A stretch of 64,000 nucleotides of DNA from contig NBOG01000009.1 in the NCBI GenBank assembly GCA_002104535.1, positions 62,001-126,000 of the forward strand. The letters run 5' to 3'. A model generated the notes under the pieces. That model saw only the letters and a list, made by a program, of their open reading frames with translations, was not told the DNA's origin and ran no database searches. The stretch is from Cognaticolwellia sediminilitoris. GTDB lineage: Bacteria > Pseudomonadota > Gammaproteobacteria > Enterobacterales > Alteromonadaceae. Position 1 is the first letter of the stretch. Each line of letters starts with the position of its first letter. A program made the position numbers and the translations under genes. This document shows positions 1 through 64,000 of this stretch, piece by piece.

Positions 1-775
1 GGCACTGTTTGAGCAACAAGTTAAACCAAAAGATAGTCAAATAATATTGGTATCAGATTTAGATAAAAAACGGATTTTAAAGTCGCTTGAAATCTTTAAA
101 CCGTTAAGAGGATCAGGTGAAAAACTTACCTTAAACTTACCTGATTCTAAAGCTAAAACGGGTGTAATTTATCTAGTTAATAAAGATAAAGCGGCTCAAT
201 CGGCAATTCGTATTGGTAAACGATCACTGACACAAGATATCACGGGTGAATATTACCGTGCTTATTTGATGAACTTTCCACTTGGGGGCGCATTTAACAG
301 CCGTATCAATTTAAATTTACGCGAAGATAAAGGTTACACTTATGGCGCGCGTTCATACTTTTATGGCGATAAATTCTCTGGTACTTTTACCGCCTCGTCC
401 GAGGTACGTGCAGACGTAACCGACAAGTCAATTGTTGAGTTTGTTAACGAAATTAAACGTTATGCAGAGCAAGGTATCAGTGATGAAGAGCTGGCATTTA
501 TGCGTAACGCTATTAATCAAAAAGATGCTTTAAAGTATGAAACGCCTAGCCGGAAATTAGGTTTTTTAGCGCAAATATTAGAGCATGACCTTAAAGCTGA
601 TTTTGTAAAAGAGCGAAACAAAATCGTTGCAACTATTAGCAAAGCTGAAATTAACGCCTTGGCTAAAAAGCACTTAAATTTAAGTGACATGTTAATGGTG
701 GTAGTCGGTGATGCTAAAACCTTGAGGCCTCAATTACAGGCATTAGGCTATGAAGTTATAGATTACGAGATATAA
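1..775 (+). CDS. M16-family metallopeptidase, C-terminal part (partial)
   Basis: The window opens inside this gene: the frame is open from base 2 and closes with TAA, giving about 257 visible residues. They match the second half-domain of insulinase/pitrilysin (M16) proteins, with the stretch GGAFNSRINLNLRE followed by GYTYGARS that shapes the substrate chamber. The catalytic HxxEH of the first half-domain would lie upstream of the window, so activity cannot be judged. M16 proteins of this kind in gammaproteobacteria are usually exported and degrade peptides in the periplasm. It is followed by a strong hairpin terminator and a convergent serine carboxypeptidase gene. Family assignment is fairly safe; the specific role is not. 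Confidence 0.85.
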   Translation, partial: ALFEQQVKPKDSQIILVSDLDKKRILKSLEIFKPLRGSGEKLTLNLPDSKAKTGVIYLVNKDKAAQSAIRIGKRSLTQDITGEYYRAYLMNFPLGGAFNSRINLNLREDKGYTYGARSYFYGDKFSGTFTASSEVRADVTDKSIVEFVNEIKRYAEQGISDEELAFMRNAINQKDALKYETPSRKLGFLAQILEHDLKADFVKERNKIVATISKAEINALAKKHLNLSDMLMVVVGDAKTLRPQLQALGYEVIDYEI

Positions 776-841
776 AAGTCTGAAGTAAATGGGCAAGAGT
801 ATTTTCAATTAGTGCTTTAGTCTTATCACTTTGCGTCAATG

Positions 842-882
842 AATAAAAAAATGCCAGTCAATTAAATTGACTGGCATTTTTA
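842..882. terminator. Bidirectional Rho-independent terminator
   Basis: A 13-bp perfect stem (ATGCCAGTCAATT pairing with AATTGACTGGCAT, 851-877) with a one-base centre that would open into a small loop. It has A residues on its left and T residues on its right, so it can end both the M16 transcript (plus) and the S10 peptidase transcript (minus) lying between the two convergent stops. Confidence 0.85.
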
Positions 883-900
883 TGTCGATATAACTAAGAA

Positions 901-2424
901 TTAACGCTTGCTATGATACTTAGCTGGCGTGGTTTTATTCGGTAAAGTCGCTTTCATAAATTCACGAATATCTTGGTTAGAGGCTTCTAAATCTTTATAA
1001 CGTAAATACATCATGTGGCCGCTTTTATAACCTTTGAATGACAATCTATCACGCATTTCACCACTTGGGTCAAGCTGCCAAAGCGTGTATTTTGCATCAA
1101 AGTAGTTAGTAGCACCATCGTAGTAACCTGATTGGATCATGACATTTAAATACGGGTTTTGTGCCATGGCTAAGCGCAAGTTTTCACCAGTTTTATTGTT
1201 GCTTCTGTCCCAAGGGTGAACATTACCAAACATATTATATTTAACGTCAGTTTTATAATTTAACTCTTCACGTAAATAGTAATTAATTGCCGGCGTAAAA
1301 CTGTGTAACCATGACGTTAGTTCAGCGCTGTAATCAGGGCGACTACCAGTTGCCTTTTCATCAATGCCTAAATAACGAGAATCTAAACGGCCGACTGTTT
1401 GCTCTCGATCACGCAATATTTCTTTCCAGAAGTAAGACGCTTCAATATCTAAGTTATTACGCAGAACTTCTTTTACTGATAAACCAGAATATCGAGCTAC
1501 TTGTTCAGCGATACGTTGTTTTTCATCTTCAGCAATAAAGCCACCTTTGGCGAGTGCAGGTAAATACTCATCGATAGTAAACGTTTCAATCTCAGGTAAA
1601 ATTTCTAATAAATCCTGATTTTGTAAATCACTGGCAAGCGCTTTGTGGTACCAAGCTGTTGCTGCAAAGTAGGGCAAACGGTTAGCTGCTTTAACTGGGC
1701 CGTCACGTTTTATACCTATATCGGTTGGTGATACTAAAATGACGCCATTCAAATACATCCATTGGCGCGACTGAAGCTCTAAAGCTAAGCCTGAAACGCG
1801 CGTAGTGCCGTAGCTTTCACCGATCAAGTATTTAGGTGACTGCCAGCGATTATTGCGGCTAACAAAGGTGTTAATCCAATCTGCTAAATATTTTACGTCT
1901 GCATTGACGCCGAAGAACATTTTTTTCTGCTCTTCTTTAGAAGGCATTTTGCCTTCTTTATTAGGTAAAACGCGTGAGTAACCGGTATTAACAGGGTTAA
2001 CAAAAACGATATCAGCAGTATCTAAAATTGAAAACGCGTTGGTTTTTACGCCGTAAGGTTGCAGTGGAAACCCTTCACTATCAACATTAAGTACTTTAGG
2101 ACCAGTATAGGCAACATGCATCCAAACGGATGCTGAACCCGGACCGCCATTAAATGAAATTAATAAAGGTCGAGCTGCTCTATTTTTTACTTTTGAACGT
2201 TGGTAATAAGTGTAAAACAAGCTGGCAGTTGGATTGCCTTCTTCATCCCACACCGGTTGAGTACCCGTGGTTGCGGTGTAATCAAAAGATTTACCGTTAA
2301 CTTTGGTGCTATGGGTACTGGTGCTGCTTTCATCGATTGCTATTTTGCGTTCAAATTCAGCATGTGCCCACGGTGACAAAACTAACAGTAAACTAGCTAC
2401 AGTTATTAAATGCCTAATTGTCAT
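901..2424 (-). CDS. Secreted S10-family serine carboxypeptidase-like protein
   Basis: A 507-residue protein with a cleavable signal peptide (residues 1-22, ending AHA), so it acts in the periplasm or outside the cell. It carries the S10 hallmarks: NGGPGS at 92-97 (oxyanion region), GESYG at 202-206 with nucleophile Ser204, a DGATNYFD acidic-site segment around 433-440, and SGHMMYL with the catalytic His at about 470. S10 enzymes remove C-terminal residues from peptides. It stands alone, convergent with an M16 gene and followed upstream by a HutD-like gene in the same direction. With the neighbouring M16 and M1 genes it suggests a peptide-scavenging lifestyle. Substrate unknown. Confidence 0.9.
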   Translation of the reverse strand: MTIRHLITVASLLLVLSPWAHAEFERKIAIDESSTSTHSTKVNGKSFDYTATTGTQPVWDEEGNPTASLFYTYYQRSKVKNRAARPLLISFNGGPGSASVWMHVAYTGPKVLNVDSEGFPLQPYGVKTNAFSILDTADIVFVNPVNTGYSRVLPNKEGKMPSKEEQKKMFFGVNADVKYLADWINTFVSRNNRWQSPKYLIGESYGTTRVSGLALELQSRQWMYLNGVILVSPTDIGIKRDGPVKAANRLPYFAATAWYHKALASDLQNQDLLEILPEIETFTIDEYLPALAKGGFIAEDEKQRIAEQVARYSGLSVKEVLRNNLDIEASYFWKEILRDREQTVGRLDSRYLGIDEKATGSRPDYSAELTSWLHSFTPAINYYLREELNYKTDVKYNMFGNVHPWDRSNNKTGENLRLAMAQNPYLNVMIQSGYYDGATNYFDAKYTLWQLDPSGEMRDRLSFKGYKSGHMMYLRYKDLEASNQDIREFMKATLPNKTTPAKYHSKR

Positions 2425-2547
2425 AACAAGTTCCTTAGTGTTTAGCGTAATTCTCTTTTTATAGAATATGTCAGCAGAAATAAAAAATCATAGTTTAAAG
2501 CCAGATAGCCTTTTAATAGCGACTAATACCTGTAGCTTGGACGGTAT

Positions 2548-3120
2548 TTAGAAAGTTAAATAAACGATTATAAGATGTTGCCCGGTTAACGTAGCGGTAT
2601 TTTTGGGTAGGTCGGTTATTTTTATCAGGTGCTGAGCCGGTAACAACATAACTTCGCTTGACTGGTCCATGGTTAATTCTGCATCGTTAAATAGACTATA
2701 AATAAAACAAAGTTCACTCGATGCTAGTTGGTGACGTTTTGCACTTTTTAGGCAGTCGACCTGTGTATTAATACTTGCTGTGCGAGTAATAATATTAAAA
2801 TCAGTGATGGCGTTGCTGTGTAAGTTGCCTACGGTTTTATTGCCACCATCGAAGGTTGCTATATCAAGCAAATCACTTAAACGGTCTATTTTATTGTCGT
2901 TGTGTTGAAGGTTAATACCTTCGCCGTCTATTAAAATAAGGTTGCGAGTATAACCGGCGAAATTAGAAAAAATTCCGTCTTCAACTACACTTGCCATACT
3001 TAAGCGCCAGTCAAAGTTGTCTAATGTACCACCATGATTTATTACCATCTCGATGGTTTCACCTTTACCATTTTTCCACGGTACGGTTTTAAATTGTGCT
3101 GGCTGAATAATTTCTATCAT
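2548..3120 (-). CDS. HutD/Ves family cupin-like protein
   Basis: About 190 residues from the ATG at 3118-3120; a longer frame starting with TTG at 3183 is possible but the ATG gives the normal Ves/HutD length. The N-terminus has the family pattern FKTVPWKNGKGET, followed by WRLSMASVVEDGIFS and a LILIDGEG segment, typical of the double beta-barrel (cupin) HutD fold. HutD occurs in histidine-utilisation operons and E. coli Ves is cold-induced, but the biochemical role is not settled. There are no hut genes nearby, so this is better called a Ves/HutD homologue than a histidine-catabolism protein. Ribosome binding site weak. Confidence 0.82.
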   Translation of the reverse strand: MIEIIQPAQFKTVPWKNGKGETIEMVINHGGTLDNFDWRLSMASVVEDGIFSNFAGYTRNLILIDGEGINLQHNDNKIDRLSDLLDIATFDGGNKTVGNLHSNAITDFNIITRTASINTQVDCLKSAKRHQLASSELCFIYSLFNDAELTMDQSSEVMLLPAQHLIKITDLPKNTATLTGQHLIIVYLTF

Positions 3121-3355
3121 CAAAAATACTCGATTAAATCTATGTAATGTGAAAGTTTTGTGATGATAGCGTGAAAGAGACAAAAATGTGTATGGGTAAG
3201 CTATTTAATTTACTTTTAAATTTTTAAAACAGGCGATATACATAACTTGTTACTTAATTTTCACTTTTAAAACAAAGATACAATTGCTAAAAACAATACC
3301 TGTTGTTAGCATTCGCGCCGTTAAAATAAATCAAACATTACAATAGGATATTAAC

Positions 3356-3862
3356 ATGTTTAAAAAATCTCTAATTGCACTTTCGTTACTAACTTTACCA
3401 TTAACAGCTGCAGCAAATTGGTCTGCTGGTGCAGGCTATGCAAACTTATCTGATGATGATCTTTCTTTAGGTATGATTTATGGCGCTGTTGCATACGAAT
3501 TCGCAGAAGAAGGTAGTAAATTTTCATTTATGCCTGAGTTTCGTTTAGGTACAGGTGTATCTGATGATGAGTTTCCTGGTGTTGGCGGCGGCGTAAAAGT
3601 AGAAGTGAAACGTTTTACTTCACTTTCAGTACGTGGTCAATATAACCATGATAATGGCTTTTATGCTTATGCAATGCCTTCGTATGCTAACTTAGACGTT
3701 AAAGCGAGTTCTTTTTACGGTTCAGCAAGCGACGACGCATGGGAATTAGGTTTTGGTGCTGGTGTTGGTAAAAAATTCAACGATAAAGTGAGCGTTGAAG
3801 CTTCTTACGAAACTTATGACGGAACAGACGTGTTAACTGTTGGTTTTAAATACGCTTTTTAA
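3356..3862 (+). CDS. Small outer-membrane beta-barrel protein
   Basis: A 168-residue protein with a signal peptide (residues 1 to about 20, ending TAAA) and a mature part of alternating polar/hydrophobic strands rich in Gly, Tyr and Phe. It ends in GFKYAF; the C-terminal Phe is the signal recognised by the BAM machinery. This predicts an eight-stranded barrel of the OmpA-barrel/OmpW/YfaZ type in the outer membrane. A clear terminator follows. No partner genes are evident and the function cannot be told from sequence. An AGGAT upstream of the ATG supports the start. Confidence 0.75.
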   Translation: MFKKSLIALSLLTLPLTAAANWSAGAGYANLSDDDLSLGMIYGAVAYEFAEEGSKFSFMPEFRLGTGVSDDEFPGVGGGVKVEVKRFTSLSVRGQYNHDNGFYAYAMPSYANLDVKASSFYGSASDDAWELGFGAGVGKKFNDKVSVEASYETYDGTDVLTVGFKYAF

Positions 3863-3889
3863 TTATTAATAATTAACGTGTATGTCACT

Positions 3890-3920
3890 AAAAGGGAAGT
3901 ATTGTTGCTTCCCTTTTATG
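3890..3920 (+). terminator. Rho-independent terminator after the barrel gene
   Basis: Ten-base-pair perfect stem AAAAGGGAAG/CTTCCCTTTT (3890-3917) with an 8-nt loop and T run. It sits 28 bp past the barrel gene stop and before the convergent M1 aminopeptidase stop. Confidence 0.85.
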
Positions 3921-3936
3921 TATTTACTCAACAATA

Positions 3937-5619
3937 TTAGTTACCGAGTATGTTAAGGGTGCTGATATAGAAATTAGCATCTACTTTTACTTCCACGTTA
4001 TTACCTGCAACTTCACTCGTTAAGTCGGTAGTTTTCCAGCTTTCTAATGGTGATAGCCACAAGGATTTTCCGTCAACAAATAATCGTACGGGCATATCAA
4101 AGCCATCAATTACATTGCTCCAGCGGTACTTCATTTGATTGTTTTTAATAAAATATTCAAAGGTTGGAATACGAATATCTAGCGTGTATTGATCAAAAAC
4201 TTTGCTTAAGTTTTTACCTGACTTTTCGCTGATATAATTTTCAATATCCGCTGCCTCTACAATACCATGATAAAAGTCTTTGTTTAGACCACGTAAAATT
4301 TCACGCCAAGTATCATCATTGTTGATTATCTGACGAATGGTATGCAGCATGTTAGCGCCTTTGTCGTACATGTCGGATGAACCTTCTTGATGCACGCCAT
4401 ATTTACCTACCATTGGACTTTTATTTTGGATGTTTAAACGTTGGCCGCGGATATACTCAAAAGCTTTCGCTTGATCAAAGTGATACTCCAAAAGTAAGCT
4501 TTCTGAATAACTAGTAAAGCTTTCATGTATCCACAAATCAGCCACATCATTATGGGTAATGTTATTGGCAAACCATTCATGCCCCGTTTCATGAACGATG
4601 ATAAAGTCGAACAGCATGCCGAAGCCGGTTTGACTGCGATCTCGGCCTAAATAGCCATTTTGATAGCCATTTCCGTAGGTAACCGAACTTTGATGTTCCA
4701 TGCCTAAATAAGGCGCTTCAACCAGTTTAAAACTGTCTTGATAGAATGGATAAGGGCCGAACCAATGTTCAAACGCTGTAATGGTGCGTTTGGCGTCTTT
4801 AAACTGTGCTTTTGCTTTATCAAGGTTGTCACGTAAAACGTAGTAGTCCATATCTAACAGACCTGACTCACCTTGATGTTGTTCCCCAAAATGAACGTAG
4901 TCACCGATATTGATATTAATGCCGTAGTTATTAATGGGATTAACCACCTGCCAGTGATAGGTTTTAGTTTTACGTTGTTGATCATGTTCGACCTTAATTA
5001 AACGGCCATTAGATACGTCCATTAAATGTTCTGGCACTTCAACACTGAGCAACGCGCCTTGATCGGGTTCATCGTAAGCGTGGTCTTTATTTGGCCACCA
5101 AATGCTAGCACCTAAACCTTGGCAAGATGAAGCAATAAAGTCATGGCCATTAGCATCTTTACTCCAGGTTATTCCTCCGTCCCAAGGTGCTTTGACGGCT
5201 TCTTTTGGAACACCTGAAAAGTGCATGGTGAGTTGATACTCTTTACCTATTTCTTGTGGTTCGCTAAGCGTAATAAAGTAGGAATAGCCTAATTTTTCAA
5301 CCGCTAATATTTTACCATTTTGCTCTACTTTATTGAGCTGCATTGGCGCTTGTAACTCAATTTGCAGTCGCTTTTGTTCTGTTAGCACTTTGTATTTCAT
5401 GGTATTTGTACCTGAAATACTTTTGTTTTGAGGGTCAACCGTAATATCAAGATGATAGTGGCTCAAATCCCACCAAGCGCGCTCTGGGGTTATTGTGCCG
5501 CGAAATATATTTTGTTGATGGTTATCAATGTCATGTTTAGGGAATAACTCAGCAATCGTATTATTGCAAAGTAAGAGGCTAAATAGTGAAAAGGTGACAG
5601 TAGTAAGTATTGTTTTCAT
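3937..5619 (-). CDS. Secreted M1-family zinc aminopeptidase
   Basis: A 560-residue protein with a hydrophobic signal peptide (residues 1-23). The gluzincin site is intact: HETGH at 343-347 and the third zinc ligand Glu366 in WIHESF, spaced as in M1 enzymes. The upstream exopeptidase motif reads GMEH (306-309) in place of the usual GxMEN, as in several bacterial M1 proteins. The N-terminal half is the usual beta-saddle domain; the C-terminal helical domain is short, so the protein is smaller than PepN (870 residues). It should remove N-terminal residues from peptides in the periplasm or outside the cell. Gene stands alone on its strand, with a terminator of the upstream cytochrome gene before it. 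Confidence 0.9.
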   Translation of the reverse strand: MKTILTTVTFSLFSLLLCNNTIAELFPKHDIDNHQQNIFRGTITPERAWWDLSHYHLDITVDPQNKSISGTNTMKYKVLTEQKRLQIELQAPMQLNKVEQNGKILAVEKLGYSYFITLSEPQEIGKEYQLTMHFSGVPKEAVKAPWDGGITWSKDANGHDFIASSCQGLGASIWWPNKDHAYDEPDQGALLSVEVPEHLMDVSNGRLIKVEHDQQRKTKTYHWQVVNPINNYGININIGDYVHFGEQHQGESGLLDMDYYVLRDNLDKAKAQFKDAKRTITAFEHWFGPYPFYQDSFKLVEAPYLGMEHQSSVTYGNGYQNGYLGRDRSQTGFGMLFDFIIVHETGHEWFANNITHNDVADLWIHESFTSYSESLLLEYHFDQAKAFEYIRGQRLNIQNKSPMVGKYGVHQEGSSDMYDKGANMLHTIRQIINNDDTWREILRGLNKDFYHGIVEAADIENYISEKSGKNLSKVFDQYTLDIRIPTFEYFIKNNQMKYRWSNVIDGFDMPVRLFVDGKSLWLSPLESWKTTDLTSEVAGNNVEVKVDANFYISTLNILGN

Positions 5620-5653
5620 AGTAGGTTACACTGAGTGAGATAAATTAAGCGCA

Positions 5654-5679
5654 TAAAAAAAGCAGCAATAATGCCGCTT
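5654..5679 (-). terminator. Terminator of the cytochrome c4 gene
   Basis: On the minus strand AAGCGGCA pairs with TGCTGCTT (8 bp with one G-U) across a 4-nt loop, followed by seven T. It lies 40 bp past the cytochrome c4 stop. Confidence 0.8.
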
Positions 5680-5718
5680 CTTAAATGCTAAAATTAAGCT
5701 AATTAATCGCTATGATTA

Positions 5719-6339
5719 TTATTTCAAAGAAGACATATACTGAGAAAGTGCGGTGATTTCTTCATCAGTTAAGTTAGCAGCAACACCTTGCATCATGCCA
5801 TTTAAGTCATTGTTACGAGTGCCATTACGGAATTTTTCTAACTGAATTTTTAAGTATTCTGCATTTTGGCTAGCAAGTGCTGGGAAACCTGCATTTGCCA
5901 TGCCTTTACCATTGATACCGTGACATGCAACACATGCGGTAACTTCCATTTCAGCGTTACCACCTAAATAAAGTTTTTTACCTTTAGCGTCTGCGCTACC
6001 ATTTCCGGCAGTTAATTTTTGGCTGGCATAAAAAGCAGCGATATCGGTCATATCTTGTTCGCTAAGCGCCATTGTCATACCGCCCATTACAGGATCTACA
6101 CGTCCTGATTTACCACCAGAAGTCATGCCTTGTTTAAATTCAACTAATTGTTTAACTAAGTAGCTAGCACTCTGACCTGCTAATTTAGGATACATAGGTA
6201 CAGGGCTATTGCCGTCTGCACCATGACAAGCAGCACACATAGCTGATTTGCCTTTACCCGCTTCGGCATTGCCTTCAGCCGCATTGGCAGTAGCTACTGC
6301 ACTCAATCCTAATAAAACTGTAATGATAAATTTTTTCAT
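5719..6339 (-). CDS. Diheme cytochrome c4
   Basis: A 206-residue periplasmic protein with a signal peptide (residues 1-20) and two class-I cytochrome c domains, heme-binding CAACH at 35-39 and CVACH at 136-140. Each domain has the expected distal Met region (VMGGMTMALSE and MMQGVAANLT). Length and domain plan fit cytochrome c4, which carries electrons from the bc1 complex to terminal oxidases. The next gene upstream on the same strand is a four-heme relative, and EngB is divergent beyond it; a c4 gene next to engB is a common arrangement in gammaproteobacteria. It likely works with the cytochrome oxidases encoded further along the window, though that link is inference. Confidence 0.93.
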   Translation of the reverse strand: MKKFIITVLLGLSAVATANAAEGNAEAGKGKSAMCAACHGADGNSPVPMYPKLAGQSASYLVKQLVEFKQGMTSGGKSGRVDPVMGGMTMALSEQDMTDIAAFYASQKLTAGNGSADAKGKKLYLGGNAEMEVTACVACHGINGKGMANAGFPALASQNAEYLKIQLEKFRNGTRNNDLNGMMQGVAANLTDEEITALSQYMSSLK

Positions 6340-6544
6340 TGGCTTAGTCTCTGCTTGTCATTGATAGCTAGGGGCGAAAAGTTACTAAAACTTATTCGCT
6401 ATTAGCAAACGGACTCTTTAAAAATGTAACTTTAGACCGTTTGTTATAAATATATTGTTTTTGCATTCTACACGAATTTAATGCTTGTGAAATATTGTCG
6501 TTAAAAAAATCGACAAAAAGTCTATTGATATCATAAGGCGAAGA

Positions 6545-6575
6545 CAAAAAAGCAGCGATAAACGCTGCTTTAATA
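6545..6575 (-). terminator. Terminator of the tetraheme cytochrome gene
   Basis: Stem AAAGCAGCG/CGCTGCTTT (6549-6571) with a 5-nt loop and a T-rich tail on the minus strand, about 35 bp past the stop of the upstream gene. It separates this transcript from the cytochrome c4 gene. Confidence 0.8.
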
Positions 6576-6607
6576 TTTAGCTAAAATGAGAGTTATTAAC
6601 TGAATAA

Positions 6608-7834
6608 TTACTTCATTGAGGCCATAAATTTAGCTAACTCTTCCATGTCGTTCGCAGATAACTTCGACGCGACACTTTGCATCATAGTGTTGTAATCGTT
6701 ATTACGATCACCTTCTTTGAATTTCATCAGTTGTGCTTTTAAGTAAGCTTCGTTTTGGCCCGCAATTGTTGGGAAACCGGCTTTATTCATGCCCTTACCA
6801 CTAACACCGTGACAAGCAACACAAGCGGTAATTTTACGTTTCACATTACCACCGAAATATAATTTTTTACCGATATCAGAACCAGGTAAGTCAGCAACAG
6901 CAACTTTTTGTGCCGCAAAATAACTGGCAATCTCTACCATGTCTTGCTCACTTAGTGCGGCAGCCATAGGCGCCATTACTGGATCTTTACGTGTGCCCGC
7001 TTTAAATTCTTGCAACTGCTTTACAATGTAGTCTGCACTTTGACCAGCAAGTTTAGGGTATATAGCAACTGGACTATTACCATCAGCGCCATGACAAGCA
7101 GCACATGTTGCCGCTTTAGCTTTACCTGCGATTACTTCAGCTGTAATAGGGGCAGAAGCCGTGACTTTACGAGATACTACGTCTGCAACAGCCGCAGGGT
7201 CAGCAAAGTATGCAGCCATATCGGCGATGTCATCTTCTGTCATGCCACCAGCAAACTGGTTCATTGCGTAGTTATCACGGGTTTTATTTTTAAAATTATG
7301 TAATTGTTTTGCGATGTATTCAGGGTGTTGGTTCGTTAAGTTTGGATAAATTAAAACTTCACTATTACCTTCGCTACCGTGACAACCAATACAGGCACCA
7401 ATATTTCGAGAAGCATCACCTAGCTCATATAAACTTTTACCAGCTGCTGGATTTGGTTCATATGCAATTGGAGCTGAGCTTGTTGATGTACCCGTGCCAG
7501 CTGAACCGCTGTCTTGGCTTGCGCCATCATGTGGTAAGTTTGAAAAATAAGCGGCTATATCAACCATGCCTTGTTCAGATAAAGCAGCCGCCATTGGCGC
7601 CATCAGTGGATCTTTACGGTCACCTGATTTAAAGGCTTTAAGCTGCTTAACAATATAGTCAGCATGTTGACCAGCTAAATTAGGAAAAGTATCGCTAGCG
7701 CCAATACCGTTTGCGCCATGACATGCAGCACAAGTCGCTGCTTTAGTTTTACCTGCGCCAGCATCGCCTGATGCAGCTACGGCAATATTAATACTTAATA
7801 GCGATAAAATTAATGAAGTTAAAATACGTTTCAT
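6608..7834 (-). CDS. Tetraheme protein made of two cytochrome c4 units
   Basis: A 408-residue exported protein (signal peptide 1-21) with four CxxCH heme sites: CAACH 35-39, CIGCH 148-152, CAACH 244-248 and CVACH 338-342. Residues 22-210 and 230-408 are each a full c4-like diheme unit; the outer domains match the neighbouring c4 most closely, and domain 1 and domain 3 share PLMAPMAAALSEQ/PVMAPMAAALSEQ. A Ser/Gly/Thr-rich linker lies at about 103-122. Ordinary c4 has two hemes and about 200 residues, so this looks like a tandem duplication and fusion. It should carry electrons in the periplasm, perhaps spanning a longer distance between bc1 and an oxidase. The start ATG is followed by a normal signal peptide. 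Confidence 0.9.
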   Translation of the reverse strand: MKRILTSLILSLLSINIAVAASGDAGAGKTKAATCAACHGANGIGASDTFPNLAGQHADYIVKQLKAFKSGDRKDPLMAPMAAALSEQGMVDIAAYFSNLPHDGASQDSGSAGTGTSTSSAPIAYEPNPAAGKSLYELGDASRNIGACIGCHGSEGNSEVLIYPNLTNQHPEYIAKQLHNFKNKTRDNYAMNQFAGGMTEDDIADMAAYFADPAAVADVVSRKVTASAPITAEVIAGKAKAATCAACHGADGNSPVAIYPKLAGQSADYIVKQLQEFKAGTRKDPVMAPMAAALSEQDMVEIASYFAAQKVAVADLPGSDIGKKLYFGGNVKRKITACVACHGVSGKGMNKAGFPTIAGQNEAYLKAQLMKFKEGDRNNDYNTMMQSVASKLSANDMEELAKFMASMK

Positions 7835-7968
7835 AAAAAAACTCTCGACATGCTTTTGGGTTTATTATTGAATATATTCAATAAGCCGGAAAAATTGCCA
7901 ATATGATACACCATTAATGCTGTTTACAGGCACTTTTAGCGAAAAAATTTGACTAAATTTTAATACAA

Positions 7969-7999
7969 TTGCATCTTTAATGTGAAAAAACGATATAAT
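7969..7999 (+). promoter_or_regulatory. Possible engB promoter
   Basis: A perfect -10 TATAAT at 7994-7999 with a TTGCAT at 7969-7974 (19-bp spacing, longer than ideal). It lies about 30 bp before the engB start codon, giving a short leader. Motif match only. Confidence 0.4.
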
Positions 8000-8030
8000 G
8001 CGGTTTTTATTACTATGTTGGACCTAAACC

Positions 8031-8681
8031 TTGTCATCTACAGCCATTCATCTTAGCAAAGCGACTTTTACCATCAGCGCACCCGATATCCGTCGTTTAC
8101 CCGCTGATAGTGGTATTGAAGTGGCATTTGCCGGTCGCTCTAACGCAGGTAAATCAAGCGCGTTAAACACATTAACCAATCAGCGTAGTCTTGCCCGTAC
8201 CAGTAAAACCCCTGGCAGAACACAGCTGATCAATATTTTTGAAATTGCCGAAAACAAACGTTTAGTTGATTTACCAGGCTATGGCTTTGCCAAAGTGCCT
8301 ATGGAAATGAAGAAAAAATGGCAAAAAGCATTAGGCGAATACTTAGAAAAACGCCAGTGTTTAAAAGGCTTAGTAATATTGATGGATATCAGACACCCAT
8401 TGAAAGATCTTGATATGGATTTGATTCAATGGGCTGCGGAAGGCGATTTACCCGTTTTAGCCTTGTTAACGAAAAGCGACAAGCTTTCTCAAGGTAAAGT
8501 AAGCTCACAAGTCCTTGCCGTTAAAAAGGAATTGGCAGGACTCAATGCTGATATTAAAGTTCAGGCATTTTCGTCTTTAAAGCGAACTGGTTCAGCACAA
8601 GCTGACGCGGTAATTTGCCAATGGTTTCAAGATGAAAATATTGAACCGTTGAGCGATGAACCAGAAGTTGAAGAGCAGTAA
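8031..8681 (+). CDS. engB: Ribosome biogenesis GTPase EngB (YihA/YsxC)
   Basis: A 216-residue TRAFAC GTPase with all G motifs: P-loop GRSNAGKS 35-42, the TSKTPGRT switch I segment (57-64), DLPGYG 80-85, and TKSD 147-150, followed by a late FSSL that forms G5. EngB is an essential factor in assembly of the 50S ribosomal subunit in the cytoplasm. The start is TTG: an in-frame stop lies two codons upstream and no ATG precedes the conserved N-terminus. A short acidic C-terminal tail follows the domain. It is divergent from the cytochrome c4 genes, a neighbourhood known from other gammaproteobacteria, and closed by a long terminator. Confidence 0.95.
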
Positions 8682-8692
8682 TATATTAAATG

Positions 8693-8734
8693 ACCAACAA
8701 AAACGCCTCAAATTATTGAGGCGTTTTTGTTGGT
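8693..8734. terminator. Bidirectional terminator, engB/msrA
   Basis: A 19-bp perfect inverted repeat with a 4-nt loop (ATTA); its core is AACGCCTCAA/TTGAGGCGTT flanked by A and T runs. It lies between the convergent stops of engB and msrA and can act on both strands. Confidence 0.9.
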
Positions 8735-8790
8735 ACTTATTACCTTAATAGTTTGTCACTAGCTGGGTGAGCATGTACATATTTATGTTA

Positions 8791-9288
8791 CTACTGTTCT
8801 GGTAGTACCCAATCAGGTCTAATAAAGTGACAAGTGTAACCATCAGGGAAGCGCTGTAAATAATCTTGATGTTCTACTTCCGCTTGCCAAAATTCACCGA
8901 CAGGTGCCACTTCAGTGACCACTTTATCTGGCCATAAATTTGAAGCATTAACATCTGAAATGGTTTTTTCAACCGTGGATTTTTGTTCGGCATTTGTGTA
9001 ATAAATCGCTGAGCGATATTCACTACCACGATCATTTCCTTGTCTATTCTCTGTAGTAGGGTCATGAATTTGAAAGAAATATTCTAAGATTTTACGATAC
9101 CCGATCACAGTATTATCGAAGTATATTTCAATCGCTTCAGCATGATTACCGTGGTTTCTGTAAGTAGCATTTGGAGTGTCACCACCAGTATATCCGGCAC
9201 AGGTTTTGGTAACTCCGGGTAATTTACGTATTAAGTCTTGCATGCCCCAAAAGCAGCCGCCAGCTAATACCGCGCGTTCAATAGCCAT
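8791..9288 (-). CDS. msrA: Peptide methionine (S)-S-oxide reductase MsrA
   Basis: A 165-residue cytoplasmic enzyme with the catalytic GGCFWG motif (residues 10-15, Cys12), the [12 protein letters not shown] and [10 protein letters not shown] segments, and GYTCHFI near the C-terminus that supplies a second Cys. It reduces the S epimer of methionine sulfoxide in proteins, with thioredoxin as reductant. Length fits the short MsrA class. Its start lies 3 bp after the msrB stop, so the two are clearly co-transcribed and cover both sulfoxide epimers. Confidence 0.96.
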
Positions 9289-9291
9289 TTT

Positions 9292-9735
9292 TTAACCCTC
9301 AACTTGTGGCAAATAAGCTTGATAACCTTCAGCAGCCATTTGTTCACGAGGTATGAACCTTAGCGAAGCCGAGTTAATGCAATAACGTAATCCGCCTTGC
9401 TCAACTGGACCATCGTTAAAAACATGACCTAAGTGACTATCACCATGCTTAGAACGTACTTCTGTGCGAACCATGCCGTGGGTATCATCAGTTACTTCAT
9501 TAATATGAGTCGGCTCTATGGGCTTACTAAAGCTTGGCCAACCACAACCGGCGTCAAACTTATCGGCTGAAGCAAACAAAGGTTCGCCAGAAACCACATC
9601 AACATAGATACCCGGTGCGCTATTTTCTAGTAACTCACCTGTCCATGGCCGTTCAGTGCCGCTTTCTTGTGTCACGCGATACTGTTCAGCGGATAGTGCA
9701 GCGATAGCATCGCTTGATTTTTTATATTTTGACAT
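9292..9735 (-). CDS. msrB: Peptide methionine (R)-S-oxide reductase MsrB, zinc-free type
   Basis: A 147-residue enzyme counted from the ATG at 9733-9735, which has GAGAGGG just upstream; an in-frame ATG six codons earlier lacks this. It has GCGWPSF (Cys64) and the catalytic [13 protein letters not shown] (Cys119). The two CxxC pairs that hold structural zinc in many MsrB proteins are absent: the sites read [13 protein letters not shown] and [12 protein letters not shown], as in the MsrB domain of Neisseria PilB. It reduces the R epimer of methionine sulfoxide and forms an operon with msrA, 3 bp apart. Confidence 0.95.
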
Positions 9736-9753
9736 AAGCCCTCTCAGTAGCAT

Positions 9754-10090
9754 TACCGCAATTTAATGACTAAGTTTTGATGATATTTATGATTGAAATA
9801 TATCTTTATAACCATTACGACACAATAGACCGGAAAGACCATTTTTAATTTTTAAATATTGACTTTATTTAGACATAAATTGGCAGATGTAATCAGCTAC
9901 TATTTTTAACTCTGATATCTTCTAATTTTGCATATAAATGCTCAGTAAAAAAACCGTGCATTAAAAACCTCTGCCCTAAATTCCAAGGACCAACTAAGTA
10001 TTGCGGATATTTGTTATAAGAAAAGTAAAACAGAATGAGCATGTATCTTCATACATAAATGAGCATATGAGTATGATAAAATTTAGGCAT
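9754..10090. other. AT-rich intergenic region upstream of msrBA
   Basis: No coding frame is convincing here. It should hold the msrBA promoter on the minus strand, though no -35/-10 pair stands out. At 10041-10056 there is a small inverted repeat ATGTAT-CTTC-ATACAT flanked by two AATGAGC copies; its meaning is unknown. The right end abuts the terminator of a predicted small RNA. Confidence 0.4.
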
Positions 10091-10178
10091 AAAAAAACCG
10101 ATGACAAAAGGGGTCATCGGCATAATTAGCTAGGGGAAGCTATAATTCAAATTCATACAACAGGTGTTCTATGAGAAC
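10091..10178 (-). ncRNA. Predicted ~88-nt independent small RNA
   Basis: Read on the minus strand, a promoter (see next entry) is followed seven bases later by a G at 10178, the likely first base. The predicted transcript opens with a hairpin GTTCT-CAT-AGAAC. It continues through an AU-rich stretch to a second hairpin TAGCT-TCCCCT-AGCTA with a C-rich loop (10127-10142), and ends in a strong terminator: CCGATGAC/GTCATCGG stem, loop CCCTTTT, then seven T. No open reading frame of note lies on this strand between promoter and terminator. Terminator plus promoter at sRNA-like distance and a C-rich exposed loop resemble base-pairing regulators. I do not recognise it as a named RNA family. Confidence 0.6.
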
Positions 10179-10184
10179 GAAAGG

Positions 10185-10212
10185 ATTATAGAGTATAAAC
10201 TCTATAAGTAAA
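10185..10212 (-). promoter_or_regulatory. Sigma-70 promoter of the predicted small RNA, overlapping a palindrome
   Basis: On the minus strand, -35 TTTACT (10212-10207), a 16-bp spacer and a perfect -10 TATAAT (10190-10185). A 9-bp inverted repeat TTATAGAGT-4-ACTCTATAA (10186-10207) covers the spacer and most of the -10, placed where a repressor could block RNA polymerase. The nearest minus-strand gene downstream, msrB, lies more than 300 bp beyond a terminator, so the promoter is not simply the msrB promoter. Confidence 0.55.
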
Positions 10213-10375
10213 GCTTTTGTTCTAGAAATATTGTAAAGTTAATTGTTGGCTTTGATTGTGGTTTGTGGAAGTGTCATAAATAATGAGAACCTCATCAAAG
10301 AATGACAATGGCCGATAAAAATTTATCGAACCTACCATAATAATTTTAGATTTTATCCTGATAGAGTAAAACCAC

Positions 10376-10993
10376 ATGATTGATATTTTAGCTGTTTTTA
10401 TCACATTTTTTGCCGTTATTGACCCGATAGGCACTATACCGGTGTTTATAGCGGTAACCGATCAATATGACCAAAAAACCAAGCGTCGTGTTGCTTTGTT
10501 GGCAACATTTGTCTCTGCATGTGTGTTGTTATTCTTTTTAGTGGTTGGTGAGATAGTATTAACGGCTTTATCTATTCCATTGTCAGCATTTCAAATATCT
10601 GGCGGGATAGTGCTGTTTTTATTCGCGCTAAATATGATTTTTGGCGACAGTAAACCAGATGAAGAAATAAAATTACTGAAAGGCTCTCATAAAGAAACCG
10701 CGATATTTCCTCTGGCAGTGCCTTCAATTGCAAGCCCTGGGGCAATGCTTGCAGCCGTGCTGCTAACTAAAAATTCGGTATATTCACTTTGGGAACAACT
10801 GCAAACGGCTTTAGTGATGCTTTCTGTTCTGGTTTTGGCTTACATATTAATGCTACTTGCGGGTTTTATAAATCGTCTTGTTGGGAGTAGCGGTGCCAGC
10901 GTTATCAGTCGAGTGATGGGGTTAATACTTTCATCTATTGCCACCACAAATATTTTAACTGGCCTTAGTGATTATTATAAATTAATGCATTAG
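10376..10993 (+). CDS. MarC/YhgN-family inner membrane protein
   Basis: A 205-residue protein with about six membrane segments and the UPF0056 signature: FFAVIDPIGTIPVFIAVT near the N-terminus and PLAVPSIASPGAML near residue 115-130. MarC-type proteins were once linked to multiple antibiotic resistance, but a transport function has not been shown. The second and fifth segments carry the conserved Asp-Pro and Pro-rich loops. Stand-alone gene; its upstream region also contains the divergent small-RNA promoter about 160 bp away. Confidence 0.88.
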   Translation: MIDILAVFITFFAVIDPIGTIPVFIAVTDQYDQKTKRRVALLATFVSACVLLFFLVVGEIVLTALSIPLSAFQISGGIVLFLFALNMIFGDSKPDEEIKLLKGSHKETAIFPLAVPSIASPGAMLAAVLLTKNSVYSLWEQLQTALVMLSVLVLAYILMLLAGFINRLVGSSGASVISRVMGLILSSIATTNILTGLSDYYKLMH

Positions 10994-11074
10994 TAATGCA
11001 GAAGTAGACTCAGCTCCACTTTCAAACAATCACTCAGAAGTCGAAAAATAACCTGCGGAACGTTCTATTGTTTT

Positions 11075-11096
11075 GGGCAGTTTCAGGTAACTGCCC
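11075..11096. terminator. Hairpin between convergent genes
   Basis: Perfect 8-bp stem GGGCAGTT/AACTGCCC with a 6-nt loop between the convergent stops of the MarC and DUF4239 genes. The following T run is weak on both strands, so terminator function is only likely from position. Confidence 0.45.
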
Positions 11097-11125
11097 TATA
11101 TCTACAACTAAACTAAGAAACGCGA

Positions 11126-11923
11126 TTAGTTTTTATAATCGAGCAATATTATTTGTGTGTCATTTAAACTATCTTGATTAACCTGAATAATTCCTCGTTT
11201 AGGCCTGTCTAAATCAATAATGATAAAAACAACCAGTACGATAAGGGTAAATAACAAAATGGTAGGGAACGCTGGCCGTTTTTTACCTAAACCACTGTTA
11301 TAGCCAAGCATGCCACCCACGGTGATAAAAACACAAAATAGTAAAAATAGCACCGGTTCAGGAACATGCAGCCTTAACATAGCCGTACGTTTATTTTCAA
11401 TTTGGATCATGCTTGATAACGCTTGAAAAAATCCGTTAGCTATATAATGTGATTTTGCCTGACTCATTTCTTTTTGTGCTAAGTCAATTAAATTTGTTTG
11501 GCTCAAACTGACTTTTTTATTGAGAGCATTACGTTGTTCAGGAATCGATAAGTCTACTTGGCTTAACGAAATCCGTAGTGCTAAATAAGTATCAAGTTCT
11601 TCAAAAACTTCTTTTCGAATGTCTTCACTGAGTAGTTTTGCCTGCATTGCTACTCTGGCGATTGCGCCTGCTTCTTCAATAACAGCACTACTTCGAGCAT
11701 CATATCGGTGCAATGACATATTAAAAGTAAATCCAAGTAATAACGCTAACAGTCCGATAATACCGGTTTGAATTGCCGTTGATTGGCTCTTCATTTCAGT
11801 ATTTTCGGCGTCTTTATTACGTCTGCCTATTTCGTATGCTATTTGATTAACAATCAACATCAATATAAATAGGGTGATGATGATAAAGATACTATTTTTG
11901 TCGTACATTAATTCTTGGCTCAC
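11126..11923 (-). CDS. DUF4239 (bestrophin-like) membrane protein
   Basis: A 265-residue protein with four membrane segments in two pairs (about 12-28, 52-68, 186-205, 217-237) separated by a helical loop of about 115 residues. The C-terminal signature DLDRPKRGIIQVNQDSL is typical of DUF4239, a family described as bestrophin-like because of distant resemblance to anion channels. The loop begins with the conserved RYDARSSAVIEEAGAI pattern. Function of the family is unknown. Gene stands alone, convergent with marC. Confidence 0.8.
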   Translation of the reverse strand: MSQELMYDKNSIFIIITLFILMLIVNQIAYEIGRRNKDAENTEMKSQSTAIQTGIIGLLALLLGFTFNMSLHRYDARSSAVIEEAGAIARVAMQAKLLSEDIRKEVFEELDTYLALRISLSQVDLSIPEQRNALNKKVSLSQTNLIDLAQKEMSQAKSHYIANGFFQALSSMIQIENKRTAMLRLHVPEPVLFLLFCVFITVGGMLGYNSGLGKKRPAFPTILLFTLIVLVVFIIIDLDRPKRGIIQVNQDSLNDTQIILLDYKN

Positions 11924-12176
11924 TGCTGTTAGTCCTGCTTTAGTAGCTTGGCATTATAGAGCAAAGAATGGGTTAAGCTAGATAATTGGTCAAGGGATAT
12001 TGTTTGTAAAAATATGAGCTTGGAAATTTTAAGCCAAAGTGATGACGAAAGGGGTGACATGTTCATCTCTAAGTAACTTAGCTAATTTGAAAGTAATAAA
12101 CACTAGTAAAGGTTATGAGGAACTGTTATTAATAAAAAATAAACTTAAAAAGTCGCGTGCCTAAAGGGATTTACAA

Positions 12177-12476
12177 TTGACATATGATGATTACTCACTG
12201 GATGAGTTATTGGATGTATTTATCCAAATAGATGATCAAGTATACGCCGAACGAGCCTTACAAATTTACCAATGTTTGGCCACTAAGCTCAAAACCAGTG
12301 CTGATGAAATTAAATTAGAGCAAATTATTGCTGTACCAACGGAAAACTATTTAAATCAACATAATAATTATTTTGCTTCAGGTGCGCTTAATTATATTGC
12401 AGAGGTTTACACCGACGATGCAATTGTTGTTAGAGATAAATTGCTGAGACTTAAGAAATTACTCATTAACCATTGA
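12177..12476 (+). CDS. Small conserved-type protein of unknown function
   Basis: A 99-residue acidic protein that appears to begin at TTG; no ATG or GTG occurs in frame before the core and an AAGGGA lies upstream. The N-terminus, YSLDELLDVFIQIDDQVYAE, resembles a short helical motif (YSxEEL...IDxxxYPER) found at the start of several bacterial proteins of unknown role. No signal peptide or membrane segment. It precedes the DUF3754 gene by about 90 bp on the same strand and could share its transcript. I cannot name it. Confidence 0.55.
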   Translation: MTYDDYSLDELLDVFIQIDDQVYAERALQIYQCLATKLKTSADEIKLEQIIAVPTENYLNQHNNYFASGALNYIAEVYTDDAIVVRDKLLRLKKLLINH

Positions 12477-12569
12477 TTGTCTATAGCTTAAGTTTCTGGA
12501 CAATTTCACATTTCAAAACCCTGCCATTTACCTTACACTCTAACTATCTGACATTAATGATATTGTGCT

Positions 12570-13805
12570 ATGGCTGCCGACCGATTTATTCCTTATAGAA
12601 AACAAGATATTGTAGAAATGTGTTTGCGCGAACTCAATTTTGAAGACTCGGCGTTATCTTTTCGACAGTTTTGTGATTTGTTGTCCAACTCATTGCATGT
12701 TGAATATCATAAAACATTAGAGTTGTTAAAAAATGACTACGCCCCGTTTGACCCTAATGCTGATACTAAGCAACTTGAACCTTATACGCCTGAGCAAAAA
12801 GCACAGTGTCAGGCTAGTTTTGCTGAAAACTTTGCGCGTGTGCTAAATGCAGCTAATTTTGAAAAAATTACCGAGCAAGACTTACAAGACGCATTAACCG
12901 AAGAATCGCTTTTTAAAGTAAGGCTTGAAGTTGAATTTGACGATTTTGAGCAAGTGGTGTTTTATCGTCGAGGTGAGTCACAATTAAGCGAAACTATTAC
13001 TTCATTTTTTGGCTTGCGCAAGCAAACTATCGATTTTACGAATTATGATCGGGTTGCGGTGTATATCACTTTTAAAAATAAAGCGCACTTTGACGCGAAG
13101 AAAAAAACTTTGTTTGGATTTGAGCCTGGCTCAACCATAGTTAAGCTTTTTCAGAATGTTCCTAAAGCTGATCTTGAAATGTTATTTCCCAATAGCGAAG
13201 TGCGCATGCGACCAATCGATAAAGCGTTTATCGGCGCCTCTGCTTTAGTTGGCGGTGCTGTCGTATTAGTAACTAAGTTAGGTGCTTCAATTTTGTTATT
13301 AGCAGCGTTGTTCGGATTTTGGTTTGGTTGGAGAGCAGATGCCGTTGAAATGACCCAGCAGCACTTTATTTCATTTGCTATCGGTTTAGGGGTGTTTGGT
13401 GGCTTTATTTTTAAAGAATGGAGTAAATTTAAAAATAGAAAAATCAAATTTATGAAAGCGTTATCAGACAACCTATATTTCAAAAACTTGGACAATAATG
13501 CCGGCGTTTTTCATACCTTAATTGATGCGGCTGAAGAAGAAGATTTTAAGGAAGTTATATTAGCGTATAGCTTTTTACTTATGTGCTCTGAAGGCTTAAC
13601 TTCTCAGGCACTCGATGAAAAAATAGAGTGCTGGTTTCAAGAGAAATATCAGTGCGAGCTAGATTTTGAAATTGCTGATGCGCTAGGTAAGCTAGAACGT
13701 ATGCAGTTAGTAGTTTCAAGCAATGATGTTTATCAAGCAGTTACATTAGATGAAGCAAAAAAAATATTAGACACACATTGGGATAATATTTTTAATTACG
13801 CTTAG
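12570..13805 (+). CDS. TMEM143/DUF3754-family membrane protein
   Basis: A 411-residue protein starting RFIPYRKQDIVEMC, the typical DUF3754 opening. The central part has IVKLFQNVPKADLEMLFPN and MRPIDKAFIGASALVGGAV, the conserved segment leading into two membrane helices at about 218-250 and 262-278. The C-terminal 130 residues are soluble and helical. Related to animal TMEM143, but no function is established in bacteria. A TATTGTGCT precedes the ATG with no strong ribosome binding site. It follows the 99-residue gene and precedes a CNNM transporter gene on the same strand. Confidence 0.82.
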   Translation: MAADRFIPYRKQDIVEMCLRELNFEDSALSFRQFCDLLSNSLHVEYHKTLELLKNDYAPFDPNADTKQLEPYTPEQKAQCQASFAENFARVLNAANFEKITEQDLQDALTEESLFKVRLEVEFDDFEQVVFYRRGESQLSETITSFFGLRKQTIDFTNYDRVAVYITFKNKAHFDAKKKTLFGFEPGSTIVKLFQNVPKADLEMLFPNSEVRMRPIDKAFIGASALVGGAVVLVTKLGASILLLAALFGFWFGWRADAVEMTQQHFISFAIGLGVFGGFIFKEWSKFKNRKIKFMKALSDNLYFKNLDNNAGVFHTLIDAAEEEDFKEVILAYSFLLMCSEGLTSQALDEKIECWFQEKYQCELDFEIADALGKLERMQLVVSSNDVYQAVTLDEAKKILDTHWDNIFNYA

Positions 13806-13961
13806 CAGTGCCAACTTAAAGTAATGCTTTGTGAGTTTTAATTGATATTTACCCAGCAAAGAATTTTTAACATCTATCGGACAAACTCTTATAATAAAAT
13901 ATTAGTTTTGTCGTTAGATGGTTTAACGCTAATGATATTTTTAATTATACGGAATGATTAA

Positions 13962-15026
13962 GTGACACTACTTTTTATATATTTAGGTATTGCTATCGGA
14001 GTTTCGTTTTTGTGCTCGGTTTTAGAAGCCGTGCTACTTTCGATAACCCCGAGCTTTGTTGAGCAACTACAAACTAAAAGGCCGAAGTCGGGCGCAGTTT
14101 TAGCGAATGTAAAGTTACGTTTAGATGAGTCACTGTCGAGTATTCTTATTCTTAATACTTTTGCCCATACTATGGGTGCTGCAGGTGTTGGCGCACAAGC
14201 TATTGGTATATTTAGTGAAAGATGGGAAACCCTTATCGCTTTACTGCTGACCTTAGTGATCTTGTATTTTTCTGAAATTATTCCGAAAACATTAGGGGCA
14301 ACATTTTGGCGAGCATTGGCTGTACCTTCTGCTTACGTCATTGTCTGGCTTGTGAGAATCGTTTACCCGCTAGTATGGTTAGCCACGCGTTTAACACGCT
14401 TATTTAATCAAAACAAAGATAATGAAATTACCCGTGAAGAGATTATTGCTTTAGCCTCATTAGGCCATAAAGATGGTAGTTTGATTTCACAAGAAAATGA
14501 ATATTTATCAAACATTTTAAGCTTACGTGAATTACGAACCGCTGATATTTTCACTCCCCGTACTGTTGTGCATATGCTGCACCAAGACACCACCGTGACC
14601 GAAGCGCTAAATCACCCGCTAACCGGACAATTCACCCGTATTCCTGTGTATGGTAATCATGTTGATGATAATACCGGCAAAGTGATTAAAGGCGATTTAT
14701 ATGAAGCAGAGCGCAATGGACACGGTGAAGAACCCATTAGTAAATTTGTACTGACATTATCAGCAGTGTCTGAAAAGCTGCCAGTACAACAGTTGCTTGA
14801 TATGTTTATAAAAAATCATATTCATATGTATTTAGTTGAAGATGAATACGGCCAAAGTTCTGGGGTTGTTACCTTGGAAGACGCTGTTGAAACTCTACTG
14901 GGGCGTGAAATAGTTGATGAGAGCGATACGGTAACAGATATGCAAGCACTAGCGCGTGACAAGTATCGTGAACGCTTAAGAGAAATTAAACAGCAAGGTA
15001 ATGATAATACCAATGAGACTAATTAG
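13962..15026 (+). CDS. CNNM-family transporter (DUF21 plus CBS domains)
   Basis: A 354-residue inner membrane protein starting at GTG. Residues 1-145 form the DUF21 transmembrane domain with the hallmark SEIIPKTLG near 104-112. Residues 185-320 hold a CBS-domain pair (LRTADIFTPRTVV and GVVTLEDAVETLLGREIVDE). The C-terminal CorC_HlyC transporter-associated domain seen in longer relatives is absent. Bacterial CNNM/CorB proteins export magnesium, with nucleotide binding at the CBS domains, so divalent-cation efflux is the likely role. Often annotated as hemolysin, which is misleading. A signal-peptide-less lipoprotein-independent gene, with no partner nearby. Confidence 0.87.
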   Translation: MTLLFIYLGIAIGVSFLCSVLEAVLLSITPSFVEQLQTKRPKSGAVLANVKLRLDESLSSILILNTFAHTMGAAGVGAQAIGIFSERWETLIALLLTLVILYFSEIIPKTLGATFWRALAVPSAYVIVWLVRIVYPLVWLATRLTRLFNQNKDNEITREEIIALASLGHKDGSLISQENEYLSNILSLRELRTADIFTPRTVVHMLHQDTTVTEALNHPLTGQFTRIPVYGNHVDDNTGKVIKGDLYEAERNGHGEEPISKFVLTLSAVSEKLPVQQLLDMFIKNHIHMYLVEDEYGQSSGVVTLEDAVETLLGREIVDESDTVTDMQALARDKYRERLREIKQQGNDNTNETN

Positions 15027-15166
15027 TTGAACGGGGATCAGCAAGATTACCCGTGCAGCTATTATGGCTAGCTTAAATAATTTAGAGCTGAGTGAGCTAA
15101 AATAACAAACGTAACGTATTGTCTAAATAATGAATATTTCCAATGATTTAACAAGAGAGTAATGCA

Positions 15167-15694
15167 ATGCGAATAATAGGCTATTTTGCCGTACTACTAA
15201 TGTTGGCTGGTTGCAGCAGCCAATACCCGAATCAAAATCTAGTCGGAAAAACTTTTCCTACCATTGTCGGGCAAACCCTAGAAAAAACACCGCTCACTAT
15301 CCCAACAGATTTTACTGATGACCACACTTTGCTATTAATTGGTTATGTGCAAAACTCACAGTTTGATATTGATCGCTGGTTGATTGCTTTAGACGTGACC
15401 CAAACTCAAGTCAAAGTGTATGAAGTGCCGACAATCCAAGGTATATTTCCCGAAATGTTTAGTACGGTTATTGATAACGGCATGCGCTCTGGAATTCCAA
15501 AGCCAATGTGGAAAGGTGTAGTAACAGTTTATAGTGATGGCGAGAAAGTACAGGCTTTTACCGGCAATGAAAATTCAGCTAATGCCCGTGTTTTATTACT
15601 CAATAAAGCAGGTGAAATTTTGTATTTTTATGATCAAGGTTTTGCTGTTGATGCACTAAATAAGCTCAGAGATGTTCTAGAATCTAAGCCTTAA
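15167..15694 (+). CDS. Thioredoxin-fold lipoprotein, ATP10-like
   Basis: A 175-residue predicted lipoprotein: the lipobox LAGC places the modified Cys at 16. The mature part begins VGKTFPTIVGQTLE, followed by a LLLIGYVQ strand, a RSGIPK segment and a NARVLLLNKAGEILYF strand near the end, an order like thioredoxin-fold ATP10/AhpC-TSA relatives. There is no CxxC, so it is unlikely to be a disulfide oxidoreductase. AGAGAG upstream of the ATG supports the start. Fold assignment is inference from motif order; function unknown. Confidence 0.6.
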   Translation: MRIIGYFAVLLMLAGCSSQYPNQNLVGKTFPTIVGQTLEKTPLTIPTDFTDDHTLLLIGYVQNSQFDIDRWLIALDVTQTQVKVYEVPTIQGIFPEMFSTVIDNGMRSGIPKPMWKGVVTVYSDGEKVQAFTGNENSANARVLLLNKAGEILYFYDQGFAVDALNKLRDVLESKP

Positions 15695-15863
15695 ATTTAC
15701 TTATGCCAGAGCGCTTATTTACTTTGTTTTTTGGCATTATCCTAAAGTACGAGTTTCAAGTACACTGGCCACTGTTATGTAAGGTAAAGTGGCTTCATTT
15801 CCTTTGAATTCAAAAGTTAGCGCATGGCATATACTTAATTTTTAAGCACACAAAGGCATTGCT

Positions 15864-16766
15864 TTGACTGAAGTACTTTATAAAAACTTACAAATGATTG
15901 GTTATACCGTTGTCGCCTTAATCGCCTTTGCGGCAAATTCTGTGCTATGTCGCATGGCATTGAAAGATAACGCCATTGATGCCTCAAGTTTTACCGCAGT
16001 TCGCCTTATTTCTGGCGTTATTATGTTTATCATTCTATTTAATTTCAAAGCTAAATCTCCCTCAGTTAAACCTGCTAATAAAAGCCGCTATTGGAAGTCC
16101 GGCTTAATGTTGTTTATCTACGCTATTACGTTTTCATTTGCCTATATTTCATTGGAGACCGGAACTGGAGCGCTGGTTTTATTTGGTTCTGTTCAGCTAA
16201 CAATGATAATCACCAGTATAGTTAGAGGTAATAAATTACACTTCTCGGAATGGATAGGTGTGGCTATTTCTTTTTCAGGATTGGCCTATTTAGTCTACCC
16301 AACACTGACAACACCTAGTTTATTAGGCTTTATTTTAATGGCATTATCAGGTGTTGCTTGGGGCATATACACATTGGCAGGTCGTGGCTCTGTTAACCCT
16401 ATGAAAGACACCGCCCTTAACTTTAAATACACCGTACCTTTAGTTTTAGCTTTAATGTTAGTTTCCTTTCCAATGATAAACATTTCATTAAATGGCGTGA
16501 TCTTAGCGGTGATGTCAGGCGCGTTAGCTTCAGCGTTAGGTTATACCATTTGGTATATAGCGCTAAGTGGATTATCAGAAACTGAGGCCGCTGTTGTTCA
16601 GTTGTCGGTGCCTGTAATAGCCGCAATCGGCGGGGTAATATTTGTTTCTGAAGCAATCAGCACACGATTAATAATTGCTTCTATACTTGTGCTTGGCGGA
16701 ATTTTAACCGTGTTGATAGGGCGTTGGCAGTTTGTAAAAAATAAAGTAGGGTCAGATACACATTAA
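15864..16766 (+). CDS. DMT-superfamily (EamA) transporter
   Basis: A 300-residue protein with about ten membrane segments arranged as two EamA repeats, the first beginning around FAANSVLCRMAL and the second at LSGVAWGIYTLAGRG. The end of the second repeat, LSETEAAVVQLSVPVIAAIGG, is a typical EamA signature. Drug/metabolite transporters of this type export small metabolites or amino acids; the substrate cannot be read. TTG is the likely start, with AAAGG seven bases upstream; an ATG ten codons later is an alternative. Ends 3 bp before the convergent hydrolase gene. Confidence 0.88.
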   Translation: MTEVLYKNLQMIGYTVVALIAFAANSVLCRMALKDNAIDASSFTAVRLISGVIMFIILFNFKAKSPSVKPANKSRYWKSGLMLFIYAITFSFAYISLETGTGALVLFGSVQLTMIITSIVRGNKLHFSEWIGVAISFSGLAYLVYPTLTTPSLLGFILMALSGVAWGIYTLAGRGSVNPMKDTALNFKYTVPLVLALMLVSFPMINISLNGVILAVMSGALASALGYTIWYIALSGLSETEAAVVQLSVPVIAAIGGVIFVSEAISTRLIIASILVLGGILTVLIGRWQFVKNKVGSDTH

Positions 16767-16769
16767 TTA

Positions 16770-17426
16770 TTAATGGTTAAATCTCCCTTGTTTTAGATAG
16801 CAAATAACTTGGTCGATAACCGCGTCATTTCTCATCATAAACACATGTGTTGTTGGCATTTCTATGTGATCATTCATACCTTCAACTTTAGTACTTTCCA
16901 CTGAGACTTTACCGTCATCTGTATCAGGGATAAGTGATGATAATATCAAGTTAATACTTTGTGTGCCGGCGATAATCCCGACATCAAAATTGGCTCTACC
17001 TAATTGATTAGGCAAACTTAAAGCGCCAGTGCCTAATTGCATGCCCGCATCACCATTAACCAGATGAAATCCCGGTAAGTTACCCAGCTTGTCGACAATT
17101 TCAGTGCCTTTATTGGGCGGCCCTAACATCACAACTCTATTAAGGTTTTCAATCTGGTGATTGCGAAGGAATTGTCGTACTAAAATACCGCCCATTGAAT
17201 GAGTGACAAAGCTAACTGACATGCCGTCGCATTTGGCTAAGGCATCTGAAATGGTTTTTTCGGCTAATTGTTCAATAGGGTAAGCGCGAGAAGGGTAGTC
17301 GATATTTAATACTTTATAACCTTGCTCCGATAATCGTTGTGCCATTCTGTCCATTGAGTTGGCTGAGCGCGCTAAGCCATGCAATAAAATCACACATTCG
17401 TTAACATTGTTATCGGATTTATTCAT
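16770..17426 (-). CDS. Alpha/beta-hydrolase, lipase/acetyltransferase-like
   Basis: A 218-residue cytoplasmic-looking protein with an HG oxyanion motif (VILLHGLARS, 12-21) and nucleophile elbow THSMGG (Ser77). The sequence VMLGPPNKGTEIVDKL fits triacylglycerol-lipase-like and PGAP1-like esterases. No signal peptide. It starts 16 bp after the stop of the phospholipase-D lipoprotein gene, so the two are probably one operon handling lipids. Substrate unknown. Confidence 0.82.
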   Translation of the reverse strand: MNKSDNNVNECVILLHGLARSANSMDRMAQRLSEQGYKVLNIDYPSRAYPIEQLAEKTISDALAKCDGMSVSFVTHSMGGILVRQFLRNHQIENLNRVVMLGPPNKGTEIVDKLGNLPGFHLVNGDAGMQLGTGALSLPNQLGRANFDVGIIAGTQSINLILSSLIPDTDDGKVSVESTKVEGMNDHIEMPTTHVFMMRNDAVIDQVICYLKQGRFNH

Positions 17427-17442
17427 TACTTTTCCAGTGTGC

Positions 17443-19017
17443 CTACAGAATACTTTTAGGAACTAATCGACGTATCTTTACTTTTAATCGTTTAGTTAAA
17501 TCAACTTCACCGTCAGGGTTCCAGTCTAACGTTACCGGCCAAGCATTTTCAGGCTTCATTTCTTCTATCATCCCTTGCTTAATTTCTAAGGCAATTTTTG
17601 ACGATGGGATAATGACAAAATTTTCAGTATTGAGATTAGCACTGCGTGGGTCGATATTGTAGGTGCCAACAACCGCAGTGTGATCATCTATCACCATTGA
17701 TTTAGCATGTAAGCCAAATATAGGTGCTTGTATTAATTGCTTTTGCATGACTTCAGACATAACTTTTTGGCGAATTTTTGCATCAGGTTTAAATTCGAAT
17801 ATTTTAACGCCAGTGTTAAGTAGTGCTGCACGGTCTCGCTGATAACCACTAAAGGCTTCTAAGTTATCGTTAGAAGCAAGGCTATTAGTTAAAATGCTAA
17901 TGTTGACGCCCTTATCAACAGCCGCCTTAAGAATTTTTCGGGTTGCTTTTGTCGTGATTAAATAGGGAGTTTGAATAAGCACCGAGTTTTTTGCACTTTG
18001 TAACAAAGTCACTAATTTGTCGGTTGATAACCCGCCGCCCGCTAAAAATTTATTGGCTGTATTTTTACCCGGCACATCAGAAATATATTCAACATTGTCT
18101 AACCATTGCAGTTGCTGCTGTTGCTGAATGGACGTTATTGCTTGAGGCATATCTCGAATTTTACTTCTAACCGAGGCGACAAAGTTCGTAGGATTACAGG
18201 CGTATTGATGTAAAGGTTCAAAGTTAGGAACATATCCTTCTGGCAGCTTTTCTTTTAGTACATCAAGTACATCTACGCTAAGGTCATTTTGCCAAAACTG
18301 TTCAAACGATGTTTGCACTTGTTTGGTAATGCCGCCAATTAGTAACACATCACGGTCGCGAAAGTTATAGGTGTGATCATAACCGAAATATTCGTCTGCG
18401 ACATTACGGCCACCTGTGATAGCAACTTTACCATCGACAATGAAGGTTTTGTTGTGCATACGTTGATTTAATTGGTGAAAATTGGTGGTTAAACTAACCA
18501 CTTTATCAAAAATATTTTTCCCAATATTGGCGACAGGATTATATATTTTTATCGAAATGTTTGGGTGTGCCGCGATGGTTGTTAGTTCACTACCGCTGGC
18601 TTCTATCATAATGTCATCAACAAGAATGCGAACTTTAATACCACGCTCTGCGGCCCGCACTAAATGGTCAATCGCGATTAAGCCGATGTTGTCGGTGGAA
18701 AAAATAAAATACTGTACATCAATTGTTGTTTCGGCGCTTTCGGTCAACCATGCGCGAGATAACATGGCTTCTATGCCATGCTCTAAAATATAGACCCCTG
18801 TTTGGCTATGCATTTTATGCTCAACAGGGCTTAGGTGATCAGACAATAATTGATTTGAGATTGGCTCAATGGCGGCGCAATAATCGACAGAAGAATCGGC
18901 CGTAAAACTAGACGATTCATTTTCACTACATGCAGCGAGGCCAAGGCAAAATAACAAAGAAATTAATACGCGCCTAAATGTTATAATATAGGCTTGAAAG
19001 GTAGGTAAATTAAACAA
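17443..19017 (-). CDS. Phospholipase D-family lipoprotein (cardiolipin synthase-like)
   Basis: A 524-residue predicted lipoprotein with lipobox LAAC (Cys30). Two HKD motifs make the bilobed PLD active site: HNKTFIVD (His188, Lys190, Asp195) and HAKSMVID (His437, Lys439, Asp444), each followed by the usual G(G/T)xN segment. Cardiolipin synthases ClsA-C have the same layout but are inner-membrane or cytosolic, so this exported form may act on periplasmic or outer-membrane phospholipids. The helical middle between lobes is longer than in Nuc endonucleases, which argues against a nuclease. Co-directional with the downstream hydrolase. Confidence 0.88.
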   Translation of the reverse strand: MFNLPTFQAYIITFRRVLISLLFCLGLAACSENESSSFTADSSVDYCAAIEPISNQLLSDHLSPVEHKMHSQTGVYILEHGIEAMLSRAWLTESAETTIDVQYFIFSTDNIGLIAIDHLVRAAERGIKVRILVDDIMIEASGSELTTIAAHPNISIKIYNPVANIGKNIFDKVVSLTTNFHQLNQRMHNKTFIVDGKVAITGGRNVADEYFGYDHTYNFRDRDVLLIGGITKQVQTSFEQFWQNDLSVDVLDVLKEKLPEGYVPNFEPLHQYACNPTNFVASVRSKIRDMPQAITSIQQQQQLQWLDNVEYISDVPGKNTANKFLAGGGLSTDKLVTLLQSAKNSVLIQTPYLITTKATRKILKAAVDKGVNISILTNSLASNDNLEAFSGYQRDRAALLNTGVKIFEFKPDAKIRQKVMSEVMQKQLIQAPIFGLHAKSMVIDDHTAVVGTYNIDPRSANLNTENFVIIPSSKIALEIKQGMIEEMKPENAWPVTLDWNPDGEVDLTKRLKVKIRRLVPKSIL

Positions 19018-19180
19018 GAATAAATCCTTATAATTCAGGGTAATGATACAAATTCATTCGCTTATTGAAACCTTTTAACTCTGCACCTGCCCAACACGTT
19101 TTAGCGCAGGTAAGCTGATCGATTAAAATCGGATAACCCCAAGTATTGCTTTATTTAAACTTGGAGTTAATTTCAAGTAA

Positions 19181-20080
19181 TTAAAATGCTAACTCAACCG
19201 AAATAGGGCAATGGTCGCTCAGTGTTTGGCTAAGCTCACGAGTATATTTTTCGTCGAATACTAACTGTTCAAAAGAATTAGGTACGTAACGGGCTTTTGC
19301 TTTTGGGTCAAAAACTATGTGGTCGATATAGTCTTTGTAATAACCGCCCCAACATTTTGACTCAGCTTTAATCGTAGGCGCCCAAAGTGCTTCAGGGCCT
19401 TTGTCGTCTATAGTTTGCCATAAACCTTGAATTTCACTGTAATTTAAAGCGATGTCTTGTACAAACCGACGGTTAAAGTCACCTAATAAAACAAAAGGAA
19501 CACCTTCTTTAGCGCGAGCGTCAACCCAAGCTTCAAGCTGTACAGCTTGTTTTGCTAATTCAGCACAGGCAATTTTTGCATACTGCTCTTTCTCATTACT
19601 CGCTGGCATTTGGGCAATACTGGCTTGATCAAGGGCTTTATCGAAACAGCCAGATTTCATGTGCACTGCTAATAGGCGAACGCTTTTACCGTTTTTAGTT
19701 AAAGTAACGTCCATGCCTCTGCGAGCAAGACCTTGGTCAAGTTCGACATATTCAATAGCTTGGGCTTTATAGCCACTGTTTTTTCTCACGGCAACACCAA
19801 CACGCTGAACCCAGTCTTTGGTAGTGAAGAAATAATCGTATTCATCGCCAAATACTTTTTTCGCCCATTTAGCACTTTCAACTTCCTGAAGTGCGATAAC
19901 GTCGGCATCTAATTCACGCGCATAGCGTGCTAATTTTTGGTAATCGGCTTCTTTTCGTTGGTTATATTCATGTGAGCCTAACCAGGCGATATTCCAAGAC
20001 GCTACTTTTAAGGTTTCGGCAAAAGCAATTGGACTTAAAAATGTTACAGCGATAAGAAGTAAGTTAATAAATTTTGTCAT
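19181..20080 (-). CDS. Secreted endonuclease/exonuclease/phosphatase-family protein
   Basis: A 299-residue protein with a signal peptide (1-21, ending AFA). The EEP core is recognisable: ASWNIAWLG (metal-site Asn), ALQEVES (metal-ligand Glu), GDFNRRF (Asp-Asn pair) and SDHCPISVEL (catalytic Asp-His). Such exported EEP proteins are nucleases or phosphodiesterases/sphingomyelinase-like phosphatases; the sequence alone does not decide. An exported nuclease for phosphate or nucleoside scavenging is plausible. Single gene. Confidence 0.85.
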   Translation of the reverse strand: MTKFINLLLIAVTFLSPIAFAETLKVASWNIAWLGSHEYNQRKEADYQKLARYARELDADVIALQEVESAKWAKKVFGDEYDYFFTTKDWVQRVGVAVRKNSGYKAQAIEYVELDQGLARRGMDVTLTKNGKSVRLLAVHMKSGCFDKALDQASIAQMPASNEKEQYAKIACAELAKQAVQLEAWVDARAKEGVPFVLLGDFNRRFVQDIALNYSEIQGLWQTIDDKGPEALWAPTIKAESKCWGGYYKDYIDHIVFDPKAKARYVPNSFEQLVFDEKYTRELSQTLSDHCPISVELAF

Positions 20081-20422
20081 GTCGATATTCTAGATTTTAT
20101 ATTGGGCAGCTATAGTAACCGTTGATTAGGCAAATTCAAATAAGTAATGACTTAAGTTGAGTCGTCGTAATGCTTTCATTGGCTAAAGTCGGTTGTTTAC
20201 TCGACTGCCCACTTGTTACAGTTAAGTTTTTTAAAAAAATTAATTTTATTTAACCCCTTTTCGTACTCCTCGACGTTTTATCAATAATACCTAATGAATT
20301 AGCTTTATATAGCTTAACCATCGGGTATAAGCCAGGAATTGGCCACTGGCTTAGCGTGTGCTCACACTCTTTTTATCAAAACAAAATGTTTATACGTTTT
20401 AATCATAAAATATTGAGGTAAG
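20081..20422. other. Divergent intergenic region upstream of the TonB operon
   Basis: About 340 bp between the EEP and tonB starts. It contains an inverted repeat TAAGCCAG/CTGGCTTA (20328-20353) followed by GTGTG-CT-CACAC and TCTTTTT, about 60 bp before tonB; the second hairpin has too small a loop to be a clean terminator. It may instead mark a binding site or leader structure. No coding frame seen. Confidence 0.35.
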
Positions 20423-21034
20423 ATGATGAAAAAGATAATAACGATAACCGTACTTGCTAGTGCAACTACCTTTGGATTATTTGCCTTTATGGCGTATTTA
20501 GTTAATAACGATCAAGTTTTACCGCCTGTAGTGTTACCTAATGTCATTGTTGAAGTAGCAAAATTGCCCGAGGAAAGGCCACCGGAAGTTAAGCCTAAGT
20601 TTGTTAATGATCCACCTCCGCCGCCTGAGCCTATGCCGCAAACGTTTGAAACGCCAATAGAGACAAGCGCGGTAAGTGAGTATCATTACAATAATGCGCC
20701 TATTACAATAGCTGGCGGCGGTACCAAGCTAAGCTTTGGTGGCCAAACTGGTGATAATGATGCTCGTCCCATTGTCCGTATTAACCCTAAATATCCAATA
20801 AGTGCGATGCGAGATGGTATTCAGGGCTGGGTAAAGTTACGTTTTGATATTAATGCCTTGGGCGGTGTAACCAATGTTGAGGTTATTGATGCAGAGCCAA
20901 AACGCGTATTCAATCAGTCAGCTAAACAAGCTTTACGCAAATGGAAATATCGCGCAAAATCTGAAGCGGGCAACACCGTCGTTCAGCAAGGTTTAACCGT
21001 ACAGCTAGATTTTACTATTGATCAACAAAGTTAG
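20423..21034 (+). CDS. Energy transducer TonB
   Basis: A 203-residue protein with one N-terminal membrane helix (about 5-27), a Pro/Glu/Lys-rich spacer (residues 47-75, with PPPPPEP) and a C-terminal TonB domain beginning ARPIVRINPKYPISAMRDGI and ending with LRKWKYRAK...VQLDFTI. It should couple the proton-motive force (through ExbB/ExbD, not in this window) to outer-membrane TonB-dependent receptors. GAGG five bases upstream supports the start. Followed after 9 bp by an ECF sigma factor and then a second TonB-domain protein. Confidence 0.92.
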   Translation: MMKKIITITVLASATTFGLFAFMAYLVNNDQVLPPVVLPNVIVEVAKLPEERPPEVKPKFVNDPPPPPEPMPQTFETPIETSAVSEYHYNNAPITIAGGGTKLSFGGQTGDNDARPIVRINPKYPISAMRDGIQGWVKLRFDINALGGVTNVEVIDAEPKRVFNQSAKQALRKWKYRAKSEAGNTVVQQGLTVQLDFTIDQQS

Positions 21035-21043
21035 GATGAAAAT

Positions 21044-21610
21044 TTGCAGTTACCGTCAATGATTAAAGGTTGGTATAACCCTAAAACCAGTCCTGAAAGG
21101 TTACTGACAAAATATCGTGCGACCGGTAAAAACAAGTATTTGTCTTTGCTGGTTGCACAATTTAATTTGTCGTTATATCACTATCTTTTGAGCCAATCCA
21201 ATAAAGAACTGGCCGAAGACGTGCTGCAAACAACGTGGTTAAAAGTTATTAATACACAACAACAAAATAAAAACCAAAGTCATGTGAAAAGTTGGCTTTT
21301 TACCATTGCTAGACATACTTTAATTGATGAGTTTCGACGCCAAAATAAATGGCAGAATGCTGTGCTAGATGAAGATAAAATATTAACCGTCGATCTTGAG
21401 CAGTCAATACAAACGGCTGATAGATTAAGTCAATTTAACGCTGCCTTAGCGCAATTACCTTTTTTACAGCGAGAAGCTTTTATTTTTCAACAAGAGGGCT
21501 TTTCTGTTTTGGAAATAGCGACGTTAACCAACGACAGCTTTGAAACCATTAAAAGCCGATTACGTTATGCCCGCAATAATTTAAGTTATTTGCTAGGAAC
21601 TGAATCATGA
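21044..21610 (+). CDS. ECF-type RNA polymerase sigma factor
   Basis: A 188-residue sigma-70-family factor with regions 2 and 4 only. Region 2: LAEDVLQTTWLKV (about 58-70) and SWLFTIARHTLIDEFRRQ (84-101). Region 4: LPFLQREAFIFQQEGFSVLEIA with SFETIKSRLRYARNNL as the DNA-recognition helix. TTG is the likely start; the tonB gene ends 9 bp earlier. The stop overlaps the start of the next gene as ATGA, the classic arrangement for a sigma factor and its membrane anti-sigma regulator. No conserved target promoter could be picked out in this window. Confidence 0.9.
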   Translation: MQLPSMIKGWYNPKTSPERLLTKYRATGKNKYLSLLVAQFNLSLYHYLLSQSNKELAEDVLQTTWLKVINTQQQNKNQSHVKSWLFTIARHTLIDEFRRQNKWQNAVLDEDKILTVDLEQSIQTADRLSQFNAALAQLPFLQREAFIFQQEGFSVLEIATLTNDSFETIKSRLRYARNNLSYLLGTES

Positions 21611-22320
21611 GTGCCGATAAATTTGATAATGAGCTATCTAGCCTTTATCAACAAAGAAAACAGCAAACTACAGTGCCATCAGTGGACTTAACAGGTGAAG
21701 CGAAAGCAATAAAGGTATCGCGATCACCTTTTAATATTTTAGCTTTGCTGCTAACCGGTGGGGTAGCATCATTTGGCATATTGGCCGTGGTTACCCACTT
21801 TGCCAAGCCGCCAGTCCACGGCGAGAATTACCAATATAAACAGCATTCGGTTCGCGTAGTTGAAATGATTGAGGTACCAGAAGAAGTAGTTTTAGCGCCA
21901 GTAATACCACCACTACCGCCTAAACCGAAAAGTTTAGCACCAAAAAATGTTGACCCCAGTAGCCACAATCCAACGGCACTGGCCATTGTAACGCCTGACT
22001 TTTCGTTAAATAAAGCGTTAAAGCAAGCAGTTAAAGTGCCGAAAGTTTCACCGGTTGACGTTGCGATATTGCCTATTCATAAAGTAATGCCTGAATATCC
22101 AATATCTGCTATTTATGCGCGTGAAGCCGGTAGAGTTAAGCTACAGTATCGAATTTCAAATGAGGGTAAGGTAGTTGATATAGAATCTTTAAGTCCACAC
22201 AAGTCTCGTTTGTTAGAGCGCTCAGCAAAACAAGCGCTAGCAAAATGGCGTTACCCAGCAGAAGCTAGCAGTGACAAAGCTCTAGAAATTGAATTTGAAT
22301 TCAATTTGAGACAAGATTGA
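21607..22320 (+). CDS. Membrane-anchored TonB-domain protein in the anti-sigma position
   Basis: A 237-residue protein translationally coupled to the sigma factor (ATGA overlap). Residues 1-40 are a short charged cytoplasmic segment (FDNELSSLYQQRKQQ), 41-65 a single membrane helix, 90-110 a proline-rich stretch (PPLPPKPK), and 150-237 a TonB C-terminal domain (HKVMPEYPISAIYAREAGRV through LAKWRYPA). The layout equals TonB, but the gene position and N-terminal segment are those of an anti-sigma factor. It could be a second TonB, or a fused regulator sensing TonB-linked transport. The sigma-binding zinc motif HxxxCxxC is absent. Confidence 0.8.
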   Translation: MSADKFDNELSSLYQQRKQQTTVPSVDLTGEAKAIKVSRSPFNILALLLTGGVASFGILAVVTHFAKPPVHGENYQYKQHSVRVVEMIEVPEEVVLAPVIPPLPPKPKSLAPKNVDPSSHNPTALAIVTPDFSLNKALKQAVKVPKVSPVDVAILPIHKVMPEYPISAIYAREAGRVKLQYRISNEGKVVDIESLSPHKSRLLERSAKQALAKWRYPAEASSDKALEIEFEFNLRQD

Positions 22321-22326
22321 ACACGT

Positions 22327-23046
22327 TTATTTAAGGTTATATTTGCCTTTGCTGAGCATATGTACTGTCCAAATTAGACCTGAAAGCGTTAACCATAATG
22401 TGATAAAGGCAAATAGCATAATTTGTATGCTGTTGAAGTTGCCAGCACTACCGTAATCCATGAAGTGCAACATGAAGAAAAAATCAGCAAAACGTTTGTC
22501 GCTATTACTATGACCAACCAGACGCCCTGAGCCTTGTTCAACGTATACACTCGTTTCCAATTCATCAGAGAAATTTATTTGCCAAGTAGGATTTTTTTGT
22601 ATGAGAAAATCGTCAATAGGTGGTGTTAATAACGTGACGGATGCAATGTTTCCTGGGCCACTATAACTGGCTTTTGCAATATCAGCGGCAAATTTTTCGT
22701 CAACTTGAGTTAATTGACCATTGGTCGCATTAACCAAGTGGTAATTATTTTCGAGATGACGATATAAGCCTTTTTTATGGGTCAATAAATAATAAGGTGT
22801 AGACAGTAAAGTCGTTTGGGTCAGTTTTATCGTGTCAGGATAAGATTGGAGTATCTTTTCAACTGAGAGCAAGTTTACGCCAGATGGCACAGGCTGCTTT
22901 GCGATCATTTTTTGTCGATAGGTGTTACCGCTCGCTTTCTCATGATCAATGACATTAAATGTTAAACCACTGATCACCCAAATAAGCACTTGCAGGCCAA
23001 TGAGTAAAGAACCCCATTTGTGAATTTTTCTTACCCACTTCATCAT
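22327..23046 (-). CDS. PepSY-associated membrane protein (second of pair)
   Basis: A 239-residue inner membrane protein with an N-terminal helix (RKIHKWGSLLIGLQVLIWVI), a periplasmic domain of about 150 residues carrying PepSY-like strands, and a C-terminal helix (LFAFITLWLTLSGLIW). Its start overlaps the stop of the upstream paralogue by 4 bp (ATGA). PepSY_TM proteins are often near siderophore or heme uptake genes and some act as ferric reductases, but no heme or iron ligand is certain here. Converges on the TonB/sigma operon with a 6-bp gap. Confidence 0.8.
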   Translation of the reverse strand: MMKWVRKIHKWGSLLIGLQVLIWVISGLTFNVIDHEKASGNTYRQKMIAKQPVPSGVNLLSVEKILQSYPDTIKLTQTTLLSTPYYLLTHKKGLYRHLENNYHLVNATNGQLTQVDEKFAADIAKASYSGPGNIASVTLLTPPIDDFLIQKNPTWQINFSDELETSVYVEQGSGRLVGHSNSDKRFADFFFMLHFMDYGSAGNFNSIQIMLFAFITLWLTLSGLIWTVHMLSKGKYNLK

Positions 23047-23810
23047 GACTGCTTATCCGTTGATAATTTAATTTTTCTTGGCGTTTTTTTTGCCGAGCTT
23101 TTGCGTTTTTTTTGCGGAAATATAAATGGTCTTACTACTCTAGAGTAAGTTAAAACTAGACCACTCAAAGCAGCAATTAAGGCGAGTGTTGAAATAATGA
23201 ATAGTAACCAATTACTGACATCACTTTCGCCGCCATATTCCATTATATGAAAACGGAACATCCAATCAAATAATCGCCAAAAGCTATGTCGCTTAGTCAC
23301 AACTTCACCAGTATTTGCCGAAACATAAAGTGATGGAGAAGAGAAGTGGTCAAAATTAATTTGCCAAACCGGCAAATGTCGAGCACTTAATTCGAACGGA
23401 GGATTTTCAGTAATTAATTCGGTACTGACAATATCGTCATTACCAGTATATGCGTGCTTAGCGATTGCAGAAGCTAAACTCTTATTGATTGGAGATAATA
23501 ACTCGCCTGTACGGGCATCAAGGGTTACTTTCTGGCCATTATTGCTAAATCGATATATTTCGCGATCAATGAGTAGGTCAACCGATAATTTTTTAGCATT
23601 AGGAAAGCGTTTATATAATGCTGATGAGGTAAACGTTAAGTTTTCTGGCTTGATGGTGTTTTGATGAGTAACGACTAAGCTGTCGCCGTGAATATAATCG
23701 ATATCAAAAAAGACCATATAAGCACCAGTGACTGACCAAATAACAAACTGTACGCCGATGAACAGCATCAGCCATTTATGAACTTTTTTACTGATATTCG
23801 CTAGTTTCAT
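23043..23810 (-). CDS. PepSY-associated membrane protein (first of pair)
   Basis: A 255-residue paralogue of the next gene with the same plan: N-terminal helix (KKVHKWLMLFIGVQFVIWSVTG), periplasmic part with LDARTGELLSP, VWQINFDHFSSPSLYVSANTG, and a C-terminal helix (LLFIISTLALIAALSGLVLT) followed by a Lys/Arg-rich tail. The VHKW/IHKW start and the paired VWQINF-(S/H)-LYV(S/E) strand recur in both proteins, so they arose by duplication and may form a heterodimer. First gene of a two-gene operon. Iron or redox function is inference from neighbours. Confidence 0.8.
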   Translation of the reverse strand: MKLANISKKVHKWLMLFIGVQFVIWSVTGAYMVFFDIDYIHGDSLVVTHQNTIKPENLTFTSSALYKRFPNAKKLSVDLLIDREIYRFSNNGQKVTLDARTGELLSPINKSLASAIAKHAYTGNDDIVSTELITENPPFELSARHLPVWQINFDHFSSPSLYVSANTGEVVTKRHSFWRLFDWMFRFHIMEYGGESDVSNWLLFIISTLALIAALSGLVLTYSRVVRPFIFPQKKRKSSAKKTPRKIKLSTDKQS

Positions 23811-24205
23811 TGGTTTTTGGCTTGTTTTTGTTGTTGTAACATATTTTGTATTAATTTAACTGGAGCCGTCACTACAGTGTATTGAAAGAGGTGATGAATT
23901 TAATTTGATGCAATATAACATAGTTCTAACTAACTGCAATAATGTGGCTGAACAGTGCTAAGTTGCCAAAATAATTCAAGAATATTAAATAGACATTATT
24001 TGATATTAACCTGAGATAAGGTTCATGCACAGGCTTTTATGATCGTTGAGAGGCTTAATATTAAGCTTAATTTTTGTATTTTTTAGAAAATCAGGAATGA
24101 TATTGATATAGTGCATGTGGTTAACTAAGTAAGAACTGTACTATTAAACAGCGCTAAAAAGCGTAATAAAAATGTCCACACATTATTTTAAAGGCCTATT
24201 ACTCC
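23811..24205. other. Divergent intergenic region, no clear feature
   Basis: About 395 bp of AT-rich sequence between the PepSY operon and the 139-residue gene. It must contain both promoters, but I see no convincing -35/-10 pair, Fur box or coding frame. A palindromic TTAAGCTTAA at about 24060-24070 is short and may be chance. Confidence 0.3.
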
Positions 24206-24625
24206 ATGGATATTATGACTGAAACGCTGCCTATCACGATTAAATCTAGTGATGATTTAATCGATCAAATTAGTAATATAGCCTCAATTTGTAATAAATT
24301 AGAAGCGCAGCTTAATTTTCACACCATGACAGCAAATTGGTATGGGGAAGAAGAAAATGTCTTACTGATTAACTTCCAACTTATTTCGATTAATGAATAT
24401 AACCATCCAACAAGTTCAGCTAATCAAGTTTTTGAAGAAGCGTTGGCAGATGATGTTAGATTATTGAGCTCGACTAATGATTTAGTCGATTGTCAGGTCG
24501 CAATAACCTTGGCCGAATTTGAATTAATTAAGCAACAGCCGAAAATTCTATCAGGCTACCTTGCAAAGAAATTAACTAAAATACTGAATTTGATTGCTGA
24601 TAAGTATCAGCTCGAACAAATATAA
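24206..24625 (+). CDS. Protein of unknown function
   Basis: A 139-residue acidic, soluble-looking protein with no signal peptide, Cys cluster or membrane helix (two isolated Cys only). It is predicted to be mixed alpha/beta, with a C-terminal helix (ILSGYLAKKLTKILNLIADKYQ). I recognise no family. ATG at 24206 has AAAGG 11 bases upstream; the in-frame ATG three codons later is possible. It lies between PepSY genes and lexA, followed by a 170-bp untranslated stretch and a strong terminator. Confidence 0.55.
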   Translation: MDIMTETLPITIKSSDDLIDQISNIASICNKLEAQLNFHTMTANWYGEEENVLLINFQLISINEYNHPTSSANQVFEEALADDVRLLSSTNDLVDCQVAITLAEFELIKQQPKILSGYLAKKLTKILNLIADKYQLEQI

Positions 24626-24796
24626 CTATCTGATTGCTAGGTAAATATACTTACTTTTAATTGAATAACTTCTCTTCGATTAAATTATTTTAAAAATTAT
24701 TTGAACTACTGCTGCTAGACAGACTCTTACTTAGCAAGAGATTCTCCCCTCTGTATTTATTTTAGTGTTTTTATAGTGTTGTTCAGTATTATTTAT
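24626..24796 (+). other. Structured 3' region or small RNA ahead of a terminator
   Basis: Noncoding stretch that includes a hairpin CTCTT-ACTTAGC-AAGAG (24724-24740) followed by an unpaired CTCCCCTC (24744-24751). That C-rich segment can pair with GAGGGG of the downstream terminator (24810-24815), an alternative to the terminator stem. It could be a long 3' untranslated region of the upstream gene or a separate small RNA; no clear promoter was found. Confidence 0.35.
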
Positions 24797-24826
24797 ACGC
24801 TCCTCATTTGAGGGGCGTTTTTTTTT
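24797..24826 (+). terminator. Rho-independent terminator upstream of lexA
   Basis: Stem ACGCTCCTC/GAGGGGCGT (9 bp with one G-U), ATTT loop, then nine T. It ends whatever transcript runs through 24206-24796, about 155 bp before the lexA operators. Confidence 0.85.
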
Positions 24827-24980
24827 GATTCTTTTTAGTGCACTTTTAAATATGCTTAACGTGAGATAACTTTTTAAAATTGAGCGTGGTTGAATAGCAA
24901 TATTCAAAATCTACCTATTGCTAAAATAAAGTCATCTGCCTTTACGACTATTTCAATAACCACTTGCGTTTATTTAAAGC

Positions 24981-24996
24981 CTGTATACAATGACAG
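24981..24996. promoter_or_regulatory. LexA binding site (SOS box 1)
   Basis: CTGTATACAATGACAG matches the gammaproteobacterial LexA consensus CTGT-N8-ACAG exactly. It lies 52 bp before the lexA start and, with box 2, implies autoregulation as in E. coli. Confidence 0.92.
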
Positions 24997-25001
24997 TAAT
25001 A

Positions 25002-25017
25002 CTGTTTAAAAACACAG
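25002..25017. promoter_or_regulatory. LexA binding site (SOS box 2)
   Basis: CTGTTTAAAAACACAG again fits CTGT-N8-ACAG exactly. The centres of the two boxes are 21 bp apart, two turns of the helix, so two LexA dimers can bind on one face, as at E. coli lexA. Confidence 0.92.
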
Positions 25018-25047
25018 GCTTGCTCTTAAGTCACTTAAGGAATAAAT

Positions 25048-25662
25048 ATGCGCCCTTTAACACCCAGACAACAGCAAATTTTTGATCTGATCAGAGAGAA
25101 AATTTCTGATACGGGTATGCCACCAACACGTGCCGAAATTGCTACTTTTTTTGGTTTTAAATCAGCTAATGCCGCTGAAGAACATCTAAAAGCCCTCGCT
25201 AAAAAAGGCTATATTGAGATGTTACCTGGCACATCGCGTGGAATTCGACTTGCTGAAGAGTTTGTCGAAGAAGAAGGCTTGCCTTTGATTGGCCGCGTTG
25301 CAGCTGGCGAGCCTATTTTAGCGCAAGAGCATGTAGAACAGCACTATAAAGTTGACGGCAGTTTATTTCACCCCGCAGCGGATTATTTATTGCGGGTAAA
25401 CGGCGAAAGCATGAAAGATATTGGCATTTTAGATGGTGACTTGTTAGCTGTGCATCAAACCACTGACGTTCAAAACGGCCAAGTTATTGTTGCTCGTGTT
25501 GAAGACGATGTTACCGTTAAGCGTTTTAAACGTGAAGGCAATGTAGTTTATTTACATGCTGAAAATGAAGACTTTGAGCCCATTAAAGTCGATTTAGCGA
25601 CGCAACATTTTAATGTTGAAGGTATTGCTGTTGGTGTTATTCGTGCCGCTGATTGGATGTAA
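25048..25662 (+). CDS. lexA: SOS transcriptional repressor LexA
   Basis: A 204-residue protein with an N-terminal winged helix ([39 protein letters not shown]), the self-cleavage site Ala86-Gly87 in VAAGEP, and the S24-type catalytic dyad Ser121 (NGESM) and Lys158 (VKRF). All are offset by +2 from E. coli LexA (84/85, 119, 156). It represses DNA-repair genes until RecA-ssDNA triggers self-cleavage. AAGGAA precedes the ATG. Two operators upstream show autorepression; a terminator 18 bp after the stop suggests a single-gene transcript. Confidence 0.97.
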
Positions 25663-25680
25663 AAATTAGCAAGCCAAAAC

Positions 25681-25712
25681 AACGCAGGTTTAGCCTTAAA
25701 TCTGCGTTTTTA
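25681..25712 (+). terminator. lexA terminator
   Basis: AACGCAG pairs with CTGCGTT, extended by G-U and TTTA/TAAA to a 12-bp stem around a GCCT loop (25681-25708), then a T run. Confidence 0.85.
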
Positions 25713-26166
25713 TTTCGCTTTATTTTATTGTCATATCTCCCCTGATTATTTATTCAGTATAAATCGCATTTTTACTGAATAAAACCGCTAATAGACTGTT
25801 TTTTATACGATGTGTTTTTGCCTTGATTATTTATTATTCAAGACCAAAAACAGCGATAGAACAAAAATCAAACATTATAGCTATCCTTTTAAAAATGGCA
25901 CTCTCACCCTGTTTAGGGTTATTACTCTATTGTATTTATTATGTTTTATTTTAATTGTATTTGAAATTTTAAATTGACCCCGATCAACTTTTAAGTAATT
26001 CTAGTCTAGAAAACGTACAAAACATAACAATAGGGCGTAATTGACAGTTGTCGAAAATTACGCCAGATAAATAATAATAAATGTATGCGCGAAATAATCG
26101 GTTTATCGTTGTTTTATAATGATTAATCTGTGTTGTTTTGCCTTTAAAGGGTGAAGGAGATGTCGA
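25713..26166 (+). promoter_or_regulatory. Leader region of the cox operon with an FNR-like site
   Basis: About 450 bp without a gene. TTGACCCCGATCAA (25974-25987) differs from the FNR/Anr consensus TTGAT-N4-ATCAA at one base and lies 180 bp before coxB. A hairpin GGCGTAATT/AATTACGCC (26034-26064) and a possible -10 TATAAT (26115-26120) follow. Together they suggest oxygen-responsive control of the oxidase operon; the site match is clear, the regulation is inference. Confidence 0.45.
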
Positions 26167-27729
26167 GTGAAAAGACGTAACCTAGGTTTAATGTTGCTAG
26201 GGGGCTTGTTGTCTAGTTCAGCTTGGGCAGATATGTCGCTGAATTTGACCAAAGGTGTTACGGAAGTTAGTAGAGACGTATACGATTTACATATGTTGGT
26301 TCTCTATATCTGTACGGCTATTGGTGTTGTGGTATTTGGTGCTATGTTTTGGTCTATGGTGTTTCACCGTAAATCAAAGGGCGTTAAACCAGCAACCTTC
26401 CATGAAAGCACAAAAGTTGAAATTCTCTGGACGGCTATTCCAGTCGTTATTCTAATCGCTATGGCTGTTCCTGCCACAATTACGCTCATCGAAATGGAAA
26501 ATAATGATGATGCGGATCTGACGATTCAAGTTACCGGCTCCCAGTGGAAATGGCATTATAAATACTTTGATCAAGATCTAGAGTTTTATTCAGTTCTTTC
26601 GACGCCGCGTGAACAATACGAAAACCAAGACGGAACATCGGCAGAGAAAGGTGAACATTATCTGCTAGAAGTTGATCGTCCTTTGGTTATTCCAACCAAT
26701 AAAAAAGTACGCTTTGTTATTACTTCAGATGATGTTATCCACGCTTGGTGGGTACCGGCATTTGCAGTAAAACAAGATGCTAACCCTGGTTTTATTAATG
26801 AAGCTTGGACTAAAGTTGATGAGCCCGGCGTTTATCGAGGCCAATGTGCTGAGCTATGTGGTAAAGACCACGGCTTTATGCCCATTGTGGTTGAAGTGAA
26901 ATCTGAAGCAGATTACGCGATTTGGCTTGACGAGCAAAAGCAACTTAAAGCCAACGCCGCCGCTGCCGAAGCCGCGTCATTAAATGCATCAGTTCCAATG
27001 GAAGAGCTTATGCAACTAGGTGAAACAACTTACACAGCATACTGTGCAGCTTGTCACCAAGTTAGCGGTCAAGGTTTACCACCAGCATTTCCGGCACTTA
27101 AAGGTAGTGCAGTTGCTACCACCGGCCCAGCAAGTGAACATATTGATATTGTCTTCAATGGTAAAGCTGGCACAGGTATGCAAGGTTACGGTAAGCAATT
27201 AAGCTTAAAAGAAATTGCTGCAGTTGTAACTTATGAGCGTAACGCTTGGGGTAACAATACCGGTGAAGCTGTTCAAGCAGCCGACGTAAAAGCTGTTGCT
27301 GGCGGTGCCGCGACAAGTATTACTGATAAAGTTGAAAAAGCGGTTGAAGACGTTAAAGAACAAGTTGCTGATGTTATAGCTGATATCGTTCCAGCAGAAG
27401 ATTTATCTAAGGTTTATAGCAAAGATGAGTTGATGACAATGGGCGAAGAGGTTTATATGAACGCATGTGCAGCATGTCATCAAGCAAGTGGTGAAGGCAT
27501 GGCTCCTGTTTTTCCTGCACTTAAAGGTGGCGCAATTGCTACTGGTGATATAGCAGTGCATGTGGATATGGTGCTTAACGGCAGCAAGAAAAATCCAGCG
27601 ATGGCAGCCTTTGGCGGTCAATTAACTAAAACGCAAATTGCTGCAGTTGTTACTTACGAGCGTAATGCTTGGGGTAATAATACCGGTGATTTAGTCCAGC
27701 CAGCAGATGTTGCTGCTAGCGCGAAGTAG
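26167..27729 (+). CDS. coxB: Cytochrome c oxidase subunit II with two cytochrome c domains
   Basis: A 520-residue subunit II. After a signal-like N-terminus it has two membrane helices (about 43-66 and 87-108), the QWKWHY segment (126-131), and CuA ligands His192, Cys227, Cys231, His235 and Met238. Residues 285-370 and 425-520 are two cytochrome c domains with heme sites CAACH at 293-297 and 434-438; the shared VVTYERNAWGNNTG shows a recent duplication. caa3 oxidases usually have one such domain. GTG start with GAAGGAG upstream. First gene of the cox operon; coxA follows 12 bp later. It receives electrons from cytochrome c at the periplasmic face. Confidence 0.95.
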   Translation: MKRRNLGLMLLGGLLSSSAWADMSLNLTKGVTEVSRDVYDLHMLVLYICTAIGVVVFGAMFWSMVFHRKSKGVKPATFHESTKVEILWTAIPVVILIAMAVPATITLIEMENNDDADLTIQVTGSQWKWHYKYFDQDLEFYSVLSTPREQYENQDGTSAEKGEHYLLEVDRPLVIPTNKKVRFVITSDDVIHAWWVPAFAVKQDANPGFINEAWTKVDEPGVYRGQCAELCGKDHGFMPIVVEVKSEADYAIWLDEQKQLKANAAAAEAASLNASVPMEELMQLGETTYTAYCAACHQVSGQGLPPAFPALKGSAVATTGPASEHIDIVFNGKAGTGMQGYGKQLSLKEIAAVVTYERNAWGNNTGEAVQAADVKAVAGGAATSITDKVEKAVEDVKEQVADVIADIVPAEDLSKVYSKDELMTMGEEVYMNACAACHQASGEGMAPVFPALKGGAIATGDIAVHVDMVLNGSKKNPAMAAFGGQLTKTQIAAVVTYERNAWGNNTGDLVQPADVAASAK

Positions 27730-27741
27730 GGAGGCGTTATA

Positions 27742-29346
27742 ATGACTACAAATGTAATTAATGATCAATCTGAGCATGATTCACATGACGGTGAGCACCA
27801 TGATCATAAAATGACCGGCCTGAAGCGCTGGTTATATACCACAAACCATAAAGACATCGGTTCGATGTACTTATGGTTCTCATTTATCATGTTTTTAACT
27901 GGCGGTGTTATGGCGCTAGTTATCCGTGCTGAGTTATTTCAGCCTGGATTACAGATAATTGAGCCTGACTTCTTTAACCAAATGACCACAGTTCACGGTC
28001 TTATTATGGTCTTTGGTGCGATTATGCCTGCCTTTACTGGTTTGGCTAACTGGATGCTACCTATGATGGTAGGTGCGCCAGATATGGCATTACCAAGATT
28101 GAATAACTGGAGCTTTTGGATTTTACCATTTGCTTTCGCTATTTTGTTATCGTCGTTCTTTATGGAAAGCGGTGCACCAAACTTTGGTTGGACTTTCTAC
28201 GCGCCTCTATCAACGACTTATAGTAATGGTAGTACTGCGTTTTTTGTTTTTGCTGTTCATATTATGGGTATCTCTTCAATTATGGGTGCGATTAATATCG
28301 TGGTAACCATAATGAATATGCGCGCACCAGGTATGACTTACATGAAAATGCCATTGTTTGTATGGACATTTTTCATTACGGCTTATCTATTAATTGCGGT
28401 GATGCCGGTGCTCGCGGGCACGGTAACTATGGTATTAACTGACACCTACTTCGGCACAAGTTTCTTTGATGCTGCAGGTGGCGGTGACCCGGTTATGTTC
28501 CAGCATATATTCTGGTTCTTCGGTCATCCTGAAGTTTATATTATGATTTTGCCAGCGTTTGGTATTGTTTCTACTACCATTCCTGCGTTTTCACGTAAGC
28601 CTCTATTTGGTTATAGTTCAATGGTTTACGCAACAGCATCTATTGCATTTTTGTCGTTCATCGTTTGGGCGCATCATATGTTTACCACGGGTATGCCGCT
28701 ATTTGGTGAGCTTTTCTTCATGTATTGTACGATGTTAATTGCCGTACCTACTGGGGTTAAAGTCTTTAACTGGGCCGCAACCATGTGGCGTGGTTCTATC
28801 AGTTTTGAAACGCCAATGTTGTTCTCAATCGCCTTCGTGATTTTGTTTACCATCGGTGGTTTCTCTGGCTTGATGCTAGCAATGACGCCGGTTGATTTCC
28901 AATATCACGATACTTACTTTGTTGTCGCTCATTTCCACTATGTTTTAGTTACTGGTGCGCTATTTTCTATTTTTGCTGGCGCTTATTACTGGTTACCAAA
29001 ATGGACTGGCTACATGTATAACGACACGTTAAGTAAGTGGCATTTCTGGTGTTCACTTGTGTCAGTAAACTTATTGTTCTTCCCAATGCACTTTTTAGGT
29101 TTAGCAGGTATGCCTCGTCGTATTCCTGACTATGCACTGCAATTTGCAGACTTTAATAAGTGGGTCAGTATTGGTGGTTTTGCCTTTGGTATTTCGCAAT
29201 TAATCTTCTTGGTATTAGTTATCAAGTGTATTAAAGGCGGCGAAAAAGCGCCGGCGAAACCATGGGATGGTGCTGAAGGTTTAGAATGGACAGTGCCTAG
29301 CCCTGCGCCATACCATACCTTTGAAACACCACCAAAAATTGATTAA
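27742..29346 (+). CDS. coxA: Cytochrome c oxidase subunit I
   Basis: A 534-residue protein with twelve membrane helices. Heme a and a3/CuB ligand regions are intact: MTTVHGLIMVFG, the cross-linked His-Tyr segment FFGHPEVYIMILP, WAHHMFTTGM, and HDTYFVVAHFHYVL. The helix VI glutamate before the GHPEVY loop places it in the A-family of heme-copper oxidases. It reduces oxygen to water and pumps protons. The N-terminus is unusually rich in His and Asp (HDSHDGEHHDHK). Lies between coxB and ctaG in one operon. Confidence 0.97.
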   Translation: MTTNVINDQSEHDSHDGEHHDHKMTGLKRWLYTTNHKDIGSMYLWFSFIMFLTGGVMALVIRAELFQPGLQIIEPDFFNQMTTVHGLIMVFGAIMPAFTGLANWMLPMMVGAPDMALPRLNNWSFWILPFAFAILLSSFFMESGAPNFGWTFYAPLSTTYSNGSTAFFVFAVHIMGISSIMGAINIVVTIMNMRAPGMTYMKMPLFVWTFFITAYLLIAVMPVLAGTVTMVLTDTYFGTSFFDAAGGGDPVMFQHIFWFFGHPEVYIMILPAFGIVSTTIPAFSRKPLFGYSSMVYATASIAFLSFIVWAHHMFTTGMPLFGELFFMYCTMLIAVPTGVKVFNWAATMWRGSISFETPMLFSIAFVILFTIGGFSGLMLAMTPVDFQYHDTYFVVAHFHYVLVTGALFSIFAGAYYWLPKWTGYMYNDTLSKWHFWCSLVSVNLLFFPMHFLGLAGMPRRIPDYALQFADFNKWVSIGGFAFGISQLIFLVLVIKCIKGGEKAPAKPWDGAEGLEWTVPSPAPYHTFETPPKID

Positions 29347-29357
29347 TTGGAATTAAA

Positions 29358-29942
29358 ATGACTAACGGCGAATCTCAAAATAAGTTGTCAAAACAAGCGC
29401 AAGCAAAAGCGAATGATGCATCAGTGAATAAAACAGTAAAAAAACTGATGCTGATTGTTTTTGGTATGTTTGGCTTTGGTTTTGCGATGGTGCCGTTATA
29501 TGACGTGTTTTGTGATATCACAGGGTTAAACGGTAAAACGTCTAATGTTGCAGCCAGTTACAACGCTGTAGGTATAGATACCGAACGCACTATCACCGTG
29601 CAATTTTTGACACGAACTGCTAAAGGAATTCCTTGGCAGTTTGAGCCAATGGTTAACGAAGTGAAAGTGCACCCAGGTGAAAGAAAGGTAGTTAAGTTCT
29701 ACGCTAAAAATGAGTCGGTAAATGCTATTATCGGCCAAGCTGTGCCATCAGTTTCTCCAGGACGTGCAGCGGTTTATTTTCAAAAGATTGAATGCTTTTG
29801 TTTTAACAATCAACCGCTACAAGCCAGTGAAGATGTGGAAATGGGTTTACAGTTTTATGTCGATTTAGACTTACCTGAAGACGTATCAACTATCACGTTA
29901 TCTTACACCTTATACGATATTACAAGCTCAGTTGAGTCTTAA
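29358..29942 (+). CDS. ctaG: Cytochrome c oxidase assembly protein CtaG/Cox11
   Basis: A 194-residue protein with one N-terminal membrane helix (about 29-47) and a periplasmic immunoglobulin-like domain. VPLYDVFCDITGLNGKT follows the helix and the copper-binding CFCFNNQPL lies at about 149-157. CtaG delivers copper to CuB in subunit I. The ATG has GGAATT upstream and starts 11 bp after coxA. Confidence 0.95.
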   Translation: MTNGESQNKLSKQAQAKANDASVNKTVKKLMLIVFGMFGFGFAMVPLYDVFCDITGLNGKTSNVAASYNAVGIDTERTITVQFLTRTAKGIPWQFEPMVNEVKVHPGERKVVKFYAKNESVNAIIGQAVPSVSPGRAAVYFQKIECFCFNNQPLQASEDVEMGLQFYVDLDLPEDVSTITLSYTLYDITSSVES

Positions 29943-29971
29943 GTGCTTGCACTTAAAATAGGGGAACAACA
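29941..29971 (+). promoter_or_regulatory. coxC leader hairpin and G-rich ribosome binding site
   Basis: The ctaG stop runs into AAGTG-CTTG-CACTT, a small hairpin, followed by TAGGGGAA five bases before the coxC ATG. The G-rich ribosome binding site is perfectly complementary over eight bases (TAGGGGAA with TTCCCCTA) to the C-rich loop region of the predicted small RNA at 10091-10178. Confidence 0.35.
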
Positions 29972-30856
29972 ATGACAACAAAAGAATACGAAAGTTATTA
30001 TGTACCAGCGCAAAGCAAGTGGCCGATAGTTGGCGCTATTGCATTGTTCTTAATTGCTGTTGGTGCAGGCAGTTATGTTTCAAATATGAATAACCCTGAA
30101 AGTACAGGTGGCGGCTGGGTATTACTGGCGGGCATCGCGTTGATTATTTACATGGTATTTGGCTGGTTTAATAATGTTATTACCGAGTCAATGGCTGGAA
30201 AATATAGTCGTCAGATGGATAATTCATTCCGCCAAGGTATGAGTTGGTTTATATTTTCTGAAGTGATGTTTTTTGCCGCATTCTTTGGCGCATTACTTTA
30301 TGCACGCACGTTTTCGGTGCCATGGTTGGACGGCGCAGGTAATAATGCCGCGACAGCAGCAATATTATGGCCAGACTTTACCGCGACTTGGCCATTAATC
30401 AAAACGCCAGATGGTACTGAAACTACTGCGATGGGATGGTATGGTTTACCGCTAATTAATACAATTTTATTATTAACTTCATCTATTACTGCACATTTTG
30501 CTCATGTTTCATTAGAGCAAGAAAAACGTGGTTTATTGAAGTTTTGGCTAGGCTTAACTGTACTGTTAGGTTGTGTGTTTCTATATTGCCAGGGCTTAGA
30601 GTACGCTCATGGTTATGCTGACGAGATGAAACTGTATTTAGACAGTGGTATCTACGGCAACACATTTTATTTACTGACTGGCTTCCATGGTATGCATGTT
30701 ACGTTAGGTACCATCATGCTATTGGTTATGCTGATTCGAGTATTTAAAGGCCATTTTACACCTAAAAATCACTTTGCCTTCCAAGCAGCAAGCTGGTATT
30801 GGCATTTCGTTGATGTAGTTTGGGTAATACTATTTGTATTCGTTTACATAATCTAG
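29972..30856 (+). CDS. coxC: Cytochrome c oxidase subunit III
   Basis: A 294-residue protein with seven membrane helices. The signature motifs are SWFIFSEVMFFAAFFGA near residue 90-106, HFAHVSLEQEKR, and the C-terminal GFHGMHVTLGTIML and SWYWHFVDVVWVILF. The N-terminal cytoplasmic stretch and the loop between helices 3 and 4 are typical of proteobacterial subunit III. It stabilises the oxygen/proton pathways of subunit I. A bidirectional hairpin follows, so the operon may be partly punctuated here. Confidence 0.96.
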   Translation: MTTKEYESYYVPAQSKWPIVGAIALFLIAVGAGSYVSNMNNPESTGGGWVLLAGIALIIYMVFGWFNNVITESMAGKYSRQMDNSFRQGMSWFIFSEVMFFAAFFGALLYARTFSVPWLDGAGNNAATAAILWPDFTATWPLIKTPDGTETTAMGWYGLPLINTILLLTSSITAHFAHVSLEQEKRGLLKFWLGLTVLLGCVFLYCQGLEYAHGYADEMKLYLDSGIYGNTFYLLTGFHGMHVTLGTIMLLVMLIRVFKGHFTPKNHFAFQAASWYWHFVDVVWVILFVFVYII

Positions 30857-30871
30857 TGAACTGAATCGTGA

Positions 30872-30904
30872 AAAATGCTCAGCTATTTTATAGTTGAGCA
30901 TTTT
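30872..30904. terminator. Terminator between coxC and the antisense DUF2909 gene
   Basis: Long stem AAAATGCTCAGCTA/TAGTTGAGCATTTT with a 5-nt loop, one G-U pair and T-rich flanks on both strands. It lies just past the coxC stop and beyond the stop of the minus-strand DUF2909 gene. Confidence 0.75.
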
Positions 30905-30962
30905 CTTATTGAATTTATTGAAAATTATCAGCTTTCTGAGTAGTGTGCCGATAAGCTATTAG

Positions 30963-31172
30963 TTAATATGGGCGCGGGTTAGGTGTGATTAAACCTGTCA
31001 GCATAGCAACCAATAATAAAACGATGATGACAACAGAGGTCATGACACGTCGACCAATAAATTTCGACATCGGTGGTTTATCTGGATCATTCTTGTTCAT
31101 GATAAACAAGGCTCGAAACAGGTTATAAATCATAAAGGCTAATAAGCCGACAACAATAATTTTAATTAACAC
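30963..31172 (-). CDS. DUF2909 twin-transmembrane protein
   Basis: A 69-residue protein with two membrane helices (about 4-24 and 44-65) joined by a Lys/Asp-rich loop (NDPDKPPMSKFIGRR). This is the DUF2909 small protein found in the cox region of many gammaproteobacteria, usually antisense between coxC and surf1, as here. A role in oxidase assembly is suspected from position only. AGAGAG precedes the ATG on its strand. Confidence 0.85.
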   Translation of the reverse strand: MLIKIIVVGLLAFMIYNLFRALFIMNKNDPDKPPMSKFIGRRVMTSVVIIVLLLVAMLTGLITPNPRPY

Positions 31173-31223
31173 AGCACTCTCTCTTTTATAGTCTGTTTTT
31201 AGTTAGTGAACATGCGGTAGTCT

Positions 31224-31967
31224 ATGAATTCGGTTTCACTTCAGCAAAAATTTAAACAACTTAACTGGCCGATGGTTATATTTACCATGCTAGTATTTTC
31301 AATATTAATCAAGCTTGGATTTTGGCAAAGCGATCGCGCGCTTGAAAAAGAACAACGACAACAGCGCATAAATGCTTTAAGTCAGCAACAAGCCTTATCT
31401 TTAGAGCAGGTGCTTGCATTGAGTGGCTTGCAAGATGGTATTAATGACTTACCTATCACCCTTAATGGTGAATTTAATGACCAAAAAATATTTCTGCTTG
31501 ATAACCAACCGAATAAAAGTCGTTTAGGTTATCGGGTTTATCAAATTATTGAACGTAACGATAATGCCGTTTTAGTTAATTTAGGTTGGATTCAAGGTTC
31601 AATAGACCGCAATATATTACCGGAAGTAACTGCTATTACTGGTAATCATACGATAACGGGTCATGTCCGTGAAATTGAAGTTGGTATTCAGTTACAAGCA
31701 CAAAATTTCAGTGATGTTTCATGGCCGTTACGTGTTCAGCAAATTGAATTAGATAAATTTTCAGAATTAATTGGAAAGAAACTGTTGCCCTTTGTGGTGT
31801 ACTTAGATAAAAAAGAGACACTAGGTTACAAAAAGAACTGGCAACCGATAGTGATGCCACCAGAAAAACATCGAGCATATGCTTTCCAATGGTTTAGTTT
31901 GGCATTAGCTTGGATAAGTTTGATGATCTGGGCAGCGATCAAAATGGGTAAAAAGTCAGCATCATAA
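31224..31967 (+). CDS. SURF1-family cytochrome oxidase assembly protein
   Basis: A 247-residue protein with an N-terminal membrane helix followed by LGFWQSDRALEKEQR, a periplasmic domain with NKSRLGYRVYQII and VNLGWIQGS, and a C-terminal helix preceded by HRAYAFQWFSLALAW. These are the standard SURF1 landmarks. SURF1/Shy1 helps insert heme A into subunit I. Lies between the DUF2909 gene and the Sco-like gene in the cox cluster. Confidence 0.92.
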   Translation: MNSVSLQQKFKQLNWPMVIFTMLVFSILIKLGFWQSDRALEKEQRQQRINALSQQQALSLEQVLALSGLQDGINDLPITLNGEFNDQKIFLLDNQPNKSRLGYRVYQIIERNDNAVLVNLGWIQGSIDRNILPEVTAITGNHTITGHVREIEVGIQLQAQNFSDVSWPLRVQQIELDKFSELIGKKLLPFVVYLDKKETLGYKKNWQPIVMPPEKHRAYAFQWFSLALAWISLMIWAAIKMGKKSAS

Positions 31968-32031
31968 TGTTATATGATGAGACAGAAAGAAAATAACCAA
32001 ACAAAATAATAAGAATAAAAGGCTGAGTTGT

Positions 32032-32592
32032 ATGAGTTCTTCAGAGTTAAATAAATCGCGCCGCAGTATGTTGATTCTCCTTGCGGTATTTATCATTCCA
32101 ATTGTTTTAGCAAAATTAGCGCTTAATCAACAGTGGTTCAATTATGGTGTCACCAATCAAGGGCAACTAATTGAGGACGAACTAACCTTAGCAAAACTAG
32201 GTTTAAACGTTGATGACTTTGATCATCAATGGTTGCTGCTTTACACCCTGCCAGAAAATTGTGATGAGCAATGTGAAAAAATACTCATCAGTGTTAACAA
32301 TACCTATATCGCGCTTGGAAAAGAAATGCCGCGTGTAAAACCAGTCGCATTAACCCAACATCCATTGAGTACAGCACAAACTGATAAAATTCATTTAAAT
32401 AAATGGCATATTGAATCTATGCCCGCTTTAGCAAAAGCTGCAATCAGTAACTCGCAAGTGTTAATCGTAGACCCGTTAGGTAATGTAATTCTTAGTCACC
32501 TTCCCCCTAAAGATGCTGAGCAGTTACCACAATTTGGTAAAGCTATTTTGGCCGATTTTAAGAAACTTCTTAAATATTCGAGGATTGGCTAA
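32032..32592 (+). CDS. Sco-like membrane protein of the cox cluster
   Basis: A 186-residue protein with one N-terminal membrane helix (about 13-30) and a periplasmic domain. CDEQC (Cys77, Cys81) is a CxxxC as in Sco proteins, placed after LLLYTLP, the strand that precedes the copper motif in Sco; a later VLIVDPLGNVILSH corresponds to the Sco LIDP strand. The overall sequence is far from canonical Sco, encoded later in the same operon. It may bind copper or act as a thiol partner in CuA assembly. Starts 65 bp after surf1 and its stop codon abuts the ctaA start. Confidence 0.75.
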   Translation: MSSSELNKSRRSMLILLAVFIIPIVLAKLALNQQWFNYGVTNQGQLIEDELTLAKLGLNVDDFDHQWLLLYTLPENCDEQCEKILISVNNTYIALGKEMPRVKPVALTQHPLSTAQTDKIHLNKWHIESMPALAKAAISNSQVLIVDPLGNVILSHLPPKDAEQLPQFGKAILADFKKLLKYSRIG

Positions 32593-33600
32593 ATGAGAAC
32601 ACAAAACTCTTCAGATATTAGAAAACTGGTTTTTGTTAGCATATTGCTCGCCATCGTTGTGGTGAGTTTAGGTGCATATACACGCTTAACTCATGCAGGC
32701 TTAGGTTGCCCAGATTGGCCGGGTTGTTATGGCTTGCTTGATGTACCAGAAACTAGTGAGCAAATAGCTAAGGCTGAGCAGGCATTTCCTGATCGCCCGG
32801 TTGAACCACACAAAGCGTGGAATGAAATGATCCATCGTTATTTTGCTGGCTCGTTAGGATTATTGATCTTAATTATCGCTTTTATGTCATTTAAACGACG
32901 TGCACAAGGTGGGCCAGTAGGTTTACCTATTTTTATTTTGCTGGTGGTTATATTTCAAGCCGCGTTAGGTATGTGGACTGTAACCATGAAGCTGATGCCT
33001 GTGGTGGTGATGGGGCATTTACTCGGCGGTTTTACAACCTTGTGTTTATTATTTTTACTATATTTGCGTATAAGCAATTACCGGGTGCCGGGTGGCGACT
33101 TTGCCTTGAAAAAATATGCAAAGTTCGCTGTTTTAGGTATTTTTATTTTATCGGCACAAATTGGCTTAGGCGGTTGGACGTCATCTAATTATGCGGCTCT
33201 AACTTGTACTGAGTTACCAATCTGCCAAGATGGTTGGGCTGAGCAAATAAATTTTGAACATGCTTTTGATTTAATACCGCCAGAAAAAGACAGTTATGAG
33301 TTCGGTCACCTTGACCATGCATCACGAGTAACTATTCATGTTATGCATAGGATAGGTGCTATTGTTACAACGGTTTATTTACTTTGGTTAGTGTTTAGTA
33401 TTTTTACCAAAGCACGATCGGCATTTTTTAGGAACGCAGCAATTAGCTTAGGGTTTATTCTCAGCGTGCAAGTTACACTGGGAATTAGTAATATTTGGTT
33501 TTCATTACCGCTAGGGGTTGCCGTGAGTCACAATGTCGTGGCCGCGATGTTAATGATGTCATTAATTACCATGACATATAGTTTAAAACGGAAAATTTAG
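32593..33600 (+). CDS. ctaA: Heme A synthase CtaA (Cox15)
   Basis: A 335-residue protein with eight membrane helices. YTRLTHAGLGCPDWPGCYG after helix 1, IHRYFAGSLGL (heme His), CTELPICQ (cysteine pair in the periplasmic loop) and HVMHRIGA (second heme His) are diagnostic for type 2 heme A synthase. It oxidises the methyl group of heme O to the formyl of heme A. The start ATG directly follows the upstream stop codon, so translation is probably coupled. ctaB follows 9 bp later. Confidence 0.96.
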   Translation: MRTQNSSDIRKLVFVSILLAIVVVSLGAYTRLTHAGLGCPDWPGCYGLLDVPETSEQIAKAEQAFPDRPVEPHKAWNEMIHRYFAGSLGLLILIIAFMSFKRRAQGGPVGLPIFILLVVIFQAALGMWTVTMKLMPVVVMGHLLGGFTTLCLLFLLYLRISNYRVPGGDFALKKYAKFAVLGIFILSAQIGLGGWTSSNYAALTCTELPICQDGWAEQINFEHAFDLIPPEKDSYEFGHLDHASRVTIHVMHRIGAIVTTVYLLWLVFSIFTKARSAFFRNAAISLGFILSVQVTLGISNIWFSLPLGVAVSHNVVAAMLMMSLITMTYSLKRKI

Positions 33601-33609
33601 GGGCATAGT

Positions 33610-34527
33610 ATGAGTCAAAGCAATACAGCATCAACGAGTCATAGCGCACCTAGCACACCTGTTTGGCGTGATTATTATGAAATAACAAAGCCACGGGTTG
33701 TCGCTTTATTAGTATTAACCGCCTTAGTCGGTATGTGTTTGTCAGTACCTGGGGTTATTCCATGGCAAGTATTAGTACCTTCTATGGTTGGTATCGGATT
33801 TTTGTCTTCAGCGGCAGCAGCGATCAACCATATTGTTGATGAGCGCATTGATAGTGAAATGGGCCGTACACATAATCGCCCGCTACCCAATGGCAGATTA
33901 ACTGCAAGAAGTGCCTCCATTTTCGCTATGACACTAGCTGTAACGGGTTTTGCCATTTTATATAGCTTTGTTAATCCATTAACCGCTTGGTTAACCTTTT
34001 CTGGTTTAGTTGGTTATAGTTTTGTTTATACGATGTATTTAAAGCGTGCTACCCCACAAAATATTACTATTGGCGGTTTAGCTGGCGCAATTCCTCCGTT
34101 ATTAGGTTGGACCGCAATGACTAATGAAGTGCATCCAAATGCTTTGTTGTTAGTTTTATTGATTTTCACTTGGACGCCACCGCATTTTTGGGCGCTAGCT
34201 ATTCATCGTAAAGATGATTATGCAAAAGTTAATATTCCGATGTTACCGGTAACTCACGGTGTTAATTTCACCAAGACCCAAATTTTACTGTACACGGTGT
34301 TATTATTTGTCGTTGGCTTACTGCCTTATTTAGTCGGTATGAGTAACTGGTTATACTTAGTTGGTGCAGTCGTGCTGAACTTAGTGTTTTTTGCTTACGC
34401 TTGGAAACTTAAGTTTAATGCCGATGAAGAAACCGCAATGGATACCTTTAAATTCTCCATCGTGCATTTAATGGCCTTGTTTATCATTCTTTTACTTGAT
34501 CACTACTTGTTGCCGGTAACTGGATAA
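33610..34527 (+). CDS. ctaB: Protoheme IX farnesyltransferase (heme O synthase)
   Basis: A 305-residue protein of the UbiA prenyltransferase superfamily with nine membrane helices. The first Asp motif is [20 protein letters not shown] (about 78-97); [20 protein letters not shown] and the second cytoplasmic loop [19 protein letters not shown]-type segment ([19 protein letters not shown]) complete the signature. It adds the farnesyl tail to heme B, giving heme O for CtaA. The stop overlaps the start of the Sco gene by one base. Confidence 0.96.
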
Positions 34528-35186
34528 TGAATAAAGTTATAAGCCTTATTGTCGCATTAGGGGCTTTGGCGGCTGGTATAATGTTATTTGGTCAATTAAA
34601 TAAAAAAGCGCCGGTTGAGTTTGCTTTGCATTATCAACAGGCACGAGACATTAAACCGTTTGAATTAACCGACCATCTCGGTGTTGCGTTTAATAACGAA
34701 TCATTAAAAGGGCAGTGGAGTTGGGTATTTTTTGGTTATACCTCATGTCCTGATGTTTGTCCGACAACATTACAAGAAATGAACTTTATTTATGATGATT
34801 TGAAAGCCATCGCAAGTAATAGCCAAGTGCTATTAGTGTCTGTTGACCCTAAACGGGACACCCAAGAAAAACTTGCGAGCTATATTGGCTACTTTAACCC
34901 AGAGTTTAAAGCACTACACGGTGACCATGGCGCGTTATTTCCTTTTGCTCGAAACTTAGGCTTAATGTATGCCATTACGGAGCCTGAAGCGCAGTCAGAC
35001 GATTTAGAAAGCCATGGTGCAAGTGTCAGTAATTATTTAGTTGATCACAGCGCTTCATTGGTTTTGATAAATCCGGCAGGTAAGGTTGAAGCAATTTTTA
35101 AACCTAAACAGGCACTAGGTGAAGTACCTGTTATTGAAACTGATAAGCTGATCAGTGACTTTGCTAAAATCGTTGATTTGTATTAA
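34527..35186 (+). CDS. SCO1/SenC copper chaperone for cytochrome oxidase
   Basis: A 219-residue membrane-anchored thioredoxin-fold protein. The copper site is intact: FGYTSCPDVCPTTLQE (Cys74, Cys78) and a late His in YLVDHSASLVLINP. The N-terminal helix (4-22) anchors it in the inner membrane facing the periplasm. It loads the CuA centre of subunit II. Last gene of the cox operon; its stop is followed by the convergent polysaccharide deacetylase gene with no clear terminator between them. Confidence 0.95.
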   Translation: MNKVISLIVALGALAAGIMLFGQLNKKAPVEFALHYQQARDIKPFELTDHLGVAFNNESLKGQWSWVFFGYTSCPDVCPTTLQEMNFIYDDLKAIASNSQVLLVSVDPKRDTQEKLASYIGYFNPEFKALHGDHGALFPFARNLGLMYAITEPEAQSDDLESHGASVSNYLVDHSASLVLINPAGKVEAIFKPKQALGEVPVIETDKLISDFAKIVDLY

Positions 35187-35204
35187 TTTGAAGCTTAGTT
35201 TTAC

Positions 35205-36254
35205 TTACAGCGGATACCACTGACGGTTTTCGTTTAAAATAAACCAAGGTTTTGAATACCAATAAAACCGGCCGGGCTCACTTATGCTCGGCGCTGTACA
35301 GTTACATCGCACGCGGCCAGTCGGCAACGGAGCACTATAATTAATAGTAAACATTTCATCACCTTGCCATTCTACTTTCTGACGCCCTAATCCGGTAATA
35401 TAACAATGTAATTCTTCCGGATTAAAATCATCAACCACTATATTAAAGCTGACCGATGTTGTCTCTCCTTGTTGAAAAATAGTGCGTTGATTTTGCTCAT
35501 CAAGACTAATATTAAAAGGTAGAGAATCAATTTTATCGCGTAAACTCGATAACTGATCATAAGGTTGTGAGGCCGGGAAACGTGGGATACTCGTAAGATC
35601 AGTCGTTAAGCCAACTGCGCCTGATTGTTGTGAAAATGCGACGAAATCATTGTCACGTATCCATTGTTGAACCTCGGGGCTATATTCCCCGTATGGGTAA
35701 GCAAAATAACGCCAACTTTGCCCTGTTTGTTCAGCAATTATATTTTCAGCAGCTAATAAGCTTGTGGTGTTTTTTGCTAACCATGCTTGCTGAGTCATGC
35801 CTTCAGGAATTCGCGCTAATGAGTCGTGTTCCATGCCGTGATTGGCAATGATAACGCCATCCTCAGCCATGGACTTTAATTGTTGCCATGATAGGTATTG
35901 TGAAGAGGTTTGTTCTACGATGCCAGGGTTAATAAAAATGGTAAAAGGGAAACCGTGTTTATCTAAAATCGGTTTACCATGGGTTAAAATATTTATGTAA
36001 GCATCATCAAAAGTAATCACCACAGACTTATCGGGTAATGCTTGTTGCTGTTTTATGGCACTGACCATTTTTGATAAAGGTATAACCTTAAAGTTATGGT
36101 CTTCAAGATATTGCATATGCTTGGCAAATTGTGCGGGAGAAATACTGGTACTTGCCGGCGTAGTATCGCTAACATGATGATATTGTAGAATAACAGTGGC
36201 AAAACTGGTGAAGTGAAGGCTTAAGCACAATGCTGCCAACAGTCGGTATTTCAT
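35205..36254 (-). CDS. Exported polysaccharide deacetylase-family protein
   Basis: Starts best at the ATG 36252-36254, which has AGGAAG upstream and gives a clean signal peptide (MKYRLLAALCLSLHFTSFA); a longer in-frame extension to 36332 lacks both. About 349 residues. NodB-fold motifs: VVITFDDAY (metal-site Asp pair), NHGMEHDSLARI (HxxxH metal ligands), and FAYPYGEYSPEV. The C-terminal 90 residues form an extra beta-rich domain. It should remove acetyl groups from N-acetylated surface or peptidoglycan sugars. Single gene, divergent from the MATE gene. Confidence 0.85.
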   Translation of the reverse strand: MKYRLLAALCLSLHFTSFATVILQYHHVSDTTPASTSISPAQFAKHMQYLEDHNFKVIPLSKMVSAIKQQQALPDKSVVITFDDAYINILTHGKPILDKHGFPFTIFINPGIVEQTSSQYLSWQQLKSMAEDGVIIANHGMEHDSLARIPEGMTQQAWLAKNTTSLLAAENIIAEQTGQSWRYFAYPYGEYSPEVQQWIRDNDFVAFSQQSGAVGLTTDLTSIPRFPASQPYDQLSSLRDKIDSLPFNISLDEQNQRTIFQQGETTSVSFNIVVDDFNPEELHCYITGLGRQKVEWQGDEMFTINYSAPLPTGRVRCNCTAPSISEPGRFYWYSKPWFILNENRQWYPL

Positions 36255-36354
36255 GATAATCTTCCTAGAGAAATTAAAAGGCTTTAAATAATGGGCTAAA
36301 ATAGCTTTTTTTAGACAATTTATATAGCCCATTCGTCAACAAAGGTCTGCTTTT

Positions 36355-37686
36355 TTGAAATTTAATGATATAGCACGTCACAAGCAGTTATTTGTCTTGG
36401 CACTGCCGATGATATTGTCAAATATCACTGCGCCGCTTCTCGGCTTGGTAGACACAGCTGTGATCGGACATCTTGAGTTTGCTTATTATTTAGGTGGCAG
36501 CACCGTGGGCGCTATGATCATAACCGCTATCACTTGGTTGTGTGGTTTTCTTAGAATGTCGACAACCGGCTTATCTGCGCAGGCTTTTGGGCAAGATAAT
36601 AGTGAACTAAACTGTTTGATATTACTTCGCGGCATTATTGTCGCATCTGCAATTGGTTTGTCTGTAATCGTTTTTCAATCATTTTATTTAGATCTGGCAT
36701 TATCGCTTGCTGGTGGCTCTGAACAAGTACAGTTTTATGCCAGAGAGTATAGCTCTGTGCGTGTTTGGGGGTTACCGGCTGCACTGGCAAATTTAGTGAT
36801 TCTTGGCTGGCTGCTGGGTAACCATAAAACCAAGGTAGTTTTGTGGTTAATTATTGCCACTAATTTAATTAATTTGTTACTCGATTTATTATTTGTTATT
36901 GGTTTTGGTTGGCAGGTTAAAGGCGTTGCTGCTGCAACATTGATAGCAGAATATAGTGGCTTATTTATTGGCTTGAGCTTAATTTTTGCAAATTTCAAAC
37001 AAAAATTTTTCGGTTTATTTACTTCGACAAAACACTTAATAGCACGAATCACTGAAAAAGCCGCTTTGCTAAGTTATTTCAAACTCAATAGAGATATTTT
37101 AATTCGTACTTTATGTCTCGAAATATGCTTTATTTTTATGACCTTTCAAGGCGCAAGGTTAGGTGACGACGTCATTGCAGCGAACGCTATATTGATGAAT
37201 TTTTTGATGTTAATTTCATTCGGCTTGGACGGTATTGCGAATGCGGCAGAAGTGATGGTCGGTAAAGCAAAAGGTGAAAACAATCAAAAGAGCATGTTTG
37301 TCAGTGTCAATGTCGCATTGTTTTGGACCGGTATTTTTGCGGTAATGTATAGTTTGCTGTTTTATACGGGCGGACAATATTTTATTTCAACGATTTCGAG
37401 TATTCCAGAAGTGGTTGAGTATGCTCAGCGCCATATGATTTGGATTATTGCTTTGCCGTTACTCGCTTGTTGGTGTTACTTATACGACGGCGTATACGTT
37501 GGTTTGATGCAGGCACATGTGATGAGAAATAGCATGTTAGTCGCCACATTTGGCTGCTTCTTTCCGGTATGGTGGTTGTTAAAAGACTATGGTAATCATG
37601 GCTTGTGGGCGGCGTTTTCAGTATTCATGTTAGCGCGAGGTGTTACTTTAGCGTGGCATTATCAGCGTAACAGGTATTCGTTTTAA
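36355..37686 (+). CDS. MATE-family efflux transporter (DinF-like)
   Basis: A 443-residue inner membrane protein with twelve membrane helices in two halves. LALPMILSNITAPLLGLVDT at the N-terminus and GLDGIANAAEVMVGKAKGE in the second half are typical of the DinF branch of MATE transporters, which export cationic drugs or metabolites with Na+ or H+. TTG is the start; no SOS box precedes it although DinF is SOS-controlled in E. coli. Its 3' end overlaps the convergent 78-residue gene by 4 bp. Confidence 0.9.
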   Translation: MKFNDIARHKQLFVLALPMILSNITAPLLGLVDTAVIGHLEFAYYLGGSTVGAMIITAITWLCGFLRMSTTGLSAQAFGQDNSELNCLILLRGIIVASAIGLSVIVFQSFYLDLALSLAGGSEQVQFYAREYSSVRVWGLPAALANLVILGWLLGNHKTKVVLWLIIATNLINLLLDLLFVIGFGWQVKGVAAATLIAEYSGLFIGLSLIFANFKQKFFGLFTSTKHLIARITEKAALLSYFKLNRDILIRTLCLEICFIFMTFQGARLGDDVIAANAILMNFLMLISFGLDGIANAAEVMVGKAKGENNQKSMFVSVNVALFWTGIFAVMYSLLFYTGGQYFISTISSIPEVVEYAQRHMIWIIALPLLACWCYLYDGVYVGLMQAHVMRNSMLVATFGCFFPVWWLLKDYGNHGLWAAFSVFMLARGVTLAWHYQRNRYSF

Positions 37687-37919
37687 TCTTTTGTTCTATT
37701 AACAATATGATATAAGCGATTGGCAAACATACCGATGTAACCGTAAATGGCAAATAGGCAGCCGCAAGCTAAAATAACTAAGCCGATTATTTGCCAAATA
37801 TGGCTTTGGTAGATACCCAGAAAGATTAAGGCGAGGCCGATAACAAAAAGACCAAGTCCACTGAGAAAACGCTTCATGCTGCGTTGTGGATCTTGGCCTA
37901 GTTTCTCTAACAAAGACAT
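37683..37919 (-). CDS. Small two-helix membrane protein
   Basis: A 78-residue protein with two hydrophobic helices (about 20-40 and 46-67), a basic N-terminal segment (GQDPQRSMKRFLSGLG) and a short charged tail. I recognise no family beyond small membrane proteins found beside nfuA in related bacteria. It follows nfuA by 12 bp on the same strand and probably shares its transcript. Confidence 0.6.
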   Translation of the reverse strand: MSLLEKLGQDPQRSMKRFLSGLGLFVIGLALIFLGIYQSHIWQIIGLVILACGCLFAIYGYIGMFANRLYHIVNRTKD

Positions 37920-37931
37920 AGACTAAATTAT

Positions 37932-38513
37932 CTAGTAGTAAGAGTGTTCACCGCGCTCATGCTCGGTCATATCTTTAACGCCTTTAATTTCATCGCCCAT
38001 CATGTCGATTAATTGCTTTTCAATACCGTCTTTCACCGTAACATCAATTTGTGCACAACCATTACAGCCGCCGCCAAATTGTAAGACAGCATAACCGTCT
38101 TCAGTGATTTCCATTAGCGTACATTCGCCGCCATGGCCAGCCAGTTGAGGGTTAACTTCTGCTTTTAAAAAGTAATCAACACGTTCAAATAAAGGCGCAT
38201 CATCGGCAACTTTACGCAACTTAGCGTTTGGCGCTTTTAAGGTTAATTGCGAGCCCATTTGATCAGTCGTAAAGTCTATTTCAGCGTCTTCTAAAAATAA
38301 TTTACTATCAGCATCGATGTAAGCAGAGAAGTGTTCATACTTTAATTCAATGTCGTCAGCTTCTACAGCGTCAGCTGGACAGTATGATACACCGCATTCT
38401 GCGCTCGCTGTACCTGGATTGACAACAAACACTCGGATACTGGTACCTTCAGCTTGTTGAGAAAGTAGTTTTACAAAATGTTCTTGTGCAGTTTCTGAAA
38501 TGTTAATATTCAT
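37932..38513 (-). CDS. nfuA: Fe-S biogenesis protein NfuA
   Basis: A 193-residue protein with an N-terminal degenerate A-type domain (residues 1-100) and a C-terminal Nfu domain with CNGC (Cys150, Cys153), positions nearly equal to E. coli NfuA (149, 152). [19 protein letters not shown] is the cluster-binding loop. NfuA carries 4Fe-4S clusters to target proteins and protects them under oxidative stress. The bioH/gntX-like genes lie nearby as in E. coli, though a peptidase gene intervenes here. Confidence 0.97.
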
Positions 38514-38733
38514 GCTATTTTACTCTTCACTACTGGGGTTGAATGCTCAATACCCGACTATTTTACTCAAGTATGCTTATTTTACTCTTCTCAGGCATTT
38601 GGCGCTAGTCCTAGATGGTATAAATTATTAGCAGGTAATGTAAAAGACAAAGTAATTACTAATTATCAAGAGATAACTAGTTCAAATGTCATTATTTTGT
38701 TATTTTACCCGACAATTAAATAAGGAAGCTTTT

Positions 38734-41286
38734 ATGTTGTTATCATGGTCACGGGTTGTACTGATTTTATTAATAAGTACATCATTTTCAGCTTTTAGTG
38801 CCAGTGTAAGTACCTACTTACCTGATGGTGAAGTATATAGTGATGCAGTACCTAAGCCAGAATCGATGTTAGGATTTGGTGTCGGTGAACGCCATCCTCG
38901 CCATGATCAAGTATTGAGCTACTTAGAAAAAGTTGCAGCTTCATCAGCTCGAGTACAAATTAAAGAAATAGGCCGCACCACGCAATTTCGCTCACAAGTG
39001 TTATTGACTATTTCAAGTGCTAATAACTTAAAGAACCTTGAGCAAATACTTGCTCGCCGTGCTGATATTGAAGCTTCAGCTAAAGACCCTGTTGTAGTGT
39101 GGTTAGGGTATAGTGTTCATGGGGATGAAATCAGCGGAACTAATGCTGCCATGGTTGTTGCCTATCACCTTGCTGCTGCTCAAAGTGAAGTAGTTCAAAA
39201 TATGCTTAAAGAAACCATCATTGTGATCGAGCCTAGTATTAATCCGGATGGTATGGACAGGTTTGTTAATTGGGCAACTACACATCGTGGTATCACTGAA
39301 AACCCCGATCCTAATCACATTGAACATCATCAAAATTGGCGCACCGGTCGTACTAACCATTATGGTTTTGATCTTAATCGCGACTGGTTGTTGTTATCGC
39401 AAAAAGAAAGTCAAAATCGTCTACCTTATTTTCATCAATACCAACCTAATGTATTGGGTGATTTTCATGAAATGGGTGCCAATAGTAGTTACTTTTTTCA
39501 ACCGGGTATTCCAACCCGAACGCACCCGTTAACACCGGCTAAAAATACCGAGTTAACACAGTTACTCGCGACATATCATGCGAAAGCGCTCGATGCTTCA
39601 AACCGCTTGTATTACAGCGAAGAAAGTTTTGATGACTTTTATTACGGTAAAGGCTCAACTTATCCTGATATTAATGGCGGTATAGGTGTGCTGTTCGAAC
39701 AAGCGAGCAGTCGAGGGCTTCAACAAAATACAGTGAATGGTTTACTGACCTTTGAATTCGGCATTCAAAACCATGTTTTAACGTCATTATCGACAATTGA
39801 AGGGGCATGGAAAAACCAGGCTAAATTTAAAGCTTACCGAAAGGACTTTTATCAGTTAGCACAGCAACAAGCCAGTGACGAAAATTTTAATGGTTATATT
39901 ATTACAGAAACAAAAGATAAGTACCGTTTGCATAGCTTCTTGAGTAAATTACAACAGCATCAGATTAAGGTTTACCCATTAACACATGACTATAAAATTC
40001 ATGAAAATACGTATCGTGCAGCTGATAGTTATTATATTCCGTTGGCACAACCACAATATCGAGTGATCAAAGCATTATTCAATCAACAAAAAGACTTCCA
40101 AGACAATACCTTTTACGATGTTTCAGGCTGGACATTACCGTTAGCCATGAATATAAAATTTGCCAAAGTGGGTCGAACGTGGGGCTTGAAAACGGCCAAA
40201 TCACCTTGGCAATCCCACGAGCAAGAACAAGTCAGTGTTAATGACTCGGCTTACGCATATATTTTTGAATGGCATGACTTTTTAGCACCTAAACTGCTGC
40301 ATAAATTAACCCATGCGCAGATAAATGCAAAGGTCGCAACCAAAGCATTTTCAGCTAGCGTCAACGGCGAAATTAAAAACTTTGAACAAGGCACTATTGT
40401 TTTACCATCAGGCATTCAGACACTAGCAGGCTGGCGAGATATAGTTAAAGAGTTCGCGCTGAAAAATCATATAACGTTACTTGCTTTAGATACCGGTTTG
40501 ACGGCCAAAGGCATTGATGTTGGCAGTAGCTCATTCCGCCCAGTGACGTTACCAAAAGTAATGTTAGTTGGAGGCAAAGGCGTATCTCAATATGAAGCGG
40601 GGGAGATGCTTTATTATCTTGATAACTTGTTAGAAATTCCCGTGACAGTTGTGGAAATGCAGCGGTTAGCGAAAGTCGATTTATCGAGTTACAGCAACAT
40701 TATTATGGTTGATGGTAATTATTCAACGCTAGATACCAAGGCAGTAGGGAATCTTAAGTCTTGGGTATCAAATGGCGGCGTATTATTTGGCCAAAAACGT
40801 GCAGCAAGTTGGCTATCAGCAAAAGAGTTGCTAAAAATTGACTTTGTCAGCAAAAGTCACCTTGATCAATTATTCGATACTGACAATTTACATTACGGTG
40901 ATAAAGAAAAACTCGCCGGCAGAAAACGTATAGCCGGTGCTATTTTTCAAGCTGAACTAGATGTTAGTCACCCGCTAGCTTTTGGTTATCATACAAGTGC
41001 CTTGCCTGTATTTCGCAATAGCACAGTGATTATGGAGCAAACAACCATACCGTTTATCAGTGTTGCAAAGTACACAAAAACACCACTGTTAAGTGGTTAT
41101 ACCGATAAAAACTTGGTTAATCGTATCGCTAATAATCCAACGCTAGTTGCTCATAATGTTGGCAAAGGTCGTGTGATAGCGAGTACAGATAATCTGGCTT
41201 TTAGAGGCTACTTTTTAGGTAGTATGAAAATAATCGCTAACAGTTTATTTTTCGCGAAAGCTTTTAGCGCTAATCCAGCTGGCTAG
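38734..41286 (+). CDS. Exported M14-family zinc carboxypeptidase
   Basis: About 850 residues from the ATG at 38734, which has AAGGAAG upstream and begins a signal peptide (to about residue 25, ending FSAFSA); an in-frame ATG 16 codons earlier gives a poor signal. The M14 zinc site is visible as VHGDEISGTNAAM (HxxE) and a third His further on in VLGDFHEMGANSSYFF. A catalytic-domain tail and a long C-terminal part (with VGGKGVSQYEAGEMLYYLD and an ATP-grasp-free GATase-like fold) follow. Substrate likely peptides. It sits between the nfuA and comF/bioH genes, splitting a conserved neighbourhood. Confidence 0.85.
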   Translation: MLLSWSRVVLILLISTSFSAFSASVSTYLPDGEVYSDAVPKPESMLGFGVGERHPRHDQVLSYLEKVAASSARVQIKEIGRTTQFRSQVLLTISSANNLKNLEQILARRADIEASAKDPVVVWLGYSVHGDEISGTNAAMVVAYHLAAAQSEVVQNMLKETIIVIEPSINPDGMDRFVNWATTHRGITENPDPNHIEHHQNWRTGRTNHYGFDLNRDWLLLSQKESQNRLPYFHQYQPNVLGDFHEMGANSSYFFQPGIPTRTHPLTPAKNTELTQLLATYHAKALDASNRLYYSEESFDDFYYGKGSTYPDINGGIGVLFEQASSRGLQQNTVNGLLTFEFGIQNHVLTSLSTIEGAWKNQAKFKAYRKDFYQLAQQQASDENFNGYIITETKDKYRLHSFLSKLQQHQIKVYPLTHDYKIHENTYRAADSYYIPLAQPQYRVIKALFNQQKDFQDNTFYDVSGWTLPLAMNIKFAKVGRTWGLKTAKSPWQSHEQEQVSVNDSAYAYIFEWHDFLAPKLLHKLTHAQINAKVATKAFSASVNGEIKNFEQGTIVLPSGIQTLAGWRDIVKEFALKNHITLLALDTGLTAKGIDVGSSSFRPVTLPKVMLVGGKGVSQYEAGEMLYYLDNLLEIPVTVVEMQRLAKVDLSSYSNIIMVDGNYSTLDTKAVGNLKSWVSNGGVLFGQKRAASWLSAKELLKIDFVSKSHLDQLFDTDNLHYGDKEKLAGRKRIAGAIFQAELDVSHPLAFGYHTSALPVFRNSTVIMEQTTIPFISVAKYTKTPLLSGYTDKNLVNRIANNPTLVAHNVGKGRVIASTDNLAFRGYFLGSMKIIANSLFFAKAFSANPAG

Positions 41287-42050
41287 GTCGGTAATGCTAA
41301 AGAAATACACAGGAGTGTAATCGTTTGCACTCCATTTTTTTTAAGTAGCTTACATATTTCATTGGCCGTGGTGCCTGTGGTCACAACATCATCTATTAAA
41401 ATTACATGTGTAGGTAATTGCTCCAGAGCACTTTTGTTCAAGGCAAAAGCATTTTTTAAATTTTGCCTACGTTCTTTACCTGACTTTCCCACCTGGTTTT
41501 CTGTCCGTCTTTGTCGAATAACAATGTCGGAGTAGTAAGGATAATCAAAATTTTTAGCGAATTTTCTGGCAATCAAGTGAGCTTGATTAAACCCTCGCAA
41601 TTGCCATTTTTTTATGTGTAATGGCACGGCAGTGATCAAGGTGTTTTCGGCGTTTAAATTGGGTTGGTCATCGTTAAGATATTGTTGCCAATGCAGCACT
41701 AACAAGTAGCTCAGTAGTTCAGCTAACTCTGTTTTATGGCCATATTTCAATTGACTAATCCAACTATCGAAAGGCCAGACATAAGGGGCTACTGCTAATA
41801 AACGTTGAAAGTGATTTTTCGGAATAAGTTGAGTAATTGCGGGCCAATTGAGTAGATTGTAAGGTATATGCGGATGTTTAAAGTACGGCAAGTCTGCCTG
41901 ACAGTATTGGCAAAGCAATGGGTGAAGAGCGCAGCTATTGCCGCATAAGATGCAAGAACTGACCTTAAGCCTTACTTGCTTAAATGCTTGCTGTACAAGC
42001 TGCTGTAATGTGAGTAAGGCTTTATCGCTGTTGTTGCTGGTAAATTCCAT
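41283..42050 (-). CDS. ComF/GntX-family phosphoribosyltransferase-like protein
   Basis: About 255 residues from the ATG at 42048-42050; an ATG nine bases earlier directly abuts the AAAGG and is less likely. The N-terminus has two CxxC zinc pairs (CILCGNSCALHPLLCQYC) and the C-terminus a PRTase motif ILIDDVVTTGTTANE. ComF proteins help DNA uptake or use of DNA; the E. coli homologue GntX lets cells use DNA as a carbon source. It is divergent from bioH, as in E. coli. Its stop overlaps the M14 peptidase stop by 4 bp. Confidence 0.88.
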   Translation of the reverse strand: MEFTSNNSDKALLTLQQLVQQAFKQVRLKVSSCILCGNSCALHPLLCQYCQADLPYFKHPHIPYNLLNWPAITQLIPKNHFQRLLAVAPYVWPFDSWISQLKYGHKTELAELLSYLLVLHWQQYLNDDQPNLNAENTLITAVPLHIKKWQLRGFNQAHLIARKFAKNFDYPYYSDIVIRQRRTENQVGKSGKERRQNLKNAFALNKSALEQLPTHVILIDDVVTTGTTANEICKLLKKNGVQTITLLCISLALPT

Positions 42051-42104
42051 TTTCAGCATCCTTTGGGTAAACTACGCCTTTACTAAATTTAGAGAACTCA
42101 AGGC

Positions 42105-42902
42105 ATGACAGAAAGCATGGCAGATAGATTAAAAATAGCGAGTTATGGTCAAGGGATTCCTTTAGTTTTTATACATGGCTGGGGGCTTAACTCCGCTGTT
42201 TGGCAACCCTGCTTAGCTGCCTTGCAAGAAAGTTTTCAAGTCATAACCGTTGATTTACCTGGTTTTGCTTCCAATAAAGCATATCAACCTGAGCCATACT
42301 CATTAGTGGCAATAGCCGATGCTATTGCACATGCCGTAGATAAACCAGCGGTTTATATTGGTTGGTCATTAGGGGGCTTGGTCGCTAGCCAAATTACCAT
42401 TATGCAGCCAGAAAAAGTATTAGGTTTAGTCACTATTGCAAGTTCACCTCAGTTTGTTGAACGGGATAACTGGCCTGGCATTAAAGAAAATGTGTTAGCT
42501 TTGTTTCATCAGCAACTAGCAGAAGATACCGCAAAAACTATTAGTAACTTTTTAAAAATTCAAGCGATGGGCAGTCCCAATGTCCGTCATGATATTAAAA
42601 AAATTCGCGACTTAGTGATGCAGTACGAACAGCCAGAGCGGCAAGTGCTAGACGATTCACTACGCTTATTAGAAACATCAAACTTAACTGCACAGCTACA
42701 AAATATCAGCACGCCATTTTTAAGACTTTACGGGAAGCTCGATGGATTAGTGCCGAAGCGAGTTATTACATTAATTGACGCCCTTGTACCCAATAGTCAA
42801 AGCCATATCTTTGAGCAAGCTTCGCACGCGCCTTTTATTTCCCATCAAGAAGAGTTTTTAGCGATATTGAATAAATGGTTGGATGAATATATTAACTCAT
42901 AG
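42105..42902 (+). CDS. bioH: Pimeloyl-ACP methyl ester carboxylesterase BioH
   Basis: A 265-residue alpha/beta-hydrolase. VFIHGWGLNSAVWQP gives the oxyanion loop, GWSLGG the nucleophile (Ser88), RLYGKLDGLVP the acid (Asp) and SHAPFISH the catalytic His. These match BioH, which frees pimeloyl-ACP for biotin synthesis. Gene neighbourhood (divergent comF/gntX homologue and nearby nfuA) supports it. No biotin genes otherwise in the window. An in-frame ATG four codons in is a possible alternative start. Confidence 0.92.
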   Translation: MTESMADRLKIASYGQGIPLVFIHGWGLNSAVWQPCLAALQESFQVITVDLPGFASNKAYQPEPYSLVAIADAIAHAVDKPAVYIGWSLGGLVASQITIMQPEKVLGLVTIASSPQFVERDNWPGIKENVLALFHQQLAEDTAKTISNFLKIQAMGSPNVRHDIKKIRDLVMQYEQPERQVLDDSLRLLETSNLTAQLQNISTPFLRLYGKLDGLVPKRVITLIDALVPNSQSHIFEQASHAPFISHQEEFLAILNKWLDEYINS

Positions 42903-43030
42903 ACGATTGTTTACTTTTTCTCTGTTTTGGTTAATAATTAAACAGGTTAATACACTTAATATATTGATGAGTTAGTGGCTCATCGTTAACAAATCATTGT
43001 TAACATTAAAAATATATTTAGGAGAGTTTT

Positions 43031-43342
43031 ATGGAAATTCAATCTGCTTTTAATGCTGGTGTACAAGGTTTTCAAAAAGCCAGCGAAAGCGCGAGCAAAG
43101 CTGCTGAAAATATAGCAACGAGTGTTAGCGAAAATCCTGATTATTATGGTTTAGGTCAAGATTCTGACCAAGATAATGAAAATACCACGACAAGTTTGGC
43201 GTCTCAGGGCAATGATAATACCGTTAGCCTGACACAATCTGTGGTTGACTTACGTGTTGCTGAATTTCAAGCAAAAGCGTCTGCTGAGGTTGTAGAATCA
43301 GCTGATGAAAATCTAGGTACACTATTGGACGTTCGCGTTTAA
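43031..43342 (+). CDS. Small Ala/Ser-rich partner of the putative metalloprotease
   Basis: A 103-residue acidic protein with a helical N-terminus (SAFNAGVQGFQKASESASKA), an Asp/Asn/Thr-rich middle and a helical C-terminus (VVDLRVAEFQAKASAEVVES ending GTLLDVRV). The terminal helices resemble the rod-type D0 helices of flagellar axial proteins, but no flagellar gene is near. AGGAGAG upstream supports the start. The stop lies 5 bp before the next gene, so they are translated together. I do not recognise a named family. Confidence 0.6.
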   Translation: MEIQSAFNAGVQGFQKASESASKAAENIATSVSENPDYYGLGQDSDQDNENTTTSLASQGNDNTVSLTQSVVDLRVAEFQAKASAEVVESADENLGTLLDVRV

Positions 43343-43347
43343 CTGTT

Positions 43348-44325
43348 ATGAATATCACTTCGCAAAGCAATCATTCACCCATTCAAACTGCTGTTAATTT
43401 GCAGACTGATAGCTTGCGCCGTGATAATCAGCAACGAGAAATAATTACCAAGCCTGAGCCATCTGCTCAGTCGTCAGCAGAAAAAGGCGTAGCCTCGGAT
43501 AAAGAACGTGGGCGTACCCCGGCACAAAACAATGAGCAAGTAGACTTTGCTAGTTTACGAAAACAAGCTGAACTCGCCAACAATGAAATTGGTAGTGGTA
43601 CCAGTGGCTCTGGTCAAGAAAGTTCAAAAGGCAATGGCACTGATGATGATAGCACTGATGACAAAAATACGTCAGCGCAAGATCAAGACTCAGTAAGATC
43701 AGAGCAAGACACTAGTAAAGAAGATTATGCTGAAAAGCAAGTTATACGAAATCTTGAAAGTCGTGACAAAGAAGTGCGGAATCATGAAAGAGCTCATGCT
43801 TCTGTTGGAGGAGCGTTTACTGGTTCACCATCTTATTCGTTTGAAATAGGCCCAAATGGTAAAAAATATGCAGTAGGAGGTGAGGTTTCTGTTGATGTGA
43901 CGCCAGTTGCCGGTAATCCGAAAGAAACTATCGCTAAAATGAAAAAAATTCAGGCGGCAGCTTTAGCTCCAGCTAACCCGTCAGCACAAGATGTTAGAGT
44001 TGCGGCAACGGCTTCTAGTATTATTTTAGAGTCTCAAGCTGAGTTAATCAGCCTTAACTCAGCCGATACTGAGAAAAAGCCAAGTACTGGAAATTTATAC
44101 CGTGATAAAGAAGTGTTACTGCAAAGTGATGAGAGCTTTGAAAACAATGAAAGTAGCAAAGCGTTTGATCGCCATATAGCGCAAACGTTATCGGCTCAAG
44201 AAGTCATTGTTCCTAGTCGGCCTATCGCGGTTGATGAAAGAGCGGGTCGTATTGAGCAATTTTATTCAAATATTAATCATGCTTACGAGCAGCAAACCAA
44301 TTATCAATTTGAGTTAATCGCCTAA
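43348..44325 (+). CDS. CJM1_0395/SprA-type putative metalloprotease
   Basis: A 325-residue protein. Residues 1-130 are low-complexity and rich in Gln, Ser, Asp and Glu. At about 138-230 lies a conserved block: RDKEVRNHERAHASVGG with HERAH (146-150) as an HExxH-like site, then SFEIGPNGKKYAVGGEVSVD and AALAPANPSAQDVRVAA. This block defines the SprA-related/CJM1_0395 putative metalloprotease family, for which no substrate is known to me. No signal peptide is visible. Operon with the preceding 103-residue gene; a strong terminator follows 16 bp later. Confidence 0.75.
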   Translation: MNITSQSNHSPIQTAVNLQTDSLRRDNQQREIITKPEPSAQSSAEKGVASDKERGRTPAQNNEQVDFASLRKQAELANNEIGSGTSGSGQESSKGNGTDDDSTDDKNTSAQDQDSVRSEQDTSKEDYAEKQVIRNLESRDKEVRNHERAHASVGGAFTGSPSYSFEIGPNGKKYAVGGEVSVDVTPVAGNPKETIAKMKKIQAAALAPANPSAQDVRVAATASSIILESQAELISLNSADTEKKPSTGNLYRDKEVLLQSDESFENNESSKAFDRHIAQTLSAQEVIVPSRPIAVDERAGRIEQFYSNINHAYEQQTNYQFELIA

Positions 44326-44341
44326 TTTTTTTGTGAATATG

Positions 44342-44370
44342 AAAAAGCCTGCTAAATAGCAGGCTTTTTT
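44342..44370. terminator. Bidirectional terminator
   Basis: Perfect 12-bp stem AAAAAGCCTGCT/AGCAGGCTTTTT with AAAT loop between the convergent stops of the CJM1_0395-type gene and pyrE. Confidence 0.9.
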
Positions 44371-44397
44371 GATTTCACATGCAAGATTATTTAAAGC

Positions 44398-45039
44398 TTA
44401 GATACCGAAATCTTCACGGTATTTTTTAATACTAGCTAAACTATCAGCCATATCAGGTTTTTCTTCTAAATAACTAATCAAATCAGCTAAAGTCACAATC
44501 GAGATAACTTTTGTATCGAAGTCACGCTCTACTTCTTGAATCGCTGAGAGTTGAGCTTGACCTCTTTCTTGTCTATCTAATGCGATAAGCACGCCTGACA
44601 ATTGTGCGCCATGGGCCTTAATAATTTCCATTGATTCACGAATTGCAGTACCGGCTGTGATCACATCATCAACCAGCATCACTTTACCTTCGAGTGCTGA
44701 ACCCACTAAGCTGCCACCTTCCCCGTGTTTTTTGGCTTCTTTGCGATTGAAGCAATATGGCATATCAATGTTATAAGTGTCAGACAATGCTACGGCGGTA
44801 GTGGTAGCAATTGGAATACCTTTGTAAGCAGGACCAAACAACAAATCAAATTCAATTTTTGAGTCTTGCAGTGCTGCAGCGTAATAGCGGCCTAGACGAG
44901 CTAAGTCACCACCGGTATTAAATAAACCGGCATTAAAAAAATAAGGACTTGTTCTGCCTGACTTTAAAGTGAATTCACCAAAGCGTAGGACTTGTTTCGA
45001 TAAAGCAAATTCGATAAATTCGCGTTGATAATCTTTCAT
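44398..45039 (-). CDS. pyrE: Orotate phosphoribosyltransferase
   Basis: A 213-residue enzyme from the ATG 45037-45039, which has AAGGA seven bases upstream and gives the exact E. coli PyrE length; a TTG two codons earlier is unlikely. [18 protein letters not shown] and the PRPP motif [18 protein letters not shown] (about 118-135) are diagnostic. It converts orotate and PRPP to OMP in pyrimidine synthesis. Lies 19 bp downstream of rph on the same strand, the standard rph-pyrE pair. Confidence 0.98.
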
Positions 45040-45058
45040 AATCAATTCCTTACAAGGC

Positions 45059-45772
45059 TTAGTTCAAAGCGGTTTTTTGGATATCGAAAAGTTCGTTAAT
45101 GCTGTTTTTAGCGAGTGTTAGCATTTCTTGCATTTCGTCGAAGCTAAATGGTTCTTCTTCTGCAGTGCCTTGAACTTCAATTAATTTACCTGTTTCGGTC
45201 ATCACAACATTCATATCAGTATCAGCAGATGAATCTTCAAGGTAATCTAGATCAGAAACAGCTTCACCTTTGTACATGCCAACAGATACTGCAGCAATCA
45301 TGTGCTTTAGTGGATTGTTGTTAATAATGCCTTTAGCGCGCATATGATTTAAAGCATCAACTAAAGCGACACAAGCACCGGTGATCGACGCAGTACGAGT
45401 GCCACCGTCAGCTTGAATAACATCACAATCAACAGTAATCGTGTTTTCACCCAGTGCAACTAGGTCAACCGCGGCACGTAATGAACGAGCAATTAAGCGA
45501 GAAATTTCTAATGTACGGCCACTTTGCTTACCATTTGCAGCTTCGCGACGCATACGGGTATGGGTAGAGCGTGGTAACATGCCATATTCAGCTGTGATCC
45601 AACCTTTACCTTGGCCTTTTAAGAAACGTGGTACGCCAGTTTCAACCGTAGCAGTACAAATAACTTTGGTATCACCAAACTCTATCAGTACTGAACCTTC
45701 AGCATGAGCGGTAAATTGACGGGTAATGGTTACAGGACGAATTTGTCCTAAAGTTCTGCCGCTTGGACGCAT
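45059..45772 (-). CDS. rph: Ribonuclease PH
   Basis: A 237-residue phosphorolytic 3'-to-5' exoribonuclease, recognisable from [20 protein letters not shown] at the N-terminus, [13 protein letters not shown]-type loop ([14 protein letters not shown], about 79-92), [19 protein letters not shown] and [15 protein letters not shown]. It trims tRNA 3' ends using phosphate. Full length without the frameshift known in E. coli K-12. Co-directional with pyrE. In E. coli yicC is its direct divergent neighbour; here three genes separate them. Confidence 0.98.
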
Positions 45773-45950
45773 GTTTATTTCCTATCGTTGTATAATTGCT
45801 GCGCATTATAATCGTTCGGGTATCATTTTGACATAATGACGCTATAAGTATTTTGAAATATAGTTAATTAATATAAGGTCAATGTATTAGAACGGGAATT
45901 ACGTGTTTAATATTATTTTTCCCCGAATGTCAGCAAAATAGAGAAAATAT

Positions 45951-46487
45951 ATGAAATTTCAGCTGTTTATCGTTTTAATTATGGCTAGTTTACATCTTCC
46001 TAGCTTCGCGCTTGCACAGCAGGCTGCAACAAGCGAAACAAAACCGTTACCTTTATACAGTAAAGTTTATGATGATAAACGCGACCCGTTTAAAGATGCG
46101 CAAGCTGCTATTAACCTAGCGCAAGCAACTAATCGAAATGTTTTGATCGAAATTGGAGGGAATTGGTGTACTTGGTGTCATAAAATGGATGCCTTTTTAG
46201 CGAAAAATCCGAAAGTTTATCAAACGTTACATGACAATTATGTGCTGCTTAAAATCAATGTGAGTGACAGTAATGACAATGAAGATTTTATGAAGTCGTT
46301 ACCGCCTGTGCTGGGCTACCCACACATGTATATTTCAACTAGTTCAGGGCAGATGTTATTATCAAAAGATACCGCGGAATTACTCGATAATTTAGAGTAT
46401 TCAGTTGAGCATTGGCTAGCATTTTTAGCAAAATGGCAGGTAAAAAATAACAAGGAAAATAGCAATGTTACGCTCGCAGAAGACTAA
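45951..46487 (+). CDS. Exported thioredoxin-like protein
   Basis: A 178-residue protein with a signal peptide (1-22, ending ALA) and a thioredoxin-fold domain with the active site CTWC (Cys73, Cys76) in EIGGNWCTWCHKMD, like DUF255/thioredoxin_7 proteins. The cis-Pro loop is GYPHMYI. It should act as a periplasmic thiol-disulfide protein. Its end overlaps the start of the following subunit-3 gene by 23 bp, which ties it to that cassette; it may keep a Cys-containing partner reduced or help its assembly. Confidence 0.82.
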   Translation: MKFQLFIVLIMASLHLPSFALAQQAATSETKPLPLYSKVYDDKRDPFKDAQAAINLAQATNRNVLIEIGGNWCTWCHKMDAFLAKNPKVYQTLHDNYVLLKINVSDSNDNEDFMKSLPPVLGYPHMYISTSSGQMLLSKDTAELLDNLEYSVEHWLAFLAKWQVKNNKENSNVTLAED

Positions 46488-47235
46488 AGTCGTTAGGCGC
46501 AAAAAAGGCGTCAGTAAGCCATTATGCCAAATACAGTCATTCTTTGATGGAAGTTTCCAAACGCCATCATGGCTAAAAAAGAAAGTATCACGCCGAAGCG
46601 CGTTAAAGTCTGCTGCAGGCGCTACTATGGTTGCAGCATTACCGATGCGCAGTTGGTCAGCTGATAGTAACGATAAGTTCATTAGTGCACTGCAGACTAA
46701 TCCTTGGTTAACACTTGATAGTGTACTTAAGCATTTATTGCCTGAGTCCCCAACTGGCCCAAGCGCAGAAGATATTAAAGTGACACAGTATTTATATAAT
46801 GTGGTATTTGAACAACCGACAGATGAAGCTGAAATTGAGTTTATCTATAAAGGCGTTGGTTGGTTAAATGGCTTTAGTACTAGTCAGTTAAATAAAAACT
46901 TTGTTAGTTTAACTTTTGATGAAAAAGAAAAAATTCTCAAAGCCATTAGTCAATCTAGGGCAGGCGAGAATTGGTTAAGTAATTTAGTCGGATATATTTT
47001 TGAAGCTATGCTGTCTCCACCTAGTTATGGCGGTAATCCTGATGGTATAGGCTGGCAGTGGTTAGAGCATCACGCAGGCTTTCCATTACCTCCAGCAGGC
47101 AAACGTTTTTACGAATTACCCGGCCAAGCAGTCAGCACTTTACACGATACAAAGCCAACTGAAGAAAATGACGGCACAACAGTTGTCAGTCATCAGCAAT
47201 ATGTCCGTAAGCAAATAGGAACTCGAAAAGCATGA
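46465..47235 (+). CDS. Tat-exported gluconate 2-dehydrogenase subunit 3-like protein
   Basis: A 256-residue protein with a 40-residue leader then a twin-arginine motif SRRSALKSA (Arg43-Arg44) and hydrophobic stretch, as in Tat signals. The mature part (DSVLKHLLPESPTGPSAEDI, LNGFSTSQLNKNF) fits the small subunit-3 family of membrane sugar dehydrogenases. It overlaps the GMC gene by 4 bp (ATGA), and probably carries the unsigned flavoprotein through the Tat pore as in related dehydrogenases. The 23-bp overlap with the thioredoxin gene suggests coupled translation. Confidence 0.8.
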   Translation: MLRSQKTKVVRRKKGVSKPLCQIQSFFDGSFQTPSWLKKKVSRRSALKSAAGATMVAALPMRSWSADSNDKFISALQTNPWLTLDSVLKHLLPESPTGPSAEDIKVTQYLYNVVFEQPTDEAEIEFIYKGVGWLNGFSTSQLNKNFVSLTFDEKEKILKAISQSRAGENWLSNLVGYIFEAMLSPPSYGGNPDGIGWQWLEHHAGFPLPPAGKRFYELPGQAVSTLHDTKPTEENDGTTVVSHQQYVRKQIGTRKA

Positions 47236-48956
47236 AATATGATATTTGCATAGTGGGCAGTGGTGCTGGCGCGTCTCCAGTCGCATATACCTTAGCCAAA
47301 GCCGGCGCTAAAGTTTTAGTGCTCGAAAAAGGTGCGTGGCTAACCGAGAAAGAATTTTATAAAGATGAATTAGCCATTAGTTTGCGCGATGTTTACAACC
47401 CAAAACTTGAAGACGAACAGCACGTTATTGAAGAAGAGTATGAAACCGATGCAGGCGAAAGTTTTTGGCAAGGTGAAGCAACAAGCGAGTCAGGTTGGAG
47501 CTTTTGGAACGGTACAGTTGTTGGCGGCTCATCTAACTTTATGAGCGGTTATTTTCATCGTTTAAAGCCGGTAGATTTTCGTTTAAAAACTGAGTTTGGT
47601 GCCATTAAAGGCGCTAATGTTGAAGATTGGCCACTGAGTTACGATGAACTCGAACCTTATTATGCGCTTGTTGAAAAAGTAGTGGGCGTATCTGGACGAG
47701 CAACAGTGCACCCTCATCAAGAACCCCGTTCAACAGATTTTCCTTATCCACCGGTTGCAGAACATAGTATTTCATCATGGATAGATGAAAGTGCAGAAAA
47801 AATTGGTTACCACGCAGTGCCTGTGCCACGTGCAATATTGTCTCAACCGGCAATGGGCAGGAACAGTTGTGAATACTCCGGTTACTGTAGCAGTTATGGT
47901 TGTTCTTCAGGGGCAAAAGGCAGTGGCCGTGCAGCATTGCTTAATCATGCAGTTGCAACAGGGAACTGTACAATAACACCGCATGCGAAAGTTTATAAAA
48001 TTGACACTGACAGCCAAGGTGAAATATCTGGCGTACATTATTACGATAAAGCCGGCCGTAAAAAAACAGTGCAAGCTAAGTATTATGTTGTGGCGTGCCA
48101 AGCGGTAGAAACCTCGCGTTTATTGTTGGCGTCAAAAGGGGAGAAATTTCCTCATGGTATCGCTAATAACTCAGGCCAGGTTGGTAAAAACTTAATTTTC
48201 AGTGGTGGCGGTACGGGTCGTGGTGATTTCTTTTATCAAGATTTAACAAAAGAAAAACAAGCACAACTAAAGCAAGTTGGGCCTTTTATAAATCGGGCTT
48301 TACAGGACTGGTATCAGATTGACGATAAAGCTTTCACGGGCGTTAATCGTGATGGTAAAGCAAAAGGCGGCACCATCGACTTTTTGTTTTATCAAAATCC
48401 GATAGCTCGAGCTCAAAGCACAAAGTGGCAATTCGATGAAAGCCAAAACAGTGAGCAGTTAGTGTGGGGTGAAGCACTAAAGCAGAGTATGAAAACAGAA
48501 TTTACTACTTATAAAACCTTACGATTTGAAGTGTTCAACGATTGGTTACCAACGGATAATTGCTTTGTCAGCTTAGACGACGAAGTCACGGATAAATGGG
48601 GCGACCCGGTGGCAAAAATCCGCATTGGCGCACATAATCATGACTTAGATGTCGGTGAGTATTTAGCTGAAAAAGCGGAAAAATTACTGGTAGAAATGGG
48701 CGCAAGCAACGTTAGGTCATCAATCAGTAGTGCACCAGCATCAAACTTAATGGCCGGCGGCTGTCGATTTGGTAATGACCCGAAAACTTCAGTGTTGAAT
48801 AAAAACTGCCAAGCACATGAAGTGGATAATTTATTTGTTACAGATGCGTCATTTATGCCGACCGGTGGCAGCGTACCTTATACATTTACCATTTACGCGA
48901 ATTCGTTTCGTGTTGCTGATCACATAAAAGAGCGTTGGCAAAAAAGTATCAGCTAA
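47232..48956 (+). CDS. GMC-family FAD oxidoreductase
   Basis: A 574-residue flavoprotein. The N-terminal dinucleotide fold is CIVGSGAGASPVAYTLAKAG then VLVLEKG. GGSSNFMSGYFHR near 97-109 is the second FAD contact, and the C-terminus has MAGGCRFGNDPKTSV and NLFVTDASFMPTGG as in sugar/alcohol dehydrogenases. A CEYSGYCSSYGCSSGAKGS Cys-rich segment at 214-232 is conserved in the glucose/fructose dehydrogenase branch. No signal of its own, consistent with hitch-hiking on the Tat-exported partner. A cytochrome c subunit, usual in gluconate-type enzymes, is missing next to it. Substrate unknown. Confidence 0.88.
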   Translation: MKYDICIVGSGAGASPVAYTLAKAGAKVLVLEKGAWLTEKEFYKDELAISLRDVYNPKLEDEQHVIEEEYETDAGESFWQGEATSESGWSFWNGTVVGGSSNFMSGYFHRLKPVDFRLKTEFGAIKGANVEDWPLSYDELEPYYALVEKVVGVSGRATVHPHQEPRSTDFPYPPVAEHSISSWIDESAEKIGYHAVPVPRAILSQPAMGRNSCEYSGYCSSYGCSSGAKGSGRAALLNHAVATGNCTITPHAKVYKIDTDSQGEISGVHYYDKAGRKKTVQAKYYVVACQAVETSRLLLASKGEKFPHGIANNSGQVGKNLIFSGGGTGRGDFFYQDLTKEKQAQLKQVGPFINRALQDWYQIDDKAFTGVNRDGKAKGGTIDFLFYQNPIARAQSTKWQFDESQNSEQLVWGEALKQSMKTEFTTYKTLRFEVFNDWLPTDNCFVSLDDEVTDKWGDPVAKIRIGAHNHDLDVGEYLAEKAEKLLVEMGASNVRSSISSAPASNLMAGGCRFGNDPKTSVLNKNCQAHEVDNLFVTDASFMPTGGSVPYTFTIYANSFRVADHIKERWQKSIS

Positions 48957-49073
48957 AATTATTAATATTGTACGCGGCGATAAATACTGGCTTCAGCTTT
49001 GATTGCAGTAGATACCTGATCTCAGCTAGGGCATAATCTTAGATAATTACCATATTAAATGTTAGGAAATTCA

Positions 49074-49937
49074 ATGATCCATAGTATGACAGCGTTCGCA
49101 CGCCATGAAATTAAAGGCGATTGGGGCAATGCAGTGTGGGAAATTCGCAGTGTTAATCAACGTTTCCTAGAAACATATTTTCGTTTGCCTGAACAATTTA
49201 GAAGTATAGAGCCTGTTTTACGTGAGCGATTTCGCAAGCAATTAAATCGCGGAAAAGTTGAATGCAATTTACGTTTTAATGCTAATCCTGCAGCAAAAAG
49301 TAATATCACTTTAAATAAAGAATTAGCCGAAGAACTCATACTGCACGCCAACACTATTGCCAGCTTAGCAACCAATTCAGCGGTAAACCCGGTAGAAATT
49401 ATGCGCTGGCCAGGTGTAATGGAAACTGAAGAAGATGACATGAGCATCATTCAAGCAGAAATATTAGCAGGCTTTGACCAAGCGCTAAAAGAGTTTATTG
49501 TTGCCCGCACCGATGAAGGTGAAAACATGAAAGCTCTTATAGAACAACGCTTAGACGGTATAGTTGAGCAAGCTGATATTGTTAAAGGTCATATGCCAGA
49601 AATCATTGCATGGCAACGTAAGCGTATTACCGACAAATTTGCCGATGCCAACATTGAGCTTGAATCAACACGCGTTGAACAAGAACTAGTGTTACTAGCG
49701 CAAAAAATGGACGTGGACGAAGAAATCGATCGTCTATTTAGTCACGTTAAAGAAACCCGCAGTATTTTGAAAAAAGGTGGTGCACAAGGTCGCCGCTTAG
49801 ATTTTATGATGCAAGAGTTTAACCGTGAAGCAAACACCTTAGGCTCGAAATCTATCAATGCCGATATCACCAACTCAGCAGTTGAGTTGAAAGTGTTAAT
49901 TGAACAAATGCGTGAGCAGATCCAGAATATAGAATAA
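49074..49937 (+). CDS. yicC: YicC-family endoribonuclease
   Basis: 287 residues from the ATG at 49074, preceded by AGGA six bases upstream; this equals E. coli YicC, while an ATG five codons earlier is less likely. IHSMTAFARHEIKGDWGNAV, SVNQRFLETYFRLPEQFR and the C-terminal FMMQEFNREANTLGSKS are diagnostic (DUF1732 at the end). YicC is an RNase involved in turnover of small RNAs such as RyhB. It faces away from rph but is separated from it by the GMC cassette. Confidence 0.96.
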   Translation: MIHSMTAFARHEIKGDWGNAVWEIRSVNQRFLETYFRLPEQFRSIEPVLRERFRKQLNRGKVECNLRFNANPAAKSNITLNKELAEELILHANTIASLATNSAVNPVEIMRWPGVMETEEDDMSIIQAEILAGFDQALKEFIVARTDEGENMKALIEQRLDGIVEQADIVKGHMPEIIAWQRKRITDKFADANIELESTRVEQELVLLAQKMDVDEEIDRLFSHVKETRSILKKGGAQGRRLDFMMQEFNREANTLGSKSINADITNSAVELKVLIEQMREQIQNIE

Positions 49938-49971
49938 ATCTTAACCGAAACCCTCCCATTAAGTTATATTT

Positions 49972-49996
49972 AGCCCTAATTTATTAGGGCTTTTTA
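49972..49996 (+). terminator. yicC terminator
   Basis: Perfect 8-bp stem AGCCCTAA/TTAGGGCT with TTTA loop then five T, 35 bp past the yicC stop and before the convergent DUF1294 gene. Confidence 0.85.
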
Positions 49997-50021
49997 ATGT
50001 CTGTTAATTTTCTAAAACTAA

Positions 50022-50609
50022 CTAGCCCAGCATATTTGTTGAAAGTAACCACAGTAGTACGGCTAAATTGATGAAGACTGTTAGCCAAAAGATATTCCTG
50101 AACGGTTGTTTTTTAGACTTATGTCGAAGTAGTTGCTGTGCTAGAGCTGCGCCTGGCCAACCGCCAAGTAAAGCAAGTAAGTGGAGAGAGCTTTCTGGTG
50201 TGCGTTGAGCTTCTCGCTTAGCTTTAGCTTTATCAAATGCATAAACTAGAAAGGTGATAACGCTTAAAGCAAAATAGAAATAGATAAAGGCGATAGGTAG
50301 ATTACCGGCTAAAAATGCGAGGGTGATGGCAGTTAAAAATAACGTAGATAGATATATAGAGAACATGCTGACTTTTTTCGCTTGTTTTTTGGCTACCTTT
50401 TCACCGGGGAAAGTTGCCTTGGCAGCGCAGTATCTGCCTTGTTTATCTTTGCTGATCGAAAAAGTTATAACGTCGTTAACTTTCGGCTCTCTATTGCGAT
50501 TTATGAAGGCCGATTTGTGAATGAAAACTTGATTGCCACCGTTATTTTGCACAATAAAGCCAAAAGCTTTATCAGGATGCCAACTTATTAACTTTCCCTT
50601 AAAACGCAT
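50022..50609 (-). CDS. Cold-shock domain plus DUF1294 membrane protein
   Basis: A 195-residue protein with an N-terminal cold-shock (OB-fold) domain, residues 2-65: GKLISWHPDKAFGFIV (RNP1-like) and VFIHKSAFI (RNP2). Then come membrane segments from about 80 and a DUF1294 domain (YAFDKAKAKREAQRTPESSL, LHLLALLGGWPGA). The fused arrangement is common in proteobacteria; it probably binds RNA or single-stranded DNA near the membrane. Function undefined. Stands alone, convergent with yicC. Confidence 0.88.
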   Translation of the reverse strand: MRFKGKLISWHPDKAFGFIVQNNGGNQVFIHKSAFINRNREPKVNDVITFSISKDKQGRYCAAKATFPGEKVAKKQAKKVSMFSIYLSTLFLTAITLAFLAGNLPIAFIYFYFALSVITFLVYAFDKAKAKREAQRTPESSLHLLALLGGWPGAALAQQLLRHKSKKQPFRNIFWLTVFINLAVLLWLLSTNMLG

Positions 50610-50785
50610 TTATTGTCTCCTTACTCATTGCCATCTTCCATGATGATTTTTAGTGAATTGACATTCAATATCTCATAACACCACGTTAGTCGCCATGTCG
50701 CTGGTCGTATATATAGCTTCACTGGTCTTTTTTACAACAGAGAGAGTTAACGTTTTTCATCACAGTAAACTTATTTACTAATTAT

Positions 50786-51190
50786 TTATTGTTGGTGGAC
50801 TAACCCTGTTTCGTCGTTTTCAAAGCCGTGGCAAATATAACCACTTAATCGACGCTTCTTCTTAGTCATATGATGGAAATGTTCATAGCCTATTGAAAAA
50901 GCGAAAGGGTTAGCGTTGTAGTCGGCATATGACTGGTCATTACCGTTTTGGGCTTCTCGAACGCCTGCGGCAAATGAACTTAGAAAGTCGTCACGGTTAT
51001 TCAGTAAAATAACCGTAGCGCCAGAGTTTGATTCAACAAGTTCAATGGCGCCAAGTTCAATATATTTATCAACGACAGTGTTATTGAAAAAACCACTGTA
51101 TTGTTCAGTTTCTACATCATAAGTAACGGCAGAATCATTTGTAGCTTCCATCAACGAAACAAATAATTCTCTGACTTTTTTTGAAATCAT
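50786..51190 (-). CDS. Protein of unknown function
   Basis: 134 residues from the ATG 51188-51190, which has AAGGAG five bases upstream; a GTG two codons earlier abuts the same site. A soluble acidic protein with a helical N-terminus and an aromatic/His-rich stretch (FAFSIGYEHFHHM) followed by a basic KKKRRL. No signal peptide or known motif. It lies between the DUF1294 gene and the site-2 protease gene on the same strand. I cannot assign a family. Confidence 0.55.
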   Translation of the reverse strand: MISKKVRELFVSLMEATNDSAVTYDVETEQYSGFFNNTVVDKYIELGAIELVESNSGATVILLNNRDDFLSSFAAGVREAQNGNDQSYADYNANPFAFSIGYEHFHHMTKKKRRLSGYICHGFENDETGLVHQQ

Positions 51191-51246
51191 CAGCACTCCT
51201 TTAAGTAATAAAGCTTTTAATCTATTGGCTATAAGTGAAGAATTAC

Positions 51247-52326
51247 TTAACTGCCTAATATTTTAAGTGGTAGCGATAAAGCGTCATTTCCAGTTTGGCC
51301 CACTAGCCAAATGATCGCGCTTAAACCACCGACCGTAACGATATACCACAATGCAGATACAATTTGCGCATAACGATTAAGCGGTAATAGTTCGCTTAAA
51401 TGTCGGCGTTTATATTCGAAGAATATTTCAATGCTACCAATAGCTAGTAAAAAGCCTAATAGCGCTAAACCAAAATGATAGCTGATATAAATACCGAATA
51501 CTGCGCCTAATATACAAACGAGAATACCGACTTTTGAATTAATGGAAAATGCGATGCTTTTAAGAATATGGCCACCGTCTAAAGGCAAGATAGGTAACAA
51601 GTTGAATAAGTTAAGAAGGGCATTAAATACTGCTAAACCGGCTAATATTTCAAGATCAGTTAGCCAATAACCAACTAAACATGCAATAGACAGTATTAAA
51701 CCAAAGAAAGGGCCCATTATCGAAATAAATACGTCTTGCCAGCGGGTATTTATTTTGTCATCGCTGAGTGCTAAACCCCCTACGAAGGGTATGAGGTATA
51801 TACCTTTAGTTTTTAAACCAAAATATTTCATCGCTCTAATATGACCATATTCATGAAAAACGAGGCAAAGAATAAGTGCTATGGCGAATTCAATAGAGAA
51901 CAGCCAGCTATAAGCCGCTAAGCTGCCGGCAGCAAAAAGTACTTTGATCACTTTTGCGCTTTTAAGTAGCTTTAAACCTAGGCCGGCCAAGCCGATAAAA
52001 CTAAATTTAATTGGCTGTTTTTTACCTTCAGTTATTTTTCGTTGTGCGATGTCTTGCTCATCAAGGCTGTCACTTTCAATGACTTGCTCATTAACTTGAA
52101 GTTGAAATTGCAGTTTAAATGGTTGCCATTGCAAATCACCATTGAGTTCAACGTTTATTTCACCTTGTTCACTTTGTAGGGTAAATTGATGTGAAAATGT
52201 TTCATTGTCAGCATTCGCATTGATTTGTGAAACACATTTATCGTCCCAAAAAAGCTCTTGCCAACCGGCCATTGAGCCCTCTAATCTTAGCTTTTTACCC
52301 AGACATTCTATTTCTAATAACTGCAC
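51247..52326 (-). CDS. Site-2-type (M50) membrane metalloprotease
   Basis: A 359-residue protein starting at GTG. Residues 1-100 are a soluble beta-rich domain unlike typical M50 proteins; the membrane part carries the zinc motif HEYGH (158-162) within a helix and the second motif NLLPILPLDGGH (about 242-253, Asp third ligand). This is the RseP/YwhC-like intramembrane protease layout without a PDZ domain. It may cut a membrane regulator, but no target is evident here. Downstream is the 134-residue gene, co-directional. Confidence 0.85.
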   Translation of the reverse strand: MQLLEIECLGKKLRLEGSMAGWQELFWDDKCVSQINANADNETFSHQFTLQSEQGEINVELNGDLQWQPFKLQFQLQVNEQVIESDSLDEQDIAQRKITEGKKQPIKFSFIGLAGLGLKLLKSAKVIKVLFAAGSLAAYSWLFSIEFAIALILCLVFHEYGHIRAMKYFGLKTKGIYLIPFVGGLALSDDKINTRWQDVFISIMGPFFGLILSIACLVGYWLTDLEILAGLAVFNALLNLFNLLPILPLDGGHILKSIAFSINSKVGILVCILGAVFGIYISYHFGLALLGFLLAIGSIEIFFEYKRRHLSELLPLNRYAQIVSALWYIVTVGGLSAIIWLVGQTGNDALSLPLKILGS

Positions 52327-52518
52327 TTTATTAACTCTACAATAAAACCTTGCCCGATTATCGCTATATTTAGATAAGCAGCAAGGTTTATCGAGATAAA
52401 TAATTCAAAAAAAGAAGTTAATGTAGGTAACGGTTAAGCTTTTTTAACGATGGCAGTGGCGTAGGTTTTATGATTGTCATACCATGGCATAACGTTTGTA
52501 TTAATTACCCTATTTATT

Positions 52519-53643
52519 ATGCGCATTTGGTTAACCTCTTTTATTTTCATCTTCGTCGCCAGTAATAGCTTTGCACAATCATCAGCAAAGTTATTTAAAC
52601 TTGATGCAACTCCAGCATTAGCCTCGATGACTGACTTTAAAGCCAGTGCATTATGTAATGTAGCTGAGCAAACTAAGCAGTATTTAAATAAATTTTCCAA
52701 TGACAAGTTTGCCGTACATGCGGGTACCGTTTTTGATGAGAGTGTAACGTTAAGTAAGGTTGAAAAAACCTTAGAATTTATTTGTAAAACTTACCGTGAA
52801 GATGTTCGAGCAAAGCGGGATAGTCGGTTGCATGATACGAAATTTGTAGTTGATAATTTTGATTTTTATCGTTGGACGCCTGATATTGAAACTGCGCAAG
52901 TAATTGCTAAAAAAAGTACTAATGCCAATAAAACGCGGATGTTAAATGCCATTCCGAGTGATCAAATATTTCTAACAAAATATTACACCAAATTATTAAC
53001 CGCCAGTGCAGTTAAAACACCCACCTATAATCAAGCGCTTTATGCTTTGCCATACGATGAAGCAGGCTTAACGTTAGACGAAGCGAATAATGACTTAAGC
53101 ATTACGCGTAATAAATATACCCGCCAAGACATAATTGCTGGAGTTTTAGAGCACAAAAAATTAGCTAAGCCGTTGATTTGGCTTACCGAGGAAGCGTTGC
53201 ACGATGTGTTATTGCAAGGTACCGGTGTGGTGGAGGTTGATGGCACTAGACGTTATTTTAATGTGCATCGCAACAATGGTATCGACTACGATTACGCGAT
53301 AGGTAAGCGTGAACAAGCGCGTTATTGGTATTTTGCAGAAGTGCCTAGCATTATGGGCTATGGCGAAACGCTTGAAAGTAAAATAGCTCTCTCGCCTCAC
53401 GTTTCTTTTGCAGGAAATGTGTCAGAGCTAGGCTTAGGTAAGTTGTTTATGGTCAGTTATCAGCAAGGTGATAATAAAATATCGCGTATGGGCGTATTGG
53501 CTGACCAAGGTGGTGCATTCGACAATAACTTATTTCAACTAGATTTATTAGTCGATAGCTATTTTGGCTGGCAAGATTACCATCAAGCCAATAAACACTT
53601 ACCGGATTACGCTAGTGCGTGGTTAATGTTAGTTAACCACTAA
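52519..53643 (+). CDS. Exported MltA/3D-domain-like protein
   Basis: 374 residues from the ATG at 52519, which starts a signal peptide (MRIWLTSFIFIFVASNSFA); an upstream in-frame TTG extends it without support. The middle reads YTRQDIIAGVLEHKKLAKPL, then DVLLQGTGVVEVDGTRRYFNV with HRNNG, resembling the MltA lytic transglycosylase order. The C-terminal MGVLADQGGAFDNNLFQLDL resembles the 3D-domain catalytic Asp segment. This suggests a divergent peptidoglycan-cleaving double-psi barrel enzyme. Homology is inferred by eye and remote. Its stop overlaps the convergent dehydratase gene. Confidence 0.5.
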   Translation: MRIWLTSFIFIFVASNSFAQSSAKLFKLDATPALASMTDFKASALCNVAEQTKQYLNKFSNDKFAVHAGTVFDESVTLSKVEKTLEFICKTYREDVRAKRDSRLHDTKFVVDNFDFYRWTPDIETAQVIAKKSTNANKTRMLNAIPSDQIFLTKYYTKLLTASAVKTPTYNQALYALPYDEAGLTLDEANNDLSITRNKYTRQDIIAGVLEHKKLAKPLIWLTEEALHDVLLQGTGVVEVDGTRRYFNVHRNNGIDYDYAIGKREQARYWYFAEVPSIMGYGETLESKIALSPHVSFAGNVSELGLGKLFMVSYQQGDNKISRMGVLADQGGAFDNNLFQLDLLVDSYFGWQDYHQANKHLPDYASAWLMLVNH

Positions 53644-55581
53644 CTTTAAATGACTGGCTGGTTTTACTTCTTCTAGCGTTTCTGTACCTGTATCTGTATC
53701 TGTATCTGTATTTACTTTTACCGATTCATTTACCGTTGGTTGGTAATCAAGCGGAGCGTCAATTAAAATTTGGCGAATTTTAGCTTCGTCTTCATCACGC
53801 ATAGCATCTTTTAGGTGGTCAATTATTTTTGCTACATCGCTATGATGCAATGAACGTTCGCTCGCCGTTAAAATACGTTGATGTTGCGTTTCTTTAGGGT
53901 TATCCCCTATCAATAGTTCTTCATAGAGTTTTTCACCAGGTCTTAAACCACTGTACTCGATAACAATATCACCAAGTGGATTTGCGTCGTCTTTAATGGT
54001 TAAACCCATTAAATGTGTCATCTTGTAGGCTAAGTCGACAATTTTAACCGGACTGCCCATGTCTAATACAAAAACATCTCCGCCCGTACCCATGGCACCA
54101 GCTTGTATCACTAATTGTGCCGCTTCAGGTATAGTCATAAAGTAGCGAATAATATCAGGGTGAGTGATGGTTATTGGGCCGCCACGTTTAATTTGTTTTT
54201 TAAATAGCGGTACAACAGATCCCGAAGAGCCCAGTACATTACCAAAGCGAACCATGACAAAGCGAGTGTTGTGATCTTTTTTAGCAAAGCCTTGTAAAAC
54301 CAATTCGGCTAAACGCTTTGTCGCCCCCATTACATTGGTTGGTCTTACCGCTTTGTCGGTTGAGATCAATACAAAAGTTTCAACTTCACAATAAATGGCT
54401 GCTTGGGCTATTTCGTAAGTGCCTAATACGTTGTTTGTTACCCCGGCGATAACATTGTTTTCTACCATTGGAACATGTTTATATGCTGCAGCATGGTAGA
54501 TGGTTTGAACGTTATGCTTGTTGAAAATATGGGTCATTAGCATGCCATTTTGGACATTACCAATTAATGGCTCAACATGTAGCGGATTATTGCTTTCTGC
54601 TAAAAGCTCACTGAGTTCTTGGTGAATTTCATAAAGCAACGCTTCACTAACATCGAGTAAGATTAGTTCTTTAGGGTTATTTAAAACAATTTGTCGGCAC
54701 AGCTCTTTACCGATTGAACCACCGGCACCTGAAACCATGACAATTTTATCGGTAATGTTTGCACTGAGTAATTCAGCAATAGGTTCAACAGGTTTACGGC
54801 CAAGTAATTCGTCTACAGATACTTCGCGAAGTTCATCAATACTGCGTTTACCTGAAACGATATCTGACATGTCAGGCACGATAAGTAATTCAAGTGCGTG
54901 GGGCTCTATTTGCGCAACGATTTGTTTTAAACGAATAGGGTCGACTTGTGGTATTGCGATTAATACTTTGAATTGCCCGTGTTTTTTAATTAACTTAGCA
55001 ATGTCTTGGTGAGGATGGATTTTTAGCCCTAAAACTCGGCGGCCAACATAACGCTTTTTTTCATCCAAAAATGCCAATGGTTGATATTTAGTGCCTTGAG
55101 ATAAAGCATGAACAAGTTGTCTACCAGCGCTACTTGCACCGTATATCACCACCCCTTCACGTTGGTCGAACAAACGTTTTGTAGAAATTAAGCCGACTAA
55201 TGCTCTGACGCCTGCGATTTGAATGCTGGCAAGTACTAAAAATACAATAGGGACAGAGCGCGGAACGAAAGCATCAACAAAAAAGCTGCTTAAATAAAAG
55301 ATGAAACTGGCAGCGATTAATAATAATTGAATTCTTAAGAAGGCTTTTGCATTAAAAAATCGTACAACAGAATTATAAACGTCAAAAGCATAAAATAAGG
55401 CGAGGGTAGAGCTAGCTACTGCAACAAATGCTAAGTTTTCTTTTAGGGATATTTCAATATTATCAAAGCCTAAGCGAATAATATAAGAAAAATAGAATGC
55501 AATAAACAGAGCGAATAGATCAAAAGCAAGCGCCAAGCTCAATTTAATCGAACTTGGTATTAAATCAATACGTCTAACCAT
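53629..55581 (-). CDS. Membrane UDP-GlcNAc 4,6-dehydratase (PglF/WbpM-like)
   Basis: A 650-residue protein with four N-terminal membrane helices (about 12-32, 50-66, 84-102, 108-130), a nucleotide-binding middle domain (VVIYGASSAGRQLV), and a C-terminal short-chain dehydrogenase domain: VSGAGGSIGKE 283-293, STDK 407-410, and TNVMGATK (Met418, Lys422). Met instead of Tyr in the MxxxK active site is typical of PglF/WbpM-type 4,6-dehydratases. It starts the synthesis of 2,4-diamino- or 6-deoxy-amino sugars. The C-terminal coding end has a hexanucleotide repeat giving Asp-Thr pairs. Last gene of a minus-strand sugar operon. Confidence 0.92.
   Translation of the reverse strand: MVRRIDLIPSSIKLSLALAFDLFALFIAFYFSYIIRLGFDNIEISLKENLAFVAVASSTLALFYAFDVYNSVVRFFNAKAFLRIQLLLIAASFIFYLSSFFVDAFVPRSVPIVFLVLASIQIAGVRALVGLISTKRLFDQREGVVIYGASSAGRQLVHALSQGTKYQPLAFLDEKKRYVGRRVLGLKIHPHQDIAKLIKKHGQFKVLIAIPQVDPIRLKQIVAQIEPHALELLIVPDMSDIVSGKRSIDELREVSVDELLGRKPVEPIAELLSANITDKIVMVSGAGGSIGKELCRQIVLNNPKELILLDVSEALLYEIHQELSELLAESNNPLHVEPLIGNVQNGMLMTHIFNKHNVQTIYHAAAYKHVPMVENNVIAGVTNNVLGTYEIAQAAIYCEVETFVLISTDKAVRPTNVMGATKRLAELVLQGFAKKDHNTRFVMVRFGNVLGSSGSVVPLFKKQIKRGGPITITHPDIIRYFMTIPEAAQLVIQAGAMGTGGDVFVLDMGSPVKIVDLAYKMTHLMGLTIKDDANPLGDIVIEYSGLRPGEKLYEELLIGDNPKETQHQRILTASERSLHHSDVAKIIDHLKDAMRDEDEAKIRQILIDAPLDYQPTVNESVKVNTDTDTDTGTETLEEVKPASHLKLVVN
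53681..53710. repeat. Hexanucleotide tandem repeat TCTGTA x5
   Basis: Five head-to-tail TCTGTA units, the second with a T-to-C change, inside the C-terminal tail of the dehydratase. On the coding strand they give alternating Thr-Asp (with one Gly and Glu). The repeat number could vary by slippage without frameshift because each unit is two codons. Confidence 0.9.
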
Positions 55582-55718
55582 GAAAATACACCTTACAACA
55601 CGCCGCTTTAATGCAAAACTGCAATAACGATCTTTAAGGGCTATTCTTGCAACAAATTGTTACATTGTCATTGTTTAATTGTAGAATTATTGTAAATAAC
55701 TTATATCCAGGTTGAGCT

Positions 55719-56900
55719 TTAGGCTTTGTTGTCAATAATATCAAGTGCTTGGCTTAGCGCTATACACACGGTATCCATTTCTTTTTGAGTCAACGTTGGG
55801 TGTACTAAAAACATTAAGCTTATCTCACCTAGTGTTTTAGCATTTGGTAAGTCCACTTTTGGTCTTAAGTTGGTACCTTCAAAGGCCTTTTCTTTATACA
55901 CTTCAGAGCAACTGCCGGAGTAGCATGGCACATTCAATTCATTAATAACGTTTATGATGTCGTCACGCGAAGTGTTAGCAGGTACTTTGTCAGGGTCAAT
56001 AAAAACATAGCATTTGTAATAGGCGTGGACAATATATTCGGGCACATTAGGCACGATTAACCAAGGATATTGCCGACAAACTTGAAAGATTTTTTCTGCA
56101 TTTTCATTACGTAGTTTAGTCCAATTAGGCATGTGTTTAAGTTGAATACGACCAATAGCTGATTGCATTTCTGTCAATCGCCAATTGGTGCCAAAGCTTT
56201 CATGCAACCATCGATAACCCGGAGGATGCTGCTTTTCATAAACGGCAGCATAAGATTTTCCATGATCTTTAAACGCCCACGCTTTACGCCAAAGTGTTTC
56301 GTTATTTGTGGTCAACATGCCGCCTTCACCACCGGTAGTCATTATTTTATCTTGGCAAAATGACCACGCAGCTATATCACCTATACTACCAACGGATTGG
56401 CCTTTGTATTTTGTGCCGTGTGCTTGAGCGCAGTCTTCAATAACAAACAGATTATTTTGTTCAGCAAACAACATTATGTCATCCATATCACATGGCCAGC
56501 CAGCCAAGTGAACGCATATTATTGCTTTGGTTTTTTCTGTTAGTACCGCCTTACAAGTCTCGGCGCTGATATTTTGGCTATCAAGCTCAACGTCTGCAAA
56601 AATAGGGGTTGCTCCAGCATTGATAATGCTACTTATGGAAGCGATAAAAGTTCTGGAAGTTACTATAACCTCATCACCTTCGCCAATATCTAAAGCGTGT
56701 AAAGCTAAATCAAGGGCGAGGGTGCCGTTAGCAACGGCAATGGCATATGCGCTATCAGTGTAAGTAGCAAACTCTTTTTCAAAATCTCGGCCTTGCTGTC
56801 CGGTCCAGTAATTTACTTTATTAGATTTTAATACTTCGCTAACAGCTGAAATTTCTTCTTCGCTAAAGCTAGGCCATGGTGAAAGTGAGGTATTGAGCAC
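55719..56900 (-). CDS. DegT/DnrJ/EryC1-family sugar aminotransferase (PglE-like)
   Basis: A 393-residue PLP-dependent aminotransferase. The PLP-lysine lies in SFCQDKIMTTGGEGG (Lys185); YWTGQQGRDFEKEFA at the N-terminus and AVANGTLALDLALHAL are standard for the family. It would convert a 4-keto-6-deoxy sugar nucleotide to the 4-amino sugar, after the dehydratase. Its position between a PglD-like acetyltransferase and a PglF-like dehydratase strongly supports a bacillosamine-type role. Intergenic gap to the dehydratase is about 137 bp. Confidence 0.9.
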   Translation of the reverse strand: MLNTSLSPWPSFSEEEISAVSEVLKSNKVNYWTGQQGRDFEKEFATYTDSAYAIAVANGTLALDLALHALDIGEGDEVIVTSRTFIASISSIINAGATPIFADVELDSQNISAETCKAVLTEKTKAIICVHLAGWPCDMDDIMLFAEQNNLFVIEDCAQAHGTKYKGQSVGSIGDIAAWSFCQDKIMTTGGEGGMLTTNNETLWRKAWAFKDHGKSYAAVYEKQHPPGYRWLHESFGTNWRLTEMQSAIGRIQLKHMPNWTKLRNENAEKIFQVCRQYPWLIVPNVPEYIVHAYYKCYVFIDPDKVPANTSRDDIINVINELNVPCYSGSCSEVYKEKAFEGTNLRPKVDLPNAKTLGEISLMFLVHPTLTQKEMDTVCIALSQALDIIDNKA

Positions 56901-56918
56901 AGGTGATCCTATAAAATA

Positions 56919-57557
56919 TTAAATAAGTGAACGGACTGGGGTAGCAGGTACACCCAAATAAAGTTTATTGCTTTGGGTTGAGCCAGTGATCACAGCACCA
57001 GCACCAGACTGAGTATTTTCAGCAAGGGTAATATATTCGATCACTGAACTGCCGATGCCTAACCAAGAAAATTGGCCGACATTGACTCCTCCAGCAATAT
57101 TTACCCCCGGAGAAATATGGCAATAGGCTTGAATGTGGCAATCATGATCTACAGTGGCTGCGGTGTTAATAATGCAACCTTCGTCGATACGCGCACCAGT
57201 ATTAACCACGGCATTGGCAAAAATAACCACACCTGAAGCAACCTTACTTTTTTTGCTGATAAATGCAGTTGGGTGAATTAAAGTTGAAATAAAACAACTG
57301 TCTGAAGCCAACTGTTGTAATAAACTCGCCCTTAATTTGTTATTACCTATGGCGACGATAAAGTCAGCAGTATCGCGATATTGATGCCAGTTTTTGATCG
57401 GGCCAACAAGATTCTTTTGGGCATTTGGCGATGTGTTTTCGAAGCAATCATCTAAGAATATAATGTTGTTGTAACAGCCAATACTTTCAGCGCAATCTTC
57501 GACTACACGACCATGACCACCAGCGCCGATAATAACTAATGTTTTATTTTTATTCAT
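56919..57557 (-). CDS. Sugar O/N-acetyltransferase, NeuD/PglD family
   Basis: A 212-residue protein with an N-terminal Rossmann-like sugar-binding part (VIIGAGGHGRVVEDCAESI, 8-26) and a C-terminal left-handed beta-helix of hexapeptide repeats. The conserved catalytic His is in TAATVDHDCHIQAYCHISPG. This is the PglD/NeuD layout, which N-acetylates the 4-amino sugar nucleotide. Its start overlaps the stop of the sugar transferase by 4 bp, and the aminotransferase follows 18 bp later. Confidence 0.9.
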   Translation of the reverse strand: MNKNKTLVIIGAGGHGRVVEDCAESIGCYNNIIFLDDCFENTSPNAQKNLVGPIKNWHQYRDTADFIVAIGNNKLRASLLQQLASDSCFISTLIHPTAFISKKSKVASGVVIFANAVVNTGARIDEGCIINTAATVDHDCHIQAYCHISPGVNIAGGVNVGQFSWLGIGSSVIEYITLAENTQSGAGAVITGSTQSNKLYLGVPATPVRSLI

Positions 57558-58156
57558 TGCTGACCCGTAAATTTACTCATAGTCGCTTCACCATCGGCAT
57601 TAATATCGGCTTGTGAGAAAACTTTTTTAATGGTGAGAAATATAATTTTAATATCAAGCCATAAAGATTGGTTATCAACGTACCAAACATCAAGAGAAAA
57701 CTTATCTTGCCAGCTTATGGCGTTGCGACCATTGACTTGCGCCCAACCGGTAATGCCTGGTTTAACATTGTGTCTTCTTGCTTGCTGCTCTGAATAAAGT
57801 GGTAAATATTCAACTAATAAGGGTCTTGGTCCAACTAAACTCATATCACCTTTGAGAACTGACCATAACCCGGGCAGTTCATCTAAACTGGAATTCCTTA
57901 ATTTTATGCCGAATTCAGTTAAGCGTTCGCTATCAGGTAACACGTTGCCATTCTCATCTGTAGCATCACGCATCGAGCGAAATTTTTTCATAGTGAAAAT
58001 TTCACCGTGTAAGCCAGGCCGTTGTTGACTGAATATTACCGGAGTGCCTAAATTTTTTGCTACTTTGCGTGCCACTATAATATAAATAGGGGAAAGTAAA
58101 ATTAGCGCAATAGATGCCGCTAGAATATCGAGGGTTCGTTTAATGAGTTTATACAT
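57554..58156 (-). CDS. Phosphoglycosyl transferase (PglC-like)
   Basis: About 200 residues from the ATG 58154-58156 (the MYKLIKRTLDI start seen in PglC); extended starts upstream lack a ribosome binding site. One N-terminal re-entrant membrane helix, then FTMKKFRSMRD, SSLDELPGLWSVLKGDMSLVGPRPLL with the catalytic Asp-Glu pair (DE in SLDELP), and GITGWAQVNGRN. These are the monotopic phosphoglycosyl transferases that move a sugar-1-phosphate to undecaprenyl phosphate. It starts the glycan and is the first gene of the minus operon. Confidence 0.9.
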   Translation of the reverse strand: MYKLIKRTLDILAASIALILLSPIYIIVARKVAKNLGTPVIFSQQRPGLHGEIFTMKKFRSMRDATDENGNVLPDSERLTEFGIKLRNSSLDELPGLWSVLKGDMSLVGPRPLLVEYLPLYSEQQARRHNVKPGITGWAQVNGRNAISWQDKFSLDVWYVDNQSLWLDIKIIFLTIKKVFSQADINADGEATMSKFTGQQ

Positions 58157-58281
58157 AATGAATGGCATACATTCAGCAAGCTGAAGCTGCAATTTTCCGT
58201 TTTCGCTTTATTTTCCAATATAACAGGAGTAAATTGAACAGTACAATAATAACAAATTGATTTTCACATCTAAGCCTAATT

Positions 58282-58713
58282 ATGCACGCAGTTGTCCGTT
58301 TATATTATTTATCACGTTGGTGCTATTTAAAAAAAATTCCTTTTCTACCAAAACTTATTTATTACTTTATCCGTATTGTTTTTGCATGTGATGTGAAATA
58401 TACCGCTGAAATCGGTGAAAATGTTGGATTTTTTCATAATGGTCTTGGTGTAGTTATCCATAAACACGCAAAAATTGGCGCGGGTACGTGTCTATATCAG
58501 AACGTAACCATTGGTGGAAATGGCAAGTCAGAAGCTGAAAATGGCATTCCTGTTATTGGAAAAAATGTTTTTATCGGCGCAGGGGCTGTTATTCTTGGAC
58601 CAGTTACAATTGGAGATAATGCCCGCATTGGCGCTAATTCAGTAGTGTTAAATGATGTTGCTGCCAATACAACAGTTGTTGGCTCTCCAGCCAAAGTCAT
58701 CAACAAGGGCTAA
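58282..58713 (+). CDS. Serine acetyltransferase-like hexapeptide acyltransferase
   Basis: A 143-residue protein with an N-terminal hydrophobic helical segment and left-handed beta-helix repeats: EIGENVGFFHNGLGVVIHKHAKIGAGTCLYQNVTIG and VIGKNVFIGAGAVILGPVTI in shorter pieces. The HNGLGVVIH segment matches the CysE/WecB-like capsular acetyltransferases (about half a full CysE). In a glycan cluster it likely O-acetylates a sugar instead of making O-acetylserine. Divergent from the PglC-like gene; 9 bp before the first glycosyltransferase. Confidence 0.82.
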   Translation: MHAVVRLYYLSRWCYLKKIPFLPKLIYYFIRIVFACDVKYTAEIGENVGFFHNGLGVVIHKHAKIGAGTCLYQNVTIGGNGKSEAENGIPVIGKNVFIGAGAVILGPVTIGDNARIGANSVVLNDVAANTTVVGSPAKVINKG

Positions 58714-58722
58714 GGCATAATT

Positions 58723-59859
58723 ATGTTACCAACGCCTGAGCCAAAAAAAGTCCTACATGTTTTTATGAATTTGAATTTAGGTGGTGCAGAAAGTCGCATT
58801 ATGGATTTATTTCGTAGCCAAGATGCTAATGTCTTGGTCAATGACTTTCTGATCATGACCCCTGAACATTGCCATTTTACTGATGAAGTGCTCGCCAAAG
58901 GTGGGAAAATTCATGTTATAGACAGTCCTCGTAATGGCATCTTGAAAAACTTATGGCAGTTATATCAACTGCTGCGAAAAAAACCACAGTACACAGCAAT
59001 TCATGCGCATACCTCTTATTATTCTGGCCTTTGTGTTTTTATCGCTTTTTTAGCGGGTATTTCAGGCCGTGTTACTCATGCCCGCAATACCAGTACGGGT
59101 ATTGATAGTTTTCCAACCCGAGCCATGTTAACCATTGGTCGACAATTAAGTGCATTATTTGCCACCAGCCGCTTTGCTATTTCAACAGATGCGGGAGAGT
59201 TTTTATATGGCACTACGTCAGCGAATAAAAAGCTAAGTAAAGCTTGTTTTGAGGTAATACCCAATGCATTTGATTTTCGTAAAATCAAACATATTCAAAG
59301 TGCCAGTGATGAAGTAAAAATAAGCCGCGACATTGATCCAAAAAGACTCAACGTGGTTTGTGTCGGTCGTTTTTATCCAGTTAAAAATCATGATTTTTTA
59401 TTAAGCGTTATGCGTAGTCTTGCTGATGAAAGAAGTGACTTTTGTTTACATTTAATTGGTGATGGCGAACTGAATCAAGCGCTACAAACACAAGTTCAGC
59501 AATTAGAGTTAACAGAGAATGTTAGGTTTTGGGGGAAAAGATCAGATGTTGCTGAATTGCTAGCATTGTTTGATGTCATGGTTATGACCTCAAAGAGTGA
59601 AGGACTTGGCGTAGCGGCTTTAGAAGCCCAAGCTGCAGGTTTACCTTGTGTACTTTCTACTGGCATACCAACAGAAGCTGATATTGGTTTGGGACTATGC
59701 AGATTTTTGCCATTAAGTTTAAGCGCAAATGAATGGAGCGGGGTCATTCAGCAGCAGGCCCTATTATCACCTGTTAGTAAAGTCGATATTGAACAAAAAT
59801 TTGAGCAGCTAGGTTATAGTTTATCAGCTACACGTCAACGATATTTGGATGCCTATTAA
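58723..59859 (+). CDS. Glycosyltransferase, GT-B family (first)
   Basis: A 378-residue protein with two Rossmann-like domains. N-terminal: VLHVFMNLNLGGAESRIMDL (acceptor side). C-terminal GT4-type: VVCVGRFYPVKNHDFLLSVM, IGDGELNQAL, VMTSKSEGLGVAALEAQAAG with the E-x7-E motif that binds the nucleotide sugar. It should add a sugar to the lipid-linked glycan in the cytoplasm. Its end overlaps the next glycosyltransferase by some bases, depending on which start that gene uses. Confidence 0.9.
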   Translation: MLPTPEPKKVLHVFMNLNLGGAESRIMDLFRSQDANVLVNDFLIMTPEHCHFTDEVLAKGGKIHVIDSPRNGILKNLWQLYQLLRKKPQYTAIHAHTSYYSGLCVFIAFLAGISGRVTHARNTSTGIDSFPTRAMLTIGRQLSALFATSRFAISTDAGEFLYGTTSANKKLSKACFEVIPNAFDFRKIKHIQSASDEVKISRDIDPKRLNVVCVGRFYPVKNHDFLLSVMRSLADERSDFCLHLIGDGELNQALQTQVQQLELTENVRFWGKRSDVAELLALFDVMVMTSKSEGLGVAALEAQAAGLPCVLSTGIPTEADIGLGLCRFLPLSLSANEWSGVIQQQALLSPVSKVDIEQKFEQLGYSLSATRQRYLDAY

Positions 59860-59863
59860 TCTC

Positions 59864-60958
59864 ATGAAAAAAATTAGAGTTTTACAAGTTATACCGGCAT
59901 TAACATTGGGTGGAATTTCTTCCGTGGTAATGAATTGGTATCGGCATTTAGACTCAAGTAAATATCAGTTTGATTTTGTTAGTTTTAATGATGGCCCGCT
60001 ACGAGATGAAATAACAGCTTTAGGGGGTGAAATATATATTTTACCAACCATAAAGCAACGACCTTTTCACCATTTACGTGCGGTCAATAAAATACTTGCC
60101 AGTCAGCCGTGTTACGATGTGGTGCATGTGCACAATAGCTTTAAAAATGGCATTCTACTTTGGTTGGCAAAGCGAAAAGGTATACCTGTACGTGTTTGTC
60201 ATTCTCATACCAGTGGTGTTGAAAACAAACTTTTATTACCTTTTATGGGGTTATTTAAAGCTATTGTAACTAGGGCAAGCAATGTCCATTTGGCCTGTGG
60301 TGAAAATGCGGGCGACTTTTTATATGACCAACAGCCTTTTACCGTTATTAATAATGCCATTTCAGTCCAACGTTATTTAACTAACACAAACAATACCGAT
60401 GAAATTAAGCAGCGATTTCAATTACCAACAGATAAAAAATTAATCTTACATGTTGGGCGTTTTTCGATTGTAAAAAATCATCAATTTCTGATGCGTCTAG
60501 CGTTAGAAGAGTCCTTGGATGCAACTGTACATTTTGTTTGTGTCGGTGAAGGGCCATTAAAATCAGACTTTGCTGAACAAATTCAACGAGAAAATTTACA
60601 GTCTCGTTTTACTTTATTACCCGCAACGCCTGAAATTCCAGCTTTATTACAAAGTGCTGATGCGTTCATAATGCCGTCATTATTTGAGGGCATTTCTGTA
60701 GCATTATTAGAAGCGCAAGCGGCAGCCTTGCCGTGTTTAATTTCTGACACTATTGCAAAAGAATCTGATATGGGGCTGAATTTGATTTCATTCCATAGGT
60801 TAGAGAGCACATTGACTTGGTTGAATAAGTTAAATCAGTTACCTGAGGTGAGCTTATCAAATAGTGAAATTAGTGCTGCTTTTTTTGAGAAAGGCTTTTC
60901 AACTGAGAGCGTGCTTGATCAGCTAACTGATTTTTATAAATTACGTGGTTCGTTTTGA
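59864..60958 (+). CDS. Glycosyltransferase, GT4-like (second)
   Basis: About 364 residues from the ATG at 59864 (MKKIRVLQVIPALTLGG), or five codons longer from an ATG at 59849 that overlaps the preceding gene. GT-B fold: SSVVMNWYRHL, HVGRFSIVKNHQFL, CVGEGPLKSDF and the E-x7-E motif in SLFEGISVALLEAQAA. The GxxSVVMNWYRHLD start resembles EpsF-like exopolysaccharide glycosyltransferases. Overlaps the next gene's start. Confidence 0.88.
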   Translation: MKKIRVLQVIPALTLGGISSVVMNWYRHLDSSKYQFDFVSFNDGPLRDEITALGGEIYILPTIKQRPFHHLRAVNKILASQPCYDVVHVHNSFKNGILLWLAKRKGIPVRVCHSHTSGVENKLLLPFMGLFKAIVTRASNVHLACGENAGDFLYDQQPFTVINNAISVQRYLTNTNNTDEIKQRFQLPTDKKLILHVGRFSIVKNHQFLMRLALEESLDATVHFVCVGEGPLKSDFAEQIQRENLQSRFTLLPATPEIPALLQSADAFIMPSLFEGISVALLEAQAAALPCLISDTIAKESDMGLNLISFHRLESTLTWLNKLNQLPEVSLSNSEISAAFFEKGFSTESVLDQLTDFYKLRGSF

Positions 60959-62286
60959 TAGGTCATATACTTGCACTAGCACGGAAAATTAATCTTGAAA
61001 TTGCACTTTGCGCAATATTTATTATTATTTATGGCATTACGACTAGTGCACCATTATTACTACTGGTTGTGATCGTGGGAATTGTATCTGCAGCCGTTTT
61101 ACCTTTTGGTCGTAGTTTGCAGCTTGCCTTCTTTTTATTGCCTTGCTCTGAGGTTTTTACTCAGTCACCTTATATTTCAATTTCGCTATTAACTTTTATT
61201 TTTTTAGCGATGTTCGGCCGCTATATACTAACTCATGTTGCTGAAACAGAATATTCGCAACCGGGCTTGTTGTTGTTGTTGTTAGTGCTACTTTATGAAC
61301 TTGGACATGTTTTTTATAACCCTATAATGGTTTCTTCTACCACGATTCGTTGGTCGATATTTTTTATATTTACTTCGTTTTTATTGTTCGACAGAAATAA
61401 ATATTGTTCATTTTCACAATTACGCTTTGCACTCTTGTGTGGAATTATAGCGTCAACTTTATATGGGTTATTGCATCAGCAATTTGCGCCAGTCAGCACA
61501 CACTCTGTCAAAATCATTACTCGATTTGCTGGTGGTGCAGGTGACCCGAATAATTTTGGCTTATTCTGTTTGCTTTTAATTTATTTTTATTTGCCGACCA
61601 TTCCCCGTGAAAAAATACCTAAAACAACTTATATAATAATTCTGATGATGCTTGCGTTTGGCACGTTAACGGTTTCACGCAGTTTTTTCATTGTCGCAAC
61701 GCTTAGCTTATTGATGTACTTCTTTTTTTATTATCGTACGGCACTGGGCGATATTATGGTTAGATTTCTAATTTTCCTTAATGGCTTACTAATTTTATTT
61801 TGTTTGTACTGGCTCAGTGGTGCAACTTTTATAGGTGAATTAGATATATTTGCCAGATTTAACGGCGACAATCTATCGGACTTAACTGGCTCTAGAAGCG
61901 ATATTTTGCAAGAGTATGTAAAGCTTTTCTTTGAATTACCTTACGGTTTTATACTTTTAGGTGCAGGTATTAATGGGTATTTGGGTTATTACAATTACTA
62001 TTTTTTACAAGCAGGTCTATTCCCAGAAGTGGTAGGTCCGCACAATACATTGTTGGAAATTATCATCAGTTTTGGCTTACTTGGTTTCGTGCTGTTTGCT
62101 ACTTATATCTACTTAGGATTTCGTGCAGAACGAATTCGTACTGGTAGTACACATATATTTCGCTTAGCGTGGATCCCAATATTAGTTTTTGTACTGTACT
62201 GTTTTAGCCTACAAAATTTAGGAAAGTATGGCAGTTACTTTATCTTAATGCTCATTGTTTATAACACTTACCGAAAAGATGCTTAA
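60955..62286 (+). CDS. O-antigen/capsule polymerase, Wzy-like
   Basis: A 443-residue membrane protein with about 11-12 helices. It starts at TTG overlapping the previous gene's stop. The large periplasmic loop between late helices holds LTGSRSDILQEYVKLFFELP and the VGPHNTLLEIIISFG segment, an O-antigen ligase/polymerase signature with the conserved His. Without a WaaL/PglL pilin-ligase context, and beside a Wzx-like flippase, a polymerase that joins repeat units in the periplasm is the better reading. Confidence 0.75.
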   Translation: MIGHILALARKINLEIALCAIFIIIYGITTSAPLLLLVVIVGIVSAAVLPFGRSLQLAFFLLPCSEVFTQSPYISISLLTFIFLAMFGRYILTHVAETEYSQPGLLLLLLVLLYELGHVFYNPIMVSSTTIRWSIFFIFTSFLLFDRNKYCSFSQLRFALLCGIIASTLYGLLHQQFAPVSTHSVKIITRFAGGAGDPNNFGLFCLLLIYFYLPTIPREKIPKTTYIIILMMLAFGTLTVSRSFFIVATLSLLMYFFFYYRTALGDIMVRFLIFLNGLLILFCLYWLSGATFIGELDIFARFNGDNLSDLTGSRSDILQEYVKLFFELPYGFILLGAGINGYLGYYNYYFLQAGLFPEVVGPHNTLLEIIISFGLLGFVLFATYIYLGFRAERIRTGSTHIFRLAWIPILVFVLYCFSLQNLGKYGSYFILMLIVYNTYRKDA

Positions 62287-63798
62287 ATGACAAATCTAAG
62301 CCATGAAAGGCGTAATGGTGTACTACTAAGTTATTGCTCAATAGCCCTTCGCAACATTGTTGCGTTGTTGTTAATTCCCTTTATTATAAATCGTTTAGGG
62401 ATTAGTGATTACGGTATCTATAGTTTAGTTTCAGCGTTAGCTGGCTATTTAATCGTATTGGAATTTGGTTTAGCGAATACCACCATTCGTTTTTTGTCTG
62501 TCTATAAAGCTAGTAACGATAAAGTTAAAGAATCTGAATTTATTAGCAGTATTGTTGTTATTTATGGTGCATTAACACTTTTTGTTGTCGGTGTTGGGGC
62601 CATTGTTTGGTTCAAATTACCTGACATATTCCACCTCTCGATGACAACAAGTGAAATTGCATTGTTGCAGTCGGCCTTTTTAGTGTTATTGATTAATGTC
62701 GCTATTACTTTAATGAGTAACTCTCTTACCGGTATTATCAGCGCATATCAATGTTTTCGTTTTCAAAAAACCACTGAAATTGCTGTTTTTATTGCCCGTT
62801 GTATTACTGTTGTTGTCTGTTTGCAAGCAGGCTTTGGCGTGCTAGCGATTGTTGTGATCGACACGCTAACTAACTTAGTACATAGCTTGATTCGCTATGT
62901 GTATATTAAACGAAATATAGATATAAAATTTCACGCTAAGCTGCCTGACAAAGCTACCATGAAAGAAATTTTCGTTTATTCCTTTTTTATTGCACTGAAT
63001 GTCATTGTTAACCAAATTAACTGGCGGGTAGATAATTTAATTGTTGGTACCTTAACTAACAGTAAAATGCTGGGTATTTTTAATGTTGGAAGTCAGTTGG
63101 TTTTCAGTTTCATCGCTTTTGCCAGTGCCATTTCCAATATATTTACACCAAAAATAGTTCAAATGGTTAAGCAGAATGTTTCAAGTACTGTCTTGATGGC
63201 CCAACTTTGTACTATTGGTCGCTATCAAATGGTGGTGCTGGGCTATATTTTTGTTGTTTTTGCCATTTTTGGGGAATTGTTTATTCATTTGTTTGTGGGG
63301 GCAGAGTTCTCACAAGCGTATTGGGTAGCGTTTATTCCTATGTTGCCATTTATGTTTGTTTTAGCACAAACCTCAACCAATGCGGTTTTACAGGCGCTTA
63401 ATAAGCATAAAGTACGTAGTTTATTACTTTTGGTAACCGCTTTAGGTAATATTGCAATATCAATTCTGTTGGTTAAGCAAATGGGTATGGTTGGCGCAGC
63501 AGTAGGTACGGCGGTTGCTCTATTTATCGGAGAGTTAATCTTGGTCAATATCTATTTATATCGTGTTGTAAAATTGAACATGTTGTATTTTTATCGGAAC
63601 CTGATCCGCTACTCTTTTCCCGTAATATTTATTAGTGCTTGGATCGCATATATGCTATCGAACCATGTGGCACAAACTTGGTTTGGTTTAATTTTAGGAT
63701 GTTTGATGACAGGTATTATTCATTTTATGTGTAGTTATTTTATAAGTTTACTGCCTGCTGAACGTAACGAAATAAACCGTATAGTCATTAGAAAATAA
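62287..63798 (+). CDS. Oligosaccharide flippase, Wzx/MOP family
   Basis: A 503-residue protein with 12-14 membrane helices. The N-terminus NIVALLLIPFIINRLGISDYGIYSLVSALAG is the typical Wzx/RfbX opening, and FYSFFIALNVIVNQINWRVD-type helix 7 (VYSFFIALNVIVNQINWRVD) carries the conserved Asn/Asp. It would move the undecaprenyl-linked unit across the inner membrane. The ATG directly follows the polymerase stop, so translation is coupled. Followed by the next glycosyltransferase. Confidence 0.9.
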   Translation: MTNLSHERRNGVLLSYCSIALRNIVALLLIPFIINRLGISDYGIYSLVSALAGYLIVLEFGLANTTIRFLSVYKASNDKVKESEFISSIVVIYGALTLFVVGVGAIVWFKLPDIFHLSMTTSEIALLQSAFLVLLINVAITLMSNSLTGIISAYQCFRFQKTTEIAVFIARCITVVVCLQAGFGVLAIVVIDTLTNLVHSLIRYVYIKRNIDIKFHAKLPDKATMKEIFVYSFFIALNVIVNQINWRVDNLIVGTLTNSKMLGIFNVGSQLVFSFIAFASAISNIFTPKIVQMVKQNVSSTVLMAQLCTIGRYQMVVLGYIFVVFAIFGELFIHLFVGAEFSQAYWVAFIPMLPFMFVLAQTSTNAVLQALNKHKVRSLLLLVTALGNIAISILLVKQMGMVGAAVGTAVALFIGELILVNIYLYRVVKLNMLYFYRNLIRYSFPVIFISAWIAYMLSNHVAQTWFGLILGCLMTGIIHFMCSYFISLLPAERNEINRIVIRK

Positions 63799-63837
63799 AC
63801 TTACATGTCATTTAGATTTACTAGATAAGGCGTACTT

Positions 63838-64000
63838 TTGAAAATTGTTATTATTGGGGCTTACCCTAACTCAATTATTGGCTTTCGTGGCCCATTAATT
63901 AGAAAGTTTGTTGAACAAGGTCACGAAGTTATTGTGATGACTGCCTCTGCCTCAGACGATGTAGTGGCGCAAGTGACGGCATTAGGTGCAAAATTTCAAC
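63838..64000 (+). CDS. Glycosyltransferase, GT4-type, 5' part (partial)
   Basis: The frame starts at TTG with AAGG nine bases upstream and runs off the window end; 54 residues are visible. KIVIIGAYPNSIIGFRGPLI and FVEQGHEVIVMTASASDDVV form the N-terminal Rossmann start of GT4 glycosyltransferases of the WbpH/capsule type. It follows the flippase by about 40 bp and continues the glycan operon. Confidence 0.7.
   Translation, partial: MKIVIIGAYPNSIIGFRGPLIRKFVEQGHEVIVMTASASDDVVAQVTALGAKFQ

Follow-up and report, generated by a model that had tools for sequence, protein, structure and literature searches.

A two-copy small RNA family of Colwelliaceae-type bacteria, one copy of which may have taken the place of Spot 42 behind a HexR-type promoter box

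Spot 42 is the textbook carbon-responsive small RNA (sRNA) of bacteria. A pair of sibling sRNAs of Neisseria, NgncR_162/163, is reportedly tied to main metabolic pathways; the RNAs described here are likened to it by title alone, as a pair of siblings, and differ from it in belonging to another class of bacteria. According to the accessible part of the source, the Spot 42 gene (spf) sits between polA and engB (yihA) in Aliivibrio and E. coli (PMC3295665). A further sRNA of about 60 nt, VSsrna24, lies downstream of spf; in the accessible text of the papers concerned it is described as limited to Vibrionaceae (PMC3295665, PMC13250501) and as upregulated under AKI conditions (PMC13250501). In the literature on sRNAs and Hfq of Colwellia, or on Spot 42 in Alteromonadales, Pseudoalteromonas and Shewanella, within which subscription papers were little covered, we found no report of an RNA like the present one. 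The accessible text of a paper on Spot 42 and Pseudoalteromonas (PMC11882849) contains nothing on such an RNA, and that of PMC5471319 does not mention Spot 42.

The locus lies on the minus strand of a 64,000-nt stretch of DNA of Cognaticolwellia sediminilitoris (the window). A near-consensus promoter (10185-10212), recognized by a scan and by upstream alignments of relatives, consists of TTTACT (−35, 10212-10207) and TATAAT (−10, 10190-10185) separated by 16 bp, and is followed by a candidate sRNA of 88 nt (10091-10178, predicted +1 at 10178), which we call copy B. The RNA is predicted to contain (i) a 5′ hairpin, GUUCU-CAU-AGAAC (10166-10178), defined by covariation in alignment A5 (see below), (ii) an unpaired stretch (10143-10165) with a conserved CCUGUUGUA, the candidate seed, taken from alignment A4, (iii) a middle hairpin, UAGCU-UCCCCU-AGCUA (10127-10142), found by fold prediction, and (iv) an intrinsic terminator with a 9-bp stem and seven U (10091-10121), found by a terminator scan and covariation. 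A palindrome with 9-bp arms, TTATAGAGT-TTAT-ACTCTATAA, covers the spacer and the −10 hexamer. Two operator sites are placed on the same strand: O2 (TAGAGTTTATACTCTA, 10189-10204), which agrees with TARAGTnnnnACTYTA at 16 of 16 positions, and a degenerate O1 (TAGAACAAAAGCTTTA, 10209-10224; 14 of 16). The promoter, the palindrome overlapping it, the UCCCCU loop and the seven-U terminator are all present as described in an original prediction made from the window alone. The outline proposed there, an RNA of about 88 nt with three hairpins, also stands; the 5′ hairpin that evolution keeps is the short GUUCU-CAU-AGAAC stem and not the longer one of our single-sequence fold.

The neighbouring genes, given for context and lying outside the sRNA gene, are msrA and msrB downstream (8791-9753, minus strand; TIGR00401, TIGR00357) and a divergent gene for a MarC/NAAT-type transporter (10376-10993, plus strand; TIGR00427). 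Among the genes listed for the window, none runs into the sRNA terminator save a 70-aa frame (10222-10434), which we take to be spurious. An encoded peptide (MNLNYSFP, from a short ATG frame of the window copy) was rejected, the ATG being missing from the other 24 rows of the alignment. The sequence just past the terminator, TTTTTTTATGCCTAAA (window 10097-10078), recurs after T runs elsewhere in related genomes, as exact matches of 20-22 nt; no second occurrence was found within the 64-kb window.

Promoter and terminator scans alone came out near chance: the surrounding 5 kb contains 18 promoter-like sites (15.6 expected) and five terminator-like sites (3.5 expected), so the case for an sRNA gene rests on comparison. 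The predicted fold of positions 10179-10090 (90 nt) has an energy of −25.2 kcal/mol versus −10.1 (sd 2.6) for shuffled sequences (z −5.8), and none of 200 shuffles was as stable. A DNA search at E≤0.01 gave matches in 26 of 60 relatives, several of the more distant of which span only 20-31 nt at the terminator; every one of the 16 other genomes of the genus was among those matched, at 79-85% identity. The covariance-model search among relatives that the original prediction had proposed was performed with a model (R1) built from an alignment (A4) of 25 oriented loci. The window copy scored 94.7 bits, and at E≤0.01 R1 matched 45 of the 118 genomes of the family (20 of 52 genera), some of these matches being expected, since the genomes in question supplied sequences to the model. 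At least two matches were present in 34 of the 45, and the weakest genomes, G084 and G092, reached about 36 bits. Weak further matches in the window's own genome lie at window positions 44349-44426 (plus strand, 22-25 bits) and at G000:C20:282706-282765 (34 bits).

Scanning of named genome contigs for the core pattern yielded 55 stretches, mainly from Colwellia, Cognaticolwellia, Thalassotalea, Thalassomonas (these four belonging to the NCBI family Colwelliaceae) and unclassified Alteromonadaceae; two labels among the matches, Endozoicomonas sp. G2_1 and a Cytophagaceae MAG, appear to be wrong assignments. Throughout the order, the pattern TAGAGN{40,70}TGTTGN{5,35}TAGCTYYYCC occurred in 15 of 295 genomes; judged by eye, the matches in genomes of the window's own family (except G105) and in G054 look real, and those in G105, G288, G231, G217, G202 and G051 look like chance.

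Alignment A5 (52 rows) was fitted to the model and is thus biased toward it; 93.1% of its cells are paired, changes on both sides occur in nine of 19 pairs, and its covariation score is 0.245 versus 0.120 for shuffled alignments, none of 500 of which scored as high. Support is strong for the terminator (98.6% paired, changes on both sides in six of nine pairs) and moderate for the 5′ hairpin (78.4% of cells paired, three of five pairs); the middle stem is nearly invariant, and covariation therefore speaks neither for nor against it. The motif UGUUGUA is invariant in all 25 rows of A4; in the alignments as a whole UGUUGU does not vary, and AGCU hardly does. Conservation and covariation raise the sRNA above chance and back the earlier proposal of an independent sRNA gene. 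Judged by comparison, the minus strand of 10212-10091 is a genuine sRNA gene, ordinary in kind, with a history and control that appear unusual.

A search of the window against Rfam 15 returned no family at the gathering score, and a permissive search of four loci gave sub-threshold matches only: SdsR_RyeB (RF00111), on a homologue (L030), with 22.4 of 38 bits, and Qrr (RF00378), on the window copy, with 21.9 of 50 bits. Membership of a known RNA family was ruled out on these grounds. As an overall interpretation, the original prediction is supported in part, namely in its sRNA gene with an operator at the promoter and, as far as Rfam goes, in its statement that the RNA is not a known one. A cobalamin riboswitch (L021:487-597, minus strand; 54.9 bits versus a cut-off of 31.5) was noted near an sRNA copy in a different genus.

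The window's genome contains a second copy (copy A) outside the window, downstream of polA (L031:17681-17767; 62.9 bits with R1); polA and this copy are separated by a small cupin-like frame (L031:17214-17519). In the loci examined, copies adjoin the end of polA, the start of engB or, in the window's genus, msrB; in some loci none of the tested neighbours is present within 1.5 kb. The gap between polA and engB is the spf locus. It holds copy A, which has its own terminator and a size similar to that of Spot 42 but another sequence and fold, and it also holds the Spot 42-adjacent homologues described below; the window copy lies beside msrB. The two copies are 70-74% identical to each other in G000, G010, G013, G015 and G027. 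In G017 and G152 they lie close together and are 98-100% identical, a pattern suggestive of gene conversion between closely placed copies. In one locus (L083) the order is polA - copy - copy - engB, and both RNAs are identical over 91 nt.

We compared the upstream regions of 32 Spot 42 genes, 18 polA-side copies and 26 B copies (engB- or msrB-side); the polA-side set, which was compiled manually, contains one locus (L049) whose single polA-engB copy has O1 and is without the box considered here. This box, defined as a match of at least 13 of 15 to TGTARTWWWAYTACA, the consensus of HexR, is present in 25 of the 32 Spot 42 promoters, always at −56 to −60. It was also found in 15 of the 18 polA-side copies, including 11 with the box at −58 to −60, a spacing that agrees with Spot 42, and in none of the 26 B copies, the window copy reaching 11 of 15. 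O1 (TAGAGTAAAnnCTTTA, at least 15 of 16 columns, two of them N) showed another distribution, with 24 of 26 B copies, two of 18 polA-side copies and none of the 32 Spot 42 promoters. For O2 (TARAGTnnnnACTYTA, at least 15 of 16 columns, four of them N) the respective numbers were 24, 14 and none. This conserved two-site element backs the idea of an operator at the sRNA promoter, which could serve an activator or a repressor. The promoter spacer is 18 bp in most relatives and 16 bp in the window copy. In the window's own genome the copy A promoter (L031:17600-17680) is without a HexR-type box (9 of 15) and the O1 of copy B is degraded, so that regulation may be simpler there.

Exact sites of the box number five in G001 (three for the reversed control), six in G021 (control none) and none in G071, an 80% complete genome (control one). 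Eight of the 11 exact sites are located at zwf-hexR (in both genomes), hexR-pykA, gapA/gnd, a glutamate-synthase-type gene (gltB), ppc (two sites) and a glycogen-phosphorylase-type gene (glgP), the adjacent proteins having been checked by profile search; two others are in the spf slot and one is unassigned. In G001 the exact site of the spf slot lies 66 nt after copy A, and a 13 of 15 site is found upstream at the usual place. The presence of the box at zwf-hexR, pykA, gapA, ppc, gltB and glgP suggests that it is bound by HexR. Two papers on HexR regulons (PMC3223726, PMC5343134) do not mention Spot 42 or sRNAs in their accessible parts, and a search of the accessible literature for HexR together with Spot 42 led only to work on Neisseria.

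The same upstream regions could belong to a real sRNA pair that involved no promoter capture, the second copy having arisen on its own beside polA and the box at −59 being either a chance match in AT-rich DNA or the site of another factor such as CRP, which controls Spot 42 in E. coli according to the accessible part of PMC3295665. The box is indeed AT-rich, reaches merely 13-14 of 15 in most polA-side copies and is missing from its usual place in seven of them. However, shuffles made for each of the 15 polA-side copies with at least 13 of 15 equalled the observed match in 0 to 2.5% of cases, the spacing is that of Spot 42 promoters, and the B copies lack the box; we therefore regard an explanation without promoter capture as rather improbable.

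The operator, also given as TTAGAGTAATTACTTTAA, extends beyond the genus, and versions of it turn up in the polA-engB slot of several families. Inside the genus, TARAGTnnnnACTYTA is not strongly enriched (74 sites versus 46 for the reversed control in 13 genomes), and several of the sites inspected fall in coding sequence. Of the 31 genomes of family f21, which we take for Vibrionaceae, 15 have a single exact site of the full form TTARAGTAAnnACTTTAA, and this site always falls in the polA-engB gap (the reversed-pattern control gave one match); the other 16 have no exact match. Where present, it precedes a −10 hexamer and an RNA with the core CTTCTTGTTC, which has little of the R1 core. Where f21 loci are without the operator, the gap mostly contains another RNA, which is CU-rich (8 of 11 loci aligned). 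This short RNA (TCTCTCCC ... CCCCACC hairpin) is kept in the spf-engB gap of L299, L301, L302, L307, L315-L317, L323 and L320, and by its description is probably VSsrna24. The sRNA studied here shares with VSsrna24 the intergenic region downstream of spf; identity of the two was considered and dropped, as the CU-rich RNA, which has another sequence and occurs in operator-less loci, fits the description of VSsrna24 better.

Among 295 genomes of the order, TTAGAGYAAWNACTTYAA gave 50 matches in 42 genomes versus one control match, and in this exact form is absent from the window's own genome. Thirty of these loci were fetched: polA, engB or both are found within 1.5 kb of 15, eight are flanked by DUF2835-type and DUF1302-type genes (DUF1302 confirmed in three, DUF2835 in one, the others assigned by eye), one is at a FadL-type gene, one is upstream of hisG, and five are elsewhere. 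In five of the slot loci (L362, L363, L365-L367) the R1 core TCTTGTTGAA...TTTAGCTTCTCCCC stands behind the operator. The operator between the DUF2835 and DUF1302 genes, TTAGAGYAAWTACTTYAA, was found in three families (L353, L354, L356, L357, L359, L361, L368, L369). The site overlaps the end or stop codon of the DUF2835 gene, and is read there in two different frames, an argument for its conservation as DNA and not as coding sequence; a literature search for a regulon of DUF1302 and FadL found nothing. Four loci (L141, L142, L154, L343) have a related palindrome, TARAGTnnnnACTTTA, in the intergenic DNA that precedes hisG, and in two genomes (L131, L158) a related palindrome adjoins a TTAGCAAGCTAA repeat upstream of the gene of a MarR-family regulator.

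In sequence and conservation the RNA resembles the Hfq-class trans-acting sRNAs: it has a free-standing gene with its own promoter and a U-tract terminator, and a conserved unpaired UGUUGUA that would suit a seed. A trans-acting sRNA, probably of the Hfq type, is the best reading, with UGUUGU as its putative seed. Since C-rich loops recur across the sRNA family, it is also plausible that the CCCC loop targets ribosome binding sites. The complement of the candidate seed, TACAACAGG, has 43 other sites in the window's genome (G000) and 33 in G009, and a search by script and by eye revealed no gene with such a site close to its start in both genomes. Only in G000 does it precede an AceE-like frame (by 89 nt) and a TyrR-like frame (by 156 nt), both named by eye. 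Counts of TACAACAGG versus the reversed pattern were 44 versus 15 in G000, 35 versus 23 in G001, 34 versus 15 in G009 and 38 versus 40 in G028. The functions controlled by the sRNA may lie in carbon, lipid or outer-membrane processes.

The presence of two copies in many genomes and the strongly conserved unpaired stretches would also fit an RNA that acts as a protein-binding sponge and not by base pairing. RNAs of the CsrB type, however, carry a run of GGA-type loops; the present sRNA is short, has no such run, and its middle loop is C-rich, and we consider a sponge very unlikely.

In the searches described here, Spot 42 was not found in Colwelliaceae-type genomes. In the window's own genome RF00021 gave no match at E≤1, and the Spot 42 5′ end (GTAGGGTACAGAGG) is absent. 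Within the family, GTAGGGTACAGAGG is present in 45 of 118 genomes and the R1 RNA also in 45, yet they occur together in G084 alone, where about 17 such genomes would be expected under independence; by these searches 29 of the 118 have neither. With RF00021 at E≤0.01, 30 of the 118 genomes were matched, one of them above the cut-off, and four (G084, G117, G125, G146) had both RF00021 and R1 at this level. In the last three, the RF00021 matches score 27-31 bits, are remote from the R1 copies and do not contain the 14-mer; we take them for chance. Many Spot 42 copies of the family are shortened or altered. In several genera (L071-L075, L095-L109) Spot 42 is reduced to about 80-90 nt, with its 5′ end kept and the RF00021 score below the cut-off.

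Directly downstream of an intact Spot 42, an R1-like RNA with its own promoter was found in L070/L088, in L094/L090/L089 (G084 and its relatives) and in L086/L091/L093, and the same arrangement occurs in three other families (L077, L081, L082). These Spot 42-adjacent homologues have the core TGTTG ... TAGCTTCTCCCC (altered in L077). Their scores with model R2 are modest (17-36 bits) and some other R2 matches fall on Spot 42 itself, so the argument for homology leans on the common core, the operator and the place. A strongly diverged Spot 42 orthologue would account for the polA-engB place, the similar length, and the upstream box of copy A with its spacing. It was rejected since, in several genera and families, related RNAs share the gap with Spot 42; the window's genome, moreover, has no RF00021 match, and 44 of the 45 R1 genomes lack GTAGGGTACAGAGG. 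We hold such an orthologue to be highly improbable; the best reading of the sRNA is that of a separate gene neighbouring Spot 42.

Two further explanations have next to no probability. A leader or attenuator of msrBA would fit the position of msrB, which follows the sRNA on its own strand both in the window and at all 16 other loci of the genus, but a strong terminator stands about 340 nt before msrB, and in the other genera examined the RNA is found beside polA or engB without msrB. An untranscribed relic or chance arrangement would agree with the near-chance scans and with the degraded O1 and 16-bp spacer of the window's genome, but is opposed by the conservation and covariation of the sRNA and by the paired stems, core and terminator that the window copy retains.

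We consider it likely, taking the comparisons as a whole, that the window locus is copy B of a two-copy family of trans-acting sRNAs in Colwelliaceae-type bacteria that have lost Spot 42 and in which copy A came to lie behind a HexR-type box. The order of events that we infer begins with a polA-engB gap in which Spot 42 was immediately followed by a separate sRNA that had a promoter of its own and an operator of the TARAGTA-nn-TACTYTA type. In the Colwelliaceae-type lineage Spot 42 would then have been lost, and copy A, beside polA, would have ended up downstream of the HexR-type box that belonged to the promoter region of Spot 42. The original operator would have stayed with copy B, which in the window's genus lies beside msrB. 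The product of each copy would be about 88 nt long, with an intrinsic terminator at its end. It most likely acts in trans, probably with Hfq, and would pair by way of the conserved CYUGUUGUA stretch, the C-rich loop or both; for the loop, ribosome binding sites of the GGGGAA or GAGGA type are possible partners. The loops of the copies differ in the window's genus, being of the UUUCCUC or CUCCUC type in copy A and UUCCCC in copy B. Copy B would be switched by a regulator at O1 and O2, and copy A would answer to HexR where the box is kept.

To the more specific proposition, that the sRNA took over the place of Spot 42 behind a HexR-controlled region, with siblings answering to HexR (sugar, KDPG) and to the O1/O2 regulator, respectively, we assign an even chance. 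That evenly balanced judgement also covers, jointly with the takeover, an O1/O2 regulator with a small, old set of operators that includes genes for DUF1302 and FadL-type outer-membrane proteins, a set that perhaps points to lipid uptake.

If correct, this would be a clear case of promoter capture in the evolution of sRNAs, in which Spot 42 was lost and an adjacent, unrelated RNA occupies its slot with the upstream control box retained. Spot 42 itself may likewise be under HexR control across the wider family, as the box at −59 predicts. The operator that occurs once per genome, always in the polA-engB gap, in 15 of the 31 f21 genomes would provide a handle on its regulator.
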